Positions 1-64,000 of a stretch of 64,000 nt of DNA are shown here, one piece after another. Each line of letters opens with the position of its first letter. The first letter of the stretch is position 1. The stretch lies in the NCBI RefSeq assembly GCF_000025625.1, contig NC_013922.1:2046001-2110000 (forward strand), given 5' to 3'. A program made the position numbers and the translations under genes. The notes under the pieces were generated by a model. It made no database searches, was not told the origin of the DNA, and saw nothing but the letters and a program-made list of their open reading frames with translations. Source of the stretch: Natrialba magadii ATCC 43099. Lineage in GTDB: Archaea; Halobacteriota; Halobacteria; Halobacteriales; Natrialbaceae.

Positions 1-1
1 A

Positions 2-685
2 CTGATTCTCGAGCACGCGACGGATATCGGTCTCGACGGCGTCGTCATCACGGACCACGACGAGATCGGTGAATCACTCCGTGCGGCGGAGTTAGCACCG
101 GAGTACGGACTCATCGGTATTCCGGGCGTCGAAGTCTCGACACGTCACGGCCACCTTCTCGCGATCGGGGTCGAAGAGCGACCGGACCCCGGTCGGCCGT
201 TTATGGACACCGTCGAGACGGTCCGCGAATTCGGTGGGATTGCAATCGTTCCGCACCCGTTTCAGCGTAGCCGCCACGGCGTCCGCAAGCGCCACATCAA
301 GGATGCAGACGCAATCGAGACGTACAACTCGATGCTCTTTACGGGGTATCGCAACCGCCGAGCGCGGACGTTCGCTCGCCGCCGCGGATATCCCGAGATC
401 GGTGCGAGCGACGCTCACTATCTCCCGAACGTCGGCAAAGCGTATACTGAGATTCTCGTTACGCCGAAACCGGCCGGCAACACACCTTCGAAGGCGGAGA
501 TCGACGGCGACGACCTCGTCGACGCGATACTCGAGGGGAGAACACAGATTCGCGGGAAGCGAACGCCGGTTCACAAGAGTACGGTTCAGTACGCCAAGGG
601 TGCAGTTCGCAAGTCGGCCTATATGCTGACCTCGCGTGCGCCGCTCGTGCCGACGGTGCCGGCGTCAATGAATCGGTCACGATAG
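2..685 (+). CDS. PHP-domain metal-dependent phosphoesterase, 5' end outside the window
   Basis: The frame is open from base 2 and ends at TAG 683-685, so the start codon lies upstream. The visible part has PHP-family metal-ligand motifs: ITDHDE near the beginning, then GVEVST followed by GHLLAIGV, then IVPHPF, and a late GASDAHY motif. PHP proteins of this layout are small single-domain hydrolases that remove phosphate from nucleotides or related compounds using a polynuclear metal site. The true substrate is unknown. A second PHP protein at 16280-17086 is clearly a different subfamily. The last 20 or so codons are rich in basic residues and Ala and look like a tail outside the fold. Confidence 0.85.
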   Translation: MILEHATDIGLDGVVITDHDEIGESLRAAELAPEYGLIGIPGVEVSTRHGHLLAIGVEERPDPGRPFMDTVETVREFGGIAIVPHPFQRSRHGVRKRHIKDADAIETYNSMLFTGYRNRRARTFARRRGYPEIGASDAHYLPNVGKAYTEILVTPKPAGNTPSKAEIDGDDLVDAILEGRTQIRGKRTPVHKSTVQYAKGAVRKSAYMLTSRAPLVPTVPASMNRSR

Positions 686-706
686 CTATTCGTCGACGAT
701 CACGAG

Positions 707-810
707 AGCTGTTCGCCGCTGCTCACGGTAGCTGTCGCCGCTGCTCACGGTAGCTGTCGCCGCTGCTCACGGTAGCTGTTCGCCGCTGCTCACGAGAGCT
801 GCTCGCCGAC
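707..810. repeat. Tandem 22-23 bp repeat at the 3' end of the DHH nuclease gene
   Basis: Four head-to-tail units at 707-729, 730-751, 752-773 and 774-796 are followed by a partial unit at 797-810. The partial unit is the last codons (GEQLS) and stop region of the minus-strand gene that ends at 790. The outer units are 23 bp and the inner two 22 bp, differing by one T. The array appears to be a duplication of the gene's own end that extends past its stop codon. Confidence 0.85.
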
Positions 811-2337
811 GAGTTCGTCCGCGTGCTCAATAAAGTCCGCCTCGTTCCCTTTCGGGACGGTCGCACCGGCCGCCACGTCGTGTCCGCCACCATCTCCGCC
901 GACAGCGCGTGAGGCCTGTCCCATCACGGCGGAGAGGTCGAGCCCCTTCCGAACCAGACTGTGCGTGCCGCGAGCGGAGACTTTGACCTCCTGATGCTGG
1001 TCGTCCGTTGGCTTCGGGTCTGGGTCCGGGTCCGGGTCCATCCCTGCTCCTGCGTCATCACCCGACTTATCCGCGAACGCGATGATCGGCTTCGAGCGGC
1101 TGATACCCTCGTTGCCCATCGCCATGCCGGCAACGATTCCAACGATCGTTTCACGGATGCGGTCTTCCGCGTGGAACCACTGGAGGTTGTCCGTCTGTGT
1201 CACACCTTCCTCGGTGACGAGGTCGATACCGTTCGAGAGGTTACGCCGGTGGTTCCGTAACAGGGTTCGAGCCTGCTCGAGTGCCGCTCCGCGATCACCG
1301 AGACAGACTGCCAGGCCAACGTCGGCACGCTCATAGCGTGCGGTCGCGTTGAGCAGCGTGGAAAACTCGCTGGCGTCGCGCAGTTCGGTGCCGACAGGTT
1401 CGTCGCACAGGACGTAGGCAGTGCCGACGAGTCGATCGATCTTCCCCGCCGGAACGCCGCGAGAGACGGCTCGCTTGACGAGCGCGCTGGCGACGGTCTG
1501 TTTCTCCTCGGCGGTCAGTTCCGCCCAGCGGCGCCACTCGCCGGCGTCGGAGCCAGTGGCGTCTGCCGGCCGACGCAACTCGAGTGGCAACTCGTCTAAA
1601 AACGAGAGCACCCCGCGTTCGCTGCCGGAGATGCCCGGGATACGAACGTCGGTGGCGTACTCGAGTAGCTTCGGGAGTGGGCGGGTCTGCTTGCCGTAGA
1701 GGGCGAGGTCGGTGCTGGGTTCGACGACGCCGGCGTCGACGCCTTCGGCGACGATGTGTTCGTTTGCGCCGTGGAGTTCGCCGTCGGAGTCTTGCATGTC
1801 GCCGACGGCACCGACGATGGCGAGGGCGGCGAGGTCGCGGTTGTCGGCGCGGGCTGCAGTTTCGCTGCCACCGTCGGGAATGATCGTCTCGTCCGACACC
1901 TCGGCAAGCGCCCGCGCGAGGACGTAACTCGCGCCAGCGCCCGAAAGTTCGGACGCGCCGTTGATACCGAACAGAAGCGGGTTGAGGTGGTAGTCCGTCT
2001 CCGCGTCGGCGGGCTGGTGGTGGTCCGCGATGACCGGCGTAAACGCACCCGCTGCTTCGTGGACGCTGATCTCGTCGAGCTGGCCGCTCCCGAAGTCAGT
2101 AAAGAGGACGGTGTCGTACTCGGTGGCCGCAATAGCCTCGATAGCCGCCGCGTCGAGCTGTTTTTCGAAAACGGTCTCGAACGGAATGCCCGCGCGTTCG
2201 AGCGCCTGGCTCGCGATGGCGGCGCTCGTCAGTCCGTCGGCGTCGATGTGGGAGGCGAGTAACACGCGCTCTGCCTCACAGAGTGTCTGTGCACACTCGA
2301 GTGCGCGGTCCTCGAGTTCGGGGATTGGGCCAGCCAT
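790..2337 (-). CDS. RecJ-like DHH-family single-strand nuclease/phosphoesterase
   Basis: The product is 515 residues of DHH/DHHA1 type. Early motifs are SHIDADGLTS and FTDFGSG, then the signature IADHHQP, and later AIVGAVGDMQD, which together build the two-metal site. The C-terminal GGDGGGHDVAAGATV is the DHHA1 substrate-binding motif. Archaeal RecJ-like proteins of this kind degrade single-stranded DNA or RNA and can associate with the replisome. Start: the frame extends 16 codons further up, but a TTTATT box at about 2365-2370 is 28 bp above the ATG at 2337, so I chose that start. An acidic Asp-Pro repeat (DPDPDPDP) interrupts the domain near residue 430. The C-terminus overlaps the tandem repeat. 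Confidence 0.9.
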   Translation of the reverse strand: MAGPIPELEDRALECAQTLCEAERVLLASHIDADGLTSAAIASQALERAGIPFETVFEKQLDAAAIEAIAATEYDTVLFTDFGSGQLDEISVHEAAGAFTPVIADHHQPADAETDYHLNPLLFGINGASELSGAGASYVLARALAEVSDETIIPDGGSETAARADNRDLAALAIVGAVGDMQDSDGELHGANEHIVAEGVDAGVVEPSTDLALYGKQTRPLPKLLEYATDVRIPGISGSERGVLSFLDELPLELRRPADATGSDAGEWRRWAELTAEEKQTVASALVKRAVSRGVPAGKIDRLVGTAYVLCDEPVGTELRDASEFSTLLNATARYERADVGLAVCLGDRGAALEQARTLLRNHRRNLSNGIDLVTEEGVTQTDNLQWFHAEDRIRETIVGIVAGMAMGNEGISRSKPIIAFADKSGDDAGAGMDPDPDPDPKPTDDQHQEVKVSARGTHSLVRKGLDLSAVMGQASRAVGGDGGGHDVAAGATVPKGNEADFIEHADELVGEQLS

Positions 2338-2462
2338 CGCGGTATCGTTGGATCGGCTTCCCGAATAAAGGTGCGGATCAGGCACAGGTGGTGATTGATT
2401 GTTGTTGGTCGGACGTTCGTGTTGATATATCCCCTGACTTTATATTGCGACTCCCTCTGGAC

Positions 2463-2478
2463 GGTGGTGTTCAGATAA
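2463..2478 (+). repeat. Left terminal inverted repeat of the IS6 remnant
   Basis: The sequence GGTGGTGTTCAGATAA matches the reverse complement of 3248-3263 at 15 of 16 positions. It lies about 40 bp ahead of the transposase start codon, the normal spacing for IS6 elements. Confidence 0.85.
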
Positions 2479-2516
2479 GATTCAAGGAGTGAGGTGTGGC
2501 GTTTTCTGAGTGACTC

Positions 2517-3255
2517 ATGCCCGAAAACGCACGTCTCATAGGAAGTTCGTCCAGATCGACTTGGATTTTGTGGAGCGGGAAGCCACACTGCGACTGTTGA
2601 TGAAGCTCAGTATTCAGCTCTACCTTGCCGGACTCTTGCTTTCGAATACTGTCTAGGACTCTATATCTTCAGTGTTGAACGGCCCTGATCTACCGTTCAC
2701 AACTGGGTTCACGAGGGCGACCTACGACCGGAATTCGGCCGGAATCCAGATCACGTTGCGGTTGACGAGGTGATCCGACTCGACGATGAACAGTATTGGC
2801 TGTACGCTGCCGTTGACTTCGAAACGAACGAATTGCTGCATACAAAGTACGAACCGATGAGAACCAAGGTTCTCGCGAGCGGCTTCATTCGAGAGCTCCG
2901 GGAAAACACGACGTCAAGAGTGATCAGTGCAATAGTTGAACCCCTCTACTGGAGACCACCAACGACTTGCGAGAAGGGGATGTAAAGTAAGTTTCATGAG
3001 ATGATCAGAACTTATGCAGACCACTTATGACGTCGTGTTTCTCATCGACACAGATCTCTCGTTATAGTGCGCCTGTGACCGCCACGGTCTCGAATTCCGG
3101 TACGAACGGCACGGTGAACGAAACAGTTCGTACGTGTCTTCTATAAGATAAAACGACGAACAATCCCGCCCTCGAACAGCTTCAGCAATGCCACGGTAAT
3201 AACTACCGATCAGTGGCTCAAATCATTGACGTTCGCATGGAACCAGTTTATCTGA
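2517..3255 (+). pseudogene. Broken IS6 transposase
   Basis: Transposase sequence is recognisable in several frames. It begins MPENARL at 2517, and frame shifts follow. The middle reads HVAVDEVIRLDDEQYWLYAAVD from about 2750, which holds the first catalytic Asp of the DDE site. Then come ELRE, an interruption, VFLID, and DRHGLEFRYERHGERN near 3070-3120. The C-terminal end FAWNQFI runs to TGA 3253-3255. Intact IS6 proteins of haloarchaea are roughly 210 residues. Here there are frameshifts, at least one in-frame stop and a 110-bp insertion, so no functional protein is possible. Confidence 0.85.
2904..3040. repeat. Short insertion located in the centre of a palindrome within the transposase
   Basis: AAACACGACGTCA at 2904-2916 is the exact reverse complement of 3028-3040. 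In an intact IS6 gene the two arms would be nearly adjacent, encoding an EKHDV...DAVFLVD-like stretch. About 110 bp (2917-3027) of unrelated sequence separates them here. The insert itself has no evident open frame and no relative elsewhere in the window. Confidence 0.7.
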
Positions 3256-3263
3256 ACACGACC
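3248..3263 (-). repeat. Right terminal inverted repeat of the IS6 remnant
   Basis: This is the reverse complement of the left end with one mismatch. It overlaps the last codons of the transposase remnant, as is common in compact IS6 elements. Confidence 0.85.
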
Positions 3264-3628
3264 CTCTGACAGGCTGTTTCAATCGTTATTAGAACCGATA
3301 CTGGACGCAATCCGAAAAGCTTGTTCGCATAACCGACTTCAACCGTTGACCGCCGAGTAATCTTGCAGGTTGATGTTACTGAGAAGAAGTAGTCGCGTAT
3401 TTAAGATAGGTGAATAGCTCAACGGTTTGGGCCCCATCGCAATGCGTACATTCTGCAGCCGTCCCCCCTAGAGGGAGCCTCTGGAGAGTACCGACTTTAT
3501 GTAGTTCTATCCGACAACATATGCCAGTGTGCTTTTGAGACACAACTCTACCCATTCTTCCCCAACTTAGTGTTTGCCACAACAGAAATAAATAATCTGA
3601 TGTATGTAATATTGTTTTTGTGTATATG
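3264..3628. other. Intergenic stretch without a supported gene
   Basis: This 365-bp stretch lies between the IS remnant and the AT-rich gene. A minus-strand open frame at 3376-3582 ends in a segment with one CxxC pair (ECTHCDG) and could be the tail of a lost zinc-binding protein. It has no clear promoter or codon bias, so I do not call it a gene. Confidence 0.5.
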
Positions 3629-4603
3629 TTATATTTCCTCTGGACACCATGTTCCAGTACATTCCTCTTCCATTTCTGATTGAGCTACTTTTATAACGTC
3701 CCCCTCAGAATCTGTGAATATTTCATCTTGTTCAATTGTCCCTGTTCCAGTTATTGACACAGATGGTGGGACCCCTACACTTACAGATTCATTAACAGCA
3801 TAACTGTTATACGCATGTGCATATCGCGCAAATACCTCTCGATCTTCTTCATTGTAGTCACCGCTCGGTTCCAACATTAACCCTGCATACCCACCTACTT
3901 TTGGGCCCGAAAATGTTTCGCTTAAGTTCCGTTCTTGACAGTCATAGCTGTCGATTTTTGGCTGGCTCCAGTCATCGTAAGCCTGTTCGTCATTGAACCT
4001 GAACGCCATTGCTCCTTCGGCATCACTTGATTCTGACTCAGTAAATGCTACTTCTCCTCCTGTCAAAATATCATCGTTAACATTTCCTGTGGCAAGACTC
4101 CAATGCGGATTCTCTGCTTTATAAAATAACCCCGCTCCATCTTTGGGCGATGTGCCATAACTGTGATGATCTGGCCCGCACTGTGAGTAATCTGTAGATG
4201 GATGCATAGTAAACTCAAAATTATATGTTATATGAAATTCGACCGTATATATGTGTTCATCGGGCTCTTCAATACCAGTTATACTAAAAACAATCCCACC
4301 AGTAGACGGGTCTTCAATAGAATTTGTATTATTTTCACCTTCCTTTCCCTTTTCGTCTGACTCCTGTCCAAGTTTTCTATTTATCGTTGTAGAACTTGAC
4401 ACGGCATTATATCCATGATTGGCTAGGTACTTTTTCTGCGCCTCAGCACCTTCTTCCATTCGAATTTTACCCGATTCTTTCATTTCTTTCCTAATCATAT
4501 CCACTTTCTTGCTGGATGTGGCAATCACATTCCCAGTGAATCCACCTGCTCCTAATGCAGTCGTTGCTCCTATTGTCTTAAGCAAAGTTCTTCGGTTTGC
4601 CAT
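3629..4603 (-). CDS. Tat-exported protein of unknown function, AT-rich
   Basis: I do not recognise the family. The N-terminus MANRRTLLKTIGATTALGAGG is a twin-arginine signal (RRTLLK, then a hydrophobic stretch), so the protein should be exported folded, or anchored by that helix. The mature part has four well-spaced Cys residues, including a C-terminal CTGTWC, and many aromatic residues suggesting a beta-rich fold. Start: an ATG lies four codons further up (4615), but 4603 gives the usual short Tat n-region. Its base composition is much more AT-rich than the flanking core genes, and it uses ATA and AAA codons freely, which points to horizontal acquisition. TATA-like sequence lies at about 4635-4645. 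Confidence 0.75.
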   Translation of the reverse strand: MANRRTLLKTIGATTALGAGGFTGNVIATSSKKVDMIRKEMKESGKIRMEEGAEAQKKYLANHGYNAVSSSTTINRKLGQESDEKGKEGENNTNSIEDPSTGGIVFSITGIEEPDEHIYTVEFHITYNFEFTMHPSTDYSQCGPDHHSYGTSPKDGAGLFYKAENPHWSLATGNVNDDILTGGEVAFTESESSDAEGAMAFRFNDEQAYDDWSQPKIDSYDCQERNLSETFSGPKVGGYAGLMLEPSGDYNEEDREVFARYAHAYNSYAVNESVSVGVPPSVSITGTGTIEQDEIFTDSEGDVIKVAQSEMEEECTGTWCPEEI

Positions 4604-4816
4604 ATCTATATCCAATAGATATATCTAAGTAATATTAAAACTTACGACACTATAAGAACTGTGTAAAGAATGCATGTGGCCATATTTTATAACTACAAAA
4701 CCCAGCAAATATCGGGTGGCCTTCTGATGCCCTCATTTCTGATATACTCTGTAGTCTATATGATTATAATCTCTAAATATCCACGTGTAAAAATACCCTT
4801 TTGTGGATGTGAATAT

Positions 4817-4999
4817 TCACTTTTTGGTAGTATAACCTAAATATGGCAGAAGTGTTCCTATAGTTATTGCAAGGCCAATAATAATCATAAAGAAAGAGAA
4901 CGTTGGTGGTTCCACGCCGCTTAAATGAGAGTCAATCATTAACAAGCCACCTACTATTGATATATGCAGACCAATAATACTAATGTGGGTTTTGCTCAT
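4817..4999 (-). CDS. Small two-helix membrane protein, AT-rich island
   Basis: This 60-residue protein has two hydrophobic segments, roughly residues 6-22 (IISIVGGLLMI-like) and 35-54 (FFMIIIGLAITIGTLLPYL), joined by a short polar loop, and ends with TTKK. No family is recognised. It is as AT-rich as its neighbour at 3629-4603 and on the same strand, about 210 bp upstream of it, so the two probably arrived together. No function can be assigned. Confidence 0.55.
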   Translation of the reverse strand: MSKTHISIIGLHISIVGGLLMIDSHLSGVEPPTFSFFMIIIGLAITIGTLLPYLGYTTKK

Positions 5000-5309
5000 A
5001 CAGATGCTTTATCGAAGGTTGTCTAAATATTTTGGTTACAATTACTATTGGTTGAATACCTATACTCCCATGTCAAACTACAACATCACTCCGAACAGAA
5101 TTTCTTGTAAAACAAGTCGTAAATCCGAGGGTGTTGATGATTTAACGGGTTATAATGTTCATCAGAGCGCGTACGTTTTGTGAACGTCGCTATTGAAGAC
5201 GGCCTTCGGAGAGTGGAGTGCGTTTCGGAGGTGTTCGTTACAGCAAAGAGGTTGTGCGTGTGTGCTGACACTCATCACTGGATCCAAGTCTCGAGTGGTT
5301 CTCGTATTG
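5000..5309. other. Intergenic stretch, right border of the AT-rich island
   Basis: The first 160 bp continue the AT-rich composition; from about 5165 the composition returns to the genome norm. A plus-strand stretch at 5180-5290 has coding-like codons without a start and may be a gene fragment left at the island border. No complete gene, tRNA or repeat is visible. Confidence 0.45.
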
Positions 5310-6038
5310 CTACAGAAGTAGTTCGACCGTCTCTCGGGCCAGCGCGTTGAACGTTGCCTCACTCGCGACGAGGTCGACGTCGATGCCGAACTCGGCGGCG
5401 GTCTCCCGGGTCGGCTCGCCGATGACACCGACAGTCGCGTCCTCGAGTCCCGCCAGCGCGTCCGCTCGAACGTCGCGCTCGGCGGCCGCCTCGAGGAAGT
5501 GTTCGACGGTCAGCGACGAGGTAAAGCAGGCGGCGTCGAGGTCGCCAGCGGCGGCGCGTTCGGCTGACTCACCGCTCCCCTCGGGTCTGACGAGTTGGTA
5601 GAGCACCGTCTCGTGGACGTACGCGCCGGCAGCCTCGAATCCGTCGAGCAGGACGGGACTGCCGTGGTCGCTGCGGGCGACTTCGACCCGCGCGCCGTCG
5701 AGGGCCGACTCGAGTTCCGCGACGAGGCCGCTCGAGGTGTACTCGTCGGGCACGATGTCGACCTCGTAGCCCGCGGCGCGGATCGCGTCGGCGGTCTTCG
5801 GGCCGATGGCACAGACGGTAGCCTCGCCGGGCTCCCAGTCTGTCTCTGCGACGAGTTCGACGCCCGTCTTGCTCGTGAGCACGACGTAGTCCGCGTCCGT
5901 GCGGGGGACGGCGTCCGTTGGGTCGACGGCGAGCATCGGATCCGACACTGCTGTCGCACCAAGCGAGTCGAGGAGTTCGACCGCATCCGCGAGGCGTTCG
6001 TCGTCGGGGCGGAAGACGGCGACGGAGAGGTCGCGCAT
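5310..6038 (-). CDS. hemD: Uroporphyrinogen-III synthase
   Basis: The 242-residue product makes uroporphyrinogen III by closing hydroxymethylbilane with inversion of ring D, the branch point to haem, sirohaem and cobamides. HemD sequences are weakly conserved; visible features are the N-terminal VAVFRPDDER, VVLTSKTGVE, the alternating two-lobe pattern, AACFTSSLTVEHFLEAA and VGVIGEPTRETAAEFG. The start lies 3 bp downstream of the cobA stop, so it is the last gene of a hemC-cobA-hemD operon. That context makes the call secure despite the poor motif conservation. Confidence 0.92.
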   Translation of the reverse strand: MRDLSVAVFRPDDERLADAVELLDSLGATAVSDPMLAVDPTDAVPRTDADYVVLTSKTGVELVAETDWEPGEATVCAIGPKTADAIRAAGYEVDIVPDEYTSSGLVAELESALDGARVEVARSDHGSPVLLDGFEAAGAYVHETVLYQLVRPEGSGESAERAAAGDLDAACFTSSLTVEHFLEAAAERDVRADALAGLEDATVGVIGEPTRETAAEFGIDVDLVASEATFNALARETVELLL

Positions 6039-6041
6039 GGG

Positions 6042-6893
6042 TTAGTCTTCCTCCTCGGTCTGTTTGGTCGCTTCGTTTGTGTCGTCCGTGCTGTTCGCTG
6101 CGTCTACTCCGTCCGCGCCATTCGTGCCGTCCGCTTCGTTCGCCAGAAACCCGAGTACCCCCTCGCGCGTTCCGGCAACGTCACCGATCACGGTGACCGC
6201 GGGCGGCGAAATGTCGTGCTCGTCGCGCACGTCGACGATGGACTCGAGTGTCCCCGTCGCGACCTGCTGGCCGGGCCAGGTGCCGCGCTCGATGAGCGCG
6301 ACCGGTGTCTCGGGGTTCATTCCGGCCTCGCGAAGGGCCTGCGTGTAGTCCGGGAGCCGACCGACGCCCATCAGGACGACGATGGTGCCACCGGTGGCGG
6401 CAAGCGCCTCCCAGTCGACGGCGGATTCGTCCTTCGTCGGATCCTCGTGGCCGGTGACAAACGAGACGGAGGAGGCGTGGTCGCGGTGGGTGACCGGAAT
6501 CCCGGCCACCGCGGGGGCAGCGATGGCGGAGGTGACGGCGGGGACGACCTCGAACGGGACTCCATGATCCGCCAGGTACTCTGCCTCCTCGCCGCCGCGG
6601 CCGAAGACGAACGAGTCGCCGCCCTTGAGCCGGACGACACTTTTCCCCTCGCGGGCGAGTTCGACCAGTCGCTCGTTGATCGCCGACTGGGGCGTCCGCT
6701 CGCCGCCGGCGCGCTTGCCGACATCCTCGCGTCGGTCCTCGGGCAACTGGTCGATGATCTCTGGACCCGGAAGTTTGTCGTGAAGCACGACGTCGGCGGA
6801 CTCGAGTAGCCGCGTCGCTTTGACGGTGAGCAGGTCGGGGTTGCCGGGGCCGCTGCCAACGAGGTAGACGGTGCCCGGCTCGGGTGCGGTCAT
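6042..6893 (-). CDS. cobA: Uroporphyrinogen-III C-methyltransferase
   Basis: This 283-residue SUMT-type enzyme uses SAM to methylate C2 and C7 of uroporphyrinogen III, giving precorrin-2 for sirohaem or cobalamin. Motifs are VYLVGSGPGNPDLLTVKA at residues 9-26, VVRLKGGDSFVFGRGGEEAEYL near 85, VVPAVTSAIAAPAVAGIPVTHRD and GTIVVLMGV. The last 35 residues are an Asn/Thr/Asp/Glu-rich tail absent from bacterial enzymes. The start ATG directly abuts the hemC stop codon, so translation is probably coupled. No CysG-type dehydrogenase domain is fused. Confidence 0.94.
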   Translation of the reverse strand: MTAPEPGTVYLVGSGPGNPDLLTVKATRLLESADVVLHDKLPGPEIIDQLPEDRREDVGKRAGGERTPQSAINERLVELAREGKSVVRLKGGDSFVFGRGGEEAEYLADHGVPFEVVPAVTSAIAAPAVAGIPVTHRDHASSVSFVTGHEDPTKDESAVDWEALAATGGTIVVLMGVGRLPDYTQALREAGMNPETPVALIERGTWPGQQVATGTLESIVDVRDEHDISPPAVTVIGDVAGTREGVLGFLANEADGTNGADGVDAANSTDDTNEATKQTEEED

Positions 6894-8030
6894 TTATTTC
6901 CCCTCCGGCTGGTCCTCCTGACTCGGCTCGGACTCGCTTTCGGTTTCCTTGCGCGCGTTTTCGATTAGTTCTGCAGCGCCGCGGTCGGCGAGGTCCTGTG
7001 CGAACTCGCGGGCGGCCGTCGCGTGGTTCTCGACGGGGAGATCCCGCGTCGCCGCGACCGACTCCTCGCCGTCGCGGTTGAAGACGCTGACCGTTGCGTG
7101 GACGTACTCGCCCTGGACGATGGCGTAGATGCCAATTGGGGCGATACAGCCGCCGCCGAGTTCGGCCAGCACGGTGCGCTCGACGGTGGTCTCGACACGA
7201 CTTCGCGGATGATCGATTGCGGACTGGATCTCCGTGGCGGTCTCGCCGTCCGTTGCGGTGACGGCGAGTGCACCCTGTCCCGGTGCTGGGACGAAGGTTC
7301 CGGTGGGAAGCTCCTGTGCGTCGACGTAGTGGTCGAGACCGCTGCGCACCAGTCCTGCCTGTGCGAGGACGATGGCGTCGTACTCCGTTTCGACCTCACG
7401 GCCGAGTGCCTGCTTTTCGAGTTCCGAGAGCCCGTCGAACCACTCGTCGACAGTCTGGTCGAACTCGGGCTCGAAGTCCTCCTCACCAGTATTCCCTTTC
7501 CGCTCTTTGTCGGCCTCGCTGCGCTCTTCGTGTTCGGCCTGCAGCGACGGCGCGAGGAGCTTCTCGAGTCGGGTGTCGACGTTTCCGCGCAGTGGCTCGA
7601 CGGTGAGGTCGGGCCGCTCAGAGAGCAGTTGCGCGCGCCGGCGGAGACTCGAAGTACCGACAGTTGCGCCCTGTGGAAGCTCCTCGAGTGTGGCTCCCTC
7701 GGGCGTGATCAGGTAGTCACCGGGACGGCCGCGTTCCGGCACGGCCGCGGTGACGAGGTCGTCGGGCTGTTCGGTCGGCATGTCCTTCATCGAGTGAATC
7801 GCGCCGTCGAGGTCGCCCTCGAGTACGCGTTCGTCGAGTTCACGGACGAAGGCGCCGGTCTTGCCGAGGCGGTGGATGAGTTCGTCTCGGATCTGGTCGC
7901 CTGTGGTCTCAACGGTGACGAGTTCGACCTCGTACCGACGGTTTTCCAGGGCCTCCTTGACGAGTGTGGCCTGCCGCCGGGCGAGAGTGGATCCCCGTGT
8001 CGCCAGTCGCAACGTCCCACGCGTTCTCAT
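6894..8030 (-). CDS. hemC: Hydroxymethylbilane synthase (porphobilinogen deaminase)
   Basis: This 378-residue enzyme polymerises four porphobilinogens into hydroxymethylbilane. The N-terminus reads LRLATRGSTLARRQA, followed by the substrate-binding KDMPTEQPD and GTSSLRRRAQLL. The dipyrromethane cofactor attaches to the Cys of LGGGCIAPIG. A highly charged insertion (about residues 165-215, EERSEADKERKG) sits after ...RGNVDTRLEKLL; similar insertions occur in haloarchaeal HemC, and it makes the protein longer than the bacterial 310. The frame extends 77 codons upstream, but ATG 8030 gives the canonical N-terminus and has a TATA box about 27 bp ahead. It is the first gene of the hemC-cobA-hemD operon. 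Confidence 0.95.
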   Translation of the reverse strand: MRTRGTLRLATRGSTLARRQATLVKEALENRRYEVELVTVETTGDQIRDELIHRLGKTGAFVRELDERVLEGDLDGAIHSMKDMPTEQPDDLVTAAVPERGRPGDYLITPEGATLEELPQGATVGTSSLRRRAQLLSERPDLTVEPLRGNVDTRLEKLLAPSLQAEHEERSEADKERKGNTGEEDFEPEFDQTVDEWFDGLSELEKQALGREVETEYDAIVLAQAGLVRSGLDHYVDAQELPTGTFVPAPGQGALAVTATDGETATEIQSAIDHPRSRVETTVERTVLAELGGGCIAPIGIYAIVQGEYVHATVSVFNRDGEESVAATRDLPVENHATAAREFAQDLADRGAAELIENARKETESESEPSQEDQPEGK

Positions 8031-8052
8031 AGTAGGTAATCCTCGCCTGAGG

Positions 8053-8061
8053 TATGAAAAG
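8053..8061 (-). promoter_or_regulatory. TATA box of the hemC operon
   Basis: On the minus strand the sequence reads TTTTCATA about 25-31 bp above the hemC ATG, the spacing expected for a leaderless transcript. Confidence 0.6.
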
Positions 8062-8171
8062 CGCACGCTTGTCGGCCGACTCACCGCGAACCCGTGCTCG
8101 GTGTACTCTCGTGCTTCCGAAGTGGGGTTCATCTGCCGGCGATCGGCTGTGGTCGGCCACTCCACCGTCAT

Positions 8172-8192
8172 GTATGTTATCAATAGACATAC
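8172..8192. promoter_or_regulatory. Inverted repeat in the hemC-haemoglobin intergenic region
   Basis: GTATGT and ACATAC arms are separated by 9 bp (tatcaatag). It lies about 30 bp upstream of the haemoglobin TATA box, so it is placed to act as an activator or repressor site for that gene. The regulator is unknown. Confidence 0.4.
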
Positions 8193-8219
8193 TTTTTGAC
8201 TAATATATTCGGGACGGGG

Positions 8220-8226
8220 TTTATTC
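8220..8226 (+). promoter_or_regulatory. TATA box of the truncated haemoglobin gene
   Basis: TTTATTC is centred 28 bp above ATG 8251, so the mRNA is likely leaderless. Confidence 0.65.
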
Positions 8227-8250
8227 ACTTCACCAGAGAACCCGTACACG

Positions 8251-8616
8251 ATGACAGACACGCTGTACGACCGACTCGGCGGAGCGGACGCGATCGGTGC
8301 CGTCGTCGACGAGTTCTACGACCGCGTCGTGGCCGACGAGCAGGTCGCACACTTCTTCGACGACGTGGACATGCAGAAACAGCGCACCCACCAGGCCCAG
8401 TTCATCAGTTCGGTCGCGGGCGGGCCAGTCGAGTACACCGGCGGCGAGATGGAAGCCGTTCACGACGGGATGGGAATCGACCACGACGAGTTTGACGCCA
8501 TCGCGACGCACCTCAACGACGCGCTACTCGAGTTCGACGTCGACGACGACGACCGCGAGGCTGTTCTCGAGGCAATCGAGAGCTACCGGGAGCCGATCGT
8601 CGTCGCAGCGGACTGA
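8251..8616 (+). CDS. Truncated haemoglobin, group I-like
   Basis: The 121-residue product has the 2-on-2 globin pattern: LYDRLGGADAIGAVVDEFYDRVVAD at the start, HFFDDVDMQKQRTHQAQFISSVAGG (helix E region) and VHDGMGIDHDEFDAIATHLNDAL with the proximal-side helices. The His of AVHDGMG is the likely proximal haem ligand. Such globins bind O2 or NO and are often linked to nitrosative or oxygen stress. It is divergent from hemC, so a haem protein lies back to back with the haem pathway. The inverted repeat at 8172-8192 could control it. Confidence 0.9.
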   Translation: MTDTLYDRLGGADAIGAVVDEFYDRVVADEQVAHFFDDVDMQKQRTHQAQFISSVAGGPVEYTGGEMEAVHDGMGIDHDEFDAIATHLNDALLEFDVDDDDREAVLEAIESYREPIVVAAD

Positions 8617-8650
8617 CCCTGCAACTGTGACTGTGGTTCATTCCGACGGC

Positions 8651-9331
8651 TCACTCACCGCCGAGACCGATCTCTTGGCGTCGCCTTCGCAGGTAATACC
8701 CCGCAACGAGCGGCTGCAACGGTGCGACCGAGAGGCTCAGAAACGCGAGCCCCAGGTAGACGCCCGGATTCGGTCGCCACGAGTTCGACTGGGTGCAGAC
8801 GTAGGCCGCATCCTGGTGGATCGCTACCGGAAACGCGCCCACAGCGATCGCACCTGCGAGTCCGAGCGCGGCGGCGACGACGCCCGGAATCGCGAGCAGG
8901 AACGCCACGACTGCCGCGGTGAGACCGGCTACCGACGTCACCAGCGAGGCCGCGACGACCAGCCACCAACCCGCCCACCCCGGCGGCGTCCCGAAACGCC
9001 TGTGCCGGCGCGCGAGATAGACGACGCCCGCCACCGGTGCCCAGACGAGCGCGAAAAGACCGTTGAGCCACGGGTGCGGTCGCCAGTTTCCGCTCGCCTT
9101 TGGACGCCGCCGAACCCGTTTCGCGTCCAGCACGAGCGCCGCTGCGAGTGCCACCGTCAGTACTGTATAGCCGAACGTCCCAACGAGAAAGAGCCCAAAG
9201 TCGAGTCCAGGGAGGGGGTACTCGAGTTCCTGGAGCACGCCGACGATGCCGACGCCGATTACAGGTGGGAAGAGATAGAGGAGGCGCTCGACGACCCGTG
9301 CCCAGTCGAGTCCGTCTACGATCGGCGACAC
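8651..9331 (-). CDS. Polytopic membrane protein of unknown function
   Basis: The 226-residue protein has about six hydrophobic segments (around residues 15-35, 44-68, 88-106, 121-145, 148-172 and 192-213) with basic loops such as DAKRVRRRPKASGNWRPHPWLNG and a C-terminal YYLRRRRQEIGLGGE. I recognise no catalytic motif. The start is GTG at 9331. It is convergent with the haemoglobin gene and sits between it and hemL, so a link to tetrapyrrole metabolism is only positional. Confidence 0.7.
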   Translation of the reverse strand: MSPIVDGLDWARVVERLLYLFPPVIGVGIVGVLQELEYPLPGLDFGLFLVGTFGYTVLTVALAAALVLDAKRVRRRPKASGNWRPHPWLNGLFALVWAPVAGVVYLARRHRRFGTPPGWAGWWLVVAASLVTSVAGLTAAVVAFLLAIPGVVAAALGLAGAIAVGAFPVAIHQDAAYVCTQSNSWRPNPGVYLGLAFLSLSVAPLQPLVAGYYLRRRRQEIGLGGE

Positions 9332-9415
9332 CTGCGAGAGCGAACGATGCCCGGCCTCATAACAGTTCGTCGTTTCCGTTTCGTCTGGTCGCGGCCGGTT
9401 TTGAGGGGGTCGACG

Positions 9416-10690
9416 CTATAGCGCGTGTTTGTACGCTTCGAGTGTTTCCTCGACGTCTGCCTCAGTGTGACCGTAGCTGACGAACTGGCACTCGAACTGG
9501 TTCTGTGAGAGGAAGACCTCCTGTGCTTTCATCTGGCCCCAGAAGACACGCCGCCAGCGGTCCGTCTCGGCGTTCTTCACGTCGGCCGCGTTTTTGGGTG
9601 CCTCGCCGTCGCGCGTGAAGATCACCTTGAACATGCTGTCGGTGCCCGCGACCGTGTACTCGGGGGCCTGATCGGCGACGATGTCTGCGAGTCCCGACCG
9701 CAACTGGTCGCCCAGCGTGTTGACGTGGTCGTAGACGTTGTTCGCCGCTGCGAACTGGAGCGTCTCGAGTCCGGCCGCCATCGTGACGGGGTGGCCGGAG
9801 AAGGTGCCGGCCTGGAAGACGGGGCCGGAGGGGGCCAGTTGCTCCATGATTTCTGCGCGGCCGCCGAGCGCGCCGACGGGGAAGCCGCCGCCGATGACCT
9901 TGCCGAACGTCGTCAGATCGGGCGTGACGCCGAACTCGCTCTGAGCGCAGCCGAGGCCGCCGACGCGGAAGCCGGTGATCACTTCGTCGAAGATGAGCAG
10001 GGAGCCGTGTTCGTCGGTGATCTCGCGCAAGAAGTCGTGGTAGCCGTCGTCGGGGTCGACGATCCCGTAGTTGGCGAGAATCGGTTCGGTCATGACGGCG
10101 GCGATGTCGTCGCCGTGTTTCTCGAACGCCTCGCGAACGGCGTCCTCGTCGTTGAACGGCACCGGAATCGTGTGCTCGGCGACCGACTGCGGGACGCCGG
10201 CCGAGGAGGGTGCGACGCTCTCTACGTCGCCCTCGACCAGCGTCGAGTCCTGGGCACCGTGGTAGCCGCCCTGATTGACGATGATCTTGTTTCGGCCGGT
10301 ATAGCCGCGCGCGAGGCGGACGGCCGAGGTGGTCGCCTCGGTGCCGGAGTTGACGAACCGGATCTTCTCGACGCTCGGGACGTGGCGCACGACGAACTCG
10401 GCGAGGTCGACCTCGATTTCGGTCGGCGTGCCGTACATCGGTCCCTCGCTGGCGTTCTGCTGGATGCCAGCCTGGACGGATTCGGGGAGGTTGTGTCCAA
10501 GCAGCAGCGGGCCGAGACCCATTACCCAGTCGATGTAGCGGTTGCCGTCGGCGTCGATGACGTGGCCGCGGTCGCCCTTCTGGACGAAGAACGGGTAGGG
10601 CTCGATCGCGGCGCGGACGGCGGAGTTTACGCCGCCGGGCATTACCGAGAGCGCTCGATCGTACAGCGCGCGCGAGTTGTCGTCGTTCAT
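9416..10690 (-). CDS. hemL: Glutamate-1-semialdehyde 2,1-aminomutase
   Basis: This 424-residue, PLP-dependent class-III aminotransferase-fold enzyme converts glutamate-1-semialdehyde to 5-aminolevulinate in the C5 pathway. Clear motifs: [15 protein letters not shown] near the start, [42 protein letters not shown], and [17 protein letters not shown] containing the lysine that binds PLP. I start at ATG 10690 ([13 protein letters not shown]) rather than the ATG nine codons further up, because it gives the usual family N-terminus. It lies between the hemC operon and hemB on the same strand. Confidence 0.96.
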
Positions 10691-10807
10691 GCGCGGGTCT
10701 AGGGAACGGGACGGCAAAGTAGTACCGAGGTTCGCCTGCGATGTGTCCGGTAGCAGCTGGTGTCTGTCTATCCCGTCTGAACCGGTTGCACCCGGTCGGT
10801 AGCCGAC

Positions 10808-11398
10808 TCAGCGCCCCTTCCGCTCGGACTGACGCCGCCGAATTGTCTGTGCTACGTCTGCGTAGTTCGGGACGCCTTGCAACTGTAGGTCACCGCCCAG
10901 ACTGAAGCCGCTCGGCGTCACTGTGTGTGAAACCGTGATCGTGCCGTATCCACGACTGCGGCTGAACGATGTCGTCTTGGTCTGGAGCCCGCTTACGTCT
11001 TCCACCCACGTTTCGTTCGTCGTTCTGGTCGTCATCCCGGTTGAGACGATGATTCGACGGTCAGTGACGAGATATCGCTGATAGGTGCGCTGGTACCAGA
11101 CGTACCCCACGAGCAGGACGCCTGGAACGAGTGTCAGGAGCCCGACCGCGACCTCGACGAGACTAAGGAGGAGCCCCAGCCCGACGAACATGCCCGCAAG
11201 CGCGAGGTAGCCGGTCCACCCCCACCACGTCGGCCGCGTGTCGACCAGCACCGTTTCGTCGTCGAGCAGGTACGACTCATCCTTCGAACTGGAACCGGAA
11301 CCGCTGTCCGTCCTCGACTGCACTGTTTCGCCCTCCTTGTGCTCGTCCCTCTTCGTTTCCTCGTACTCCACCGTCGACCGGTTCCCACGTTGACTCAT
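10808..11398 (-). CDS. Membrane protein with a bacterial PH-like (DUF304) domain
   Basis: The 196-residue protein starts with a polar, Ser/Glu-rich segment of about 45 residues, then LLDDETVLVDTRPTWWGW and two closely spaced transmembrane helices (about residues 64-100). A C-terminal domain containing QRYLVTDRRIIVSTGM and RSRGYGTITVSHT has the pattern of the bPH2/YdbT family. Such proteins are membrane-associated and generally uncharacterised. It stands alone, 118 bp past hemL and about 220 bp from hemB; that last gap shows no further gene. Confidence 0.75.
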   Translation of the reverse strand: MSQRGNRSTVEYEETKRDEHKEGETVQSRTDSGSGSSSKDESYLLDDETVLVDTRPTWWGWTGYLALAGMFVGLGLLLSLVEVAVGLLTLVPGVLLVGYVWYQRTYQRYLVTDRRIIVSTGMTTRTTNETWVEDVSGLQTKTTSFSRSRGYGTITVSHTVTPSGFSLGGDLQLQGVPNYADVAQTIRRRQSERKGR

Positions 11399-11616
11399 TC
11401 AGCACCTAGCTTCGAGAGATGCATGATAAATGCAATCATCCGTGATGACAGTCACTAGATCTAACACATACCGTTCACAGACAAGAACTCGCACGTACAG
11501 GCACCTCCCGGTCGTCCTCTTGCTTACTCGAGTGCAGCTGCCATCATACGATCACACCTGCGGAAAACCAATCTGTCCACCGACACACCACTCATCACAC
11601 GACGTCTTCACACTGG

Positions 11617-12618
11617 TCAGCGCAGTCGTTCCGCAACGTCCTCAGCGAAGTAGGTCAGAATCAGATCCGCGCCCGCCCGCTTGATCGAGAGCAGGGACTC
11701 GAGTGCAACCTCTTCTAGGTCGAGCCAGCCCTTCTCGGCGGCGGCGTGGAGCATGGCGTACTCGCCGGAGACGTTGTAGGCGGCGACGGGGTGGTCGAAC
11801 TCCTGGCGGATGTCGCGGACGATGTCCAGGTAGGGAAGGGCGGGTTTGACCATAAGTACGTCTGCGCCCGCGTCGGCGTCGAGACGGACTTCGCGCAGCG
11901 CTTCGCGCGAATTCGCGGGGTCCATCTGGTAGTGGCGGCGGTTGCCGAAGGCGGGTGCGCCGTCGGCGGCGTCCCGGAACGGGCCGTAGAAGGCGCTCTC
12001 GTACTTCGCGGCGTAGCTCATGATGGGGACATCGTGGAAGCCTTCGTCGTCTAACCCCTCGCGGAGCGCGCCAACCATCCCGTCGGTCATGCTACTCGGC
12101 GCGACCATGTCTGCGCCCGCTTTGGCGTGGGAGACTGCTGTTTTTCGGAGCGAGGTGAGGGTGGCGTCGTTGTCGACAGTCAACGAGGGATCTGGCGTCT
12201 CGCACTCGCCGTGACGGAGGTCGGGTTCGAGCGTGCCGCAGTGGCCGTGTTTGGTGTACTCACAGAGGCAGACGTCAGTAATCACGTAGGCGTCCGTCTC
12301 GGCGGTGATCCGCCGAGTCGCCTCCTGTATCACGCCGTCGTCGGCCCAGGCGCGCGTTCCCGTCGCGTCCTTGGACTCGGGGATGCCAAAGAGCATGATG
12401 GCTTCGACGCCGGTATCGAGTACTTCCTCGACGCGCGCGACGCTCTCTTCGATCGGGACGCGCTCGTGGCCGGGCATCGACTCGATCTGCTGGCGCGTCG
12501 TCGCCGTCGCGTCGATGAACACCGGCGCGATGAGATCCGCCGGCTCGAGGCTCGTTTCGCTGACGAGCCCACGTATCCGGTCTTGCCGGAGCCGACGCGG
12601 ACGGTGTGTAAGATCCAT
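11617..12618 (-). CDS. hemB: Delta-aminolevulinic acid dehydratase (porphobilinogen synthase)
   Basis: The 333-residue enzyme condenses two 5-aminolevulinates to porphobilinogen. The metal-binding segment DVCLCEYTKHGHCG has the Cys/His spacing of zinc-dependent HemB. The two active-site lysines are in MSYAAKYESAFYGPFRDAA and DVLMVKPALPYLDI. The N-terminus LTHRPRRLRQDRIRGLVSET is also typical. ATG 12618 is preferred over an upstream start that would add 75 unsupported residues. With hemL, hemC, cobA and hemD it covers the pathway from GSA to uroporphyrinogen III and precorrin-2; hemA is not in the window. Confidence 0.96.
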   Translation of the reverse strand: MDLTHRPRRLRQDRIRGLVSETSLEPADLIAPVFIDATATTRQQIESMPGHERVPIEESVARVEEVLDTGVEAIMLFGIPESKDATGTRAWADDGVIQEATRRITAETDAYVITDVCLCEYTKHGHCGTLEPDLRHGECETPDPSLTVDNDATLTSLRKTAVSHAKAGADMVAPSSMTDGMVGALREGLDDEGFHDVPIMSYAAKYESAFYGPFRDAADGAPAFGNRRHYQMDPANSREALREVRLDADAGADVLMVKPALPYLDIVRDIRQEFDHPVAAYNVSGEYAMLHAAAEKGWLDLEEVALESLLSIKRAGADLILTYFAEDVAERLR

Positions 12619-12722
12619 ACTTGCGTTATTGACGGCATACGCAAAAGCGGTGCGTTCACGATCCGTCGGGTTCAGTGAAAGATTGGTTTGAGCTAGCGGC
12701 CGATTTATACTACCTTCCCAAC

Positions 12723-12970
12723 ATGTCTGCGGATGGACCGCCGTCCCGGTCACCGCTCTCGCCGCCGCTTTCTCTGAACAACTCCCGCGCCGTCGATTCC
12801 ACAGTTTCCGAAACACACTCCCGCTCTTCGATGACGACGACATCGACCGCGTCGTCCTCGAAACGGATCGCGGAACGGCACTCCGCTGGTTCGGCTACGA
12901 GGAGATCACGCGAACGGTTTCCTACAAGGAGACCGTGTTCGAGGTGACGGGTGTACTCGAGTCCGACTGA
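12723..12970 (+). pseudogene. Small conserved-type gene with a frameshift at its second codon
   Basis: The frame ending at TGA 12968-12970 has strong coding character and reads, in part, RRRFHSFRNTLPLFDDDD, RVVLETDRGTALRWFGYEE and SYKETVFEVTGVLESD. It is open back to 12692 yet has no ATG, GTG or TTG. An ATG at 12723 lies about 17 bp after a TATA-like ATTTATA (12703-12709) but is in the wrong frame. Adding one G after that ATG would give MVCGWTAVPVTALA and restore an 82-residue protein. This is either a recent inactivating deletion or a sequencing error. I do not recognise the function. Confidence 0.6.
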
Positions 12971-13008
12971 TGGCTCCCACTCTCCGGCTCTCACCCGCAT
13001 CGGTCCGC

Positions 13009-14097
13009 TTAGACTACCGACTCCACACCCTCGAACGCCGCAGCGATACGATCTTGGGCCTCGACTTCGGCGTCGTCACCAGCCACCGACAACACCAGCG
13101 CCACCTTCAACCGCGCCTTCCACGCCGGCAGATCGCCACCCGAAATCGCACCCACCTCGCGGAGCGTCTGTCCACCACCCGGCCCACCGTACAACCCCGC
13201 CGCCTCACCCGCGTAACACCGTGAGGTCAGGACTACGGGGAGGCCGTCGTCGATGGCGGACTCGAGTACACTCCCCAACTCACCGGTCGCGTTCCCGAGC
13301 CCAGTGCCGGCGAGGACGATGGCGTCGGGAGCGGCGGTGGACTCGAGTGCCCGTTTGATCTGTCGGCCGTCGACGCCCATCGCGTTCGTCACGATATCGA
13401 CACGGATGTCGGGGTCAATTCGCGCGCCGGCGTCCGGAATTGCTGACGCGTCGGTGTAGCTGCGTGGTTCGCGAAACGTTCGGAGGCCGTTGGGGGTCAG
13501 TTCGGCGACCGGTCCCGCGCCGGGTGAGGCAAACGTCTCGAGTTTGCTGGTGTGTGATTTGACGACCCAGCGGGCGGCGTGGATGGTGTCGTTGAACGCG
13601 AGGTAGCTACCGGTCTCGAATCGGTCGTCGACGGCGGCACGAACGGCGGTGAGCAGGTTCGAGGGGCCGTCGGTCCCCTCCTGGTCGAACGGGCGCTGTG
13701 CGCCGGTGAAGACGACCGGCACGTTGGCGGTGGTGACGAGGTCGAGGTAGTACGCCGATTCGGCCATTGTGTCGGTCCCGTGAGTGACGACGACACCGGT
13801 GACGTCTTCATCGGCCGCACGCTCGGCGGCGTCGACGATATCGGTTGCGTTCTCGACGGTTATCTGGAATCCGGATCGCTGACAGACGGTTTCGACGTCG
13901 AGGCTGGCGTAATCGGTGAGCTCCGGGACGGCGTCGAGAAGGTCTTCTCCCGACACCGACGGTGTCTTGCCGCTCGTCTCGTTGTCATCACCGGTGCTCG
14001 CGATGGTGCCGCCGGTGCTGATGACTCTGACGTGTGGTTTTGAGTGGGACTGTGTCTGTGACTGTGACGATCGTGACGTCGAATCCGTCGCTGGCAT
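13009..14097 (-). CDS. L-asparaginase family amidohydrolase
   Basis: The 362-residue protein has both threonine motifs of the asparaginase/glutaminase family: STGGTIASTGD at about residues 27-37 and VVTHGTDTMAESAYYLDL near 105. VFTGAQRPFDQEGTDGPSNLL and IVLAGTGLGNATG follow. It should deamidate L-asparagine to aspartate. The first 22 residues are a Ser/Gln-rich tract without a hydrophobic core, so there is no signal peptide and a cytoplasmic enzyme is expected. The GatD subunit of archaeal Glu-tRNA amidotransferase shares this fold, but it usually has an extra N-terminal barrel and a neighbouring gatE, neither of which is seen. Confidence 0.88.
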   Translation of the reverse strand: MPATDSTSRSSQSQTQSHSKPHVRVISTGGTIASTGDDNETSGKTPSVSGEDLLDAVPELTDYASLDVETVCQRSGFQITVENATDIVDAAERAADEDVTGVVVTHGTDTMAESAYYLDLVTTANVPVVFTGAQRPFDQEGTDGPSNLLTAVRAAVDDRFETGSYLAFNDTIHAARWVVKSHTSKLETFASPGAGPVAELTPNGLRTFREPRSYTDASAIPDAGARIDPDIRVDIVTNAMGVDGRQIKRALESTAAPDAIVLAGTGLGNATGELGSVLESAIDDGLPVVLTSRCYAGEAAGLYGGPGGGQTLREVGAISGGDLPAWKARLKVALVLSVAGDDAEVEAQDRIAAAFEGVESVV

Positions 14098-14247
14098 ACG
14101 CGTGTGCTCGACTCCCAGGGTGAAGGGTCTTCTCGCTCGACGGAACCTTGCTGCGAAGCGACATTGTGCTTTGTTGTCGCTTGCACAACCTGGGGGCGCT
14201 GGCTGCCGGGACCAATACCCTCATCTGTCAGCATCGGTGACGAACGG

Positions 14248-15977
<1,730 letters not shown>

Positions 15978-16070
15978 TCTCTGCAGTGTCTCCCGTGAAG
16001 CGTGCCGATCGCGAAAGATTTGAACGATAATCCGTGACCGACGATACGTATTCGTCGACTGCGCTCGAGC

Positions 16071-16235
16071 TTATTCTGCGCGATCGACGTCGACTTTCTC
16101 TTTGAGGTTTTCGAGCCCGTCGGCTTCCGCGAGCTCTTGCAGGCGCTCCCGGAAGTGTTCCTCACAGAGACCGACTTTGAGGCCGCCCGACTCCGCGGCA
16201 AAGGCGGCCTCGCGGTCACAGTAGTGACAGTTCAT
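16071..16235 (-). CDS. Small zinc-ribbon protein (DUF6757 type)
   Basis: A 54-residue protein, MNCHYCDREAAFAAE at the start and VGLCEEHFRERLQEL in the middle. It has one CxxC pair and a CxxxH pair, enough for a single zinc site, followed by a charged amphipathic helix ending KVDVDRAE. Small proteins of this kind are widespread in haloarchaea and their function is unknown. The family label is from memory. The gene is 44 bp downstream of, and co-directional with, the PHP gene. Confidence 0.8.
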   Translation of the reverse strand: MNCHYCDREAAFAAESGGLKVGLCEEHFRERLQELAEADGLENLKEKVDVDRAE

Positions 16236-16279
16236 ACACAGCCGTTGGAGCCACGAGGCATTGAACCCTCCGCTCCCGG

Positions 16280-17086
16280 CTAGTCCGTCTGTCTTTCTGC
16301 GGTCAGTCCCAACTGGTCAAATTCAACCTTCGACAGTCCTGCAACGCCGAGTTCCGCCTCGTGTGCGTCGGTGCCACCAGTCGCGAGTAGGTCGTTGCGA
16401 TCGATCGCTCGCTCTACTGGTTCGAGATCGACCGTTCGACCGTAGGGGTACGAGAGTTCGACCGCATCGAGATCCGCTGCGTGCGACAGCGCGTGCTCCG
16501 GGTTCGGATACCGAAGCGGGTGAGCGAGCGACACGACCTGTGCAGCCTCGCCGAGAATCCGTCGCCCCTTCTCGAACGAGGGAATCTCCCGTGCAACGAA
16601 ACAGGGGCCGTCGTTCCCGATGAGCCGATCGAAGGCATCCTCGTAGTCGTACTCAGTTTCGGGATGAGCGTCGATCGCGCGGGCGACGTGCGGGCGGCCA
16701 AAGCCGTCCGTCACAGTGACGCCGAGGTCGATCCCCAGTTCATCCTCGACGTTGTCGACGATCGCCTGTCCGCGCTTGATGCGGTTCTCCTGAATCCCAG
16801 CCGTCAGGGACTCGAGTTCCGCTGTCGGTTCGATCCCGTATGCGAGCAGATCGACGCGCTGACTCGGCGTGTCGCCGTCGCCCTGAATCTCGACGCGGAG
16901 TTCGATGCCGTTGACGAGAGTGATACCATCGCGCTCGCACATGGGTTCGTCGAACGGCTGAAGCCGGTCGTGGTCGGTGATCGCGACGACGCGGAGGTCC
17001 GCTCGGGCGGCCGCGTCGGGGACGGCCTCGAGTTCGAGACTACCGTCCGATCGCGTTGTGTGGACGTGCAGATCGGCGTAAGGCAT
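16280..17086 (-). CDS. PHP-domain phosphoesterase
   Basis: The 268-residue protein contains the four PHP motifs: YADLHVHTTRSDG at the N-terminus, VVAITDHDRL, a metal-binding NGIELRV, then VVSLAHPLRYP and TGGTDAHE near the C-terminus. It therefore has a complete three-metal site. This group includes nucleoside 3',5'-bisphosphate and oligoribonucleotide phosphatases related to YciV/RNase AM, which is the closest functional guess. The start ATG 17086 sits at the PHP motif itself. It probably shares a transcript with the small zinc-ribbon gene downstream. Confidence 0.88.
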   Translation of the reverse strand: MPYADLHVHTTRSDGSLELEAVPDAAARADLRVVAITDHDRLQPFDEPMCERDGITLVNGIELRVEIQGDGDTPSQRVDLLAYGIEPTAELESLTAGIQENRIKRGQAIVDNVEDELGIDLGVTVTDGFGRPHVARAIDAHPETEYDYEDAFDRLIGNDGPCFVAREIPSFEKGRRILGEAAQVVSLAHPLRYPNPEHALSHAADLDAVELSYPYGRTVDLEPVERAIDRNDLLATGGTDAHEAELGVAGLSKVEFDQLGLTAERQTD

Positions 17087-17240
17087 TGGTCTGGCTCATC
17101 CGAGCAGTTCCGTCGGTAAAGGCGTTTTCAGTGGCGATGATGGGCATCGCTGGCAGCTTCGCGGCTAACCCGCACGCCAGTTGAACCCATTCTAGCGATA
17201 TTAGGTCTTGGGTGAGGCTAGTAATCCATTATGGACAATG

Positions 17241-17247
17241 TTTATAA
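17241..17247 (+). promoter_or_regulatory. TATA box of the DUF5789-type gene
   Basis: TTTATAA is centred 30 bp above ATG 17274 in an unusually AT-rich promoter, consistent with strong leaderless transcription. Confidence 0.65.
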
Positions 17248-17273
17248 TTATCGTTCACGCACTATAGGGTGTA

Positions 17274-17561
17274 ATGCTTCCAACCGGCACCGCCGAGGTC
17301 ATCGACGACCACGAGTACCCCGCAACGACCGAGGAACTGATCGAGGACTGTGGCGACCGCACCCTCGAACTCCCAAACGGCTCCGAGACGGTTGGCGACG
17401 TACTCGCGCGTCTCGAATCCGAAACGTTCGAATCGGCGGATGACGCTCAACTCGCCGTCTACTCCGCGGTGAGCAACAAGGCCGTTGGCCGCGTCGGCTA
17501 CAGCGACCGCGACCCAACACCGGTCGGCAGTCCGTACTCGCCGGACGCGGTTTCCTTCTGA
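17274..17561 (+). CDS. DUF5789-type small protein
   Basis: 95 residues beginning MLPTGTAEVIDDHEYPATTEELIEDCGD, with LELPNGSETVGDVLARL and a final DPTPVGSPYSPDAVSF. The pattern matches the haloarchaeal DUF5789 family, acidic cytoplasmic proteins without known activity; the label is from memory. It contains a single cysteine and no membrane segment. It is convergent with the gene at 17700-18713. Confidence 0.8.
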   Translation: MLPTGTAEVIDDHEYPATTEELIEDCGDRTLELPNGSETVGDVLARLESETFESADDAQLAVYSAVSNKAVGRVGYSDRDPTPVGSPYSPDAVSF

Positions 17562-17640
17562 GGTCGGCCTGTTCGATTCTCTTCTTGGCTGTTGCGCAAC
17601 TACTCGATCGACGGAGAGTCATCGACCGCGCGCAGAGCAG

Positions 17641-17672
17641 TCGTTCAGTCGTTCAGTCGTTCAGCCGTTCAG
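17641..17672. repeat. 8-bp tandem repeat
   Basis: TCGTTCAG is repeated three times and followed by CCGTTCAG. The array lies between two converging genes, about 30 bp beyond the stop of the minus-strand gene. It may serve as a spacer or simply reflect slippage. Confidence 0.75.
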
Positions 17673-17699
17673 CACCCCAGCACTCCAGCCGCTCAGTAA

Positions 17700-18713
17700 T
17701 CAGTCCAGAAAATCGACCGCCCCGGCCAACTCGAGTGGCACCGATCCTTTCCGGTAGCCTTCGACTCGGCCGTTCGGGCGTGCGCGGTAAACGACAGCGG
17801 GACGGTGTCGGACGTCGGGTCGTTCGCCGCGAACCGCAGCCCAGGCGTCGTCACGGAAACTCGTACAGTCGACGAAGAGCACTGCGCCGCCGCCGTGTTC
17901 GGCGAGTTGGCCGTTCGTCTTCGTCTCCGCAGTATCGCGTACTGCTGCGACGGGGCCGTCTGCCGCCCGGTTCGTCGGCGGCTGCGGTCGGGTGACCTCG
18001 ACGAGGACGTTCGTCTCGGCGTCTTCAGCGCGGAAGTCGAGTGAGTGGCCCGTCGTCACCTCGATTTCGGGCGTCACGTCGTAGCCCGCGTCGGTGAGGA
18101 TTTTCGCGGCGATGAACTCGCCGAGTGCGGCGCTCATACGCACCCGGTCGACGTGGTCGCTGGTGCCGAGTTTGCCCGACATGACGTGTCGGTACTCGTC
18201 GAGCGCGCCGGTTTTGAGAAAGTCCTCGAAGAAGCGTGTCGTCTCCCGGCGGCCTGCATCGGGGAAGCCGGCGGCGTGCTGGCGGAAGAACGCGCGGGTC
18301 GATTCGCGGCCGTCTTTGGACATGAATACCGGCAGGAAGTACCACGAGAGGTGCGGATAGTCGGCGAGCCACGGGTCCTCCTCGTGCAGCGTCGCGAGGA
18401 GTTCACGCTGGGTCCAGCGCGCGACGTGATACGGAATCTCGCGCCAGCCGTACTTGTCTGTGCGCCAGAGCGAGGACGGTGTTTCCGTGTTCCCCATCCA
18501 GTAGGCCTCGTCGTCAGTGCGCGCAAAGAGGGCGATATCGCCGTTTTGCATCTCGAAGCGGTGTGTCTCCCAGCCTGCGCCGATGTCGAACTGCGGCGTC
18601 ACTGCACGAGCACCGATATTCGATCTGAGCGGCTGGAGTATCTTCTGTCGAACTCGCTGCTCGCTCCAGGATGTGGGCGAATAGCGAAAGCGAAGCGGCC
18701 GTGCCACGGGCAT
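17700..18713 (-). CDS. DUF5784-type protein with nuclease-like C-terminal region
   Basis: The 337-residue protein matches a haloarchaea-specific family I know as DUF5784, of unknown function. Residues about 195-250 have the order seen in PD-(D/E)xK nucleases: ALGEFIAAKILTDAGYDV, then EIEVTTGHSLDFRA with a candidate metal-binding Asp, then VLVEVTRPQPP where ExK would be expected. The position of Lys is Thr, so the fold may be kept with altered chemistry. The N-terminal part is rich in Trp and His (YHVARWTQRELLATLHEEDPW is one stretch). No partner gene is adjacent. Confidence 0.72.
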   Translation of the reverse strand: MPVARPLRFRYSPTSWSEQRVRQKILQPLRSNIGARAVTPQFDIGAGWETHRFEMQNGDIALFARTDDEAYWMGNTETPSSLWRTDKYGWREIPYHVARWTQRELLATLHEEDPWLADYPHLSWYFLPVFMSKDGRESTRAFFRQHAAGFPDAGRRETTRFFEDFLKTGALDEYRHVMSGKLGTSDHVDRVRMSAALGEFIAAKILTDAGYDVTPEIEVTTGHSLDFRAEDAETNVLVEVTRPQPPTNRAADGPVAAVRDTAETKTNGQLAEHGGGAVLFVDCTSFRDDAWAAVRGERPDVRHRPAVVYRARPNGRVEGYRKGSVPLELAGAVDFLD

Positions 18714-18755
18714 CCTATGGCCCGGCCGGCCATACGTTTTGCGAGACAGCGTCTC

Positions 18756-18830
18756 ATACTACCGGACAGAACTATTCGAAGATTTGGGGCGCTACTGCGG
18801 CCGTCTCCGAAGATAACGGCTACAACTTCG
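18756..18830. repeat. Dispersed intergenic element, copy 1
   Basis: The 75 bp here match 41339-41413: 42 of the first 50 positions are identical with no gap, and the similarity decays after that. The copy lies in the gap between two divergent genes. It has no start codon of its own in a convincing frame. Confidence 0.65.
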
Positions 18831-18943
18831 TGATTGACCGCTCACGGACTCCTGTCTCACAGTATCACTCATCATGACTGCCTTCGAATATGAACGACCG
18901 TTACATTGATATGCGAATCGTTCCTACTATGTGTATACTTGCC

Positions 18944-19117
18944 ATGTCAATGGGTGCCTATGACGAAGACGAACACGAACGCCGTGAAGAACAAGCGTCT
19001 CGAGTCGACGCCGACTTCGATGACGAGCGGACAATATATCACGGCCGCGTAGAGTACGATTCGGGTGACTCCGCGGAGGACCTCCTCGACCAGTTCGAGC
19101 AGATCAAGTCGGACTAG
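18944..19117 (+). CDS. DUF5786-type small acidic protein
   Basis: The 57-residue product begins MSMGAYDEDEHERREEQAS and continues DDERTIYHGRVEYDSGDSAEDLLDQFEQIKSD. It is very acidic, without Cys or membrane segment, and matches a short, highly conserved haloarchaeal family I recall as DUF5786. The frame continues 18 codons further up, but MSMGAY is the normal family start. The function is unknown; the pattern of conservation would suit a small regulator of a larger partner. Confidence 0.82.
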   Translation: MSMGAYDEDEHERREEQASRVDADFDDERTIYHGRVEYDSGDSAEDLLDQFEQIKSD

Positions 19118-19297
19118 TGTCTACTTCCTCCCTTCTACGGTCCAGCAGGACAAGTCGTGAGCCACAGCGCTCGCCGCGGGACCGTCCGCTCCCGTCGTCA
19201 GTACAGGCGTGACCGGCGGCCGTCGCGCTCGTCGGTGAGCCGTTCGGTACAGGGTACTCGAGTACCATTCCTCACGTTGGGTTTCCGCCTCGCATTC

Positions 19298-20344
19298 TCA
19301 CTCTGTCCGCGTCTCCGCTTCGTCTTCTCTTTCCTTCCAGCCGGGCGTCTCGGGTGCGCCGCGGTCCTCCTCAACTGTGACCGCGAGATCCGGTGATGGC
19401 GTTGACCCGCTGTCGCACTCTGCTGCGTCGTGACGCTTGTGCCACTCGGTGATTGCGGGGCCGACCCAGGACGCACCGTCGGGAGCGCTGTTTCCACCGT
19501 CTCCACCGCCGGCTGATGGCATTGCCGCCATCGCCCGTGTTTTTCCCGTCTCGTAGTGGTGCTCCGAAATCGCGAGCGTCCCCGGACTCGAGGCGCTCGC
19601 GACTGCGATGCACTCGGCACGATCTTTCGGCCGAAGGGAACCGGCTTCGAGACGCTCGATAACGCCGTCGAGGTCGTCTGGCCGCGGGTGACAGAAGAGC
19701 TTTTCACCGATGGCGTGCGAGCCGAGTAGCGGTCCGTCGTCGAGTTCGCCGTCCGAAAGTTGGTCGTCGAGTAGCCGGTCGTCCCCGAAGGTCGCCTCGA
19801 CGCGTTCGCACTCGGTTTCTTGCCCGAGTTCGAGATTGTGCGCTGGATAGGCACCGCACTCGGCGGGAAAGTGCTCGTCGCCGTGGATGCGACACTGCAG
19901 CGTCGTCGGATCGAGAAAGACACAGGTCGGTAACCAGTTCGGTTCTGTGCGGCCGAAGGGTGCGACCGGTTTCGGCGGTTTTCGGAGGCCGATGAAGAAG
20001 GCCGGTCGGCCCGCGATGGCGGCGACCTGTTGACCGTCGATTTCGACGGCCTCGTGTTCGTCGCGGGCGCGCCAGAACCGCGGCGTCATGGCAGCAGCCA
20101 TTCCCCGATCGAGGACGGTTCGGACCTCGTCCCGGGTGAGCGGAACGAAGTTGGCGTCGTCGTCGAACGGGAGGCGGCGCTCGTTTTCGCTGTCGGCGCT
20201 GTCGGCGCTGTCGGCGCTGTCGCTGTCGCTGTCGCTGGCGTCAGCGAATCGCCCGCGCTGGCGCGTTCGGTCCGCCTCGTAGTCATCGAGCAACGCTGTC
20301 CAGTCCATACAGCAGCCGGCACAGCCAGCACAGTGCACCTCCAT
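19298..20344 (-). CDS. YkgJ-type cysteine-cluster protein
   Basis: The 348-residue protein begins MEVHCAGCAGCCMDW and later has CVFLDPTTLQCRIHGDEH and FPAECGAYPAH. This is the Cys spacing of the YkgJ/CxxCxxCC family, which probably binds zinc or an Fe-S cluster. A Ser/Asp repeat (DSDSDSADSADS) near residue 40 is encoded by short tandem DNA repeats. The C-terminal 80 residues are low complexity. ATG 20344 is chosen because the minus-strand TATA GTTATAC near 20370 is 27 bp upstream. The biochemical role is unknown. Confidence 0.82.
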   Translation of the reverse strand: MEVHCAGCAGCCMDWTALLDDYEADRTRQRGRFADASDSDSDSADSADSADSENERRLPFDDDANFVPLTRDEVRTVLDRGMAAAMTPRFWRARDEHEAVEIDGQQVAAIAGRPAFFIGLRKPPKPVAPFGRTEPNWLPTCVFLDPTTLQCRIHGDEHFPAECGAYPAHNLELGQETECERVEATFGDDRLLDDQLSDGELDDGPLLGSHAIGEKLFCHPRPDDLDGVIERLEAGSLRPKDRAECIAVASASSPGTLAISEHHYETGKTRAMAAMPSAGGGDGGNSAPDGASWVGPAITEWHKRHDAAECDSGSTPSPDLAVTVEEDRGAPETPGWKEREDEAETRTE

Positions 20345-20460
20345 ACCCGGCGCTACCACGGGGGGCGGTATAACTCGTCGGCCGACGACGGAAGCCGACT
20401 CCGGGAGCCGAACCTGGGGTCGGGGGAACGACTTTGACCACGCAGCACCCAGTGTCAGCT

Positions 20461-20730
20461 ATGGCAACAGATGCCTGCGACGGCTGCGGTCGAGCGGTCA
20501 GCGTTGCCGGTGGCATCGCCAACCTCTGGACCTTCGGCGAGAACGACGGCAGCGACGGTTCGGCGATCACGCTCGAACTCGCCGACGGCACGGAGCACCT
20601 GCTGTGTTACCCGTGTCTCGAGGCCATCCCCGACGAGCCGACCGCCGAGGACGTGGCGCGACTCGAGCAGGTCGACCCGGAGACGTCCCGCCTCGCTCCA
20701 GTTGGCGAGCGCTCTGGGGAGTCGCTGTGA
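20461..20730 (+). CDS. Small zinc-binding protein (DUF7561 type)
   Basis: 89 residues: MATDACDGCGRAVSVAGGIANLWTFGE at the start, LLCYPCLEAIPDEP in the middle. Two CxxC pairs make a zinc ribbon. The family label DUF7561 is from memory. The frame has another ATG nine codons earlier, but MATDACDGCG is the natural start. It is divergent from the YkgJ-type gene, 116 bp away. The 3' flank (20735-20815) contains short imperfect repeats of CTGCGAGGCTG. Confidence 0.78.
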   Translation: MATDACDGCGRAVSVAGGIANLWTFGENDGSDGSAITLELADGTEHLLCYPCLEAIPDEPTAEDVARLEQVDPETSRLAPVGERSGESL

Positions 20731-20964
20731 GGCTGTAGATCTGCGAGGCTGCGAGTCCGTGAGTCTGCGAGGCTGTTGCGTTGCAAGCTGCCGGACTCCA
20801 AGACTGTCTAGCTATATCGTACTCGAGACCTGCCGGGACGGAGAGAAGACATGAGTCGTGGTCCGCGAACGGTCTGGCCGACGCAGCGGACCACGAACAG
20901 GCCACTGTGATGGGGGGAGGGTGGCAATGCAACGGGAAAGGTCATGCAGACCGATCCCGTAAAC

Positions 20965-21059
20965 GGAAGGGGTGGGATTTGAACGCCACGAGGCATGTGC
21001 TGCCGTCGCGGGCCAGGGTCAGCTGGCACCGCGATGCTCTACCGCTGAGCGACCCTTCC
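20965..21059 (-). tRNA. Irregular tRNA-like gene, apparent Gly(GCC)
   Basis: The 5' and 3' ends form a perfect 7-bp acceptor stem (GGAAGGG/CCCTTCC), and a proper D-arm GCTC-AGCGGTA-GAGC follows. An anticodon stem TCGCG/CGCGA encloses GTGCCAG, which has U33, anticodon GCC and A37, plus about 12 extra bases that look like an intron. Oddities are a long variable region with its own 4-bp hairpin (GGCA/TGCC), which is a class-II trait not expected for Gly, and an extra C in the T-stem before TTCAAAT. A TATA-like sequence lies about 35-40 bp upstream. It could be a functional unusual tRNA, a pseudo-tRNA, or one whose isotype I misread. Confidence 0.5.
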
Positions 21060-21257
21060 GCGACTAAAGCCAAGGGCGGTGTTCGTATTTGTAATCGGTC
21101 GGTTACCTGCAGGTAGCTGGCACCTACCGGCCGTTTTTGAACGGCTTCTTCGCTCTGGGTTGCCGCCAGTCAGTTTCGATCCCGACCAGTATCGCTCACT
21201 ATGGCCGAACAGTTCAGCGCGAGCAACGCTCCGTAGCCTTTAGGAGTCGGCCGGTCC

Positions 21258-23180
21258 GTGACTCAGACGGTGAACCCCGAGCGGATCTTCGACGCCTTTC
21301 CCGCGCCCAGCTACCGCGGGAACCAGGAGCAGGCCCTCCGCGACATTCGTGACGCCTTCGCGGCCGGCAACGATGTCGTCCTCGTGCGCGCACCCACCGG
21401 GAGCGGCAAGTCCCTTCTCGCACGGTCCGTCGCCGGCTGTGCCCGAACGATCGACGAGGCGGAGCCGAGCGAGGCCGCCGGGGCCTACTACACGACCCCG
21501 CAGGTCTCACAGCTCGACGACGTCGCCTCGGACGACCTGCTCGCCGATTTGAACGTCATCCGCGGCAAGTCGAACTACACCTGTATCCTCCCCCAGGAGC
21601 GCAATACGCCGGTCAACCAGGCACCCTGCGTCCGCGAACGGGGCTATGACTGCTCGGTCCAGCATCGCTGTCCGTACTTTTCGGACCGTGCAATCGCCTC
21701 GAATCGCTCGATTGCGGCGATGACCCTCGCGTACTTCATGCAGACTGCGGGTAGCGAGGTCTTTCGCAAACGCGACGTCGTCGTCATCGACGAGGCACAC
21801 GGTCTCGCCGAGTGGGCGGAGATGTACGCGACGATCCAGCTTGGGCCGCGAACCGTCCCGTTCTGGGACGACCTCCGTGTGCCGCAAATCGACAGTATCG
21901 AACGGGCCGTCCGCTACGCCGAGAACCTCGAGCAGACCTGTACCCGTCGCAAGGACGACCTGCTCGCACAGGAGACGCTCTCGCCTCGCGAGGTCCGCGA
22001 ACGCGACCGGCTGCAGGAGCTGATCGGCGAACTCGACTGGTTCGTCTCGGACTTTCGGGACCCACAGAGTCCGACGACGTGGTTGGTCGACCAGTCCGAG
22101 CGGAACGCAGCCAGTACGGACGACGAGACCGACGACGAGGAACTCGGCGGTCCCCTGACCATCAAGCCGATGAACCCCGAGAAGTACCTCGCCCACACCG
22201 TCTGGGACCGAGGCAACAAGTTCGCGCTCCTCTCGGCGACCATCCTCAACAAGGCGGCCTTCTGCCGGCAGGTCGGGCTCAATCCTGACGACGTCGCGCT
22301 CGTCGACGTCAGCCACACCTTCCCCGTCGAAAACCGGCCGCTGTACGACGTCACCCAGGGGAAAATGACCTACGAGCACCGTGACGAGACGACGCCGGAC
22401 ATCGCCCGTACCATCGTCCGGCTCATGCAGCGCCACCCCGACGAGAAGGGGCTGATTCACGCCCACTCCTACAACATTCAGGAGCGACTCGCCGACCTCC
22501 TGCGCGATTTCGGCGTCGGCGAGCGTATTCGCGTCCACGACCGCGACGGCCGCGACGCCGACTTAGAGGAGTGGAAAGCCAGCGACGACCCCGACGTGTT
22601 TATCTCCGTGAAGATGGAGGAAGCGCTCGACCTCAAGGGCGACCTCTGTCGCTGGCAGGTGCTCTGTAAGGCCCCCTACCTCAACACCGGCGACTCGCGC
22701 GTCGCCCACCGACTCGAGGAAGGCCAGTGGGCGTGGTACTACCGGACCGCGCTGCGAACCATCATCCAGGCCTGCGGCCGCGTCGTCCGCGCCCCCGACG
22801 ACCACGGCGCGACGTACCTCGCGGACTCGAGTCTCCTCGATCTTTTCGAGCGCGCGCGAACGGACATGCCCGACTGGTTCGCAGCGCAGGTCGACCGCAT
22901 GTCGACGCCCGAGTTGCCGGCGTTCGATCCACAGGCGGCGTGTGACTCGTCCGGACCGGGTGGCCGGCGCGGCTCTGGTCGTGGTGGTGGCTCGGGCAGG
23001 GACTCGAGTACAAGTGGGTCACAATCCGAGTCACCGGGTCAGTCTGCAACTGGGTCGGATTCGGGGAGTGCGTACACGCGCTCTCGGTCTCGGTCTGGTT
23101 CTCGCTCGCGCTCACAGTCGGGGTCGTCGAAAGACTCATCATCGAGTCCGCTCGCAGATGTCTGGGATACGGACGGCTAA
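21258..23180 (+). CDS. Rad3/XPD-type ATP-dependent DNA helicase
   Basis: The 640-residue superfamily-2 helicase has Walker A VRAPTGSGKSLLA at about residues 47-59 and the DEAH box VVVIDEAHGLAEW near 175. Four Cys at about 110-145 (YTCIL, APCVRERGYDCSV, HRCPYF) are the Fe-S ligands of XPD/Rad3/DinG enzymes. Motif VI is IIQACGRVVRAPDD. It should unwind DNA in the 5'-3' direction in repair. Start: GTG 21258 gives the N-terminus TQTVNPERIFDAFPAPSYRG. The last 70 residues are a Gly/Ser/Arg tail with SRSRSGSRSRS, likely disordered. Confidence 0.9.
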   Translation: MTQTVNPERIFDAFPAPSYRGNQEQALRDIRDAFAAGNDVVLVRAPTGSGKSLLARSVAGCARTIDEAEPSEAAGAYYTTPQVSQLDDVASDDLLADLNVIRGKSNYTCILPQERNTPVNQAPCVRERGYDCSVQHRCPYFSDRAIASNRSIAAMTLAYFMQTAGSEVFRKRDVVVIDEAHGLAEWAEMYATIQLGPRTVPFWDDLRVPQIDSIERAVRYAENLEQTCTRRKDDLLAQETLSPREVRERDRLQELIGELDWFVSDFRDPQSPTTWLVDQSERNAASTDDETDDEELGGPLTIKPMNPEKYLAHTVWDRGNKFALLSATILNKAAFCRQVGLNPDDVALVDVSHTFPVENRPLYDVTQGKMTYEHRDETTPDIARTIVRLMQRHPDEKGLIHAHSYNIQERLADLLRDFGVGERIRVHDRDGRDADLEEWKASDDPDVFISVKMEEALDLKGDLCRWQVLCKAPYLNTGDSRVAHRLEEGQWAWYYRTALRTIIQACGRVVRAPDDHGATYLADSSLLDLFERARTDMPDWFAAQVDRMSTPELPAFDPQAACDSSGPGGRRGSGRGGGSGRDSSTSGSQSESPGQSATGSDSGSAYTRSRSRSGSRSRSQSGSSKDSSSSPLADVWDTDG

Positions 23181-23252
23181 TGAGGTCGACTGCCGACCGG
23201 CGAGCGAACGCTCATCGCAAAATCGAGTTACACACGCCGGGGCGATGCTGCC

Positions 23253-23339
23253 TCAGAACGCGGCGAGTGCGCCCCACGCGATCATCGACGTGACCATGAG
23301 GAACGCGAAGCCGAGCGCGATGAACTGATTTTTGTCCAT
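23253..23339 (-). CDS. 28-residue single-helix membrane protein
   Basis: The frame from ATG 23339 to stop 23253 encodes MDKNQFIALGFAFLMVTSMI plus AWGALAAF: a charged start then one transmembrane helix filling the rest. It is preceded by TTCATAC about 30 bp upstream on the minus strand, as for a leaderless gene, and sits alone between two convergent larger genes. The sequence is too orderly to be chance, and very short proteins like this are annotated in related genomes. The function is unknown. Confidence 0.68.
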   Translation of the reverse strand: MDKNQFIALGFAFLMVTSMIAWGALAAF

Positions 23340-23480
23340 AGATGATGCAATTCGCCCGGGAAGTATGAATGTCACGACCGATCGCGGTCGAGTAGGGCCG
23401 ACGACGGCCACACTGTGACGTGGTGTCTCTCTTGGTCTGGTCTGGGCTGGTTCGATGCATCAATCGCCACGAACCGACCG

Positions 23481-24710
23481 CTACTCGAACACAACGTCGA
23501 CGACGACGTGTTCGACGCCGGCGCTGTGGCTCTTGACGCGGCGCTTCTCGAGAATTTCGTACTCTCTCCCCGCAGCGGCTCCAGCAGCGTCGATGCGCTC
23601 GAGTGGCCGCTCCCAGAGCCGTGATTCCGGGGTCGCCTCGTGGTAGTGGAGCACGCCGCCAGGGACGAGTGCGTCGAGGGCGTCCGCGAGGAAGGTGTGG
23701 GCCGCTTCATCGCGGGTCTCTGCCTGTGCTGTGTCTACTGCTCGCTCGTTGTCACTGTCCGTTTTGGATCCGCTGCTGCTCCCGCTGCCGCTCCCGCTCC
23801 CGTAGTACCCCATCACGATCCGATCTGCCGCCACCTCGCTCGTCAGGTCTCGACAGTCGCTCATGTAGGCATCTACCCGGTCACCCACGTCGTTCAGCAT
23901 CGCGTTCTCGAGTAGGTACCGAAACGCGGTCGGGTTGATTTCCGTCGCCGTCACCTGCGCACCGGCGCGGGCCATCGGCAGTGTGAAGTAGCCAATCCCC
24001 GCGAACATGTCGAAGACACGCTCGTCCGGCTCGCAGACGTCGCCCATCCGGACACGTTCGGCCTGATTCCCCGGCGAGAACATCACTTTCGTCGGATCGA
24101 GCCCGTACCGCGTCCCGTGTTCGGTGTGAATCGTCTCCGTATCGCGCTCACCTGCGAGCAGTCTCGTCTGCGGCTCGCGCACGCGGCCTGCTTCCCCCTC
24201 GTTCGCAATTCCCTCGTCCGCGAGCACGCTCTCCGCTTCGCCGTGTAACTCGAGTAGCGCCTCGCCCAGGTCGCGCTCTCGATCTGCGGGGAAGTCAGCC
24301 GGCAGCGTCACCAGAATCACTGAGCCGATGACCGCCCACGAGCTCGGGGTGGACTCGAGTGCGTCGTCGCTCCAGCCGCGGTCTGCGAGGAGGGTCGCCA
24401 AATCCTGGGTTCGGTATTCGGGGTCGAGTTGGCGAACGATGTCGAGGACATCGGTGTCTGCAGGCGGTGCGGTGACGGGTAGTGCGACTCGTTCCGGACT
24501 GTCTTCCTGTACGTGTCGCGAGTTGTCGTAGATGCCCTCGGTTCGGAGCGATTCGATCGCAGTTTCGGCGCGCGGTTTGTCGACGATGACTGCGAGCGGG
24601 CCGTCTGCGCTTGCGTGCTCGAGGATGTCTGTTACGCGCTCTGCAGTGTCTGTTTCTCCCCTGCTGTCTGCGTGTTCAGCTCCGCCTTCATCTGTCGGTT
24701 CATCCGACAT
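23481..24710 (-). CDS. taw2: tRNA(Phe) wybutosine-pathway aminocarboxypropyltransferase (Taw2/TYW2 type)
   Basis: The 409-residue class-I SAM enzyme has motif I VFDMFAGIGYFTLPMA, EINPTAFRYLLENAMLN, and a C-terminal block GVLHYHEATPESRLWERPLERI ending AGVEHVVVDVVFE. It has DRIVMGYYG where Trm5 methyltransferases carry an NPP catalytic motif, which favours the TYW2/Taw2 branch that transfers the aminocarboxypropyl group of SAM to the 4-demethylwyosine base at tRNA position 37. A Gly-Ser repeat (GSGSGSSSGS) is inserted straight after that motif. The start is 3 bp beyond the nmd3 stop, so the two genes form an operon. Confidence 0.85.
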   Translation of the reverse strand: MSDEPTDEGGAEHADSRGETDTAERVTDILEHASADGPLAVIVDKPRAETAIESLRTEGIYDNSRHVQEDSPERVALPVTAPPADTDVLDIVRQLDPEYRTQDLATLLADRGWSDDALESTPSSWAVIGSVILVTLPADFPADRERDLGEALLELHGEAESVLADEGIANEGEAGRVREPQTRLLAGERDTETIHTEHGTRYGLDPTKVMFSPGNQAERVRMGDVCEPDERVFDMFAGIGYFTLPMARAGAQVTATEINPTAFRYLLENAMLNDVGDRVDAYMSDCRDLTSEVAADRIVMGYYGSGSGSGSSSGSKTDSDNERAVDTAQAETRDEAAHTFLADALDALVPGGVLHYHEATPESRLWERPLERIDAAGAAAGREYEILEKRRVKSHSAGVEHVVVDVVFE

Positions 24711-24713
24711 GGG

Positions 24714-25865
24714 CTACTCCTCCGCGGATGCGGACTCGTCGGGAAGAATGTGCAGCCCCGCGCGACTCTTTAGAACGGGGACCATCTCGGCCTCCGGATC
24801 GAAGTAGTCCGGCCGGGCGACGGTCTTCGCCTGGTAGGTCTCGGGGTCGAGCACCTGCACGGCGTTCTCGTCCTCGACGGTGACAACGGTGGTCTCCTCG
24901 GCGTCCTCGTGCTCGCCGAGTTTGCGCGCGTCGGGTGAGTTCCCCTCCTCGTAGCCCGCCTCGTAGCGCTCGCCGGTCGTCACGCGGATCCCCTTCAGGT
25001 TGCCGCGAGCGCTGCGGACCAGAACCGGCCCGTCGTCGTCGGCGTCGTCCGCGAGGTCGATCACGTCGCCGGGGGTGTACGGCGGGAGACGGACGGCGAA
25101 GGTGACGCGATAGACTTCGTTGCCGTCGGAGTCCTCGGTGACGAGAGTTTCGGCGTCGTTGACGGTGCCGCCGAACTCCTCGACCATCTTGTTTGAAATT
25201 TTCTTGCCGATCTTGTTGGTCGAGACCTTGATGTTCAGTCCGTCGTCGGTCTCGCCGACCTCGGTGACGAAGGCGTTGCGGTCGCCCGTCGCCTCCATGT
25301 CGGCGACGATGCTGTGGGCGATTTCCTTGGCGCGATCGGTCTCCTCGCTCGTCGGCGTGCGTCCCTCCGCGCGGATCTGGACGATGCTGGCGTAGTAGTC
25401 GCCGGCGATGCGGCCACAGCGCTGGCAGGTCTGGCGGGCGATCTTGACTGGGACCGTCACCTGCTCTTCGACTGGCGTGCCGCGGACGACACCCGTGAAG
25501 AAACAGTGCATCCGGATCGTGTTCTGGTCGACCTGTTCGGGTTCGACCTGCCAGGCGACGTCCTCGACATCGACGTGGACCGAGAGCGCCTCGCTCACCT
25601 CCTCAATCGCAATGTCCGTGTAATCCTGTGCGCCAACGTCAATCCAGCGGTTGCCCCGATACACGGCGCCACAGCGGGCGCAGACGCGGACGTCGATCCG
25701 ATTCGGCGCGTCCACGAAGTCGAAATCCTCGAAGTAACACGAATCGCAGAGGTCGACCTCGCTGCCGGGACGAAGCGGATCGGCGGCGTCGCCCGACTCG
25801 TCGTCGGCCGATCGCTCGGGAACAGGGTCCCCACATCGGGGACAGAACGCGCGAGACTCACTCAT
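24714..25865 (-). CDS. NMD3-family ribosomal-subunit protein
   Basis: This 383-residue protein is the archaeal homologue of eukaryotic NMD3, the adaptor for 60S maturation. The N-terminus has several zinc-binding CxxC pairs: FCPRCGDP, LCDSCYFEDF, VCARCGAVYRGNRW and QTCQRCGRIAGDYY. It then has the NMD3 middle domain with DYYASIVQIRAEGR and STNKIGKKISNKMVEEFGG. The extension past 25865 adds nothing recognisable. A TATA-like GTTTAAC is about 27 bp upstream. Archaeal NMD3 probably binds the large ribosomal subunit. Co-transcription with a tRNA-modification gene fits a translation operon. Confidence 0.92.
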   Translation of the reverse strand: MSESRAFCPRCGDPVPERSADDESGDAADPLRPGSEVDLCDSCYFEDFDFVDAPNRIDVRVCARCGAVYRGNRWIDVGAQDYTDIAIEEVSEALSVHVDVEDVAWQVEPEQVDQNTIRMHCFFTGVVRGTPVEEQVTVPVKIARQTCQRCGRIAGDYYASIVQIRAEGRTPTSEETDRAKEIAHSIVADMEATGDRNAFVTEVGETDDGLNIKVSTNKIGKKISNKMVEEFGGTVNDAETLVTEDSDGNEVYRVTFAVRLPPYTPGDVIDLADDADDDGPVLVRSARGNLKGIRVTTGERYEAGYEEGNSPDARKLGEHEDAEETTVVTVEDENAVQVLDPETYQAKTVARPDYFDPEAEMVPVLKSRAGLHILPDESASAEE

Positions 25866-25957
25866 TATCTCCGATTGGTGGCTGAAAGAGTTAAACGGCG
25901 CGCTCTGAACCCGGTTCGGAACGCACCGAACCGACACGTCGCGGTGCAGGCACTTCG

Positions 25958-27694
25958 TTACTCGCGTCGGTCAGTACCACCGCTCGCATTGCTTCCACCG
26001 CCGGCCCGTCGGCGGAGCCACTCGAGTGTCGCTCCAGCACCGAGGACGCCCGCGCCGGCGGTGAAGCCGGGCGTGCCGTCCTTGTTGTTGTCGTTGTCGT
26101 TCGAGTCGGCTTCAGATTCGGTGGATTTGTCGGCGGTTTCGTTGGTTCCGCCGTTTCCGTCGGCCGATCCGGTCGAGTTGTTTTCGGTCTCGTTGTCAGT
26201 GCCAGTGTCAGCGTCCGTGTCAGTGCCAGTGTCAGCGTCCGTGTCAGTGCCAGTGTCGTTGTCTGTGTCCGTCTCACTCTCCTCACTGGTGGTGTCCTCG
26301 CTCTCCTCCTCGCCCGCTGCCTCGTCTGTCGTATCGTCGGATTCGTCCCCACCCTCGTCGTCCGCCGTGTCCGCCTCCTCCTCGTGCCAGTCGTCGTTCT
26401 CCGAACGGAGCGCTACGAGCGTTTCCGAACTGGCGTAGACCGTCTCGTTCGCGAGTGCGATATGCGGAATGCCGTCCGTTCCGACCGACCACTCGATCTC
26501 ACCGGTATCCGCGTCGAAGGCGTACACGCCGTCGTAGTGCTCTGGTACGTCGTCCTCGTCCGGGTCGTATCCAGCCCCGTCGAGCGTCAGTCCTGCATAG
26601 ACGATTCCGTCGCCGACGGCTATCGAGGGGACGCGGTACGTGATACTGCTTGGATCCCAGCTTTCCTCGCCGCTGTCCCGGTCGTAGCCCCTGACATTGT
26701 GCGAGTCAAGGGCGTAGAACCGCTCGTCGGTGATTGCACCCGGATCGAACGTCGAGCGCTCGCTCGTGACCCGCCGCTCGCCGGTCTCCACGTCGTACAG
26801 CGTTGTGTAGCCAAGCGGCCACATCGAAGCATCGCCCGTGTCCACGCTGCCGATCGCCACGACCTCGTCCGTCGCGACCGGGTAGCTCGTCTGGCGCGGG
26901 TTCGGTTCCATGAACCGGCTGTATTCGTCATCACCGACGGGGTCGTCGACCCGCCAACGCTTGGTGCCGTCCTCGAGTTCGAACGCAACTGCATGGCTCT
27001 CGCTGACGGCGACGACGGCCCCGCCGCCGACGGCGACGGGCTGTTCGTACAGCGGTTCGTGCTCGTCAGTATCGGCTGTTGGTGTAAACTCCCAGGCGAC
27101 CTCGCGCGGGTCGATGTCGAACGCGAACAGGGTCCCGTCACCGACCGTGAACGCGTAGTCGCCCGCGACAACGGGCGAGGCCAGCGCCCCGTCGTAGCCG
27201 AGATCGTGCTGACAGCAAATCTCGCCGTCGGCAGCGTCGATCAGCGTCAGGCGCTCGCCGCCGACCAGGACGGTGTCACCTCGCACCGCGGGCGTCCCGC
27301 TCGCACCAATGTTGTGGGTGGCCCACTCGAGTGCCCCGTCGGCTGCGTCGAGGGCGTGGACCTCGCCGTCGGTGGTGAGATAGACGGTGTCGTCGACGAT
27401 CGCCGTCGGGCCGGCGTGTTCGTACTCCCAGGCGACGTATACTGGCGGCTCGGGTTCGGCTGCCGGCTCGACGACCGGGTTGTTTCCGGGAGTACCGCCG
27501 ATCGATGGCCAGCCGGCTGTCTCGGTGACAGTCGTGTCAGCACCGACGGCTGAGTGAGTGGTTGTCGTCGACGCTCCTGTCGTGTCGGTGCCGGTCTCAG
27601 CGCTGGCACTCGACGTGCTCGCCGCTGCGAGTGTCGCACCGACTGTTGCGAGTCCAGTTCGCTTCAGCACGCGCCGCCGATCGTGTTCGACCAT
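25958..27694 (-). CDS. Tat-exported PQQ/BamB-like beta-propeller protein
   Basis: The 578-residue protein starts MVEHDRRRVLKRTGLATVGATL, a twin-arginine signal. The following about 420 residues hold propeller blades typical of PQQ-like repeats (ALDAADGALEW, LIDAADGEICCQHD, VAFELEDGTKRWRVD, YDRDSGEESWD, YAFDADTGEIEWSVG). A long Asp/Thr/Glu spacer follows, part of it encoded by a 24-bp DNA repeat, and then TPGFTAGAGVLGAGATLEWLRRR, a hydrophobic segment with basic end. The latter resembles a PGF-CTERM anchor, but the hydrophobic stretch is weak. It is a cell-surface protein; the ligand is unknown. Confidence 0.85.
   Translation of the reverse strand: MVEHDRRRVLKRTGLATVGATLAAASTSSASAETGTDTTGASTTTTHSAVGADTTVTETAGWPSIGGTPGNNPVVEPAAEPEPPVYVAWEYEHAGPTAIVDDTVYLTTDGEVHALDAADGALEWATHNIGASGTPAVRGDTVLVGGERLTLIDAADGEICCQHDLGYDGALASPVVAGDYAFTVGDGTLFAFDIDPREVAWEFTPTADTDEHEPLYEQPVAVGGGAVVAVSESHAVAFELEDGTKRWRVDDPVGDDEYSRFMEPNPRQTSYPVATDEVVAIGSVDTGDASMWPLGYTTLYDVETGERRVTSERSTFDPGAITDERFYALDSHNVRGYDRDSGEESWDPSSITYRVPSIAVGDGIVYAGLTLDGAGYDPDEDDVPEHYDGVYAFDADTGEIEWSVGTDGIPHIALANETVYASSETLVALRSENDDWHEEEADTADDEGGDESDDTTDEAAGEEESEDTTSEESETDTDNDTGTDTDADTGTDTDADTGTDNETENNSTGSADGNGGTNETADKSTESEADSNDNDNNKDGTPGFTAGAGVLGAGATLEWLRRRAGGGSNASGGTDRRE
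26195..26258. repeat. 24-bp coding tandem repeat
   Basis: Two full units (26195-26218 and 26219-26242) and most of a third encode the repeating Thr-Asp-Ala-Asp tract of the propeller protein's spacer. Variation in copy number would change the length of the surface stalk without shifting the frame. Confidence 0.85.
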
Positions 27695-27839
27695 GGCGTG
27701 ACGTGTTCGGTTGGGCACCTTCGCTATCCGGACGGTAGCACGGTTTTGCAGGGGAGAACGACCACGTCGTTGTATGGAGCTCTGTTTCACGCACTGAAAA
27801 CTCGACACGAAACGAGGGGGTTCGCTGGGAACCGAAATC

Positions 27840-27861
27840 CTGTCTGACGGGCGTCAGACAG
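27840..27861. promoter_or_regulatory. 22-bp near-perfect palindrome between divergent genes
   Basis: CTGTCTGACG and CGTCAGACAG arms with a 2-bp centre lie about 145 bp from the propeller gene's start and 170 bp from htpX. The rest of this 336-bp intergenic stretch has the htpX promoter and nothing else that I recognise. It may be an operator or a transcription-blocking hairpin. Confidence 0.5.
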
Positions 27862-27998
27862 CGACTGGCTGTGAAATCGTGGTCTTTCCGTCTGCCGGTT
27901 TCCATCCGAAACGGAGGGGGTCAGATCGCGAGAATATCGGTCTGTTTTCGATCGAGGCACAGTTCGACTCGACGCGACAGTTGACCGTGAGGTCAGGA

Positions 27999-28008
27999 TA
28001 CTTATTTC
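27999..28008 (+). promoter_or_regulatory. TATA box of htpX
   Basis: TACTTATTTC is centred about 28 bp above ATG 28031. Confidence 0.65.
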
Positions 28009-28030
28009 CTCTGAGCACTTACAACAGCCT

Positions 28031-28924
28031 ATGAACTGGCAGCCGGACTGGGGTCTTCGCGGCCGGATGTTCCTGACGATGTTCCTGCTGTTCGCGCTGT
28101 ACATCGTCTTCGCAGCCGTCCTCACGCTCTACATCGGTGGTGGACTGTGGACGATCGCGATCCTGTTTGGTGGGTTCTCGCTCGTCCAGTACTACTTCAG
28201 CGACACGCTCACGCTTCGCAGCATGGGCGCGAAGGAGGTCTCGGCCGACGAGTATCCACAGCTTCACTCCTCGGTCGAACGGCTCTCTCAGCAGGCGGAC
28301 CTTCCGAAGCCGACGGTCGCCGTGGTTGATTCGAACGTCCCTAACGCCTTCGCGACGGGACGCAACCAGCGCAACGCTGCCGTCGCAGTGACGTCTGGCC
28401 TGATGAACACACTCGATCGCGAGGAACTCGACGGCGTCATCGCCCACGAACTCGCCCACGTCAAGAATCGAGATATGATGGTGATGACCATCGCGTCGTT
28501 CCTCTCGACGATCGCGTTCATGATCGTCCGCTGGGGTGCGTTCTTCGGCGGAGGACACGGCCGCGGCGGTGGCGGCGGGAAAGGCGGTGGCGGAGTCCTC
28601 GTCGCGATCCTCGTCTCCCTCGTCGTCTGGATCATTAGCTACGTCCTCATTCGCGCGCTCTCGCGCTACCGTGAGTTCGCGGCCGACCGGGGGGCCGCGG
28701 CGATCACCGGCAACCCCTCGGCGCTCGCCTCTGCGCTCCTGAAGATTTCGGGCGAGGTCGACAAGGTTCCGGACAAAGACATGCGCGAGGAGGCCGAGAT
28801 GAACGCCTTCTTCATCATCCCGCTGAAGTCCGGCGTCGTCGGTCGGCTGTTCAGCACCCATCCCTCGACGGAACGACGCGTCGAACAGCTTCGCGAGCTC
28901 GAACGGGAATTGACCACGGCCTGA
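28031..28924 (+). CDS. htpX: HtpX-type M48 zinc metalloprotease
   Basis: The 297-residue membrane protease has two N-terminal transmembrane helices (about residues 12-33 and 37-56), the zinc-binding motif GVIAHELAHVKNRDMM near residue 140, two further helices around 160-215 separated by a Gly-rich loop (GGGHGRGGGGGKGGGG), and YREFAADRGAAAITG that supplies the third zinc ligand. The C-terminal STHPSTERRVEQLREL is typical. HtpX degrades misfolded membrane proteins, and its active site faces the cytoplasm. The gene has a good TATA box and is divergent from the propeller gene. Confidence 0.93.
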   Translation: MNWQPDWGLRGRMFLTMFLLFALYIVFAAVLTLYIGGGLWTIAILFGGFSLVQYYFSDTLTLRSMGAKEVSADEYPQLHSSVERLSQQADLPKPTVAVVDSNVPNAFATGRNQRNAAVAVTSGLMNTLDREELDGVIAHELAHVKNRDMMVMTIASFLSTIAFMIVRWGAFFGGGHGRGGGGGKGGGGVLVAILVSLVVWIISYVLIRALSRYREFAADRGAAAITGNPSALASALLKISGEVDKVPDKDMREEAEMNAFFIIPLKSGVVGRLFSTHPSTERRVEQLRELERELTTA

Positions 28925-29012
28925 GTGCCTGTAGCGCCGGCCGGCCGCGAGCGTGCGCCACCTTCGACCCCTTCGAAGCGCTTTTGACGCGTCCGGCGAA
29001 ATGTTCGCTATA

Positions 29013-29285
29013 ATGCTCGAGCGTGAGCGACTCATCGAACTGGTCGTCGCTGTCTCCTCCGTTCTCCTGATGCTCGGCGTCATGGCCAGCATCGGCACGA
29101 ACTACGGTGGCGACGACGGAATTCTCACCCCTGACGGCGCACAGCTACTTGTCGGTGCGATCATCGGCTTCGTCTTCCTTCTGACTATCATCGGCATCGC
29201 CCTGGCGTTCGTCCTGAACGACCCCGAAGACGGTCTCGAAAGCGACGACGACAACGTCGAGACGGATACACCGGACGCGGTCTAA
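29013..29285 (+). CDS. Small two-helix membrane protein
   Basis: 90 residues, starting MLERERLIELVVAVSSVLLML, with helices around 8-29 and 45-68 and an acidic tail (LESDDDNVETDTPDAV). The start could also be ATG 29001, but 29013 has a TATA-like CTTTTGAC about 30 bp upstream. It is 88 bp after htpX and co-directional, so it may share that transcript. I recognise it only as a haloarchaeal conserved-type membrane protein. Confidence 0.7.
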   Translation: MLERERLIELVVAVSSVLLMLGVMASIGTNYGGDDGILTPDGAQLLVGAIIGFVFLLTIIGIALAFVLNDPEDGLESDDDNVETDTPDAV

Positions 29286-29393
29286 CTGTCAGGGCTCGCG
29301 CTTTTGTACTGTTCGTCGTACTTCGCTATCTTCTGTCCACACTGTTCTCTCCGCCGTCGGCACATTTTTTAGTCACTGCGATAACATCTCCGT

Positions 29394-29834
29394 ATGACCA
29401 GTTCCGATACCGCGGTTGAGATGACCGGATCATCCTCACAGCCGTCCCTGTTCGGTCAACTGGCCGTCCTCGCGGTCTTCGTACTGCTCGGAACCTCTGT
29501 CCTCGTCCGCTCGGCAGGGGCCGTCTCACCTGGGTCTGCCGTCGGACTCACCGTAATCCTCGCCGGCGTCGGCGTTGTGCTCCTCTGGCGACGCGCGACG
29601 AGCACAGCCGATGCTGGCGATCACGATTCAGCGCAGACACAGAACACAGACGCCACCGACACAGACACGCCACCAGACGAGTCGGACTCGAGTGTCTGGA
29701 ACGCGATCCCTTCCTGGCAGTACGAGGGTCGCCACGTCGAGTCCGGCGGTTTAGCTCGCAGCGAGCAGGAGAAAGCGTTGCAGGATATTCAACAGCAGGC
29801 TGCCGAATTGTCGGAAGAACCCAACGAAAAGTAA
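29394..29834 (+). CDS. Membrane protein with acidic cytoplasmic tail
   Basis: The 146-residue product has two hydrophobic segments, about residues 21-41 (LFGQLAVLAVFVLLGTSVLV-like) and 48-66, followed by a Thr/Asp-rich linker and then a conserved-looking SVWNAIPSWQYEGRHVESGGLARSEQEKALQDIQQQA segment that may form a coiled helix. No family is recognised. It ends 57 bp before the converging primase gene. Confidence 0.65.
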   Translation: MTSSDTAVEMTGSSSQPSLFGQLAVLAVFVLLGTSVLVRSAGAVSPGSAVGLTVILAGVGVVLLWRRATSTADAGDHDSAQTQNTDATDTDTPPDESDSSVWNAIPSWQYEGRHVESGGLARSEQEKALQDIQQQAAELSEEPNEK

Positions 29835-29890
29835 TCCGCTGTTCTGGCCGTTGCGGTATTCCCGGCTGCTGCCTTCTTCTGGCTGGTATT

Positions 29891-31174
29891 CTATTTCTGG
29901 CCGTTGGTGTCGGTTACGTCGCCGTTCTCACTCCCTGCATCGCCATCGTCGTCATCGTTATCGCCATCATCACTATCACTATCACTATCGCCATCACCGT
30001 CACCTTCCCGCCAGTCCTCGAGTTCGTCGTCGTCAGCGTCGTCGACGCGCTGCTCGTAGTAGGCCATCGGGTGCGGAATTCGCTCGCAGAGGTCGTCCTT
30101 GTTCACACAGTCGCCGTACGACTGCATCGTCGCACACGAGGGTGGTGAGTACTCCGTCGGTGAGGTCTCGCCCCGGATATGGTCGGTCTGGTAGCGCGTC
30201 ATCTCCTCGCCGAACGAGGAGTTCACCCGATAGAGATCGACGATTTCGTCCGTCGTCATGCCGATACTCGAGAGGAAGGCCGTGATGGCAAACCGGGAGT
30301 GATGGGGCAGGTGTTCGCCCTTCTGGACCTGATCCAGCAGTGACTTCATACACGGCGGGAAGAGTTCGGGGACGACGGTATCGATCTCGCGCGTGAGGTC
30401 GAGATTGGCGAGCACCTCCCGAACGTCGTCGGCGGCATCCTCGAGTGGGTCACCGATCGTAGTGGGGACTTCGAAGGGGAGGCCGTCTTCGATTCGGTCG
30501 CGGATGGCTTCGCGCAGGAGGAGCAGGAGGTCATCTTTCTCGACGGGAACCTCGCCGTCGGACAGGGGCTGGTTGACGAGCCCCCATTCGTCGTCCCAGA
30601 GGTCGGCGGCGAGCGGGAGGTAGGTGCCGACGTCGATTCTGAATCGGTCGGCGTCGTCGGGGTCGGTTGCTGTCGTTGTGCCGGCTGTGGTTGTGCCGGC
30701 GTTGGTCCCGGTTCCGGAGCCGGCTCCGGTTCCGGTCCCGGTCCCGGTCCCTGTAGTCGCACTCGCCGACACGGACTCGGCGGTAACCGTCTCTTCGAGG
30801 TCGAACTCCGCGAGGAGTTCCGCGAGTTCGAGCCCCGTCGACTCGACGCTCTTGAGTTCGGTTGTGTTCTCGAGGTCGGCGGTAAATCGTTCGTGGGCAG
30901 TCTCGGCTTCGGCACGGGCGTATCGGCGCACGAGGACGCGTTCCTCGACCATCGAGACGAGGACGCGCGCAACTGGATAGGAGAGCAGTTCGGTGCGGGG
31001 GTCCCGGTGGGGCTCACCAATCTCGCCGTCTTCGAGCGCGGTAATCACTCGTTGTCGCGCGCGCTCGACGACTGCTTGCTCCTGCTCGACGACGGTTGCC
31101 AGATCGACCGTCTCCGTCGCCACAGTCTCGCGGGCGGCTTCGAGAAACGGGTATCGAGCGTGCAGTCGCTGCAT
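29891..31174 (-). CDS. priL: DNA primase large subunit
   Basis: The 427-residue protein is the Fe-S regulatory subunit of archaeal/eukaryotic primase. Fe-S cysteines are FPPCMKSLL at about residue 275 and the C-terminal PPSCATMQSYGDCVNKDDLC, with HHSRFAITAFLSSIGMTTDEIVDLY between them. The N-terminus is MQRLHARYPFLEAARE. A Thr/Gly repeat (TGTGTGTGAGSG) of about 30 residues splits the N-terminal domain near residue 140, and the C-terminus is a run of Asp, Ser and Gly. Both look like halophile-specific expansions. PriS is not adjacent. Confidence 0.93.
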   Translation of the reverse strand: MQRLHARYPFLEAARETVATETVDLATVVEQEQAVVERARQRVITALEDGEIGEPHRDPRTELLSYPVARVLVSMVEERVLVRRYARAEAETAHERFTADLENTTELKSVESTGLELAELLAEFDLEETVTAESVSASATTGTGTGTGTGAGSGTGTNAGTTTAGTTTATDPDDADRFRIDVGTYLPLAADLWDDEWGLVNQPLSDGEVPVEKDDLLLLLREAIRDRIEDGLPFEVPTTIGDPLEDAADDVREVLANLDLTREIDTVVPELFPPCMKSLLDQVQKGEHLPHHSRFAITAFLSSIGMTTDEIVDLYRVNSSFGEEMTRYQTDHIRGETSPTEYSPPSCATMQSYGDCVNKDDLCERIPHPMAYYEQRVDDADDDELEDWREGDGDGDSDSDSDDGDNDDDDGDAGSENGDVTDTNGQK

Positions 31175-31393
31175 CGGTAATGGGAAACTACTCTGATGGA
31201 TTAAGTCCACTGATTGTCGCTGGCTTGCGACGGTGTCGGTATCCAATGATTACGGCCCGTTCTGATCGCGCTGTCTGATCACGTTTCCCGCCTTTCGTTC
31301 GCGTTTCCCGCCGTTTGTACAGGCGTGCGCCACCGTCGCACGGGCCGGAAGACGAGCCCCCAATTCAAGAGGATCCGACCCATTGTCTCGCCT

Positions 31394-32344
31394 ATGCCAC
31401 GGGCGACGCGGGACGGCGTGTCGATCTACTACGAGTTCGACGAGCGACCGATGGACGAGCGACGAACCGCGACACCTGTCGTCTTCCTCCAGGATCTGGG
31501 ATACGGCCGATGGATGTGGCGCTGGCAGCGCGAGGCCGTTGCGCGCGAGTTCGGCGCACCCGTAATCGCGCCCGACCTGCGCGGCACCGGTCGTTCGGAC
31601 GCCGGCCTCCCGCCGCTCGTTTCGCGCCTGCCGGGCCGACTCCGAACTCCACTGCTTCAAAACGTAGCGAGCTACTCGGTGTCTGGGCTGGCGGCCGACC
31701 TGGAGGCCGTCCTCGACGACGCCGGCGTCCACAGCGCCCACCTCGTCGGCTCGGGCCTCGGCGGAATGATCGCCCAGCAGTACGCCATCGACCACGACCG
31801 CGCAGCCTCGCTGACACTCTGCGGGACGACCCACGGCGGGGCGGACGCCGATCCGATCCCCGACGAAATACCCAGCCGGCTGCTCGCCGCCTCCGCCGGC
31901 GGGAGCGAGCGCCACCGCCTCCGCGAACAACTGCGCCCCGTCTTCACCCCCGCGTTCACCAACCGGAACCCGCACCTGATCGAGCAGCTACTCGAGTGGC
32001 GACTGGAACAGGATGCGAGTCGGCCGGCACTCGAGGCCCAACTCGGTGCGTTCCTCGGGTTTGACAGCAGCGCCGACCTGGACCGCATCGATGTGCCGAC
32101 GCTACTCGTTCATGGGACGAACGACGAGGTCGTTCCCTGGTTGAACGCCAGGCTGTTAGAAGAGGGGATTCCAGATACTCGCCTCGAGGTAATCGAGGGT
32201 GGCCCGCATCTGCTTGGTGTGGAGCGTGCGGACGAGGTGACGGACGCGCTGTTGTCGTTTTTGGGGACCCAGGCGGCGGTCGAGGACGGGACGACGGGCA
32301 CGGCCAGTGAGCGCTCACAGACCCGAGTCGACACACACGCCTAG
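31394..32344 (+). CDS. Alpha/beta-hydrolase
   Basis: 316 residues with an alpha/beta-hydrolase fold: VVFLQDLGYGRWMW forms the oxyanion loop, APDLRGTGRSD follows, the nucleophile elbow is VGSGLGGMIAQQYA (Ser in GSGLG), the acid is HGTNDEVVP and the His is EGGPHLLG. This subgroup includes esterases, lactonases and dehalogenases, and the substrate cannot be read from sequence. ATG 31394 starts MPRATRDGVSIYYEFDERP, which aligns with the first strand. The Thr-rich tail after LSFLG is probably not folded. Confidence 0.87.
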   Translation: MPRATRDGVSIYYEFDERPMDERRTATPVVFLQDLGYGRWMWRWQREAVAREFGAPVIAPDLRGTGRSDAGLPPLVSRLPGRLRTPLLQNVASYSVSGLAADLEAVLDDAGVHSAHLVGSGLGGMIAQQYAIDHDRAASLTLCGTTHGGADADPIPDEIPSRLLAASAGGSERHRLREQLRPVFTPAFTNRNPHLIEQLLEWRLEQDASRPALEAQLGAFLGFDSSADLDRIDVPTLLVHGTNDEVVPWLNARLLEEGIPDTRLEVIEGGPHLLGVERADEVTDALLSFLGTQAAVEDGTTGTASERSQTRVDTHA

Positions 32345-32395
32345 TGCCTCCATCTTGGCTGCACGGCAGGCAGGTTCGGTAGCGCGAATCCGGCT

Positions 32396-32830
32396 TCAAA
32401 CCGGCGGCGCGTCGACCGTATCGGCCTCGCCTCGAACGGTGATCGTTCCAGTACTGTTCAGCCCAACGTCGAACCCGGCGTAGGCGAACCAGACTTCCTG
32501 TTCGCCAGCCGCTGCGTTCGTCGCTGCGCGTTCGACAACCCGATCCAGTGCGTCCGGGTCGATGACGCGCAGCAACGGCGGCAAATCCTCGGGTGCAGTG
32601 TCTGTGAGCGCGGCAATCGTGAGGATAACGCGCTCGCTCGCGCTGTCTGTTGCCGGATCGAAACTGGTCGTGTACTCGAGTGGGGTCTGTGGTTGTTCGT
32701 GGTGCTGGTTCTGTTCTTGCTTCTGGCTGTCTCTCGCTTGCTCTTGCTCTTGCTCTTGCTTTCCACTTCGGTCTCGATCCGGTAGTACGGCGGAGTCGTC
32801 GGCATCGGGGGTATCGTCGCGGGAGGGCAT
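32396..32830 (-). CDS. HalOD1-type small regulatory protein
   Basis: A protein of about 144 residues whose C-terminal 90 residues fit the haloarchaeal HalOD1 output domain (SERVILTIAALTDTAPEDLPPLLRVIDPDALDRVVE, then EVWFAYAGFDVGLNSTGTITV). HalOD1 occurs alone or joined to receivers and is thought to be a signalling output module. The N-terminal 55 residues are Gln/Glu/Asp-rich, with KQEQEQEQ encoded by short DNA repeats. An in-frame GTG at 32845 is an alternative start. Confidence 0.78.
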   Translation of the reverse strand: MPSRDDTPDADDSAVLPDRDRSGKQEQEQEQARDSQKQEQNQHHEQPQTPLEYTTSFDPATDSASERVILTIAALTDTAPEDLPPLLRVIDPDALDRVVERAATNAAAGEQEVWFAYAGFDVGLNSTGTITVRGEADTVDAPPV

Positions 32831-32845
32831 GATCGTATCTGACAC

Positions 32846-33167
32846 ACCAGTACTGGACAGGTAACGACTATCCTGTCTCTGTGCAGCCTTTATGTCCGGC
32901 TTGATGGACTATCACCAATGGATCACGGTCAGCGGTGGGAGACGGAGCGGAGAGCGAGGAAGAATCGTGCCGGTTCCGGTTTCGGTTCCGGTGCCGGTAC
33001 TAGTAGCCAGCGTCAGTGTCGATGCCGGTGGCAGAAACACCAAACCGGCATCGAAACGGTGGCTGACTCGATGAGAAAACAGCGTGGACTGGTTTCGGTT
33101 CAGTTCGGTTCAGTTCGGTCCAGTTCGGCTCAAACCTCGCCGAAAACCGCCTTCGTAGCGTTCGGGA
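32846..33167. other. Intergenic stretch with simple repeats
   Basis: The 322 bp between the HalOD1 gene and pcn hold no convincing gene. Imperfect GGTTCCGGT-type repeats occur at 32969-33003, and a 10-bp TTCGGTTCAG repeat (about four copies) at 33087-33130. Confidence 0.7.
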
Positions 33168-33911
33168 TCAGTCGCTCTGGATCCGCGGTGCGAGCATGTA
33201 GGTAACCTGGCCCTGCCCTTCCGCGAAGCCGAAGTAAATCTTGACCGGGAACTCTTCGCCCAACTGCAGCGTAACCTCGGTGTTCGAGGGAATCGCCTTG
33301 TTCATATCCTTCAGGTAGTCCAGACTGAACAGCGAGTGGGCCGGCCCGGCCTGCAGGTCGATCAGGTCCGCTTCAGTGAGTTCGAGGTGGACGTCGTCGG
33401 TGTCACCCTCTGCATCGACGTAGAACGAGTCGTCGCCGTCGTTGACACCCAGCGCGATATGGTCAGAGACCATATCCGCCGCCGTAACCGAGCGATTGAC
33501 GTCTTTCCCTTCGAGAACGACCTCCGCTGGCAGGTCGAGTTCTGGAATGTCTGGCTCCTGGCGGATGCTGTCCGGATCGATGAGCGCGAGGGTGTACTCG
33601 AGTCCGTCGATCTGGATGTGGAGTTTGCGGGTCTCCTCGTCGAGTTCGAACTGGATGAGCTGGCCGGATTCGGCCATGCCCGCGATGTCTTCGAGTCGGG
33701 AGAGGTCGACGCCGATCAGCCCGCCGTCGGCCTCGTAGGATTCGAAGGCGGCCGCGTCGAGCGAGAGGTCGACCATCCCGACGTTTGCGGGGTCGACGGC
33801 TCGAATTTCGAGTCCGTCTTCCTCCAGGTGGATCTTACACTCGTCGACCAGCACGCTGATCGAGTCGAGCGCGCTGGTGAGCGTTTCCGCGCTCACGATG
33901 GCCTTAAACAT
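33168..33911 (-). CDS. pcn: DNA polymerase sliding clamp (PCNA)
   Basis: The 247-residue ring protein tethers DNA polymerases, Fen1 and ligase to DNA. It starts [27 protein letters not shown] and has [24 protein letters not shown], the interdomain connector, and a C-terminal [25 protein letters not shown]. The frame extends nine codons further, but ATG 33911 has the TATA box at the right spacing. It is a single-copy essential gene in haloarchaea. Confidence 0.97.
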
Positions 33912-33933
33912 ATGAATCGGGCTACGGACGGTT

Positions 33934-33943
33934 GGCATAAAAA
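33934..33943 (-). promoter_or_regulatory. TATA box of pcn
   Basis: On the minus strand TTTTTATGCC is about 27 bp above ATG 33911; a leaderless transcript is expected. Confidence 0.7.
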
Positions 33944-33995
33944 GGCACCCTTTCGGATGAGAACCGTTCCGGAAGTGGGACGCTCACGTGGCAGT

Positions 33996-34072
33996 AGTGT
34001 GTTACGTTGACGGTGGTGTGTTACGTTGACGGTGGTGTGTTACGTTGACGGTGTGTTACGTTGGCAGTGGTG
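33996..34072. repeat. Tandem 14-19 bp repeats between pcn and the LOV kinase
   Basis: Four copies of GTGTTACGTTGACGGTG or a shortened form run head to tail, the last with two changes. They lie upstream of pcn and downstream of the kinase gene. Their distance from the pcn TATA box (over 50 bp) means they could carry regulator sites, but slippage is the simpler explanation. Confidence 0.8.
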
Positions 34073-34145
34073 CACACACGCCGCAAGCGGTGCACATCTC
34101 GCTGCCAGTGATGGATATCACGCTGGCTGCGGCCTGCTGACGGCG

Positions 34146-35579
34146 TCAGTCGTCGGCGTTATACACGTTCGTAATCTCGAAGCGAGCACCGCCGTCGTCG
34201 CTCTCTGTTACGGTTACGTCCCAGCCGTGGGCGTCGACGATATCCTGGACGATTCGAAGGCCGAGTCCGGTTCCGTCGGGGTTGGTCGTGTAGCCGGATT
34301 CGAAGACGGCTTCGCGTTTGTCCGGCGGAATTCCTGGCCCGTCATCCGCGACGAAGAACCCGTCCTCGAGTAGTCCGACCGTGATCGTCACCGTCTCCGT
34401 TCCGTCGTCGTTGTGAATGCCATGTTCGAGACTGTTCCCGAGAAGGTTCTCGAACAGCTGTATCAGCCGATTCTCGTCCGCCTGCACTGTCACATCGTCC
34501 GCGATCTGAACGTCGAGTGTTGCTTTCACGTGGGGTGGTGGATTCCAGGCATATTCGACGGCTTCCGTGATCGGGACAGCACTGCTGTCGTCGATGACGT
34601 TGCCAGCCCGAGCGAGCACCAGCAGGTCGTCAATCAGCGTCTTCATGCGCTGGTGGGCGGCTGCGACGTCGTCGAGAAACGAAACGTCGTCCGCTTCAGC
34701 TCGTGCCAGTTCGAGGTAGCCCATTGCGGCGGCGAGCGGCCCGCGGAGATCGTGTGAGACGGTTCCCGTAAACTCCGAGAGCCGCTCGTTCTGTCTGCGC
34801 AGTCGCTGCTCGGCGAGCTTTCGGCGGGTGATCTCGTGCTGGAACCCGACGAAGTACGGCGTCTCGCTGTTGTCGACCGGAGCGATCGTCACCTCGTTCC
34901 AGAACATCGTCCCGTCGCGCCGGTAGTTCCGAACTTCGGTCGTAATCGGTTCCCGCGCTTCGATTGCCGCTCGCATTCGGTCGACAGGCTCCTGTTTGGT
35001 CCGCTCGCCCTGCAGAAACCGGCAGTTTCGACCGAGAACCTCTGCTTCGGGATACCCCGTCAACTCGTAAAATTTCTCGTTGGCGTAGACGATCGGATTA
35101 TCCGGCAGACTCGAGTCGGTTAGTACGATCCCAACCGGCGCTTCGTCCATCGCCGCGTTCTTGCGCTGAAGCTCCTCGACGGTGCGGGAACGCTCGACTG
35201 CGTTTTTAATTTTCGACGCGAGCAGATCGTACTGCGCCGTCCCGGGTTGCTTCCGAAGATAACCGGTTATCCCGTGCTGGATCGCCTCGCTTGCTATCTC
35301 TTCCGAGCCAGCGCCGGTGAAGAGAATTACCGGTATCGTGGAGTCCTCTTCACGGATCGCATCGTGCAGTTCGAGCCCCGACAGCCCTGGCATCTCGTAG
35401 TCGCAGACGACACAGTCGAACTCTCCCGTTCGAACTCGGTCGAGCGCTGCCGTCGGATCCGTTTCCGTCTCGACGACGATGGAACCGTCGAGTCGCTCGA
35501 GAACGGTCTCCGTGAGCGCGAGAACGACGCTATCGTCGTCGACACAGAGCACACGAATCTTGTCTGTCGCCGCCGTCAT
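34146..35579 (-). CDS. Receiver-LOV-histidine kinase, candidate blue-light sensor
   Basis: 477 residues. Receiver 7-125: acidic DDD 14-16, phospho-Asp 60 (CDYEMPG), Lys 110. PAS/LOV 140-252: GRNCRFLQ at 183-190 with the photoactive Cys 186, and the flavin contacts Asn 218 (NYRRDG), Asn 228 (FWNEV) and Gln 247 (GFQHEIT), so every key LOV residue is there. HisKA phospho-His 276 (SHDLRGPL). HATPase with ENLLGNSLEHG at 377-387, DDGPGIP and GTGLGL. ATG 35579 is preferred over an unsupported longer start. It is on the same strand as two other regulators and about 95 bp from the next. Whether FMN is bound is untested. Confidence 0.88.
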   Translation of the reverse strand: MTAATDKIRVLCVDDDSVVLALTETVLERLDGSIVVETETDPTAALDRVRTGEFDCVVCDYEMPGLSGLELHDAIREEDSTIPVILFTGAGSEEIASEAIQHGITGYLRKQPGTAQYDLLASKIKNAVERSRTVEELQRKNAAMDEAPVGIVLTDSSLPDNPIVYANEKFYELTGYPEAEVLGRNCRFLQGERTKQEPVDRMRAAIEAREPITTEVRNYRRDGTMFWNEVTIAPVDNSETPYFVGFQHEITRRKLAEQRLRRQNERLSEFTGTVSHDLRGPLAAAMGYLELARAEADDVSFLDDVAAAHQRMKTLIDDLLVLARAGNVIDDSSAVPITEAVEYAWNPPPHVKATLDVQIADDVTVQADENRLIQLFENLLGNSLEHGIHNDDGTETVTITVGLLEDGFFVADDGPGIPPDKREAVFESGYTTNPDGTGLGLRIVQDIVDAHGWDVTVTESDDGGARFEITNVYNADD

Positions 35580-35675
35580 ACTGTTCGTACGTGACTCTGG
35601 GGCTTGAAACTTCGAGCAGCAGTCTCGGGCCAGGACACCGACATACCGAGACGACACAACCTCACTCAGCACATA

Positions 35676-36977
35676 TCAGTCAGTAGCGTTTAATTCGACG
35701 CGTAGCACCGGCTCCTCCTCGTCAGCTGTCGGGTGAACGACCGCTGCCTCGCCACCGTAGCGCTCGAGAAACGTCCGCACCAGAACCAACTCGATGTCGC
35801 TCCCCTCGTTCAGTTCGTCTACCGTTGCTTCGAGCACCGACGTCTCGAGTGCGGGGCCGAGGAGTTCGAACCCGGCGCTGATCGCACTCCCGCCCTCACT
35901 CCCACTCCCACTCCCACTTCCACTCTCCCCGCCGGTATCGGCGAGACGCTGGTCGCCCTCGATGTCTTTGCTCTCCGAATTCGGCCCCCGTTCGAGACGG
36001 CCGTCCGTCTCACGCTCCGCTCGGAACGGCCGCAGGACAACCCGCTGTTGTGACACGCCACTGCGTTCGACGAGCGTATGCACGACCGCTCGGACGACAA
36101 TTTCAAGAAATCGGTCTGCCAGCACCTGAACGTCCGCTTCCGGTGTCGGATCACACTCGAACTCCACGTTGTCGTAGCGCGTTTCGAGCCGGTCGACTGC
36201 CATCTCGAGTACCGGCTCCAGCGCGACGGACCTGAGTACCGGATTCGGCGTTTCGATCGCCTGGACCATCGCGCCGATCGAGTCGGTGAGATCGACGATG
36301 TGTTCTCCCGCGTCGACGATCCGTGAGACGGTCCGCTGGGTGTCGGGATCGCTCGGCGAGAGCTCCGCCGCCCAACCCAGGATTACCGCGGCGTCGTCAC
36401 GATACTCGTGGCGGACGTGCCAGTGGAGCAGCGCTAACTCGCGACGCTGGCGCTCGATTTCGGCGCGCTGGCGCTGGCGCTCGATTGCGTAGGCCACGGT
36501 CTGTCCGAGCAGCCGCGGTGTCACGTGCTCTTTCATCAGGAAGTCCTGCGCGCCGCGTTCGACCGCCTGCTGGCCGAGTTCGGTGTCGTCCATCGCAGTC
36601 AGGACGACGACCGGGATTTCGTCGGTGTACCCAAGTACCGAGGTCAGTGTGTCGAGACCACTCGAGTCGGGGAGGTTCAGGTCGAGGAGGATGAGGTCGA
36701 ACGGAGGAGTTGTGGTGGGTTCGGTGTCGGTGTTGATGTCGGCGCCGGCGTCGGTGTCACCATCAGTATCGATATCAGGATCAGCTTCAGTGCCGGACTC
36801 GATTACATCCCTGGCTGCTGCCAGCGTTTCGACGTGCTCGACGGACAGCGACTCGAGTGGTGTATCCGTCAGCGTCGCGATCTGCTGGAGCATCGTCCGA
36901 TACAGCCGGGCCTGAATGTCATCGTCCTCGACGAGCAGGATCGATCGGTCGGCTGGTGGTGGGTCGGAGACTGTCAT
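35676..36977 (-). CDS. Receiver protein with degenerate histidine-kinase-like C-terminus
   Basis: 433 residues. The receiver domain (12-165) has EDDD at 17-20, the phospho-Asp 99 in LLDLNLPD and Lys 149, but between the second helix and third strand it carries a Thr/Asp-rich insertion (about residues 63-92). After a coiled coil, RHEYRDDAAVILGWA near 190 resembles an H-box. The remaining 230 residues have no NxxxN or GxG ATP-binding boxes, and a Gly/Ser repeat interrupts them, so autokinase activity is doubtful. Its ATG overlaps the preceding hxlR-type gene's stop by 4 bp (ATGA), so the two are translationally coupled. Confidence 0.8.
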   Translation of the reverse strand: MTVSDPPPADRSILLVEDDDIQARLYRTMLQQIATLTDTPLESLSVEHVETLAAARDVIESGTEADPDIDTDGDTDAGADINTDTEPTTTPPFDLILLDLNLPDSSGLDTLTSVLGYTDEIPVVVLTAMDDTELGQQAVERGAQDFLMKEHVTPRLLGQTVAYAIERQRQRAEIERQRRELALLHWHVRHEYRDDAAVILGWAAELSPSDPDTQRTVSRIVDAGEHIVDLTDSIGAMVQAIETPNPVLRSVALEPVLEMAVDRLETRYDNVEFECDPTPEADVQVLADRFLEIVVRAVVHTLVERSGVSQQRVVLRPFRAERETDGRLERGPNSESKDIEGDQRLADTGGESGSGSGSGSEGGSAISAGFELLGPALETSVLEATVDELNEGSDIELVLVRTFLERYGGEAAVVHPTADEEEPVLRVELNATD

Positions 36978-38047
36978 TCGTTCCCATCCCCGTCACTGTC
37001 GTCGTGGGTTCGGTTGTGATCGCGGTCTTTCTCAGCCGCCCGATCTCGTTTGGAGTTGCGGTCGCGTTTTCGCTCTCGGTCTCGGTTCCGTTTTTGTGCT
37101 TGTGCTCGTTCTCGTTCTTGATTCGCCTGTCCCCGCTCCCGCGCTTCGTATTCACGCCGCTTTGCTCGACCCGACGCATCCGACTCCGCTCCGTTTCCCC
37201 GTCTCAGCCGCCGCCACGGCGCTCTCGCGTCGGCTGTCCGCTCTCGTTCCTGCTCGAGTGCCGTCAGTTCGTCCGCAGCCCGCTGATAGGGCTCCGTCTC
37301 TGAGACCGTCGGCCCGAGGTGGCGCTCGACGAACGCCAGCCGATGGCGGCGAGCACGAATATCCCGGCCAATCGGTGACTCCTTCGGAAGCCGTGTGAGC
37401 TGTTCGACGGTGTCGATCAACTCGGCTTTGGAGAGCGGATCTCGAACTAACAGATCTGCCGAGATCGAGACGTCCTCCGGCGAGATGTCTGCCGACGTGA
37501 TGATCGCGACCGGCGTTCGCTGCCCGGCCGTCTCGAGTGCGGCTGCGACCGCGGCCCCGTCGAGTGTCGGCAGATCGCGAGCGAGGACTGCCACGTCGAC
37601 TGACTCGTCGAGGGAGCGGAGTGCTGTCTGACCGTCGGGGACTGTCAGTACGTCGTAGTCGGTTTGCAACCACAGTGCATAGAGCTCTCGCAGGCGCGGA
37701 TCGTCTTCGGCGAGGAGGACTGTCGGCACACCACGTTCGGTTGCGTACGTCGCATCCCACTCTGTGAGTGCTTCGATGAGCTGGTACAGCTCTCGCCCGG
37801 CCCCGGTTAGTTCGTACTCGACGCGCCGAGGCTGTTGTTGCACGACGTCGCGGGAAACGACGCCGTGATCGCGCAGTTCGTCCAGGTTCTCCGACAGCAC
37901 CTTCCCCGAGATACCCGTGAGTTCGCGTTTCAGATCGCCGAAGCTGAGCCGGTCGTTGGTCGCGAGGGCAACGATCAGCCGGGGTTTCCACTTGGTGCCG
38001 AGGATCGACAATGCGGTCGACTCTGCCGGGGTCGGTGGGTGGCTCAT
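36974..38047 (-). CDS. HxlR-type DNA-binding protein fused to a pseudo-receiver
   Basis: 357 residues. The N-terminus (1-105) is an HxlR winged helix: LGTKWKPRLIVALA, LSFGDLKRELTGISGKVLSENLDEL, and the wing RRVEYELTGAGREL. Residues 108-225 are a receiver fold with EDD at 114-116. The usual phospho-Asp position is Ala 156 (VLARDLP) and the conserved Lys is Arg (LVRDPL), so it should not be phosphorylated normally. The C-terminal 95 residues are Arg/Glu/Lys/Asp-rich. The gene is divergent from the polysaccharide pair, with the palindrome 38172-38187 between them. Upstream ATG-like extension to 38287 is not supported. Confidence 0.82.
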   Translation of the reverse strand: MSHPPTPAESTALSILGTKWKPRLIVALATNDRLSFGDLKRELTGISGKVLSENLDELRDHGVVSRDVVQQQPRRVEYELTGAGRELYQLIEALTEWDATYATERGVPTVLLAEDDPRLRELYALWLQTDYDVLTVPDGQTALRSLDESVDVAVLARDLPTLDGAAVAAALETAGQRTPVAIITSADISPEDVSISADLLVRDPLSKAELIDTVEQLTRLPKESPIGRDIRARRHRLAFVERHLGPTVSETEPYQRAADELTALEQERERTADARAPWRRLRRGNGAESDASGRAKRREYEARERGQANQERERAQAQKRNRDRERKRDRNSKRDRAAEKDRDHNRTHDDSDGDGNE

Positions 38048-38132
38048 GGGTCGTCGGTGTGGGTAGCGATCGCGAGGTGCGTTGCAGTTCGTCTGCAGAC
38101 CGGGCCAGTCACTGTTCGCTGTGCCCGCCAGC

Positions 38133-38143
38133 GATGATAAACC
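38133..38143 (-). promoter_or_regulatory. Candidate TATA box of the HxlR-receiver operon
   Basis: On the minus strand GGTTTATCATC lies about 90 bp above the ATG. This would give a leader of roughly 60 nt, unlike the leaderless genes elsewhere. Confidence 0.4.
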
Positions 38144-38171
38144 GACGGACCGTTCGGAACGGAAAACCGGA

Positions 38172-38187
38172 GTTACCTCGAGGTAAC
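38172..38187. promoter_or_regulatory. Perfect 16-bp palindrome, candidate operator
   Basis: GTTACCTCGAGGTAAC is fully symmetric, with CCGG on both outer flanks. It sits about 60 bp upstream of the deacetylase ATG and about 30 bp upstream of the HxlR operon's TATA, so one site could serve both directions. HxlR dimers bind such symmetric sites. A related sequence (GTTACCTGCAGGTAGC) is at 21102-21117. Confidence 0.55.
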
Positions 38188-38247
38188 CAACCGGGAGTAC
38201 GCACAGGTCGCTGACAGTACTGGCTACCTTGACTCCCAGTTCATAGT

Positions 38248-39693
38248 ATGAGCTCACTTCCGTCCACTTGTCCTGTCTGTGGTTCACACGAACTCACCGC
38301 AGAGCAAATCGTCGAACACGACTGCGGTCACGTCGCGCCCGTAGACGACTTTGCGGACGGCTGTGAGAAGTGTGACGGACAGGTTTCCGTGGACGAGCTC
38401 GCACAGCTTCAGACCGTCGGCCGGTGTCTCGAGTGCGACGCACGTGCCACCGACGACTTCGACCTCAACCTGGACGTCGCGCCACCGCTCCCGACGGTGA
38501 CGTTTCCGACGCTCCCCTCTCGGGAGGACAACCTGAGCTGGCTGCCCGCGCGTTACGTTCCCGAGTCGCGACTGGCCCGGCAACTGCTGAGTTCGGCGCT
38601 CGTCGTGATGGTGCTCCTGGCCGGGATCACGGGGGCGATATCGGTGATGCCGATGCTCGAGAGCGAGCCGGCGACGGTGGCTGCGGGCGAACCGGAGTGG
38701 GAAGAGTACGACTCCATCGTGCTCTTCAGAAACGACGATATCCAGGCCTGGTACAATCAGGACGAGCTCCGGGCCGTGAATCAGGTGTTCATCGACGAGG
38801 AGGTGCCGGTAACGCTGGGGATTATCCCGGATACGAACGGTGAGGCTCCGCTGACCGACGACCCCGACCTCTGTACGTATCTGCAGTCGCTCGAGACGGA
38901 GTATCCCGGCCAGTTCGAGATGGCACTGCACGGCTACACTCACGAACCAGTGACGGACTTCTATGGTGCGAGCGAGTTCGGCGACCTCCCGGCTGACGAG
39001 CAACGCGACCGGCTCGCGGCCGGTGAGGAACTGCTCAACGAGTGTGTCAACTCGCCATCCTCGACGTTCGTCCCACCGATGAACACCTACGACGAGACGA
39101 CGGTGTCGGTCCTCGAGGATGCGAACTACACCACCGTCTCCGGAGGTTCGTGGTTCACCGATGCGTACTTCGATGCGAACGAAACCGTCTTCGAAGACGG
39201 TGACGGTGACCTCGTCCACGTCCCCGAAACCCGGGCGTTCGAAAACTGGACTGCCTACGAGGAACAGCTCCTCGAGGAGGACAGTAACGAATCCGACGAC
39301 ACCAACGAATCCGACGACACCGCCGTCCCGTTCGAGGACCTCGAGACGCTCACCGACTCGTTCGACGACGCCCACGCAGCGAACGACGTCCACGTCGTGA
39401 TGTTCCACTACCAGTACTTCACGACCGACGAGCGCGTCGAACAACTCGAGTTACTCATCCAGCACATGAAGGATGAAGATGCGGGCTTCCTCACTATCGA
39501 GCAGTTCGGGCTCGGACTCGAGATGGGGGCGGTCGAGCAGACGGACGACGGCTGGCGCGTTCTCGAGCCGGCTCACGCCGCGATTGCGGCGGAACAGGCT
39601 GAGATGTCTGACGAGGGCAGCGATGACGAGCCGAGAGAGGACAGTGGAGTCGAACAGGCGCTTGCCGACGTACAACAGCGGGTGAGCCCATGA
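38248..39693 (+). CDS. Membrane-anchored polysaccharide-deacetylase-like protein with zinc ribbon
   Basis: 481 residues. The N-terminus carries zinc-binding pairs CPVCGSHE, DCGH, CEKCDG and CLECDA within the first 65 residues, presumably cytoplasmic. One transmembrane helix follows around 112-136. The outer domain is a NodB/DUF2334-like polysaccharide deacetylase: FRNDDIQ near 160 (metal-binding Asp), LHGYTHEP near 228 (HxxxH), FVPPMNTYDETT, and VVMFHYQYF. It would de-acetylate a polymer outside the cell. Its stop overlaps the GT2 start by 4 bp, so they are coupled. An acidic ESDDTNESDDT repeat lies near residue 350. Confidence 0.85.
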   Translation: MSSLPSTCPVCGSHELTAEQIVEHDCGHVAPVDDFADGCEKCDGQVSVDELAQLQTVGRCLECDARATDDFDLNLDVAPPLPTVTFPTLPSREDNLSWLPARYVPESRLARQLLSSALVVMVLLAGITGAISVMPMLESEPATVAAGEPEWEEYDSIVLFRNDDIQAWYNQDELRAVNQVFIDEEVPVTLGIIPDTNGEAPLTDDPDLCTYLQSLETEYPGQFEMALHGYTHEPVTDFYGASEFGDLPADEQRDRLAAGEELLNECVNSPSSTFVPPMNTYDETTVSVLEDANYTTVSGGSWFTDAYFDANETVFEDGDGDLVHVPETRAFENWTAYEEQLLEEDSNESDDTNESDDTAVPFEDLETLTDSFDDAHAANDVHVVMFHYQYFTTDERVEQLELLIQHMKDEDAGFLTIEQFGLGLEMGAVEQTDDGWRVLEPAHAAIAAEQAEMSDEGSDDEPREDSGVEQALADVQQRVSP

Positions 39694-41339
39694 ACCCAAT
39701 CATGGTCGCGCCGGTCGTCGTCGGCCGCGAGCGTGCACGGTTTGTGGTCCGCCAGCTCCAGTCGGTCAAGTGGCGCTCGGTCGCGCTGTTTCTCTCCGCA
39801 CTGGTGCCGTTCTGGCTCTTGATCAACGTCATGACACCAGAGACGCTGTACGCCATTGGGCTCCTTGGTGTCCTGTTACTGGCCTATCTCGGCTGGTCGT
39901 ACTACGTCGTCGAACACGCCCCACGGTTCCGGGCCGTCTTCGGAACGCGAGGGCTGGCGGTTGCCGTCGGTAGCTACCTCGGACTCATCGTCTGGCTCGG
40001 CTGGCTCACCCCGTCGCCGCTCGCGCTCGTCCACCTCGGCGCCGTCGTGTTGATCTTCGTCTACTACTGGTTCATCGCGTTCATCGCGCTCTTCCACGAC
40101 CAGATCGGCCGTTCGAAGTACGTCCCGAACCCACCCTACCCGCAGATTACCGTCCTCATTCCGGCCTACAACGAGGAGGGCTACGTCGGCCGAACGATCC
40201 AGTCCCTGCTCGACGCCAACTACCCCGCAGACGCACTCGAGATCATCGCAGTCGACGACGGCAGCACCGACGACACGCTCGCTGAGGCGAGCGCCTTCGC
40301 CGCCGCGAGCGAGCAGGTCTCAGTCGTCAGCAAGGCAAACGGCGGCAAGTACTCCGCGCTGAACTACGGCCTCCTGTTTGCCGCCGGCGACATCATCGTC
40401 ACCGTCGACGCCGACAGTATCGTCGACCGAGATGCCCTGAAACACATCGTCGCCCCGTTCGCCGCCGACGACGACATCGGCGCCGTCGCGAGTAACGTCA
40501 CCATCTGGAACCGCGACTCGCTCATCACCCGCTGCCAGCAACTCGAGTACACCATCGGTGTGAACATCTACCGGCGCGCGCTCGATTACTTCGGCATCGT
40601 GATGGTCGTCCCCGGTTGTCTGGGCGCGTACCGCCGCGAGGTGCTCTCGGAGGTGTTCGCCTACGATCCCGACACGCTCACGGAGGATTTCGACGTGACG
40701 ATGAAGGTGCTTCGGGCTGGCTACCGCGTCTCCGTGAGCGATGCGCGGGTCTACACCGAAGCACCGGCGACCTGGGGCGATCTCTACCGCCAGCGCCTGC
40801 GCTGGTACCGCGGCAACTACATGACGATTATCAAGCACTGGTCGGTCGTGACGGACTCGTCGTACGGCTACTTGAACCGGATCGCGCTTCCGTTCCGGCT
40901 GGTCGAGATGTTCTTCCTGCCGTTTGCGAGTTTCGTCGTGCTTGCGTACATCCTCTGGCTGATCGCTGCCGGCCACGTCCTCACCGTGTTCGCGGTGTTT
41001 GTCTTCTTCACGAGCATCGTCTTCCTGATCGCGGCGCTCGGTATCCAGATCGAAGGCGAGGACTGGCGGCTGCTCGTCTACGCACCGCTGCTCGTTGTCG
41101 GCTACAAGCAGTTCCACGACGCGCTCAACGTCAAGTGTCTGTTCGACGTGCTCACGAGCCCAGAACTCGGCTGGACGCGCGCAGCGCGCATCGAGCAGGT
41201 TGTGGAGGCTCCGGACGCAGGTGCAATACCAGAGCCAGCTGTAAGTGCATCGCCGTCTCCAGCCCCAACTCCTGAGGCAGGACCACCAACAGAAACGGAG
41301 ACAGAGAGCGAGACCGTTGCCGACACGGACTCGAAGTAA
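39690..41339 (+). CDS. Processive GT2 glycosyltransferase (polysaccharide synthase type)
   Basis: 549 residues. Four N-terminal helices (about 28-138) precede the GT-A domain: ITVLIPAYNEEGYVG, the UDP-sugar site VDDGSTDD near 188, VDADS near 238, the catalytic TEDFD near 330 and QRLRWYRG near 366 (the QxxRW motif of processive enzymes). Three or four helices at the C-terminus complete the channel, followed by a Pro/Glu/Thr tail. This matches hyaluronan, cellulose and poly-N-acetylglucosamine synthases, which polymerise and export in one step. Pairing with a deacetylase suggests an N-acetylated sugar polymer, as in the bacterial PgaC/PgaB pair; the exact sugar is unknown. Confidence 0.9.
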   Translation: MNPIMVAPVVVGRERARFVVRQLQSVKWRSVALFLSALVPFWLLINVMTPETLYAIGLLGVLLLAYLGWSYYVVEHAPRFRAVFGTRGLAVAVGSYLGLIVWLGWLTPSPLALVHLGAVVLIFVYYWFIAFIALFHDQIGRSKYVPNPPYPQITVLIPAYNEEGYVGRTIQSLLDANYPADALEIIAVDDGSTDDTLAEASAFAAASEQVSVVSKANGGKYSALNYGLLFAAGDIIVTVDADSIVDRDALKHIVAPFAADDDIGAVASNVTIWNRDSLITRCQQLEYTIGVNIYRRALDYFGIVMVVPGCLGAYRREVLSEVFAYDPDTLTEDFDVTMKVLRAGYRVSVSDARVYTEAPATWGDLYRQRLRWYRGNYMTIIKHWSVVTDSSYGYLNRIALPFRLVEMFFLPFASFVVLAYILWLIAAGHVLTVFAVFVFFTSIVFLIAALGIQIEGEDWRLLVYAPLLVVGYKQFHDALNVKCLFDVLTSPELGWTRAARIEQVVEAPDAGAIPEPAVSASPSPAPTPEAGPPTETETESETVADTDSK

Positions 41340-41413
41340 TACTGGCGGACAGTACTATTCGAAGATCGGTCGCGCTACTGCGACCGTCACCTTCGGGGAT
41401 GACCGCGACTTCG
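41339..41413. repeat. Dispersed intergenic element, copy 2
   Basis: It matches 18756-18830 (42 of the first 50 bases). It begins at the stop codon of the GT2 gene and ends about 90 bp before the next gene. Confidence 0.65.
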
Positions 41414-41505
41414 CGGCCGACTTCTCACTGACCGTTTGCCGGACCATGCGGGTCCCGTGCTGTGCAGGCACGATACCCTTCCCGTCACTCCCACTACGCC
41501 CGGCT

Positions 41506-42369
41506 ATGAGTCCCACATTCACGGACGACGACGTCGGGAAGGCCGTCGAGAGCGCGGATGGCGACTCGCTCGGCATCGTGGTCTCCGTCGAGCCGGAAAC
41601 CGCATACGTCGACCCGGATCCGGGCACCACCGACTCGATCAAGGCCGTCCTCGACTGGGGGAGCGAGTCGGAGGGTGCAGTGCCAGTGACGGACGACGCG
41701 GTCGAGCGGATTATGGACGACGCGATTCGGCTGTCATCTTCTGTCTCGGCGGAGAGCATCACGAGCGACGAGCCACGAGACGCCGGTCGAACCACCGAGC
41801 GGCGAGCAGACCGACAGGCGGCGACAGGCGCTGAGCGCGCTGACGACGAGTACACGCCCGGCGAACCGGTTTCCGGTGATACCACCGAATCCGAAACCGG
41901 GATCGACGGCACCGAGGAAGGCCCAGGTACGACGGCGGGCGACACCTCGGAGCCGATGATCGACGACGAGCACTACGACGACCTGGAGGACGAGCCACGC
42001 GTGGATCCGGACGAGCAACTGGACGCCCAACCGGACGACGAGTCACGCGCTGACGAGCTCGACGCCGTCGAGGAAGCGGCAAGCCGCGGACTCGAGGTCG
42101 ACCCAACCGAACTGACCGGCCCCGACGCAGATGCCGAAATCGACCCCAGCGAGGATCTGGGCCAGCGAACGGATGCGGAAGTCGAACCCGAGATGGATCT
42201 CGAAGAGCGTTCAGACGCCGACGTCGCGCCGGGTCACATGGACGAACGCCGTCGTGACGACGCCGAGGTGGATCCGGAGCGAATTGATTCCGAAGTCGGC
42301 GAGGGGGCTGGCGTCGACGACGAGCGAACAGGTGAGGAGGACGATGACGATACATCGTCCTCGCAGTAA
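41506..42369 (+). CDS. PRC-barrel-like domain protein with long acidic tail
   Basis: 287 residues. The first 75 (SPTFTDDDVGKAVESADGDSLGIVVSVEPETAYVDPD...) resemble a PRC-barrel-type beta domain. The remaining 200 are Asp/Glu/Arg/Thr-rich with repeated short blocks of the type DAEVEPEMDLEERSDAD, likely disordered. It is about 165 bp past the GT2 gene; whether it belongs with the polysaccharide pair is not clear. The start ATG 41506 is chosen because the open frame above it overlaps the repeat element. Confidence 0.7.
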   Translation: MSPTFTDDDVGKAVESADGDSLGIVVSVEPETAYVDPDPGTTDSIKAVLDWGSESEGAVPVTDDAVERIMDDAIRLSSSVSAESITSDEPRDAGRTTERRADRQAATGAERADDEYTPGEPVSGDTTESETGIDGTEEGPGTTAGDTSEPMIDDEHYDDLEDEPRVDPDEQLDAQPDDESRADELDAVEEAASRGLEVDPTELTGPDADAEIDPSEDLGQRTDAEVEPEMDLEERSDADVAPGHMDERRRDDAEVDPERIDSEVGEGAGVDDERTGEEDDDDTSSSQ

Positions 42370-42494
42370 CTCACAGTAACGCCACATCGCCGCCGTACTT
42401 CTTCTGAACGTCGAGCACTGAACACTGCACCGAACGGCCAAAGTCGCGACACCTATCCGTCTTCACCCGCTAGTACAACCAACCGAGTACCCGT

Positions 42495-43316
42495 ATGGCA
42501 CGAAAGGACCACTACTACAACAAAGCAAAGCAGGAAGGCTACCGCAGCCGCGCAGCCTACAAGCTCAAACAGCTCGACCAACTCGAGAACGTCATCTCCG
42601 GCGGCGACACCGTCGTCGACCTCGGTGCCGCCCCCGGCGGCTGGCTCGAGGTCGCCGCCGAAGCCGTCGGCCCCCAGGGCCAGGTGATCGGCGTCGACCT
42701 CCAGCGCATCCGAGACTTCGACGACCACGACACCATCGAAACCCTTCGCGGGGACATGACCGAAGAACGAACCCGCGAGCGCGTTATCGAGGCTGCAGGC
42801 GGCGACGTCGAGTCAGCAGAGACCGCTACCGACGCCGGTACCGGCGGCCCCGTCGACGTCGTCATCTCCGACATGGCACCCAACATGTCCGGCGAATACT
42901 CCCTCGACCAGGCCCGCTCGCTCCACCTCGCCCGACAGGCGTTCGAGACGGCACTCGAGTTACTCGCCACGGACGGCGACTTCATCGTCAAGGTCTTCGA
43001 GGGGCCGGACGTCGACGACTTTCGTGCGGATGTCGAGGAGGAGTTCCAGTACGTGCGTGCGACGAGTCCGAAGGCGTCTCGCGATGAGTCCTCGGAGATT
43101 TACTTTATCGGGAAGGGACGGCTCACTGCGCCGGTTAGCTCGGGAGAGGAACTCGAGGTAGAAATCGTTGACACCGGAACGGAGGGCGACGGAATCGCCT
43201 CGGTCGAGGGCTATCGACTGTTCGTGCCGGGAACTGCGGAGGGGGATGTCGTGACGGTTCGTGTCGGTGACGTGAAGCCGAACTTCGGGTTCGCAGAGCG
43301 GATCGACGAGGAGTAG
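42495..43316 (+). CDS. rlmE: 23S rRNA 2'-O-methyltransferase RlmE with TRAM domain
   Basis: 273 residues. The RlmE/FtsJ catalytic domain spans 1-200: MARKDHYYNKAKQEGYRSRAAYKLKQLD with the N-terminal catalytic Lys, the SAM motif VVDLGAAPGGWLEVAAE, VISDMAPNMSGE with catalytic Asp, and FIVKVFEGPD with the second Lys. The C-terminal 60 residues (GEELEVEIVDTGTEGDGIASVEGYRLFVPG) form a TRAM RNA-binding domain, an arrangement typical of archaea. It methylates a uridine or guanosine in the 23S A-loop region. A variable insertion (AGGDVESAETATDAGTGG) falls before the DMAP motif. Confidence 0.93.
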   Translation: MARKDHYYNKAKQEGYRSRAAYKLKQLDQLENVISGGDTVVDLGAAPGGWLEVAAEAVGPQGQVIGVDLQRIRDFDDHDTIETLRGDMTEERTRERVIEAAGGDVESAETATDAGTGGPVDVVISDMAPNMSGEYSLDQARSLHLARQAFETALELLATDGDFIVKVFEGPDVDDFRADVEEEFQYVRATSPKASRDESSEIYFIGKGRLTAPVSSGEELEVEIVDTGTEGDGIASVEGYRLFVPGTAEGDVVTVRVGDVKPNFGFAERIDEE

Positions 43317-43350
43317 GTCGGCTTTCGTCAATTGTTCTCTGTCTCTTCTT

Positions 43351-43403
43351 TCCCGTGTCCCGTCTCCTGTCTCCCGTCTCCCGTCTTTCGTCTTTCGTCA
43401 CTC
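43351..43403. repeat. CCCGTCT-type microsatellite
   Basis: Imperfect 7-bp repeats (CCCGTCT, TTTCGTC) lie between the convergent rlmE and CopG-type genes. They have no coding role. Confidence 0.7.
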
Positions 43404-43495
43404 AGCACTCAGCGTCGCTCTCGATTTTGCCGCTGTTCTGCTGTTGCGTTTCCCGCTTGACCGGCTCCGTGGCCGACTGTGACCACTCGAGTGCC

Positions 43496-43675
43496 TTATT
43501 CCTCGTCGGTGTCGAGTCGGTCGTGTCGATCGTCGATTTCGTCGAGGAGATCGAGCGTCTTCCGAATCGAGGCGCGGATTGCGTCGCTTCGGTTGACGAA
43601 CTTGCCGTCGTCGCCGACGTGGCCGTCTAAGTCGTCGAGCAGTTCCTGTGGGATTTCCACGCTGATCTTGGGCAT
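43496..43675 (-). CDS. Ribbon-helix-helix (CopG/Arc-type) protein
   Basis: The 59-residue protein is a minimal ribbon-helix-helix DNA-binding fold: MPKISVEIPQELLDDLDGHV forms the strand and first helix, and GKFVNRSDAIRASIRKTLDLL forms the second helix (NRSDAIR is the nickel-responsive/CopG-type signature). The acidic tail ends DRLDTDEE. It is likely a dimeric repressor, perhaps of itself or of the nearby tatC region; no toxin gene is adjacent. ATG 43675 is chosen over an upstream start with a basic, non-conserved extension. Confidence 0.83.
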   Translation of the reverse strand: MPKISVEIPQELLDDLDGHVGDDGKFVNRSDAIRASIRKTLDLLDEIDDRHDRLDTDEE

Positions 43676-43816
43676 CAGTCTAGCAGCCCGTTTCGTAGCC
43701 TCCTGCCTTAAGTCGTGGGACAGCGGTGTCGTGGCTGGCGGGTGTCGGTATTGCTGCAAGGAGGTGAGACAGGAAGTAGGAGTGTTGCTGCGAGAACAGC
43801 CGTGGGTGGTGACGAC

Positions 43817-46189
43817 CTACGTCGTCGCCTCGGGCTCTGACTCCGGACCGGCCTTGTCACCACCGCGGCCGCCACCGCCGAAGAGTCGGCCGCCGCCGGT
43901 GAGTAGGTACAACACGCTGAGTCCTAGCATGTAGGTCAGTGCGATCGGAATCGCGAACAGGAGCATCGTCAGGATGCCCTTCGGACTGGCGATGGCCGCG
44001 ATGGCGAAGATACCGACCACGACCGGCCGCCAGCGTTTGAGCATCGTCCGGTAGCTGATGATGCCGCCGACGTGGAACAGCGCCATCGTGACGATGATGT
44101 TGAAGAGGAAGCCGATACCGATGGTCGTGAAGATCACCAGCCAGAAGAAGCTGCTGATCCGGTAGGAGACCACCATACCGTTGGTGATTGCGTCCGAGAC
44201 GAGGTACGAGATGACGGCGGGTGCGACCCAGAAGAACCCGAGGTAGGTCCCGAACGCAAAGCCGCCAAGCAGTGAGCCGCCCCAGACGACGAAGACGCGC
44301 CGGTCACCGCGGACCAGGCCGCGCTCTTTCATCGCCGGCCAGCTGTAGTACAACACCATCGGAAGGATGGCGACGATGGCCGCGAGTACACTCACCTTCA
44401 CCTCGAAGATCAGCACTTCGACCGGGTGAAGTGCGATGACGATGTCCATCTCCATGATGAGCTCGTCGAGAGTCATCCCGGCCGGATCGACGTCGTTTCG
44501 GACGGCGACCTCGTGGAGGACGTGCTCCGGAACGCGGTCGAGGAACATGGTGAGAATCCATCCGAGTCCACCCTGGTAGAGCCAGAAGAACGTCCCGCCC
44601 ATGACGACCATGAAGACGGCCACGATGCGGAACATCTTCGAGGTGAGGCTGTTGAGGATGAACGCGATGTCGTAGGCGTAGCCGCCGATATCGTCCTCGT
44701 CAGTTTCCTCCTCGGTGAACGGATCGAGCATGCCGGCGGCCGTACTCGCAAAGAGGCCGCCTTCCTCTTCGTCGTCGGTGTCGGCGTCGGTCTGGCTCAG
44801 TCCGTCTCCCTGGATGTCCTCACCTTCTCCTTCTGCGCCCTCTTCGCCCTCTTCGGCCGCAGCTTTTGCTTGCTGCTCTTGTAACGTATCGAACCGATCC
44901 AGAATCGCCTGGGCCTTGTCTCGGTCGTCGTCGTACATCGCCTTCCGAGCCGTCTCCATGGCTCGATCCTCGTCCATCTTGAGGAACACCGTCGCCGGCA
45001 CCTCCTCGATGTCCTCGGGCGTGAGCATCTCGAAGTCGACGTCGTCGGGATCGCTCGCCGATCGAATGTCTCCCTCGCGTGGGTACACCGGTGCCTGCAA
45101 CACTTTGAGCGTGTAGACGAACAGGCCGGCCAGCCCCAGTCCGAGGGCGACCACGAGACCTATCGCGACATCACCGAGCAAGCCGTACTCGACGGCGACC
45201 GACTCGAGTCCGAGCGGGCCATCGGGGCCGGGGTGTGCCCAGTCAGGGAGGGACGGATAGATCGACTGCTCGAGGTAGTCGAAGGCACCCTGATTGACGG
45301 CTGCGGCGATAGCGGCCGCAGCGACGACTAGTACAGCGACGAACTGGATAACGAGTCGTTTGAGGTGGTCGGTTCCGGTGCCGTCGGTTTCGGCTGCGCC
45401 GCGTCGTCGGATGTTCGAGACGACTTTGGCGAGCCCGAGACTGAAGATGTAGAGGACGACCATCGGCATCGCCCACATGATGAGTGTAAATGGGTCCGGT
45501 GGGGAGAACAGCGCGCCGAAGAGGGTGACACCGACAATCGCGTGGCGCCACTTGTCCCGGAACGTCTCGTAGGGGACGATTTCGGTGTACGAAAGGACGC
45601 CCATAAAGAGCGGCAACTGTGCCGCAAGGCCGAACGAAAGCGTTAGTAGTGCCATGAACTCGGTGAACTCGGTGATCCCGAAGCTCGGCTTGACGCCGGC
45701 GTTGACGGCGTTGCCCGCAAGGAAGTCGAACGCGTACGGGAAGAAGATCGAGTAGGCGTAGGTAATACCGATACAGAAGAGGACGACCGACGTGATGCCG
45801 AAGCCGGCCATGTACTTTCGCGAGATGGGGACGACGCTCTTGTAGCCGCGGCGGCGAAGCGCGTCGCGGGAGAGATACAGCAGTGCAGGAATCGCGAGCG
45901 CGACCCCGACGAGCATTCCGATTTTCGCCTGTAAGAGGATCACTTCGAACGGCGTTCGCGTAATCAGGTCCGTCGAACTCGCGACGTACGGCGACATCTC
46001 TGCTTTCGCCGTCGCTTCGAGAAAGTCCCAGATGAAGACGCGCAACGCATAGAAGGAGCCGATAAAGCCGATAACGAAGACGATGAACACCTTCTGCAGA
46101 TGCGTCTGCGCGCTCGAAAACATCGCGCCGAGGGTTTCGCGCCCACTGTTAATCGCGCGGGCGGTATCCTCATCGACGGCAGAACTCAT
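43817..46189 (-). CDS. tatC2: Fused two-domain twin-arginine translocase TatC (TatCt type)
   Basis: About 790 residues. It contains two TatC-like domains in one chain. The first spans about residues 20-290 (LQKVFIVFVIGFIGSFYALR, FEVILLQAKIGMLVGVAL, FGITEFTEFMALLTLSFGLAAQLP). The second is in the C-terminal 300 residues (LIMEMDIVIALHPVEVLIFEVKVSVL, WLVIFTTIGIGFLFNIIV). Both carry the TatC core ExxxxxK/xFG-type segments, and extra helices and an acidic loop join them. Haloarchaeal TatCt has about 14 helices. I start at ATG 46189 (MSSAVDEDTARAIN), because a TATA-like TTGATAACT lies 30 bp above it; an ATG at 46213 adds eight residues. Confidence 0.9.
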   Translation of the reverse strand: MSSAVDEDTARAINSGRETLGAMFSSAQTHLQKVFIVFVIGFIGSFYALRVFIWDFLEATAKAEMSPYVASSTDLITRTPFEVILLQAKIGMLVGVALAIPALLYLSRDALRRRGYKSVVPISRKYMAGFGITSVVLFCIGITYAYSIFFPYAFDFLAGNAVNAGVKPSFGITEFTEFMALLTLSFGLAAQLPLFMGVLSYTEIVPYETFRDKWRHAIVGVTLFGALFSPPDPFTLIMWAMPMVVLYIFSLGLAKVVSNIRRRGAAETDGTGTDHLKRLVIQFVAVLVVAAAAIAAAVNQGAFDYLEQSIYPSLPDWAHPGPDGPLGLESVAVEYGLLGDVAIGLVVALGLGLAGLFVYTLKVLQAPVYPREGDIRSASDPDDVDFEMLTPEDIEEVPATVFLKMDEDRAMETARKAMYDDDRDKAQAILDRFDTLQEQQAKAAAEEGEEGAEGEGEDIQGDGLSQTDADTDDEEEGGLFASTAAGMLDPFTEEETDEDDIGGYAYDIAFILNSLTSKMFRIVAVFMVVMGGTFFWLYQGGLGWILTMFLDRVPEHVLHEVAVRNDVDPAGMTLDELIMEMDIVIALHPVEVLIFEVKVSVLAAIVAILPMVLYYSWPAMKERGLVRGDRRVFVVWGGSLLGGFAFGTYLGFFWVAPAVISYLVSDAITNGMVVSYRISSFFWLVIFTTIGIGFLFNIIVTMALFHVGGIISYRTMLKRWRPVVVGIFAIAAIASPKGILTMLLFAIPIALTYMLGLSVLYLLTGGGRLFGGGGRGGDKAGPESEPEATT

Positions 46190-46213
46190 TTCCTGTGCAG
46201 GGGTAACTGACAT

Positions 46214-46223
46214 CCAGTTATCA
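46214..46223 (-). promoter_or_regulatory. Candidate TATA box of tatC2
   Basis: On the minus strand this reads GGTTGATAAC. It is about 30 bp above ATG 46189 and supports that start. Confidence 0.45.
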
Positions 46224-46332
46224 ACCTTTCGAGTCAGGGACCCCCTGACAACGGAATCGTCCGTGAGACGGCCCCGAATTCGGGATCGGTCATCCGGCTT
46301 GTCACTCTCTCGCGGTGCTCGTAAGAAAAAGG

Positions 46333-46340
46333 CCTATAAC
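46333..46340 (+). promoter_or_regulatory. TATA box of tatC1
   Basis: CCTATAAC lies about 29 bp above ATG 46366. The two tatC genes are divergent, with starts about 176 bp apart. Confidence 0.6.
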
Positions 46341-46365
46341 TGGCGGCCTATCTATATCTCGATAG

Positions 46366-47511
46366 ATGTCGGACGAGTCGGCGGACGCGGGGGAGACTGT
46401 GGACCCCGATGAGGACCCTGCGAACGGAGACGAGGAGCCGTCGCCATCGTCTGAGTCGGATGCGCCGGAGACGTCGGAGGGTGCGGACGCGGATGCAGAC
46501 ACAGACGCTGAAACTGAAACTGGTACTGATACCAACGCTGACTCCGCTTCCGCTTCTGATTCCGAGACCGACTCCGGCGCTACTGCTGATTCTGACGCTG
46601 ATTCCGACGCTGATTTCGGCCCTGACCCGGATGCTGATTCGGATTCAGACTCAGATTCCGATTCTGACGCCGACCACCCAGTCGAAACCGACGGCGAAGG
46701 CGTCGTTGGCGGCCACGAACCCGGCTCAGAGTCAGACGACCAGTCATATCCCGACCCCGATGAGGACGTTGGCGGTATTTCGACGCCGCCGGACGACCAG
46801 GAGATGCCCCTCGCCGACCACATCGAGGAGATGATTCTCCGCGTTGCGGTCGTCTTGCTCTTCGCGTCGGCCGGGACGGCGATCGGACTGCTTGGCGCCT
46901 CGCAGGCGATCGAGCACATCTGGTTCAACGTCTTCCCGTACGAGATCGAGAACGTCCCACCGCCGCACGTCTATCACCCACTCGAGTTGTGGCTGACCCG
47001 AATCAAGGTCTCGGCACTGCTCGGCATCATGGTCGGGCTGCCGGTATTCGTCTACCAGTGTTACCGGTTCATGAAGCCTGGGCTGTACCCACACGAGCGC
47101 AAGTACTACCTGGCAGCCGTGCCCACGAGCGTGGTGCTCGCGGGGATCGGAATGCTGTTCTCCTACGTGCTCGTCCTGCCGATCCTTTTCGAGTACTTCA
47201 CGTTCTACGCAGAGGGGAGCGCGGATATCGCCTACGCGCTGGGTGACACCTTCGACCTGATCATCACGCTGATCGGCTTCCTCGCCATCGTCTTCCAGAT
47301 TCCGCTGTTCATCATGCTCGCGATCATGATGGGCGTGACAACCCGGCGCTGGCTCGTGGACAAACGCCTGTACTTCTGGGCGGCCTTTTTCGGGCTGGCG
47401 TTCATGTTCACGTTCGACCCGACCGCGATGGCTCCGATCCTCGTGGGAATTACGATGATCCTGCTGTTCGAGGGGACACTGCTGATCCTGAAGTGGGTTG
47501 GCGTAGACTAA
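46366..47511 (+). CDS. tatC1: Twin-arginine translocase TatC with long acidic N-terminal extension
   Basis: 381 residues. The first 145 are an Asp/Ser/Ala/Glu/Thr-rich tract (SDSDSDSDADH at its end) with no counterpart in bacterial TatC. The core follows: MPLADHIEEMILRVAVVLLF, the conserved HPLELWLTRIKVSALLGIMVGLPVFVYQCYRFMKPGLYPHE stretch with the FxxPGLYxxE motif, and six helices to the end. TatC receives twin-arginine proteins, which haloarchaea use for most secreted proteins. Many of those substrates are in this window (3629, 25958, 53683). Confidence 0.92.
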   Translation: MSDESADAGETVDPDEDPANGDEEPSPSSESDAPETSEGADADADTDAETETGTDTNADSASASDSETDSGATADSDADSDADFGPDPDADSDSDSDSDSDADHPVETDGEGVVGGHEPGSESDDQSYPDPDEDVGGISTPPDDQEMPLADHIEEMILRVAVVLLFASAGTAIGLLGASQAIEHIWFNVFPYEIENVPPPHVYHPLELWLTRIKVSALLGIMVGLPVFVYQCYRFMKPGLYPHERKYYLAAVPTSVVLAGIGMLFSYVLVLPILFEYFTFYAEGSADIAYALGDTFDLIITLIGFLAIVFQIPLFIMLAIMMGVTTRRWLVDKRLYFWAAFFGLAFMFTFDPTAMAPILVGITMILLFEGTLLILKWVGVD

Positions 47512-48350
47512 TCCCGTTCGCTCTTGTCACAACTGGTGCCACGAACGATGCTTCCGCGAGGAGTGTGATCATGTGTCTAATCACCGGTCTCTCGACTCTC
47601 CCGACTCCTCGATGAGAACGCTGTGCCTGTATGTACACGCAGCGTGTCTCCTCCAAATCGCCCGCTCTCGTTCACGCATCGTTTTCTGCCGAAGCTCGGT
47701 CACACGTTCGTTCTTCGTTGCAGAGCCTACTCGAGTAGACGTCCGATCACACGCACTCGTTGGTGGGTTGCCCGTGCTCGCCGGCGTGATCGGAGCTGCT
47801 CGACGGCGCGGGTGCACGTGCTCCACGACGGCTTGTGATCGTGATCGTGATCGTGATCGTACTGGCGTACCCACACGGATGCTTCCTCACACCGTCTTCG
47901 CTCGGCTGTGCTGATTCCAGCTACGCTCGGCGTTGCTTCGACGTAATCTGGCATCGTTGAGCACCCTTGTATCTCGAGTAGCCGCATCGTCGTTGCGTGA
48001 CCTTCCTGCCACGAACACCGTCACTGTCACTGTCACTGTCACTGTCACCGTCACTGTCACCGTCGAACGAGTTCGTCAGTACATGCTGGCAGACGAAACG
48101 CCGAGTGTGGTCCGACACCTGCTCGTGGCGTCCGTCTGGACTCGCGAGAAAACAGCTTGGAGCCGACCAACGAACGAAGCAGGTCCGTTACGGGTTTCGT
48201 CAACGAACTCTCCGCACTCGCTGCTGGTGTGCGTTGTGGGGCGTTTATCGACGTCTCGTAATTGCGGAGCAGTAAACAGGTGCGGGAGCCGGCTGTGACC
48301 ACCATTCAAATCACAAGAGGAACGGACAGCCATCCAGCATTCGCGGCCGA
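47512..48350. other. Long intergenic stretch with microsatellites
   Basis: 839 bp without a supported gene. Simple repeats are GATCGT at about 47838-47860 and GTCACT-type at 48019-48065. Open frames on both strands have no conserved features and are interrupted by the repeats. The sequence from 48070 to 48290 has slight coding-like bias and may be a decayed gene. Confidence 0.6.
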
Positions 48351-48764
48351 TCAGTCAGCGGACTGCTGGTGACCGGATTGGTGTTCAGTTTGCGATTGTG
48401 CCTGTGCCTGTGGCTGTGCTTGTCCATGCCCATCGTCCGTTGGGAGTGCGATCTGAACGATGTCTCGCGTCTGTCGACCCAGATCGGTCGCAAAGCGCAG
48501 GACGTTTTTCATTCCCTGTTCACCAGGTGCGCGGTAACACGCGATCAGCGACCACATCACCGCGACGCCGATCGAGCCGGCAGCCGAGAACGTCATGCCC
48601 ATCGTGCCGTAGGTGAACGCATAGATGCCACCGATCGTCATCGAGGGCACACTCGAGCCGAGAGGGACGCGAGCCGAGGCGTCTTTGATCGTTGGTGCAA
48701 GGAAGACGATCGAGAGAATGCTTCCAGCGAGAAAGACCAGGTCTTGCCACATCATTCCCATCAT
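48351..48764 (-). CDS. Small membrane protein, four hydrophobic segments reduced to three
   Basis: 137 residues, starting MMGMMWQDLVFLAGSILSIVFLAPTIKD, followed by VPLGSSVPSMTIGGIYAFTYGTMGMTFSAAGSIGVAVMWSLIACYR. There are three hydrophobic segments, then a Gln/Ala repeat (QAQPQAQAQSQ). It resembles short haloarchaeal membrane proteins seen on chromosomes and in proviruses, but I cannot name the function. ATG 48764 follows a TATA-like TTTTTACT by about 27 bp; an inverted repeat TTACTC...GAGTAA overlaps that promoter (48774-48792). Confidence 0.65.
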   Translation of the reverse strand: MMGMMWQDLVFLAGSILSIVFLAPTIKDASARVPLGSSVPSMTIGGIYAFTYGTMGMTFSAAGSIGVAVMWSLIACYRAPGEQGMKNVLRFATDLGRQTRDIVQIALPTDDGHGQAQPQAQAQSQTEHQSGHQQSAD

Positions 48765-48773
48765 CAAAAGTGC

Positions 48774-48792
48774 TTACTCGGTAGTGAGTAAA
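48774..48792. promoter_or_regulatory. Inverted repeat overlapping a promoter
   Basis: TTACTC and GAGTAA arms with a short spacer lie directly against the TATA-like element of the membrane-protein gene at 48351-48764. A repressor bound here would block TBP/TFB. Confidence 0.4.
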
Positions 48793-48917
48793 AAGTCTCT
48801 CGGTGTTGAAAACCGAACGGAAACCGGACTCTCGCGCAAATCTGGTTGTTTAATCACTGGTACTGACGCTGACTAGTGACAGTCACCAGATAGTGGGCAT
48901 TCGTCCGACTCTGAGAC

Positions 48918-49277
48918 TCAGCGATGTGACCGCGTTCGCACCGCCGCGTACTCACGGGCAGCCGCCAGCGACCCCGCACCGTCATACTGGGTCGAAAAGA
49001 GCACCATGAACCGTCGCGCGAGTTCGTCACAGCGTTCGAACGTCAACACCGTCCGCACCTGGTGGCGCTCACTGCACTCGAGTTCCGGATAGCTCGTGAC
49101 GGTCAGCGCGTAGCCGGGCTGGTCGTCGCCGTCGAGCGAGGCGGGAGCGACTTTCAGCCGCAGGTCGCTGGTGCTGTGGTTGTCGAGTCGGTATTGCCGT
49201 TCTCGCTCGCTTTGGGCAGGGGTGTACGCTCGGGCGGTGTGGACGGCCCACTCGGGCGGTAGATCGGCGTCGTCCAT
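48918..49277 (-). CDS. Conserved-type small soluble protein
   Basis: 119 residues without hydrophobic helices: MDDADLPPEWAVHTARAYTPAQ at the start, then LRLKVAPASLDGDDQPGYALTVTSYPELECSERH and FERCDELARRFMVLFSTQYDGAGSLAAAREYAA. The pattern of alternating strands then a helix suggests a small alpha/beta domain. I do not recognise the family. It is on the same strand as larE but 182 bp away. Confidence 0.68.
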   Translation of the reverse strand: MDDADLPPEWAVHTARAYTPAQSERERQYRLDNHSTSDLRLKVAPASLDGDDQPGYALTVTSYPELECSERHQVRTVLTFERCDELARRFMVLFSTQYDGAGSLAAAREYAAVRTRSHR

Positions 49278-49459
49278 CGCCTACTGCTACTCGATTGGGT
49301 GTGACGTTCGTATCGTCTCGTGCAATATTGTCGGACACTGTGGTTGATACTGGGTCAGCGGCGTATTTGGGTAACAGAATCGCGTTATATTCTGACCGAA
49401 CGGATACTTCTGACCGAACGATTCGGACGAACGAAAACCGACGGGCCGCGAGCCGGCGC

Positions 49460-50299
49460 TCAGTCGTCTGACCCTGTCGCAACTGTGTCGTCCGATTCAG
49501 GGCTGACGCTTCCCGTCCGATAGCCGTGGAGGTCGAGCGTGACGTGGTCGAAGCCCAGGTCCGAGAGTTCCTCGCGAACGGTCTCGACGAACTCGTGCTG
49601 GAGGGCGCGCTCGAGTTCCGCGGGCGAGACTTCGATGCGTGCGAGCCCATCGTGGTCGCGCACGCGGAACTGGTCGAATCCCCACTGGCGCAGCAGTGCC
49701 TCGGCCTGTTCGACGCGCGTGAGCCGTTCTTCGGTGACCTCGAGTCCGGTCGGGATGCGCGAGGAGAGACACGCCATCGAGGGCTTGTCCGCCACCGAGA
49801 GCCCGTACTGGTCAGCAATGGCGCGTACCTCGTCTTTCGCGATGTCGTGGGCTAACAGCGGCGAGTGGATCTCGAGTTCCTCGACGGCCTGCAGCCCTGG
49901 CCGATGGCCCGCACCGGGGTCGTCGGCGTTGGTCCCGTCGCAGACGGTTTCGATCCCAAGGTCCCGGGCGGTCTCGATCATCTCGCCGAGGCGCATCGTT
50001 CGGCAGTGATAGCAGCGCTCGTCGTCGTTTTCGACGAACTGATCACTCTCGAGTTCGGAGAAGGAGACGATTTCGTGACGGATGCCGATTTCGTCGGCGA
50101 CGCGTGTTGCGTCCTCGAGTTCGGCTTCGGGAAGCGTCTCGCTCTTTGCGGTGCAGGCGACGGCATCGTCCCCGAGCGCATCGTGGGCGAGCGCGGCGAC
50201 GACACTCGAGTCGACGCCGCCGGAGAAGGCGACGAGGACACCGTCGTGGGTGGCCAGTTCGTCGCGGGCGGCCTCGCGTTTCGCCTCGACCGTTGTCAT
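49460..50299 (-). CDS. larE: ATP-dependent sulfur transferase LarE-like
   Basis: 279 residues of the N-type ATP pyrophosphatase superfamily. The PP-loop is VAFSGGVDSSVVAALAHD near residue 25, followed by CYHCRTMRLGEMIETA, CDGTNADDPGAGHRPGL, and KPSMACLSSRIPTG, which has the Cys that serves as sulfur source in lactobacillar LarE. LarE donates sulfur to the pyridinium dinucleotide of the nickel-pincer cofactor of lactate racemase. larB, larC and larA are not seen here. The CxxC near residue 95 is part of the standard family motif. Confidence 0.88.
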   Translation of the reverse strand: MTTVEAKREAARDELATHDGVLVAFSGGVDSSVVAALAHDALGDDAVACTAKSETLPEAELEDATRVADEIGIRHEIVSFSELESDQFVENDDERCYHCRTMRLGEMIETARDLGIETVCDGTNADDPGAGHRPGLQAVEELEIHSPLLAHDIAKDEVRAIADQYGLSVADKPSMACLSSRIPTGLEVTEERLTRVEQAEALLRQWGFDQFRVRDHDGLARIEVSPAELERALQHEFVETVREELSDLGFDHVTLDLHGYRTGSVSPESDDTVATGSDD

Positions 50300-50384
50300 G
50301 GCCTTGCGTTCGGACTGCGCGGGCAAAAGCGCGTTGTCGTTGTCGTGTGCTGCCGGCCCCTTCGTTTCGCCGTTGGGACCACTC

Positions 50385-51668
50385 TCAATCGTCGAGCGAT
50401 TCGTTGATGCCACCGCGCAGCCGCGTTGCGGGGAGCAACATGCCGGTTTCCCGGTAGACGCCGCCGAGCAAGATTGCACCGGCGATCAGCGGCATGACCG
50501 CGCAGGCAGCGTACACCGGTGCGAAGCCGACGACTTCGACGATCGGGATGGAAATCAGCGGGCCAAGTCCGCCGCCGACGTCGCCGAGGACGTTGTTGGT
50601 CCCGGCGGCGCGTCCCATCTCGTCGTTCGGTGTGAGGTCGGCGAGCAACGCCATGAGGGGGCCGCTCGTCCCACCCTGGCCAGCGCCGATGAAGATACAC
50701 GCGAGGGTGAGCGTTGCGACCGAGTCGGCACCAGCGAGGAGGATAAAGCCGACGAACGAGACGACCAGAAAGACGAGCAGTGTCGGGATACGCGAGTTGG
50801 TTCGATCGCTCACGAAACCGCCAAGGAACATGAAGACGGCCGCGGCGAGGACGGTAACGGCCATGAAGATACCCGACGTCCCCTGTGCGTCGAAGCCGAG
50901 AACACCGATGCCGTGTTCGTCGAGGAAGAGGACGAGCGTCGCGAACAGCGCGCCGATGTAGGCAAACAGGACGGCGAAGTTGACCAGACCGACGGTGACG
51001 GTGGTCAGGCTCGTGTCGATGTTCCACGGGGAGACGGTCTGGCGATTCTCTCCCTCGACGTGGGTCTCTGGAACGGTCATGTAGGCCATCACGCTCGCGA
51101 CCAGTGCGAACGCCGTGGCGACGATGAACGCGGCGTTGATACCGGCGACTTCACTCACGATACCCCCGAGGACGAGTCCCGTCGGGAAGCCAAAGATACT
51201 CCCGCCGCGGATGAGCCCCATGCTGGTTCCGCGCGAACCGCCCTTGCTGACGTCTGCAGCGATGGTGTACGCTGTCGCGAAGACGAGCGCGCTGCCGATC
51301 CCCCAGACGAGTCGCGCGAGGAGGAACCAGGCCTCGGGAAGCGGTGCGACCATCGCGATGACGTAGCCGAACGTACCGACACTCTGGATGAGCAGGCCAG
51401 CGATGAACGGCGTTCGGGTGCCGATGCGGTCGACGAGGCTCCCGGCGGGTGCGTTCGCGACGAGCCGCGAAAACCGGTTCGCACTCAGGATAAAGCCGAC
51501 AAGAAACGGCGAGATTCCGAGCAGTTCACCGAGGTTTGGTAGAATCGGAAAGATAACACCGCCGCCGAAGCCGACGAAGAAGGTACTGGCAACGACGGAG
51601 CCGATGATGAGATACCGTCGTCTCGAACTGTATTCCGCTTGTCCGTCTGCAGTCGTCGTATCGTCCAC
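50385..51668 (-). CDS. Major facilitator superfamily transporter
   Basis: 427 residues with twelve helices. The N-terminal half shows LSANRFSRLVANAPAGSLVDRIGTRTPFI, with the DRIGTR MFS signature, and the second half VSDRTNSRIPTLL. The pattern resembles multidrug-efflux-type MFS proteins, but the substrate is unknown. It is upstream of larE on the same strand with an 85-bp gap, so co-transcription is possible. Confidence 0.87.
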   Translation of the reverse strand: MDDTTTADGQAEYSSRRRYLIIGSVVASTFFVGFGGGVIFPILPNLGELLGISPFLVGFILSANRFSRLVANAPAGSLVDRIGTRTPFIAGLLIQSVGTFGYVIAMVAPLPEAWFLLARLVWGIGSALVFATAYTIAADVSKGGSRGTSMGLIRGGSIFGFPTGLVLGGIVSEVAGINAAFIVATAFALVASVMAYMTVPETHVEGENRQTVSPWNIDTSLTTVTVGLVNFAVLFAYIGALFATLVLFLDEHGIGVLGFDAQGTSGIFMAVTVLAAAVFMFLGGFVSDRTNSRIPTLLVFLVVSFVGFILLAGADSVATLTLACIFIGAGQGGTSGPLMALLADLTPNDEMGRAAGTNNVLGDVGGGLGPLISIPIVEVVGFAPVYAACAVMPLIAGAILLGGVYRETGMLLPATRLRGGINESLDD

Positions 51669-51807
51669 GTGTCCGTTCTCACTGACTACTCGGTCAGTTC
51701 CACGTAATGGTCTGTCGGTTCCGGCAGGCCGGCCCGTTCACTCGCCGCCGGCAGTCAAACGCGCGCCGGAGCGTTAAGGGGCCGCTCGTGGTACCAGACG
51801 AGAGCAG

Positions 51808-52428
51808 ATGTCTGTACTCGCTCGGCTCCCATCATCGCTCGTTCCACAGTCCGTCCGAGATCAGTCAGAAACAGATAGCGGGGGCGCGTCGGCAACTCAA
51901 TCTGCGCCCGCATCCACGCCGCCGCGCGATCGGTCGCGGACAGCGCACGTTGCCGGTGCCGCTGTCCGCGGCTTGCAGGCTGGCTTCGTCGCGACACTCA
52001 TCATGACCGCGTTCCGCCTCCCGATCTTGCGCTCGCTACCACCCTCCGCAAACTTCTGGACGCAGTACGTCGCTCGTGACGACTCCGATCCGGGTGACCA
52101 CCCGATCGCGGGGCTCGTCTTGCACCTCCTCTACGGCGTGCAGGCCGGTGCCATCTTCGGCGGCCTCTTCGCGCTTCAGGACGCAGAGCGCTCGATCGAA
52201 CCCGAACAGCGCGGCATCGTCTGGGGGAGCGTCTTCGGCATGGCGCTCTCGGCATTTGGCTCGCAGTTCATGCTGAAAGAGTTACTCGACGTCCGTCTCG
52301 AGAACGACGAACTCGCGCTGTTCCACGCCAGCCACCTCGTCTACGGCATCGCACTCGGTGCCTGGGTCGGCTCGCGCACCGAAGGCGTCGAAGACCCAGC
52401 GCGGGAGTACGGCTACAACGACGAGTGA
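51808..52428 (+). CDS. Membrane protein of haloarchaeal type
   Basis: 206 residues. A Ser/Thr/Pro-rich start of about 45 residues precedes about four hydrophobic segments (RGLQAGFVATLIMTAF, HPIAGLVLHLLYGVQAGAIFGGLFAL, RGIVWGSVFGMALSAFGSQFML, HASHLVYGIALGAWVGSR). No catalytic motif. It is 75 bp before the metallophosphoesterase gene and may share its transcript. Confidence 0.7.
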   Translation: MSVLARLPSSLVPQSVRDQSETDSGGASATQSAPASTPPRDRSRTAHVAGAAVRGLQAGFVATLIMTAFRLPILRSLPPSANFWTQYVARDDSDPGDHPIAGLVLHLLYGVQAGAIFGGLFALQDAERSIEPEQRGIVWGSVFGMALSAFGSQFMLKELLDVRLENDELALFHASHLVYGIALGAWVGSRTEGVEDPAREYGYNDE

Positions 52429-52502
52429 GCAGCTCTGCGCTGACACACCGTCTCGAGTGCACGCCGCTTCCCGCCCTGCCACCCTGAGACACCACCGATC
52501 AG

Positions 52503-53444
52503 ATGGCGCGTCCACACACCGGTCAACTGCTCGCCCGGTTCGCTCGACCCACCGCAGCCGAGCCGACGCGCATCGCCATCCTCTCGGATGTCCACCTCGC
52601 GACCGACGCGACCGGCACCTGGAAAGTCTTTCACCGCACCGAACGCCACCTCCGAGCCGCTGTCTCGGCGGTCAATGACCGCGCGTTCGACGGCGTCGTC
52701 GTCGCGGGCGACCTGACGCGAAACGGGACGCCGTCCGAGTTCGATCTGTTCGACGACCTCGACGAGTTCGACCCGCCCGTGGTCGCAGTCCCCGGCAACC
52801 ACGACTTCCCGACGACGTTCGACGAACACGACTCACTGCCCATCCGGTCGTTCGAGGACCGGTACACCCCCGACGGGCTGCCGTTTCACGTCCAGTTCGG
52901 CGACCTCCACGTCTTCGGACTCGACAGCCACGCCGCGACCCCCGGTTCACCCGCCGAGACCTGGGACGGCCGCATCGATTCGGCACAGCTCATGTGGCTC
53001 GACGAGGCCCTCTCCGCCGCAGACCCCGACACGTCCATGGTCGTCGTCCACCACAACCTGCCCGCGACGGGTGACCTCTACGAACGCTACCGCGCCGAAC
53101 TCCCCGTCGAGGGCACCGTTCCCGGCTTCACCAACCCCGAACCGCTGGTCGAACTGCTCGTCCAGCACGACGTCTCGCTCGTCGTCACCGGCCACCTCCA
53201 CTTCTCCGCCGTCGAACGGGCCGACGGCGTCACCGAACTCACCGTCCCCGCTGTCTCCTCGTTCCCTCACGCCCTCGTCGCACTCGAGTCCGACCCGCGC
53301 GGGACGACAGTACGATTGGTGCCGTTGACCGACGGGGAAGGGATGGTCGAGTCGATTGCCCACGGCTGGGAGAAGGATCGGGTGTTGCTGTCGGCGGCGC
53401 AGCTGGCGACGCTGCCGCTGGTCGAGGACGATGGACTCGAGTAG
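52503..53444 (+). CDS. Calcineurin-like metallophosphoesterase
   Basis: 313 residues with every core motif: RIAILSDVHLA (DxH), GVVVAGDLTRNG (GDxx), VAVPGNHDFP (GNHD), MVVVHHNLP and VVTGHLHFS (GHxH). It has a dinuclear metal site and hydrolyses a phosphoester; this group includes cyclic-nucleotide and lipid phosphatases. No signal peptide. After the GHLH motif a beta-rich C-terminal region includes VPAVSSFPHALVALESD. Confidence 0.9.
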   Translation: MARPHTGQLLARFARPTAAEPTRIAILSDVHLATDATGTWKVFHRTERHLRAAVSAVNDRAFDGVVVAGDLTRNGTPSEFDLFDDLDEFDPPVVAVPGNHDFPTTFDEHDSLPIRSFEDRYTPDGLPFHVQFGDLHVFGLDSHAATPGSPAETWDGRIDSAQLMWLDEALSAADPDTSMVVVHHNLPATGDLYERYRAELPVEGTVPGFTNPEPLVELLVQHDVSLVVTGHLHFSAVERADGVTELTVPAVSSFPHALVALESDPRGTTVRLVPLTDGEGMVESIAHGWEKDRVLLSAAQLATLPLVEDDGLE

Positions 53445-53482
53445 TCGGGTCCTTTTTGTTAGCTTTGTTGAAATACTCATAA

Positions 53483-53600
53483 CATGATGGGAGTTGGCTG
53501 CTGAATATAGAGGATTAGTGCAGCACCGCGACCCTGTTTCTTTCGCGCCGGAATCGCTGAACCAGACAATCACTACACGTGCACACTTACCGCTGGATGG
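53483..53600. repeat. Noncoding module copy A (3' part)
   Basis: The core ATAGAGGATTAGTGCAGCA at 53507-53525, then after about 40 bp a TGAACC...CACTACACGTGC stretch, corresponds to the right half of copies B and C. The left half is missing. It lies past the stop of the phosphoesterase and before the lipoprotein gene. Confidence 0.6.
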
Positions 53601-53682
53601 TTGCCAGCTCCAATAGATATCCTCCTTTCGGGTAAGATACAGCACTCAGAACCCGTAAAATCAATCTGAGTTACTCGGAGTT

Positions 53683-54138
53683 TTAACAATCAAATGTTCT
53701 CCAGAACCAAAGGCCTGGCCCGCTATCTTCTCGTGCTTCTCCAATGTCCACGCGGACTTGAGCGCACTCATAATCATAGTCGGTGAGATCGAGTGTTATT
53801 CCTTCCTCTCGTGATTGATCGGCCCGCCACGCTTGAACGATATATGATCCCGGCTGTGTTGGGTAGCCTTCGAAATGTACTCCACTCCATCTGTCGTCTC
53901 CTAACTCAGACGTTGTGTCCTCTGCTGATGGGATTCCAATTGAGTTCTCGTGGACAATCTCATCATGTTCAGAAATATCTATGTGTAGTGTATACGAGTC
54001 GTCCTCATAATTGATAGCCTGTAATCGATCTATGCGTGTATCTCTTGTCGGTTCGCTCCGATCAAAACATCCTGCAAGCGCTACCGGAATTAACGCAGTC
54101 GACCAGCGGAGAACTCGACGGCGTGAGTGTGGGGACAT
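53683..54138 (-). CDS. Tat-dependent lipoprotein of unknown function
   Basis: 151 residues beginning MSPHSRRRVLRWSTALIPVALAGC: a twin-arginine motif, a hydrophobic stretch and a lipobox ending at Cys 24. It should be exported folded and lipid-anchored on the outside. The mature domain has YTLHIDISEHDEIVHENSI, GVHFEGYPTQPGSYIVQAWRADQ and YECAQVRVDIG and looks like a small beta-sandwich with two Cys at the end. ATG 54138 is selected over an ATG seven codons upstream. The region is lower in GC than the flanking core genes. Confidence 0.75.
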   Translation of the reverse strand: MSPHSRRRVLRWSTALIPVALAGCFDRSEPTRDTRIDRLQAINYEDDSYTLHIDISEHDEIVHENSIGIPSAEDTTSELGDDRWSGVHFEGYPTQPGSYIVQAWRADQSREEGITLDLTDYDYECAQVRVDIGEAREDSGPGLWFWRTFDC

Positions 54139-54229
54139 ACGCGAGATCAATCGACCCAAAACATATCTGTTTCTAAATGACTTTGCCCCGGAATACCGGG
54201 GATGATCTGATAATCACACTATCTGTACT

Positions 54230-54425
54230 TACCGTTCGATCTTCCGCGTTGATCGCTTCTCAGTCCGTGCAACATTCGCGCTGTGAGTTCAGCACGTCTC
54301 GCTCAATCTGTCCAGTGGCTGGCAGAAAGTGCGTGCAAGATACAGAGGATTAATGCAGCAAACCAAGATTGTTTCCTCCAAGAGGTTTGTGCTGAATCAC
54401 CCGTTCAGTAGAACTGCATACTGAC
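54230..54425. repeat. Noncoding module copy B
   Basis: About 195 bp with five shared blocks: CGTTCGATCTTC, TGTG-like CATTCGCGCTGTGAGTTCAGCAC (54269-54294 region), AGTGGCTGG, the core ACAGAGGATTAATGCAGCA (54342-54360), and a final TGAATCACCCGTTCAGTAG. Copy C has the same order and spacing. Confidence 0.68.
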
Positions 54426-54529
54426 GGGGGATTCCCTGCCAGTTACGGTAGAGTGTCTTGTTACAGCGGGATACAAGCTGAAAGGTCCACCAGAAAACTC
54501 ATTGAAGTGTTGGCGGTAGTAGTGATACA

Positions 54530-54649
54530 ATGATGGAAACTCTCGCAATGGCCGTTTACACGATCATGGCCCTCCTCATAATCGGGATTCCTACGTGGTA
54601 TATTTGGAGGTGGAACATCCAACAATACCGAGAAAAAGACAATACATGA
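54530..54649 (+). CDS. 39-residue single-helix membrane protein
   Basis: From ATG 54530: MMETLAMAVYTIMALLIIGI then PTWYIWRWNIQQYREKDNT. One transmembrane helix precedes a Trp-rich juxtamembrane turn and a charged tail. The sequence lies exactly between module copies B and C. No family is recognised. Two ATG codons in tandem make the start uncertain by one residue. Confidence 0.5.
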   Translation: MMETLAMAVYTIMALLIIGIPTWYIWRWNIQQYREKDNT

Positions 54650-54746
54650 CCCCTGTAGCACCCAATTCATAATTGATGGCGAGTGCTGTACTGACTACTG
54701 CTTTAGTTGAAGCCTGTGATGCTCACTGCTCACAAAATGTCCTGTA

Positions 54747-54935
54747 CTGAACGTTCGATCTTCGTCGCTCATCGGTCCTTAGTCTGTGCCACATTCGCGC
54801 TGTGAATTCAGCACGTCTCGTTCTATTTATCAAGTGGCTGGTAGAGATCCCGTGCACCATTTAGAGGGTTAGTTCAGCATATGCTCCCATTGGAATCAGG
54901 TCAAAAGTGGTGATTCATCCGTCACTACACGTACG
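54747..54935. repeat. Noncoding module copy C
   Basis: It follows copy B block by block: CGTTCGATCTTC near 54748, CACATTCGCGCTGTGAATTCAGCAC (54790-54814), AAGTGGCTGG, the core TTAGAGGGTTAGTTCAGCA (54861-54879), and TGATTCATCCGTCACTACACGTAC. B and C are about 70% alike by eye. Confidence 0.68.
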
Positions 54936-55004
54936 TTGTTGATCGGAGATATTCTCCGAAGTCCAGCGGCAAATCTTTATCAACAACCCTGATTTATCTA
55001 CCTG

Positions 55005-55190
55005 ATGCCCAGAGACCGGAGACAGCGCAGCGCGACCGCTGGGGGAGCTGTAGCGGTGTACGCGGGGGCAATCGTGATGTTTGCGCTGGGTTTCCAGATG
55101 GATGGCGTACTTGCGTATCTGGTTGCGATCGCTGGTGTGTTATCATTCTTTGGGGCCACCCTCCTGCTGGTTTCCGTCTATATCGACTGA
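55005..55190 (+). CDS. 61-residue two-helix membrane protein
   Basis: MPRDRRQRSATAGGAVAVYA then a hydrophobic helix, the short polar loop GFQMDG, and a second helix ending LLLVSVYID. TATA-like TTTATCAAC at 54976-54984 gives leaderless spacing. It lies between module copies C and D. The helix-loop-helix form resembles holin-like or small stress proteins, but there is no specific motif. Confidence 0.62.
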   Translation: MPRDRRQRSATAGGAVAVYAGAIVMFALGFQMDGVLAYLVAIAGVLSFFGATLLLVSVYID

Positions 55191-55252
55191 GAAGAGATCG
55201 GGTGGTCAGCGCCCGCGACATAAGGGTTCTGTATATCGATTCTTCTGTCAGC

Positions 55253-55266
55253 AGTGACCGGTCACT
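55253..55266. promoter_or_regulatory. 14-bp perfect palindrome
   Basis: AGTGACCGGTCACT lies 63 bp past the 61-residue gene and just before module copy D. Its role is unknown. Confidence 0.4.
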
Positions 55267-55315
55267 ACAGAGGTTGTACTGACCGAGTCGATCCACCTGT
55301 GACGTGACGCTCGCG

Positions 55316-55365
55316 CTGTGCCACATTCGCGCTCTGTATTCAGCACAATCGCTGAATCCTCTCTC
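55316..55365. repeat. Noncoding module copy D (5' part)
   Basis: CTGTGCCACATTCGCGCTCTG and TTCAGCAC match the left block of B and C; the segment after it contains AATCCTCTCTC, the reverse complement of the AGAGGATT core. Copy D thus seems rearranged. The rest of the 55191-55519 gap shows nothing further. Confidence 0.55.
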
Positions 55366-55519
55366 AATGAGGATCTCAACAGGTCCATTTTGTTTTGTTC
55401 TGCTCTGTTCTATTCCACGCTGTGCTATAGTAGCCACTGCAAGTCACTGCACACCTGATCGCCAGCCTGCTCGGCGATCAGTGTGTAACTAGTTGCAGTT
55501 GTCACTATATCTTGTCCTG

Positions 55520-56251
55520 CTAGGCCAGACTGAGCAGCAACACGATCACGAGCGGGACACCGACTGCGACGCCGGCAGCCGCTCGCGACAGGTCGGCGTC
55601 TTGCTGGACACCGCCGGTAAGCAGGGCCCACTGCCAGATGGTGGTCGCGACGGTGGCGAGGACGAGCACCGGTTCGACGGACGCGAGCGCCACTTCGATC
55701 ACGTCCGGCGCCTGTTCGAACTGGGTAATAGTCACGTCCGAGAGCGCAACTGTGATCGCGAGCAGACCGGCCACCAGTCGTGCGAACTCTGGAACCGCTG
55801 CCCAGCCGGCCAGTGCGAACGTGCCGCCGAGCGAGGGCGATCCGTTCGCGAGTCTGCCGGCGGCGAACAGGACGAGGCCGCCAATGACCCACATGAGGAA
55901 CGGAAGGATGGCTGCGTAACCCACGTAGTCGGTCACAGCGTCGGCAAATAGCTCGCTCCCGTCACGTTCGATGGTTTCTGGCTCGTCACAGTTGCTTGCA
56001 TCGTGCATGCCGCTGGTGTGACCGTCACACACCCACTCTGGCGGCCGATTCGGGTTGTCGACGGTGACTGTCCCCTCAATCGTCCCGCCGAGAACTGATG
56101 CGACGAAATAGACCGAGAGGACGAGCGCGAGCGAGAACGTAACAACGATACCGATCGCGAGCGGGAGCGTTGTAGCCGGGTCGTGTTCCTCGAAGAATCT
56201 CGACGGACTCCGGAGGAACAGGTGGAGGGAGTGCAGCAGGGACCGTTCCAT
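55520..56251 (-). CDS. Yip1-type integral membrane protein
   Basis: 243 residues. MERSLLHSLHLFLRSPSRFFEEHDP is followed by five hydrophobic segments (about 27-55, 110-131, 140-160, 168-186, 200-240). The first loop, 70 residues long, is outside or inside as a hydrophilic domain with two Cys (EWVCDGHTSGMHDASNCDEP). The arrangement matches the Yip1/DUF family in archaea, membrane proteins with no clear function. Confidence 0.72.
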   Translation of the reverse strand: MERSLLHSLHLFLRSPSRFFEEHDPATTLPLAIGIVVTFSLALVLSVYFVASVLGGTIEGTVTVDNPNRPPEWVCDGHTSGMHDASNCDEPETIERDGSELFADAVTDYVGYAAILPFLMWVIGGLVLFAAGRLANGSPSLGGTFALAGWAAVPEFARLVAGLLAITVALSDVTITQFEQAPDVIEVALASVEPVLVLATVATTIWQWALLTGGVQQDADLSRAAAGVAVGVPLVIVLLLSLA

Positions 56252-56380
56252 ACTGCCTGCCGTTTCACGTCACACAGTTAGCTCTGTTGATCAGTTCGTG
56301 GATTCGTGGTGAGAACGAGATCGCTTTCTGGGTCGGCGACGAACCAGCCGTCGCTCAGGTGGACGCCTTCTCAGACGGAC

Positions 56381-56611
56381 TCAGGCTGGCTGGGAACTCG
56401 AGTGCTCCGACTCCTCTCGCCGGATCAAACTCGCGAGCCCGTGTGCGACCAGCCCGATTACGGCCCACTTCCAGGCGAGCACCGCGACGCCGAGCAGCAA
56501 AATCGCGCGGGCGTTGTGTCCGCGGTCGAGTGCCCGTTTTATCTCCGCGAGAACGGAGACGACGGTGAACGATCGCGTCGCCTTCGACCCGAGGAATCGT
56601 TTGAGTACCAT
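56381..56611 (-). CDS. Small membrane protein
   Basis: 76 residues: MVLKRFLGSKATRSFTVVSVLAEIKRALDRGHNARAILLLGVAVLAWKWAVIGLVAHGLASLIRREES. One strong transmembrane helix is at about 39-60, with a basic amphipathic N-terminus. ATG 56611 is chosen because the extension above it runs into the tandem repeat. Function unknown. Confidence 0.65.
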   Translation of the reverse strand: MVLKRFLGSKATRSFTVVSVLAEIKRALDRGHNARAILLLGVAVLAWKWAVIGLVAHGLASLIRREESEHSSSQPA

Positions 56612-56643
56612 GTCTGGTCTTGGGACGCACGCCGGATAACGAC

Positions 56644-56738
56644 GGTCCCGTAGACCGCAAGCGATAGGCCGGTCCGTAGCCCGCAAGCGATAGGCCGGTC
56701 CGTAGACCGCAAGCGATAGGCCGGTCCCGTAGCCCGCC
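56644..56738. repeat. 26-27 bp tandem repeat
   Basis: Units at 56644-56670, 56671-56696, 56697-56722 and a partial unit at 56723-56738, all beginning GGTCC(C)GTAG and ending GATAGGCC. They lie 5' of the small membrane protein gene and 3' of the multi-PAS kinase. No spacers are present, so this is not a CRISPR. Confidence 0.85.
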
Positions 56739-56797
56739 GGTGACAGCAACCGACAGCTACTGACAACAACCCACTCCCTCACCCACGCCCGCTCTCG

Positions 56798-59653
56798 TTA
56801 GGCTGCTGGCACCGTAAACGAAACCGTCGTCCACGCACCCGGCTCGCTCTCGATCCACATCTCGCCGCCGTGGCGCTCGACGATTCGCTCACAGAGCGCC
56901 AGTCCGATCCCCGTTCCCGGGTGGTCCTCAGGGTTGTGCAACCGCTCGAACACCTCGAACACCCGATCCTGATCCGACGACTCGATTCCGATTCCCTCAT
57001 CGTGGACCGAAATTACCCACTCGCGCCGCCGGTCGCGAAACCGCGACTCGGCATCGACGTGTATCCGCGGTCGGTCGTCGCCGCTGTACTCGAGTGCGTT
57101 CTCGAGCAGGTTCTGGAAGACCTGTCGCAACTGGTTGGCGTCGCCTCGGACGCGGGGGAGACCGTCGTCGGCGACGGTGATCTCGGCGTTCGTCTCGGCG
57201 ATCTGTAGCTGGAGGTCTTCGCGGACGTTTGCGAAGACGTCATCGAGGTCGATGGGTTCGAGCGGATCGCCGCGCGTTTCGACGCGGGAGTACGCGAGCA
57301 GGCCGTCGATCATCCGGCGCATTCGCTCTGCGCCGTCGACGGCGTACTCGAGGAACTCCTCGCCGTCTTCGTCGAACGCGTCGCTGTAGCGCCGTTCGAT
57401 CAGCTGGAGATAGCTCGAGACCATCCGCAGGGGCTCTTGCAGGTCGTGGGAGGCCGCGTAGGCGAACTGCTCGAGGCGTTTGTTCGACTCCTCGAGCTGG
57501 GCGACCGTTTCCTCGAGCTTGCGCTGGTTCTCCTTGCGCTCGGTGATGTCGTGGGCCATCGTCATGCCGGCGAAGACGGTCCCCTCACTGTCGGTTACCG
57601 GAACCGCGTACAGCATCCACTCTCTGTCATCGTGCCAGAATTCGACCGACTGCTCGTCGCCCTCGAGTGCGCTTCGAAGCACGGGCTCGAGTGTGTCCCG
57701 CGTCTCCGGTGTCCAGGTGTTTTCGAAGCTCGCCCCTTCGATTTCGGACGGTTCCTCGTCGATTTTCTCGAAGCCCTGTCCCGCTGCGAGGGTGTACTCG
57801 AGGTCGTGGTCGAACAGGGCGACGACGCCGTTCGGGAAGTACTCGGCGATGGTCCGGTAGCGCTGTTTCGATTCCTCTAACGCCTGTTCGCGCTGTTTTC
57901 GCTCGCTTACGTCCCGGAAGTAGACCGAGATGCCGGTTTCGGACGGGTAGAGGTTGGCTTCGACCCAGAAGCCGAGCCGGGGATAGTAGAGTTCGTAGTC
58001 CGTTGGGATCTGTTCGTCCCGTGCGGTGTGGAACGCGTCCCAGACGTCGTCGATTTCAGCCGCCGACGGGAAGACGTCCCAGAGAGACTCGCCGAGGAGA
58101 TCCGCTTCGGGGTAGCCGAGCAACTCTTCGGCGCGGTCGTTGACGAGTGTGAATCGGAACTCGTTGTCGACCGCATACAGTGCGTCGGACACGCGGTTGA
58201 ACACGCGCTGGAGTTCGGTTTCGAGCTCCTGTTCCCGGTTTCGCCGGTCGGTCATATCGCGCGTTACCTTCAGAAAGCCCTGATGGGTGCCGTCGGCGGC
58301 TCGAATTGGCGTGATCGTGACGTTCGCCCAGAACTGTGACCCATCGCTCCTGACGCGCCAGCCCTCGTCTTCGGCCGAGCCGGTCTCGAGTGCGGCCTGG
58401 AGATTCCGTTCGGGAACGTTCATCGCCCGGTCTTCGTCGGTGTAGAACGTCGAGAAGTGCTCGCCGAGGATTTCGTCACGGTCGTAGCCTTTGATCTGGT
58501 GTGCACCCTCGTTCCAGCTGATGATACGGCCGTCTTCGTCCAGCCGAAAGATCGCATATTCTTCGACGGTGTCGACGAGGGTGTTGAACGCCTCCTGGCT
58601 CTTTTTGAGCTGTCCCTCGGAGCGCTTCCGGTCGGTGATATCGTCGTAGAACTCGACCCGACCGCCGGCGTACGCGCCGGTCTTGATCGGCTTGCTCTGG
58701 TACTCGAGCCAGCGCTTGCCGCGGTCGTCGACGAGTTTGAACTCGAGGGTGTCAGCGGGTGGCGCTTCGTCGGTGGTGTGTTGACTCTCGTTGTCGCTCC
58801 CAGCTGTGTCGGTTGGCGTCTCGTCGTCTTCGTCGCTCTCTCTGCGTCCGTACCCAGCCTGACTGACGAACGACGGCGGTTCGACGACTCGGTCGGCGAG
58901 CTGTTCCTCGACGACGGCGTGTTTGGGCCGGCCGAGAACTGACTCACGGTCGAGACCGAGGATCGTTTCGGCAGTTTCGTCGATCCATTTGATCTCGAAC
59001 GAGCCGTCGAGGACGATCGCGCCGATGCTGGCCCCGTTTAGCGCGGCTTTGATCGAATCCGCCGAGGCGCGATCCGTTTCCGAACTGGTTAGTTCCAGGG
59101 GGGATTTCGACTCTGATTTTGGTTTCGATTCTGATTCTGGCCCCGGTTCCATCTCTGGTTCTGACTCCGGTTCGAGTTCCACAGTCCGCTCCGATGCCCC
59201 GTCCACCTCAGGAACCGGTTCCGATCCCACTGTCGAACCGCCACCCCGTTCACGAACAAAACAGAGGACGCTATCTAACTCGTCCTCGCGTGCATCTCCC
59301 GCTGGTGGGACTCGAGTAACTCGCACGGTACACGACAGAGGGTCCCCGCTTGCGGTTTGGACGTCGACCGCAGTCTCGACGACGTCGTCCTCGGAGGGGG
59401 ACGTGAGGACATCGTCGATTGCTGCGATACCAGCATTGTCAAAGAGCGCTGAAATGTGTGTGTCCGTGAGTTCCTCACCCGGGTAGCCGGTGAGCGACCG
59501 GAAGCGGTCGTCGACGACCTCGATGTCGCCGTGTTCGTCACACTGGCAGAGTCCGCCGTCGATCGCTCGGGCGAGCGCACGATATCGTTCCACTCTACGC
59601 TCACCCTCGACATCATCCCACAACGACTCGGATGCCCCCGATCGACGCGACAT
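56798..59653 (-). CDS. Multi-PAS sensor histidine kinase
   Basis: 951 residues, no transmembrane segment. PAS-like domains lie at about 28-140, 200-335, 355-475, 485-605 and 615-735. The first is followed by a Glu/Ser/Pro-rich linker (ESEPEMEPGPESESKPKSES). HisKA is FAYAASHDLQEPLRMVSSYLQ with phospho-His near 736. The HATPase has QNLLENALEYS, HDEGIGI and GTGIGLAL. None of the PAS domains has the LOV Cys motif; PAS 3 has an ISWNEGAHQIKGYDRDEILG core common in haem- or redox-sensing kinases. No receiver gene is adjacent, as is common for haloarchaeal orphan kinases. Confidence 0.9.
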   Translation of the reverse strand: MSRRSGASESLWDDVEGERRVERYRALARAIDGGLCQCDEHGDIEVVDDRFRSLTGYPGEELTDTHISALFDNAGIAAIDDVLTSPSEDDVVETAVDVQTASGDPLSCTVRVTRVPPAGDAREDELDSVLCFVRERGGGSTVGSEPVPEVDGASERTVELEPESEPEMEPGPESESKPKSESKSPLELTSSETDRASADSIKAALNGASIGAIVLDGSFEIKWIDETAETILGLDRESVLGRPKHAVVEEQLADRVVEPPSFVSQAGYGRRESDEDDETPTDTAGSDNESQHTTDEAPPADTLEFKLVDDRGKRWLEYQSKPIKTGAYAGGRVEFYDDITDRKRSEGQLKKSQEAFNTLVDTVEEYAIFRLDEDGRIISWNEGAHQIKGYDRDEILGEHFSTFYTDEDRAMNVPERNLQAALETGSAEDEGWRVRSDGSQFWANVTITPIRAADGTHQGFLKVTRDMTDRRNREQELETELQRVFNRVSDALYAVDNEFRFTLVNDRAEELLGYPEADLLGESLWDVFPSAAEIDDVWDAFHTARDEQIPTDYELYYPRLGFWVEANLYPSETGISVYFRDVSERKQREQALEESKQRYRTIAEYFPNGVVALFDHDLEYTLAAGQGFEKIDEEPSEIEGASFENTWTPETRDTLEPVLRSALEGDEQSVEFWHDDREWMLYAVPVTDSEGTVFAGMTMAHDITERKENQRKLEETVAQLEESNKRLEQFAYAASHDLQEPLRMVSSYLQLIERRYSDAFDEDGEEFLEYAVDGAERMRRMIDGLLAYSRVETRGDPLEPIDLDDVFANVREDLQLQIAETNAEITVADDGLPRVRGDANQLRQVFQNLLENALEYSGDDRPRIHVDAESRFRDRRREWVISVHDEGIGIESSDQDRVFEVFERLHNPEDHPGTGIGLALCERIVERHGGEMWIESEPGAWTTVSFTVPAA

Positions 59654-59832
59654 ACGTGCCCGAAAGTTCGCAAGGGGGATAAACGACGTGGCGGCCCTTG
59701 GGCATCTACCTACCCGCTCTCAACCGCTGTGGCCGCGAAATTCGACCAGTAGTATTCCATTGGTGGATGGTAGCACAGGATGCAGCGGGCGGGAGCTTTT
59801 TCTCGCTCCGGTTTGATACGACCGTCGAGAAC

Positions 59833-61986
59833 ATGGACCTCGAGTCGATTCCGGGTGTCGGCGAGAAGACCGCCCGGGCGCTGTCGGACCTCGACGATCC
59901 CGAGCGGGCGCTGCGCGCGGGCGACGTCGCGACGATCGCGTCCGCCCCCGGCATCACGCAGGGACGGGCCGCCCGGATCGCACGCGGTGCGATCCGCCTC
60001 GAACACGACGACGCTGGCGGCTTCCTCGCCACCGACCGCGCCAGAGAGATCTATCGCGAGATCCTCTCGTTGCTCAAGCAACGAACAGTCACGGACTATG
60101 CCGCCCAGCGCGTCGAAACGTTCTACCCGAGTTCGCGCCGCTCGCGCATCGAGGAGGTCCAGACGTTCGCCCGCGAGGCAATCTCGCGTGAGGCCAGCCC
60201 CGCCGTCCTCGAGGCACTCGAGGGCGTCGAACCGCTCCGAACGCCCGGCGACGTTCGCGTCCGCGAGCGCTGTCTCGCGACGACCGACGCCGAGCGCTAC
60301 TCCGCGGCCCGCGAGGCGATTCCCGAACTCTCCGTCGAAGTCGTCGAGGACGCCCAGGGACTCGCCGAACTCGCTCGCGGCTACTCGACCGTTATCGCGC
60401 TCGACGAGTCCTTCGCCGGCGTCACCGTCGAGGGCGATGTCCAGGTCAGACCGGACGCACTCGAGTCCCCCGCCGAAATCGTCCCCGAGCGCCCGCTCGC
60501 GTTTTTCGCACGAAATCGGGATCGGATCACGGCCGCGATCGACGTTCACCGGACCGCTGGCCTCGCAGACGAGGTCGACTGCGACCTCGACGCACTCGAG
60601 GACGGCCTCTCGCGACTCGAACCGGACGGGACCGTTGCCGGCGACGACGAACTCGACCGGCTGACGGTCGCCGCTGACGATCTGGACGCCGCGGTCGGCA
60701 CCGCCGAAACTGTCGCGAACGACCACCTCCGGGACGCGATCCGCGAGGAGGACGTGACCATCGAGGGGTCGGACCTCCTCTCGCTTGTCGAACGCGGCGC
60801 TGGCGTCGACTCGCTGCTCTCGCGGGAACTCGCCGACGAGTTCGCCGCGGCCGTCGACGCCGCGCGCGAGCACCTGATCGACTCGCTCGACCTCGACGCG
60901 GGCGAGGCGGAACTCGCGCGACGCATCTTCGGCGACGAACCGACCTTCCCTGTCGAGCGCGACGAGGACGCCACCGCTCGACTGCGTGAGGAACTCGTCG
61001 CAGCCAAGGAGCGCCGTGCTGGCAAACTCAAGCGCGAACTGGCGGCCGACCTCGCCGATCAGCGCGACGGCGCGCGGGAACTCGTTCGAGGCGCACTCGA
61101 GTTGGACGTCGAACTCGCGATTGCCCGGTTCTCCCGGGACTTCGAGTGTACGATGCCGGAGTTCGTCTGGGACGCTGACGGCGGCGGTAGCGGTGGCGGT
61201 GGGGGTAGCGGTAGTGGTGACGGTGGCGGTAGCGGTGGCGGTAGCGGTAGCGGTGACGGTGGCGGTGATGACGCCACGAACGCCACCACCGGCTTCACCA
61301 TCGAGGCCGGTCGCTCACCGCTGCTCGACGAACCGCTCGAGAAAATCGATCCCGTCGACTACGAAGTGTCGGGTGTCGCGCTCCTCTCGGGGGTCAACAG
61401 CGGCGGGAAGACCTCGCTGCTCGACCTCGTCGCGAGCGTCGTCGTCCTCGCGCACATGGGGCTGCCAGTCCCCACCGAGCGCGCGGAACTGCGCCGGTTC
61501 GACGACTTACACTACCATGCGAAGACCCAGGGCACCCTCGACGCTGGCGCGTTCGAGTCCACCGTCCGCGAGTTCGCCGACCTCGCCCAGGGCGGCGAAG
61601 GCTCGCTCGTGCTCGTCGACGAACTCGAGAGCATCACGGAACCGGGCGCGTCGGCGAAGATCATCGCCGGGATTCTGGAAGCCCTGCACGAAAACGGCGC
61701 GACGGCAGTCTTCGTCTCCCACCTGGCCGACGAGATCCGTGAGATGGCCGGCTTCGCGGTGACCGTCGACGGCATCGAGGCCGTCGGACTGGTCGATGGG
61801 GAACTCGAGGTGAACCGCTCGCCGGTGAAGAACCACCTCGCGCGTTCGACGCCGGAACTGATCGTCGAGAAGTTGGCGACGGAGGCGACGGAAGCGAGCG
61901 CGAGCGACACGGTGCGTGCGAACGGCGGCACCGAGACCGTGTCGGAGCCGCAGTTCTACGACCGGCTACTCGAGAAGTTCGACTGA
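59833..61986 (+). CDS. MutS-like ATPase with N-terminal helix-hairpin-helix
   Basis: 717 residues. MDLESIPGVGEKTARALSDLDDPERALRAGDVATIASAPGITQGRAARIARGA (first 55) is a tandem helix-hairpin-helix DNA-binding unit. The middle 380 residues are charged coiled-coil and lever-like. The ATPase has Walker A SGVNSGGKTSL near 520 and Walker B SLVLVDELESITEPG near 595, as in MutS/MutS2, and FVSHLADEIREM. A Gly/Ser linker (about residues 450-480) joins lever and ATPase. Mismatch-binding and Smr domains are absent. ATG 59833 has a TATA-like CTTTTTC about 30 bp upstream. The role in repair or recombination is inferred. Confidence 0.85.
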   Translation: MDLESIPGVGEKTARALSDLDDPERALRAGDVATIASAPGITQGRAARIARGAIRLEHDDAGGFLATDRAREIYREILSLLKQRTVTDYAAQRVETFYPSSRRSRIEEVQTFAREAISREASPAVLEALEGVEPLRTPGDVRVRERCLATTDAERYSAAREAIPELSVEVVEDAQGLAELARGYSTVIALDESFAGVTVEGDVQVRPDALESPAEIVPERPLAFFARNRDRITAAIDVHRTAGLADEVDCDLDALEDGLSRLEPDGTVAGDDELDRLTVAADDLDAAVGTAETVANDHLRDAIREEDVTIEGSDLLSLVERGAGVDSLLSRELADEFAAAVDAAREHLIDSLDLDAGEAELARRIFGDEPTFPVERDEDATARLREELVAAKERRAGKLKRELAADLADQRDGARELVRGALELDVELAIARFSRDFECTMPEFVWDADGGGSGGGGGSGSGDGGGSGGGSGSGDGGGDDATNATTGFTIEAGRSPLLDEPLEKIDPVDYEVSGVALLSGVNSGGKTSLLDLVASVVVLAHMGLPVPTERAELRRFDDLHYHAKTQGTLDAGAFESTVREFADLAQGGEGSLVLVDELESITEPGASAKIIAGILEALHENGATAVFVSHLADEIREMAGFAVTVDGIEAVGLVDGELEVNRSPVKNHLARSTPELIVEKLATEATEASASDTVRANGGTETVSEPQFYDRLLEKFD
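61171..61275. repeat. GGTAGC/GGTGGC coding microsatellite
   Basis: Six-base repeats encode the Gly-Ser linker of the MutS-like protein. Copy-number change alters linker length in units of two residues without breaking the frame. Confidence 0.85.
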
Positions 61987-62079
61987 GTGATCGGCGTTCG
62001 TTGGCGATCCATTTGCAGACCGGTACTCGCGTTTGCCGCCTCGTGATCGTTTTTGCATCTCCTGTTCGTGTCTTGATGT

Positions 62080-63510
62080 ATGACCAGTGACCTTGCGATC
62101 ACGAACACGCTCGCACTCACAATGGGCGACGGCCGGCTCGGAATCGTCGACGACGCGACAATCGCCCTCAAGGACGGTGATCTCACCTACGTTGGACCCG
62201 CCAACGAGTTCGACGGCAACCCGGCGCGAACCATCGACGGCACCGGTCGGGTCGTGCTGCCCGGACTGGTGAACGTCCACGCCCATACCGGCCTGACGCT
62301 GCTTCGCGGCGGCGCACAGGACGTGCCCGAAATCGAGTGGATGAACCGCGCGCTCGGCCCGCTCTCGGAGGCGATGACGACCGACGACGAGATCGCCGGC
62401 GCGCGACTCGGTGTTCTCGAGGCGCTGCGATCGGGGGTGACCACTGTCGGCGAGTACGCAGCAGACGTTTCGGACCTCGTCGACGCGGTCTACGATCCGA
62501 TGGGCGTCCGCGTCGTTGCCGCGGAGACGATCAACGCCGTCGACGACGCCGCAGCCGACCTCGGCCCGGACGAACCGTACCCGCTCGACGAGGAGCAAGG
62601 CTGGGCGGGACTCGAACGCAACGAAGATCTGTTCGACACGTACGCCGACCACGACCGCGTCTCGTGTCTCTACGGGCCGCAGGCGCTCGACATGGTCCCG
62701 CCCGAACTACTCGAGGAGATCCGCGACCGCGCCGTCGAGCACGACCGGGACATCCACATGCATGTCGCGCAGGGCGAGCGCGAGCACCGCCAGATTCAGG
62801 CCCGCTACGGCGCGGACGAGACGACCGTCAGCGTTCTCGACGATCTCGGAATCGTCTCGGAGCGACTGCTCGCCGCGCACCTCCACAACGCCACGCCCGC
62901 AGAACGCGAGCACCTCGCCGACGCCGGCGTGCGGATGGCCGCAAATCCAAGTTCGATCGCCGCCATCGACGGCATCACCCCACCGATCGCCGAGTACCGA
63001 GAGTACGGCGGCGTCGCCGGCATCGGAACGGATCAGGCTCCCGGTCCGGGCGGGCACGACTTCCTGCGAGAGTTGCGGACCACGGCGCTGCTCGCGAAGA
63101 CCAAGCGGACCGATCCGACCGCGTTTCCCGCGTGGGAGGCGCTTCGCGTCGCGACCATCGAGGGCGCGAAGACGCTGGGGATCGACGACCGCGTGGGCTC
63201 ACTCGAGGCCGGCAAACGCGCCGATCTCGTCGTGCTCGACCTCGACCACCCCTCGACCGCACCCGTCGTCTCCGAGCCGCTGCAGACGGCCGTGCCGAAT
63301 CTGATCTACGGCGCGAACGCCGGTCTCGTCGACACAGTCGTCGTCGAGGGCGAGGTGGTACTCGAGAACGGCATGGTCACGACGGTCGACGAGGAGGCGG
63401 TACTCGAGTCGGCGAACGAGCGCGCTGCGGCAGTCTTCGATCGTGCGGGTGATGCGTGGCGCGCGGCAGATTCCGAACTCGTGGGTCGAGTGGCGGACGG
63501 CTGGCTCTGA
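62080..63510 (+). CDS. Amidohydrolase of the MTA/SAH deaminase type
   Basis: 476 residues with the TIM-barrel amidohydrolase motifs: GLVNVHAHTGLTLLRGGAQD (HxH), HMHVAQGEREH, LAAHLHNATPAERE, and GIGTDQAPGPGG with the metal-binding Asp. RADLVVLDLDHP and LIYGANAGLVDTVVVEGEVVLENG at the C-terminus form the flanking beta domain. Members deaminate 5'-methylthioadenosine or S-adenosylhomocysteine, but the NxSS and acceptor residues differ enough that substrate is uncertain. ATG 62080 starts MTSDLAITNTLALTMGDGR. Confidence 0.85.
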   Translation: MTSDLAITNTLALTMGDGRLGIVDDATIALKDGDLTYVGPANEFDGNPARTIDGTGRVVLPGLVNVHAHTGLTLLRGGAQDVPEIEWMNRALGPLSEAMTTDDEIAGARLGVLEALRSGVTTVGEYAADVSDLVDAVYDPMGVRVVAAETINAVDDAAADLGPDEPYPLDEEQGWAGLERNEDLFDTYADHDRVSCLYGPQALDMVPPELLEEIRDRAVEHDRDIHMHVAQGEREHRQIQARYGADETTVSVLDDLGIVSERLLAAHLHNATPAEREHLADAGVRMAANPSSIAAIDGITPPIAEYREYGGVAGIGTDQAPGPGGHDFLRELRTTALLAKTKRTDPTAFPAWEALRVATIEGAKTLGIDDRVGSLEAGKRADLVVLDLDHPSTAPVVSEPLQTAVPNLIYGANAGLVDTVVVEGEVVLENGMVTTVDEEAVLESANERAAAVFDRAGDAWRAADSELVGRVADGWL

Positions 63511-63606
63511 ACACTGTGCGCAATCGGTGTGGATCACGGCTGTCGAGCGGGTCAGAACCCGATAGACAGCAAACAACTAAGTAACTCGGACAGCGTGGTG
63601 AAAGTG

Positions 63607-64000
63607 ATGGCAGACGACCCCGAGGAGGGGATGTTGTCGTGGGACGAGTCCGTGTTTCGGGACGAGCACGTCTTCGAAATCGACTACGTTCCCGAGACGT
63701 TCCAGCACCGCGAGGGCCAGATGCGAAACCTGACGTACGCGCTGCGGCCAGCGGTGCGTGGCTCGCGCCCGCTCAACGTCGTGGTTCGGGGCCCGCCGGG
63801 CACTGGCAAAACGACCTCGATTCAGAAACTGTTCGACGAGGTCGGCGCACAGACCAGCGACGTGCGAACCATCCGCGTCAACTGTCAGGTCAACGCGACC
63901 CGCTACTCGGTGTTCTCGCGACTGTTCGAGGGAACCTTCGACTACGAACCGCCGTCGTCGGGGATTTCCTTCAAAAAGCTGTTCAGCCAGATCGCAGAGA
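63607..64000 (+). CDS. Orc1/Cdc6-type replication initiator, 3' end outside the window
   Basis: The visible 131 codons read MADDPEEGMLSWDESVFRDEH, VFEIDYVPETFQHREGQMRNL, then VVVRGPPGTGKTTSIQKLFDEV with Walker A at about residues 62-70, VRTIRVNCQVNATRYSVFSRLFE and FKKLFSQI. This is the AAA+ domain of the archaeal initiator that binds origin repeats. Haloarchaea have many orc genes, and I cannot say which this is. No origin-repeat (ORB) motif is visible in the 96 bp upstream. Confidence 0.92.
   Translation, partial: MADDPEEGMLSWDESVFRDEHVFEIDYVPETFQHREGQMRNLTYALRPAVRGSRPLNVVVRGPPGTGKTTSIQKLFDEVGAQTSDVRTIRVNCQVNATRYSVFSRLFEGTFDYEPPSSGISFKKLFSQIAE

Follow-up and report, generated by a model that had tools for sequence, protein, structure and literature searches.

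As has been catalogued previously, haloarchaea encode response regulators of the HxlR-REC(-HalX) type, in which HalX is often missed by Pfam, and the part of the census considered here gives no target, operator or partner for the HxlR-REC-HalX architecture (Galperin et al. 2018, PMC5847659). A DNA-binding domain N-terminal to the receiver, under the control of a sensor kinase, is also the arrangement of the archaeal LtrR-type HTH-REC proteins, as in LtrK/LtrR of Methanococcoides. LOV histidine kinases of the YtvA/YF1 type carry a LOV core with a photoactive cysteine, LOV photochemistry has been established for an archaeal LOV domain, and REC-LOV-kinase layouts are already known in archaea (PMC12202551). 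For polymer synthesis, the poly-N-acetylglucosamine pairs PgaC/PgaB and IcaA/IcaB combine a processive GT2 synthase and a NodB-like deacetylase as an operon, and the genome paper of Natrialba magadii records a polysaccharide deacetylase (Nmag_2045) and a glycosyltransferase (Nmag_2046) (PMC3403918). The open-access literature yielded no operator or target for an archaeal HxlR-receiver response regulator, which is weak evidence of novelty. The first-pass annotation of the present locus knew of no described haloarchaeal system with its set of parts, a statement that holds for the set and not for its members, as HxlR-REC(-HalX) proteins had been catalogued (PMC5847659) and Nmag_2045/Nmag_2046 annotated (PMC3403918).

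The window, a stretch of 64,000 nucleotides from N. magadii ATCC 43099 (contig positions 2,046,001-2,110,000), contains five genes whose coordinates and strands, as first annotated, were borne out by a recheck of the open frames, as was their divergent layout, with three regulators on the minus strand and a deacetylase and a GT2 synthase on the plus strand. The features, in window coordinates, are as follows:

34146..35579, minus strand: REC-LOV-HisKA-HATPase sensor kinase (Pfam and PDB sequence search; likely start ATG 35579, longest frame to 35672)
35676..36977, minus strand: RR2, REC with a DHp/ATPase-like C-terminus (Pfam; adjoins the HxlR-REC gene in 16/16 loci)
36974..38047, minus strand: HxlR winged helix, receiver and C-terminal helical region, the proposed DNA-binding regulator (likely start ATG 38047; 16 orthologues in 125 family genomes)
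38136..38141, minus strand: GATAAA (TTTATC on the minus strand), probable TATA box of the regulator gene
38171..38188, no strand: putative operator, an 18-bp site around a perfect 16-bp palindrome at 38172-38187 (family consensus GGTWACCTCGAGGTWACC)
38195..38212, no strand: possible degenerate repeat of the operator, read by eye, 24 bp downstream of it
38215..38222, plus strand: CAGTACTG-like element before the deacetylase start, conserved, with a presumed core-promoter role
38248..39693, plus strand: deacetylase, DUF2334/NodB-like (Pfam, conserved metal-ligand motifs, model match)
39690..41339, plus strand: processive-type GT2 synthase, closest curated family PgaC/IcaA (Pfam, curated-family score, motifs)

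There is a 4-nt overlap between the HxlR and RR2 genes and another between the deacetylase and GT2 genes, and we take the latter two, going by gene number order, to be very probably Nmag_2045 and Nmag_2046. The best explanation of the locus, and in our judgement the probable one, is a cassette for a surface polymer that carries a dedicated response regulator acting at the palindrome. Gene linkage, operator conservation, fixed spacing and recurrence at other surface genes come from comparison across genomes; binding, sign of control, polymer chemistry and signal flow are inferred.

A search with tblastn of 125 genomes of the family (Natrialbaceae) recovered a clear HxlR-REC orthologue in 16 (E<1e-90; next match 1.7e-39), the deacetylase at E<1e-100 in 19 and the GT2 in the same 19. 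Fourteen of these 16 regulator-bearing genomes have the deacetylase-GT2 pair as well, a co-occurrence significant over genomes (Fisher p=1e-12) and over genera (2e-6), with shared descent ignored in both tests; part of the conservation is common ancestry, since the regulator gene and the pair share descent at one locus. Regulator and pair are directly divergent in 11 loci, a separate PAS/GAF kinase gene lies between them in genomes G082, G095 and G096 (our own numbering), RR2 is present at all 16 regulator loci, and most loci are flanked by ftsJ/tatC and pcn. Carriers include Natrialba hulunbeirensis, N. chahannaoensis, Natrialba sp. SSL1, Natronococcus amylolyticus, two other Natronococcus, Natronorubrum texcoconense, Salinadaptatus halalkaliphilus and Halobiforma nitratireducens. 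Three congeners (G042, G043, G047), in which ftsJ adjoins pcn, lack the entire five-gene block, and G104 retains the regulator, RR2 and the LOV kinase with only an N-terminal remnant of the deacetylase. In a class-wide sample, the regulator orthologue occurs without the pair in G135 and in G352, a member of another family in which it is divergent from a polysaccharide flippase/sulfatase/GT4 cluster. The locus is kept in several genera, so the original idea survives the possibility of being confined to one strain, and the family-wide comparison supports its reading as a surface-polysaccharide locus with a dedicated HxlR-receiver regulator.

The regulator of the window possesses both an HxlR domain (PF01638, 77 bits) and a receiver (PF00072, 42 bits), the latter with the phospho-acceptor aspartate replaced by alanine and the conserved lysine by aspartate. 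The acceptor position is aspartate in 11 of the 16 orthologues, asparagine in G104 and alanine in four Natrialba, in which the lysine is replaced too. HalX (PF08663) gave no match in the window regulator (E up to 0.001) or in four relatives (E up to 1) and, undetected by Pfam, was rejected as the third domain; the AlphaFold model of the protein is poor (pLDDT 58, receiver below 50). RR2 of the window consists of REC and a degenerate kinase-like C-terminus in which no ATPase domain was detectable by Pfam, and in RR2 of G095 the HATPase is clear (75 bits). Because 11 of 16 receivers keep the aspartate and both the Natrialba receivers and RR2 are degenerate, the regulator family looks, by its sequences, like an ordinary phospho-switch outside Natrialba that has become degenerate within it. 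HxlR/DUF24 thiol sensors use a redox-active cysteine, and the translation of the window HxlR protein contains no cysteine, so redox sensing, proposed at first as an input, is rejected.

The kinase has the sequence features of a LOV kinase, with REC-PAS/LOV-HisKA-HATPase domains in Pfam, blue-light LOV kinases as its best solved-structure matches (YF1 4gcz, 1e-50) and the photoactive cysteine in GRNCRFLQ, a cysteine kept in 7/7 orthologues (NCRFLQ, or NCRLLQ in one). Of the light control put forward in the first-pass annotation, the LOV kinase itself stands as genuine by sequence; the general statement does not, as the kinase is found at 7/16 regulator loci. One alternative is a light-controlled locus in which phosphorylation by the LOV kinase lets the regulators turn the polymer genes on or off, as the kinase adjoins RR2 with its REC, His and ATPase motifs intact and is kept in four Natrialba and three other genomes, and as LOV photochemistry is established for an archaeal LOV domain (PMC12202551). 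We regard this as rather unlikely, because the LOV kinase is absent from 9/16 loci that retain the regulator, RR2 and mostly the pair, with no LOV kinase beside the regulators or a PAS/GAF kinase in its place, and because the loss of the receiver Asp/Lys and of a detectable RR2 ATPase domain falls in exactly the Natrialba clade. In that clade the LOV kinase and the regulator are neighbours, yet after these losses the DNA binder no longer seems reachable by an ordinary phosphorelay, which counts against the proposed light input in Natrialba. Light is, at most, an optional input in one lineage, and any light control in Natrialba would have to bypass canonical aspartate phosphorylation of the DNA binder.

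The deacetylase has a Cys/His zinc-ribbon-like N-terminus, a probable membrane helix and a DUF2334/NodB-like domain (DUF2334 82 bits; Polysacc_deac_1 marginal, 23.6 against a cut-off of 23.1). Its metal-ligand motif, NDD...HGxTH and a later His, is invariant in 12/12 sequences (N162 D163 D164, H228, H232, H387), and its model, although of low confidence (pLDDT 57), gave seven matches at E<=0.001, all deacetylases or CE4-family proteins (E 4e-5 to 2e-4). These Asp-His-His metal-ligand motifs and the predicted NodB-like fold match those of the CE4/NodB-type superfamily. The GT2 carries the motifs DDGSTD, DADS, TEDFD and QRLRW, its processive motifs (D,D, D(A)D, TED, QxxRW) are invariant in 10 orthologues, and its solved-structure relatives include hyaluronan, cellulose and chitin synthases. 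PgaC_IcaA (TIGR03937) is its best curated family, with NodC next, and full membership in PgaC/IcaA was rejected at 193 bits, below the cut-off of 422. No glm genes occur near the pair in the window. GlmS (708 bits), mostly with GlmU-like genes, is found at the locus in G107, G021, G104, G034 and G082, and a UDP-GlcNAc 2-epimerase adjoins the pair in G107; glmS lies beside pcn in 7/125 genomes, five of them with the regulator (p=3e-4), and is also at pcn where the pair is absent (G094, G109, G104). The glmU-glmS genes in five loci suggest an aminosugar polymer, our best guess being one of the N-acetylglucosamine type. That the pair instead makes a glycolipid or decorates a glycoprotein, with no secreted polymer, seems to us unlikely: the best curated match of the deacetylase is a GlcNAc-phosphatidylglycerol deacetylase, weak at 27 bits against a cut-off of 280, and the locus has no dedicated exporter, yet the QxxRW and TEDFD motifs of the GT2 and its best matches point to PgaC/IcaA, NodC, hyaluronan and cellulose synthases. 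These enzymes polymerise and extrude their products without a separate exporter.

The perfect palindrome first noted in the divergent intergenic region was confirmed. By chance, an intergenic region of 197 bp with such a composition should contain about 0.0035 perfect 16-bp palindromes, and three occur in the whole 64-kb window; the exact site occurs once in the N. magadii genome, with 15 strand matches at up to two mismatches compared to 8 for a reversed control pattern. Alignment of the divergent intergenic regions revealed three conserved blocks, GATAAA, the palindrome and the CAGTACTG-like element. GATAA is kept in 12/12 aligned regions, and the first and third blocks are probably the TATA box of the regulator gene and part of the deacetylase core promoter, respectively. 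No other stretch between the divergent genes is as well conserved as the palindrome, whose 16 columns have an identity of 0.875 across six genera compared to a median of 0.60 for 16-column windows. Its distance to the deacetylase start, 59-60 nt, is constant in 11/11 direct loci (one off by 1 nt), and its distance to the regulator start spreads over 79 nt in the same loci. As the codon-based gene caller errs on some starts (in G352, 17244 was called and an in-frame ATG lies at 17166), distances rest on hand-checked starts. Clearer second copies of the site at the 24-bp spacing are present in G095, G096 and G352, the last with two copies 24 bp apart between the regulator and the flippase/sulfatase/GT4 cluster. 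This conservation and fixed spacing support the palindrome as a putative operator, consistent with the initial proposal that it is a control site of the polymer genes.

A scan of the 125 genomes for GGTWACCTYRAGGTWACC with one mismatch found 21 sites in 20 genomes, compared to a single site for the reversed pattern used as a control; nine are at the deacetylase, six are in other intergenic regions and six are within genes or unplaced. In G016, G104 and G107, all with the regulator, a site lies 59-60 nt before orthologous GT2 genes, which in G104 and G107 open a cluster with a polysaccharide deacetylase and further GT2s. Further sites lie 59 nt before a 2471-aa secreted beta-helix protein in G097, adjoining a paralogous HxlR-REC, 59 nt before a lipoprotein-like gene in G084 and, outside the 59-60 nt spacing, 134 nt before the gene for a secreted NosD-like protein in G038; G352, from another family, has one site 59 nt ahead of an ORF to which no Pfam family could be assigned. 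Some form of HxlR-REC is encoded in 6/6 genomes with intergenic distal sites, compared to 46/125 overall (p=0.002, cases not independent). We regard the sites in G009, G036, G079, G090, G111 and G123, which fall inside genes or precede no clear start, as due to chance or as unexplained. The contents of a proposed regulon would be the aminosugar polymer, other glycosyltransferase clusters and giant beta-helix proteins.

For individual promoters, a symmetrised site matrix was used, with one site per genus and with background segments that exclude regions with true sites. In G082, G095 and G096 the site stays at the deacetylase promoter with the regulator 3.7 kb away (p 0.0036, 0.0012 and 0.0012), and the matrix scan found no site upstream of the displaced regulator, which disfavours a palindrome that serves solely autoregulation. 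It is quite improbable that the palindrome is the operator of an unlinked factor or a general promoter element, with the regulator a neighbour by descent only, since, even though no site is found upstream of the regulator where it is separated from the pair or at the regulator itself in G016, and the neighbours are co-inherited at one syntenic position, the matrix scan found no site at 7/7 deacetylase promoters from genomes that lack the regulator orthologue, the site adjoins the regulator in G352 and G135 though the deacetylase is absent, the intergenic distal sites are all in HxlR-REC genomes and any copy of the site exists in only 20/125 genomes. The behaviour of the site at deacetylase promoters and its recurrence at surface genes support the view that the regulator binds it and that surface-polymer genes are the targets; the case that the site tracks the regulator, made by comparing promoters, is strong for the pair itself and suggestive for other genes.

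Under the favoured explanation, a surface-polymer cassette with its own regulator, the GT2 would polymerise and probably extrude a polymer of beta-linked aminosugars, most likely based on N-acetylglucosamine (PNAG- or chitin-like), from which the membrane-anchored deacetylase would trim part of the acetyl groups. The HxlR-receiver protein would bind GGTWACCTCGAGGTWACC, probably as a dimer, just upstream of the deacetylase-GT2 promoter and set its transcription, with RR2 as an obligate signalling partner. The site lies upstream of the putative deacetylase core promoter (no clear TATA box), with the degenerate second copy downstream, and activation appears somewhat more likely than repression. 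The upstream sensors would be interchangeable, with the LOV kinase in Natrialba and a few others and PAS/GAF kinases or none elsewhere. Control in most orthologues is probably through receiver phosphorylation, and in Natrialba the regulator would have to work without phosphorylation at the usual aspartate, for example by contact with RR2 or constitutively. A bolder extension, which we offer tentatively and think unlikely to hold as a whole, is that the HxlR-receiver family, each member with a REC-kinase-like partner and all reading one palindrome 59-60 nt before gene starts, controls a cell-surface regulon, rewired in Natrialba to a LOV kinase, a phosphorylation-free pseudo-receiver and blue-light control of a PNAG-like polymer.

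How archaea commit to making a surface polymer is, to our knowledge, poorly understood. The locus offers an 18-bp site, a fixed promoter geometry and named targets in several genera, and thus a ready-made, testable switch, along with natural knock-outs in the cassette-less congeners and in G104, which has the regulator and only a remnant of the deacetylase. In one lineage the receiver and the partner kinase domain have decayed together while the operator and targets stayed, a direct test case for phosphorylation-free response regulators.

Compared to the described systems, the regulator shares the HxlR-receiver order of the haloarchaeal HxlR-REC(-HalX) class, but HalX is undetected here by Pfam and the receiver is degenerate in Natrialba. 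It differs from LtrK/LtrR in its proposed output, a surface-polymer promoter, and in the second REC-kinase-like gene that always accompanies it. The kinase resembles known LOV kinases, whereas its output here would be a neighbouring pseudo-receiver regulator. The enzyme pair is arranged like those of the PgaC/IcaA systems; unlike them, it has a GT2 that scores well under the family cut-off, a DUF2334 deacetylase with an N-terminal zinc-ribbon-like segment and no PgaA/PgaD or IcaD/IcaC in the locus, and it is archaeal.

Copies of the proposed palindromic operator were also found away from the divergent deacetylase-GT2 promoter in the compared genomes (G numbers; L numbers denote their sequence stretches):

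L208:7473-7490 (G097), perfect 18-bp operator, 59 nt upstream of a secreted beta-helix protein gene
L209:7860-7937 (G104), operator copy 60 nt upstream of a GT2 gene
L210:8068-8145 (G107), operator copy 60 nt upstream of a GT2 gene
L212:1501-1578 (G016), operator copy 60 nt upstream of a GT2 gene
L230:1501-1518 (G123), perfect 18-bp site

The secreted product in G097 is 2471 aa long, and its gene and operator adjoin a paralogous HxlR-REC regulator (L208:7673-8521) and an RR2-like gene with an intact HATPase. The three operator-preceded GT2 genes are mutual orthologues distant from the regulator and, in G104 and G107, open a cluster containing a polysaccharide deacetylase and further GT2s. The G123 site lacks a start codon at the customary spacing, and HxlR-REC was undetected in that incomplete genome.

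Two genomes, G293 (L192) and G284 (L193), possess the deacetylase-GT2 pair with neither the regulator nearby nor the operator; the pair is followed by a UDP-glucose/GDP-mannose dehydrogenase family gene (checked with Pfam in G293). The G090 deacetylase (L199:9420-10985) lacks its first 47 residues and immediately abuts a kinase-like remnant, with promoter and regulator missing, an arrangement that may reflect either a deletion or an assembly error.

Elsewhere in N. magadii, a second PCNA-like frame (65% identical) lies on the fourth contig (C4:11-748), possibly the phiCh1 virus replicon. Within the window, G+C falls from about 0.63 to 0.50 (2001-6000) and 0.54 (54001-56000), stretches with few confident genes, the former including a 328-aa frame with a Tat-like signal (3629-4615).

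The named carriers, which include Natrialba hulunbeirensis and Natronorubrum texcoconense, are mostly haloalkaliphiles. A FIST-domain gene together with a PAS kinase lies close to the regulator in two further families (L190:4999-8126; L191:2-2940), hinting at an older sensory module.
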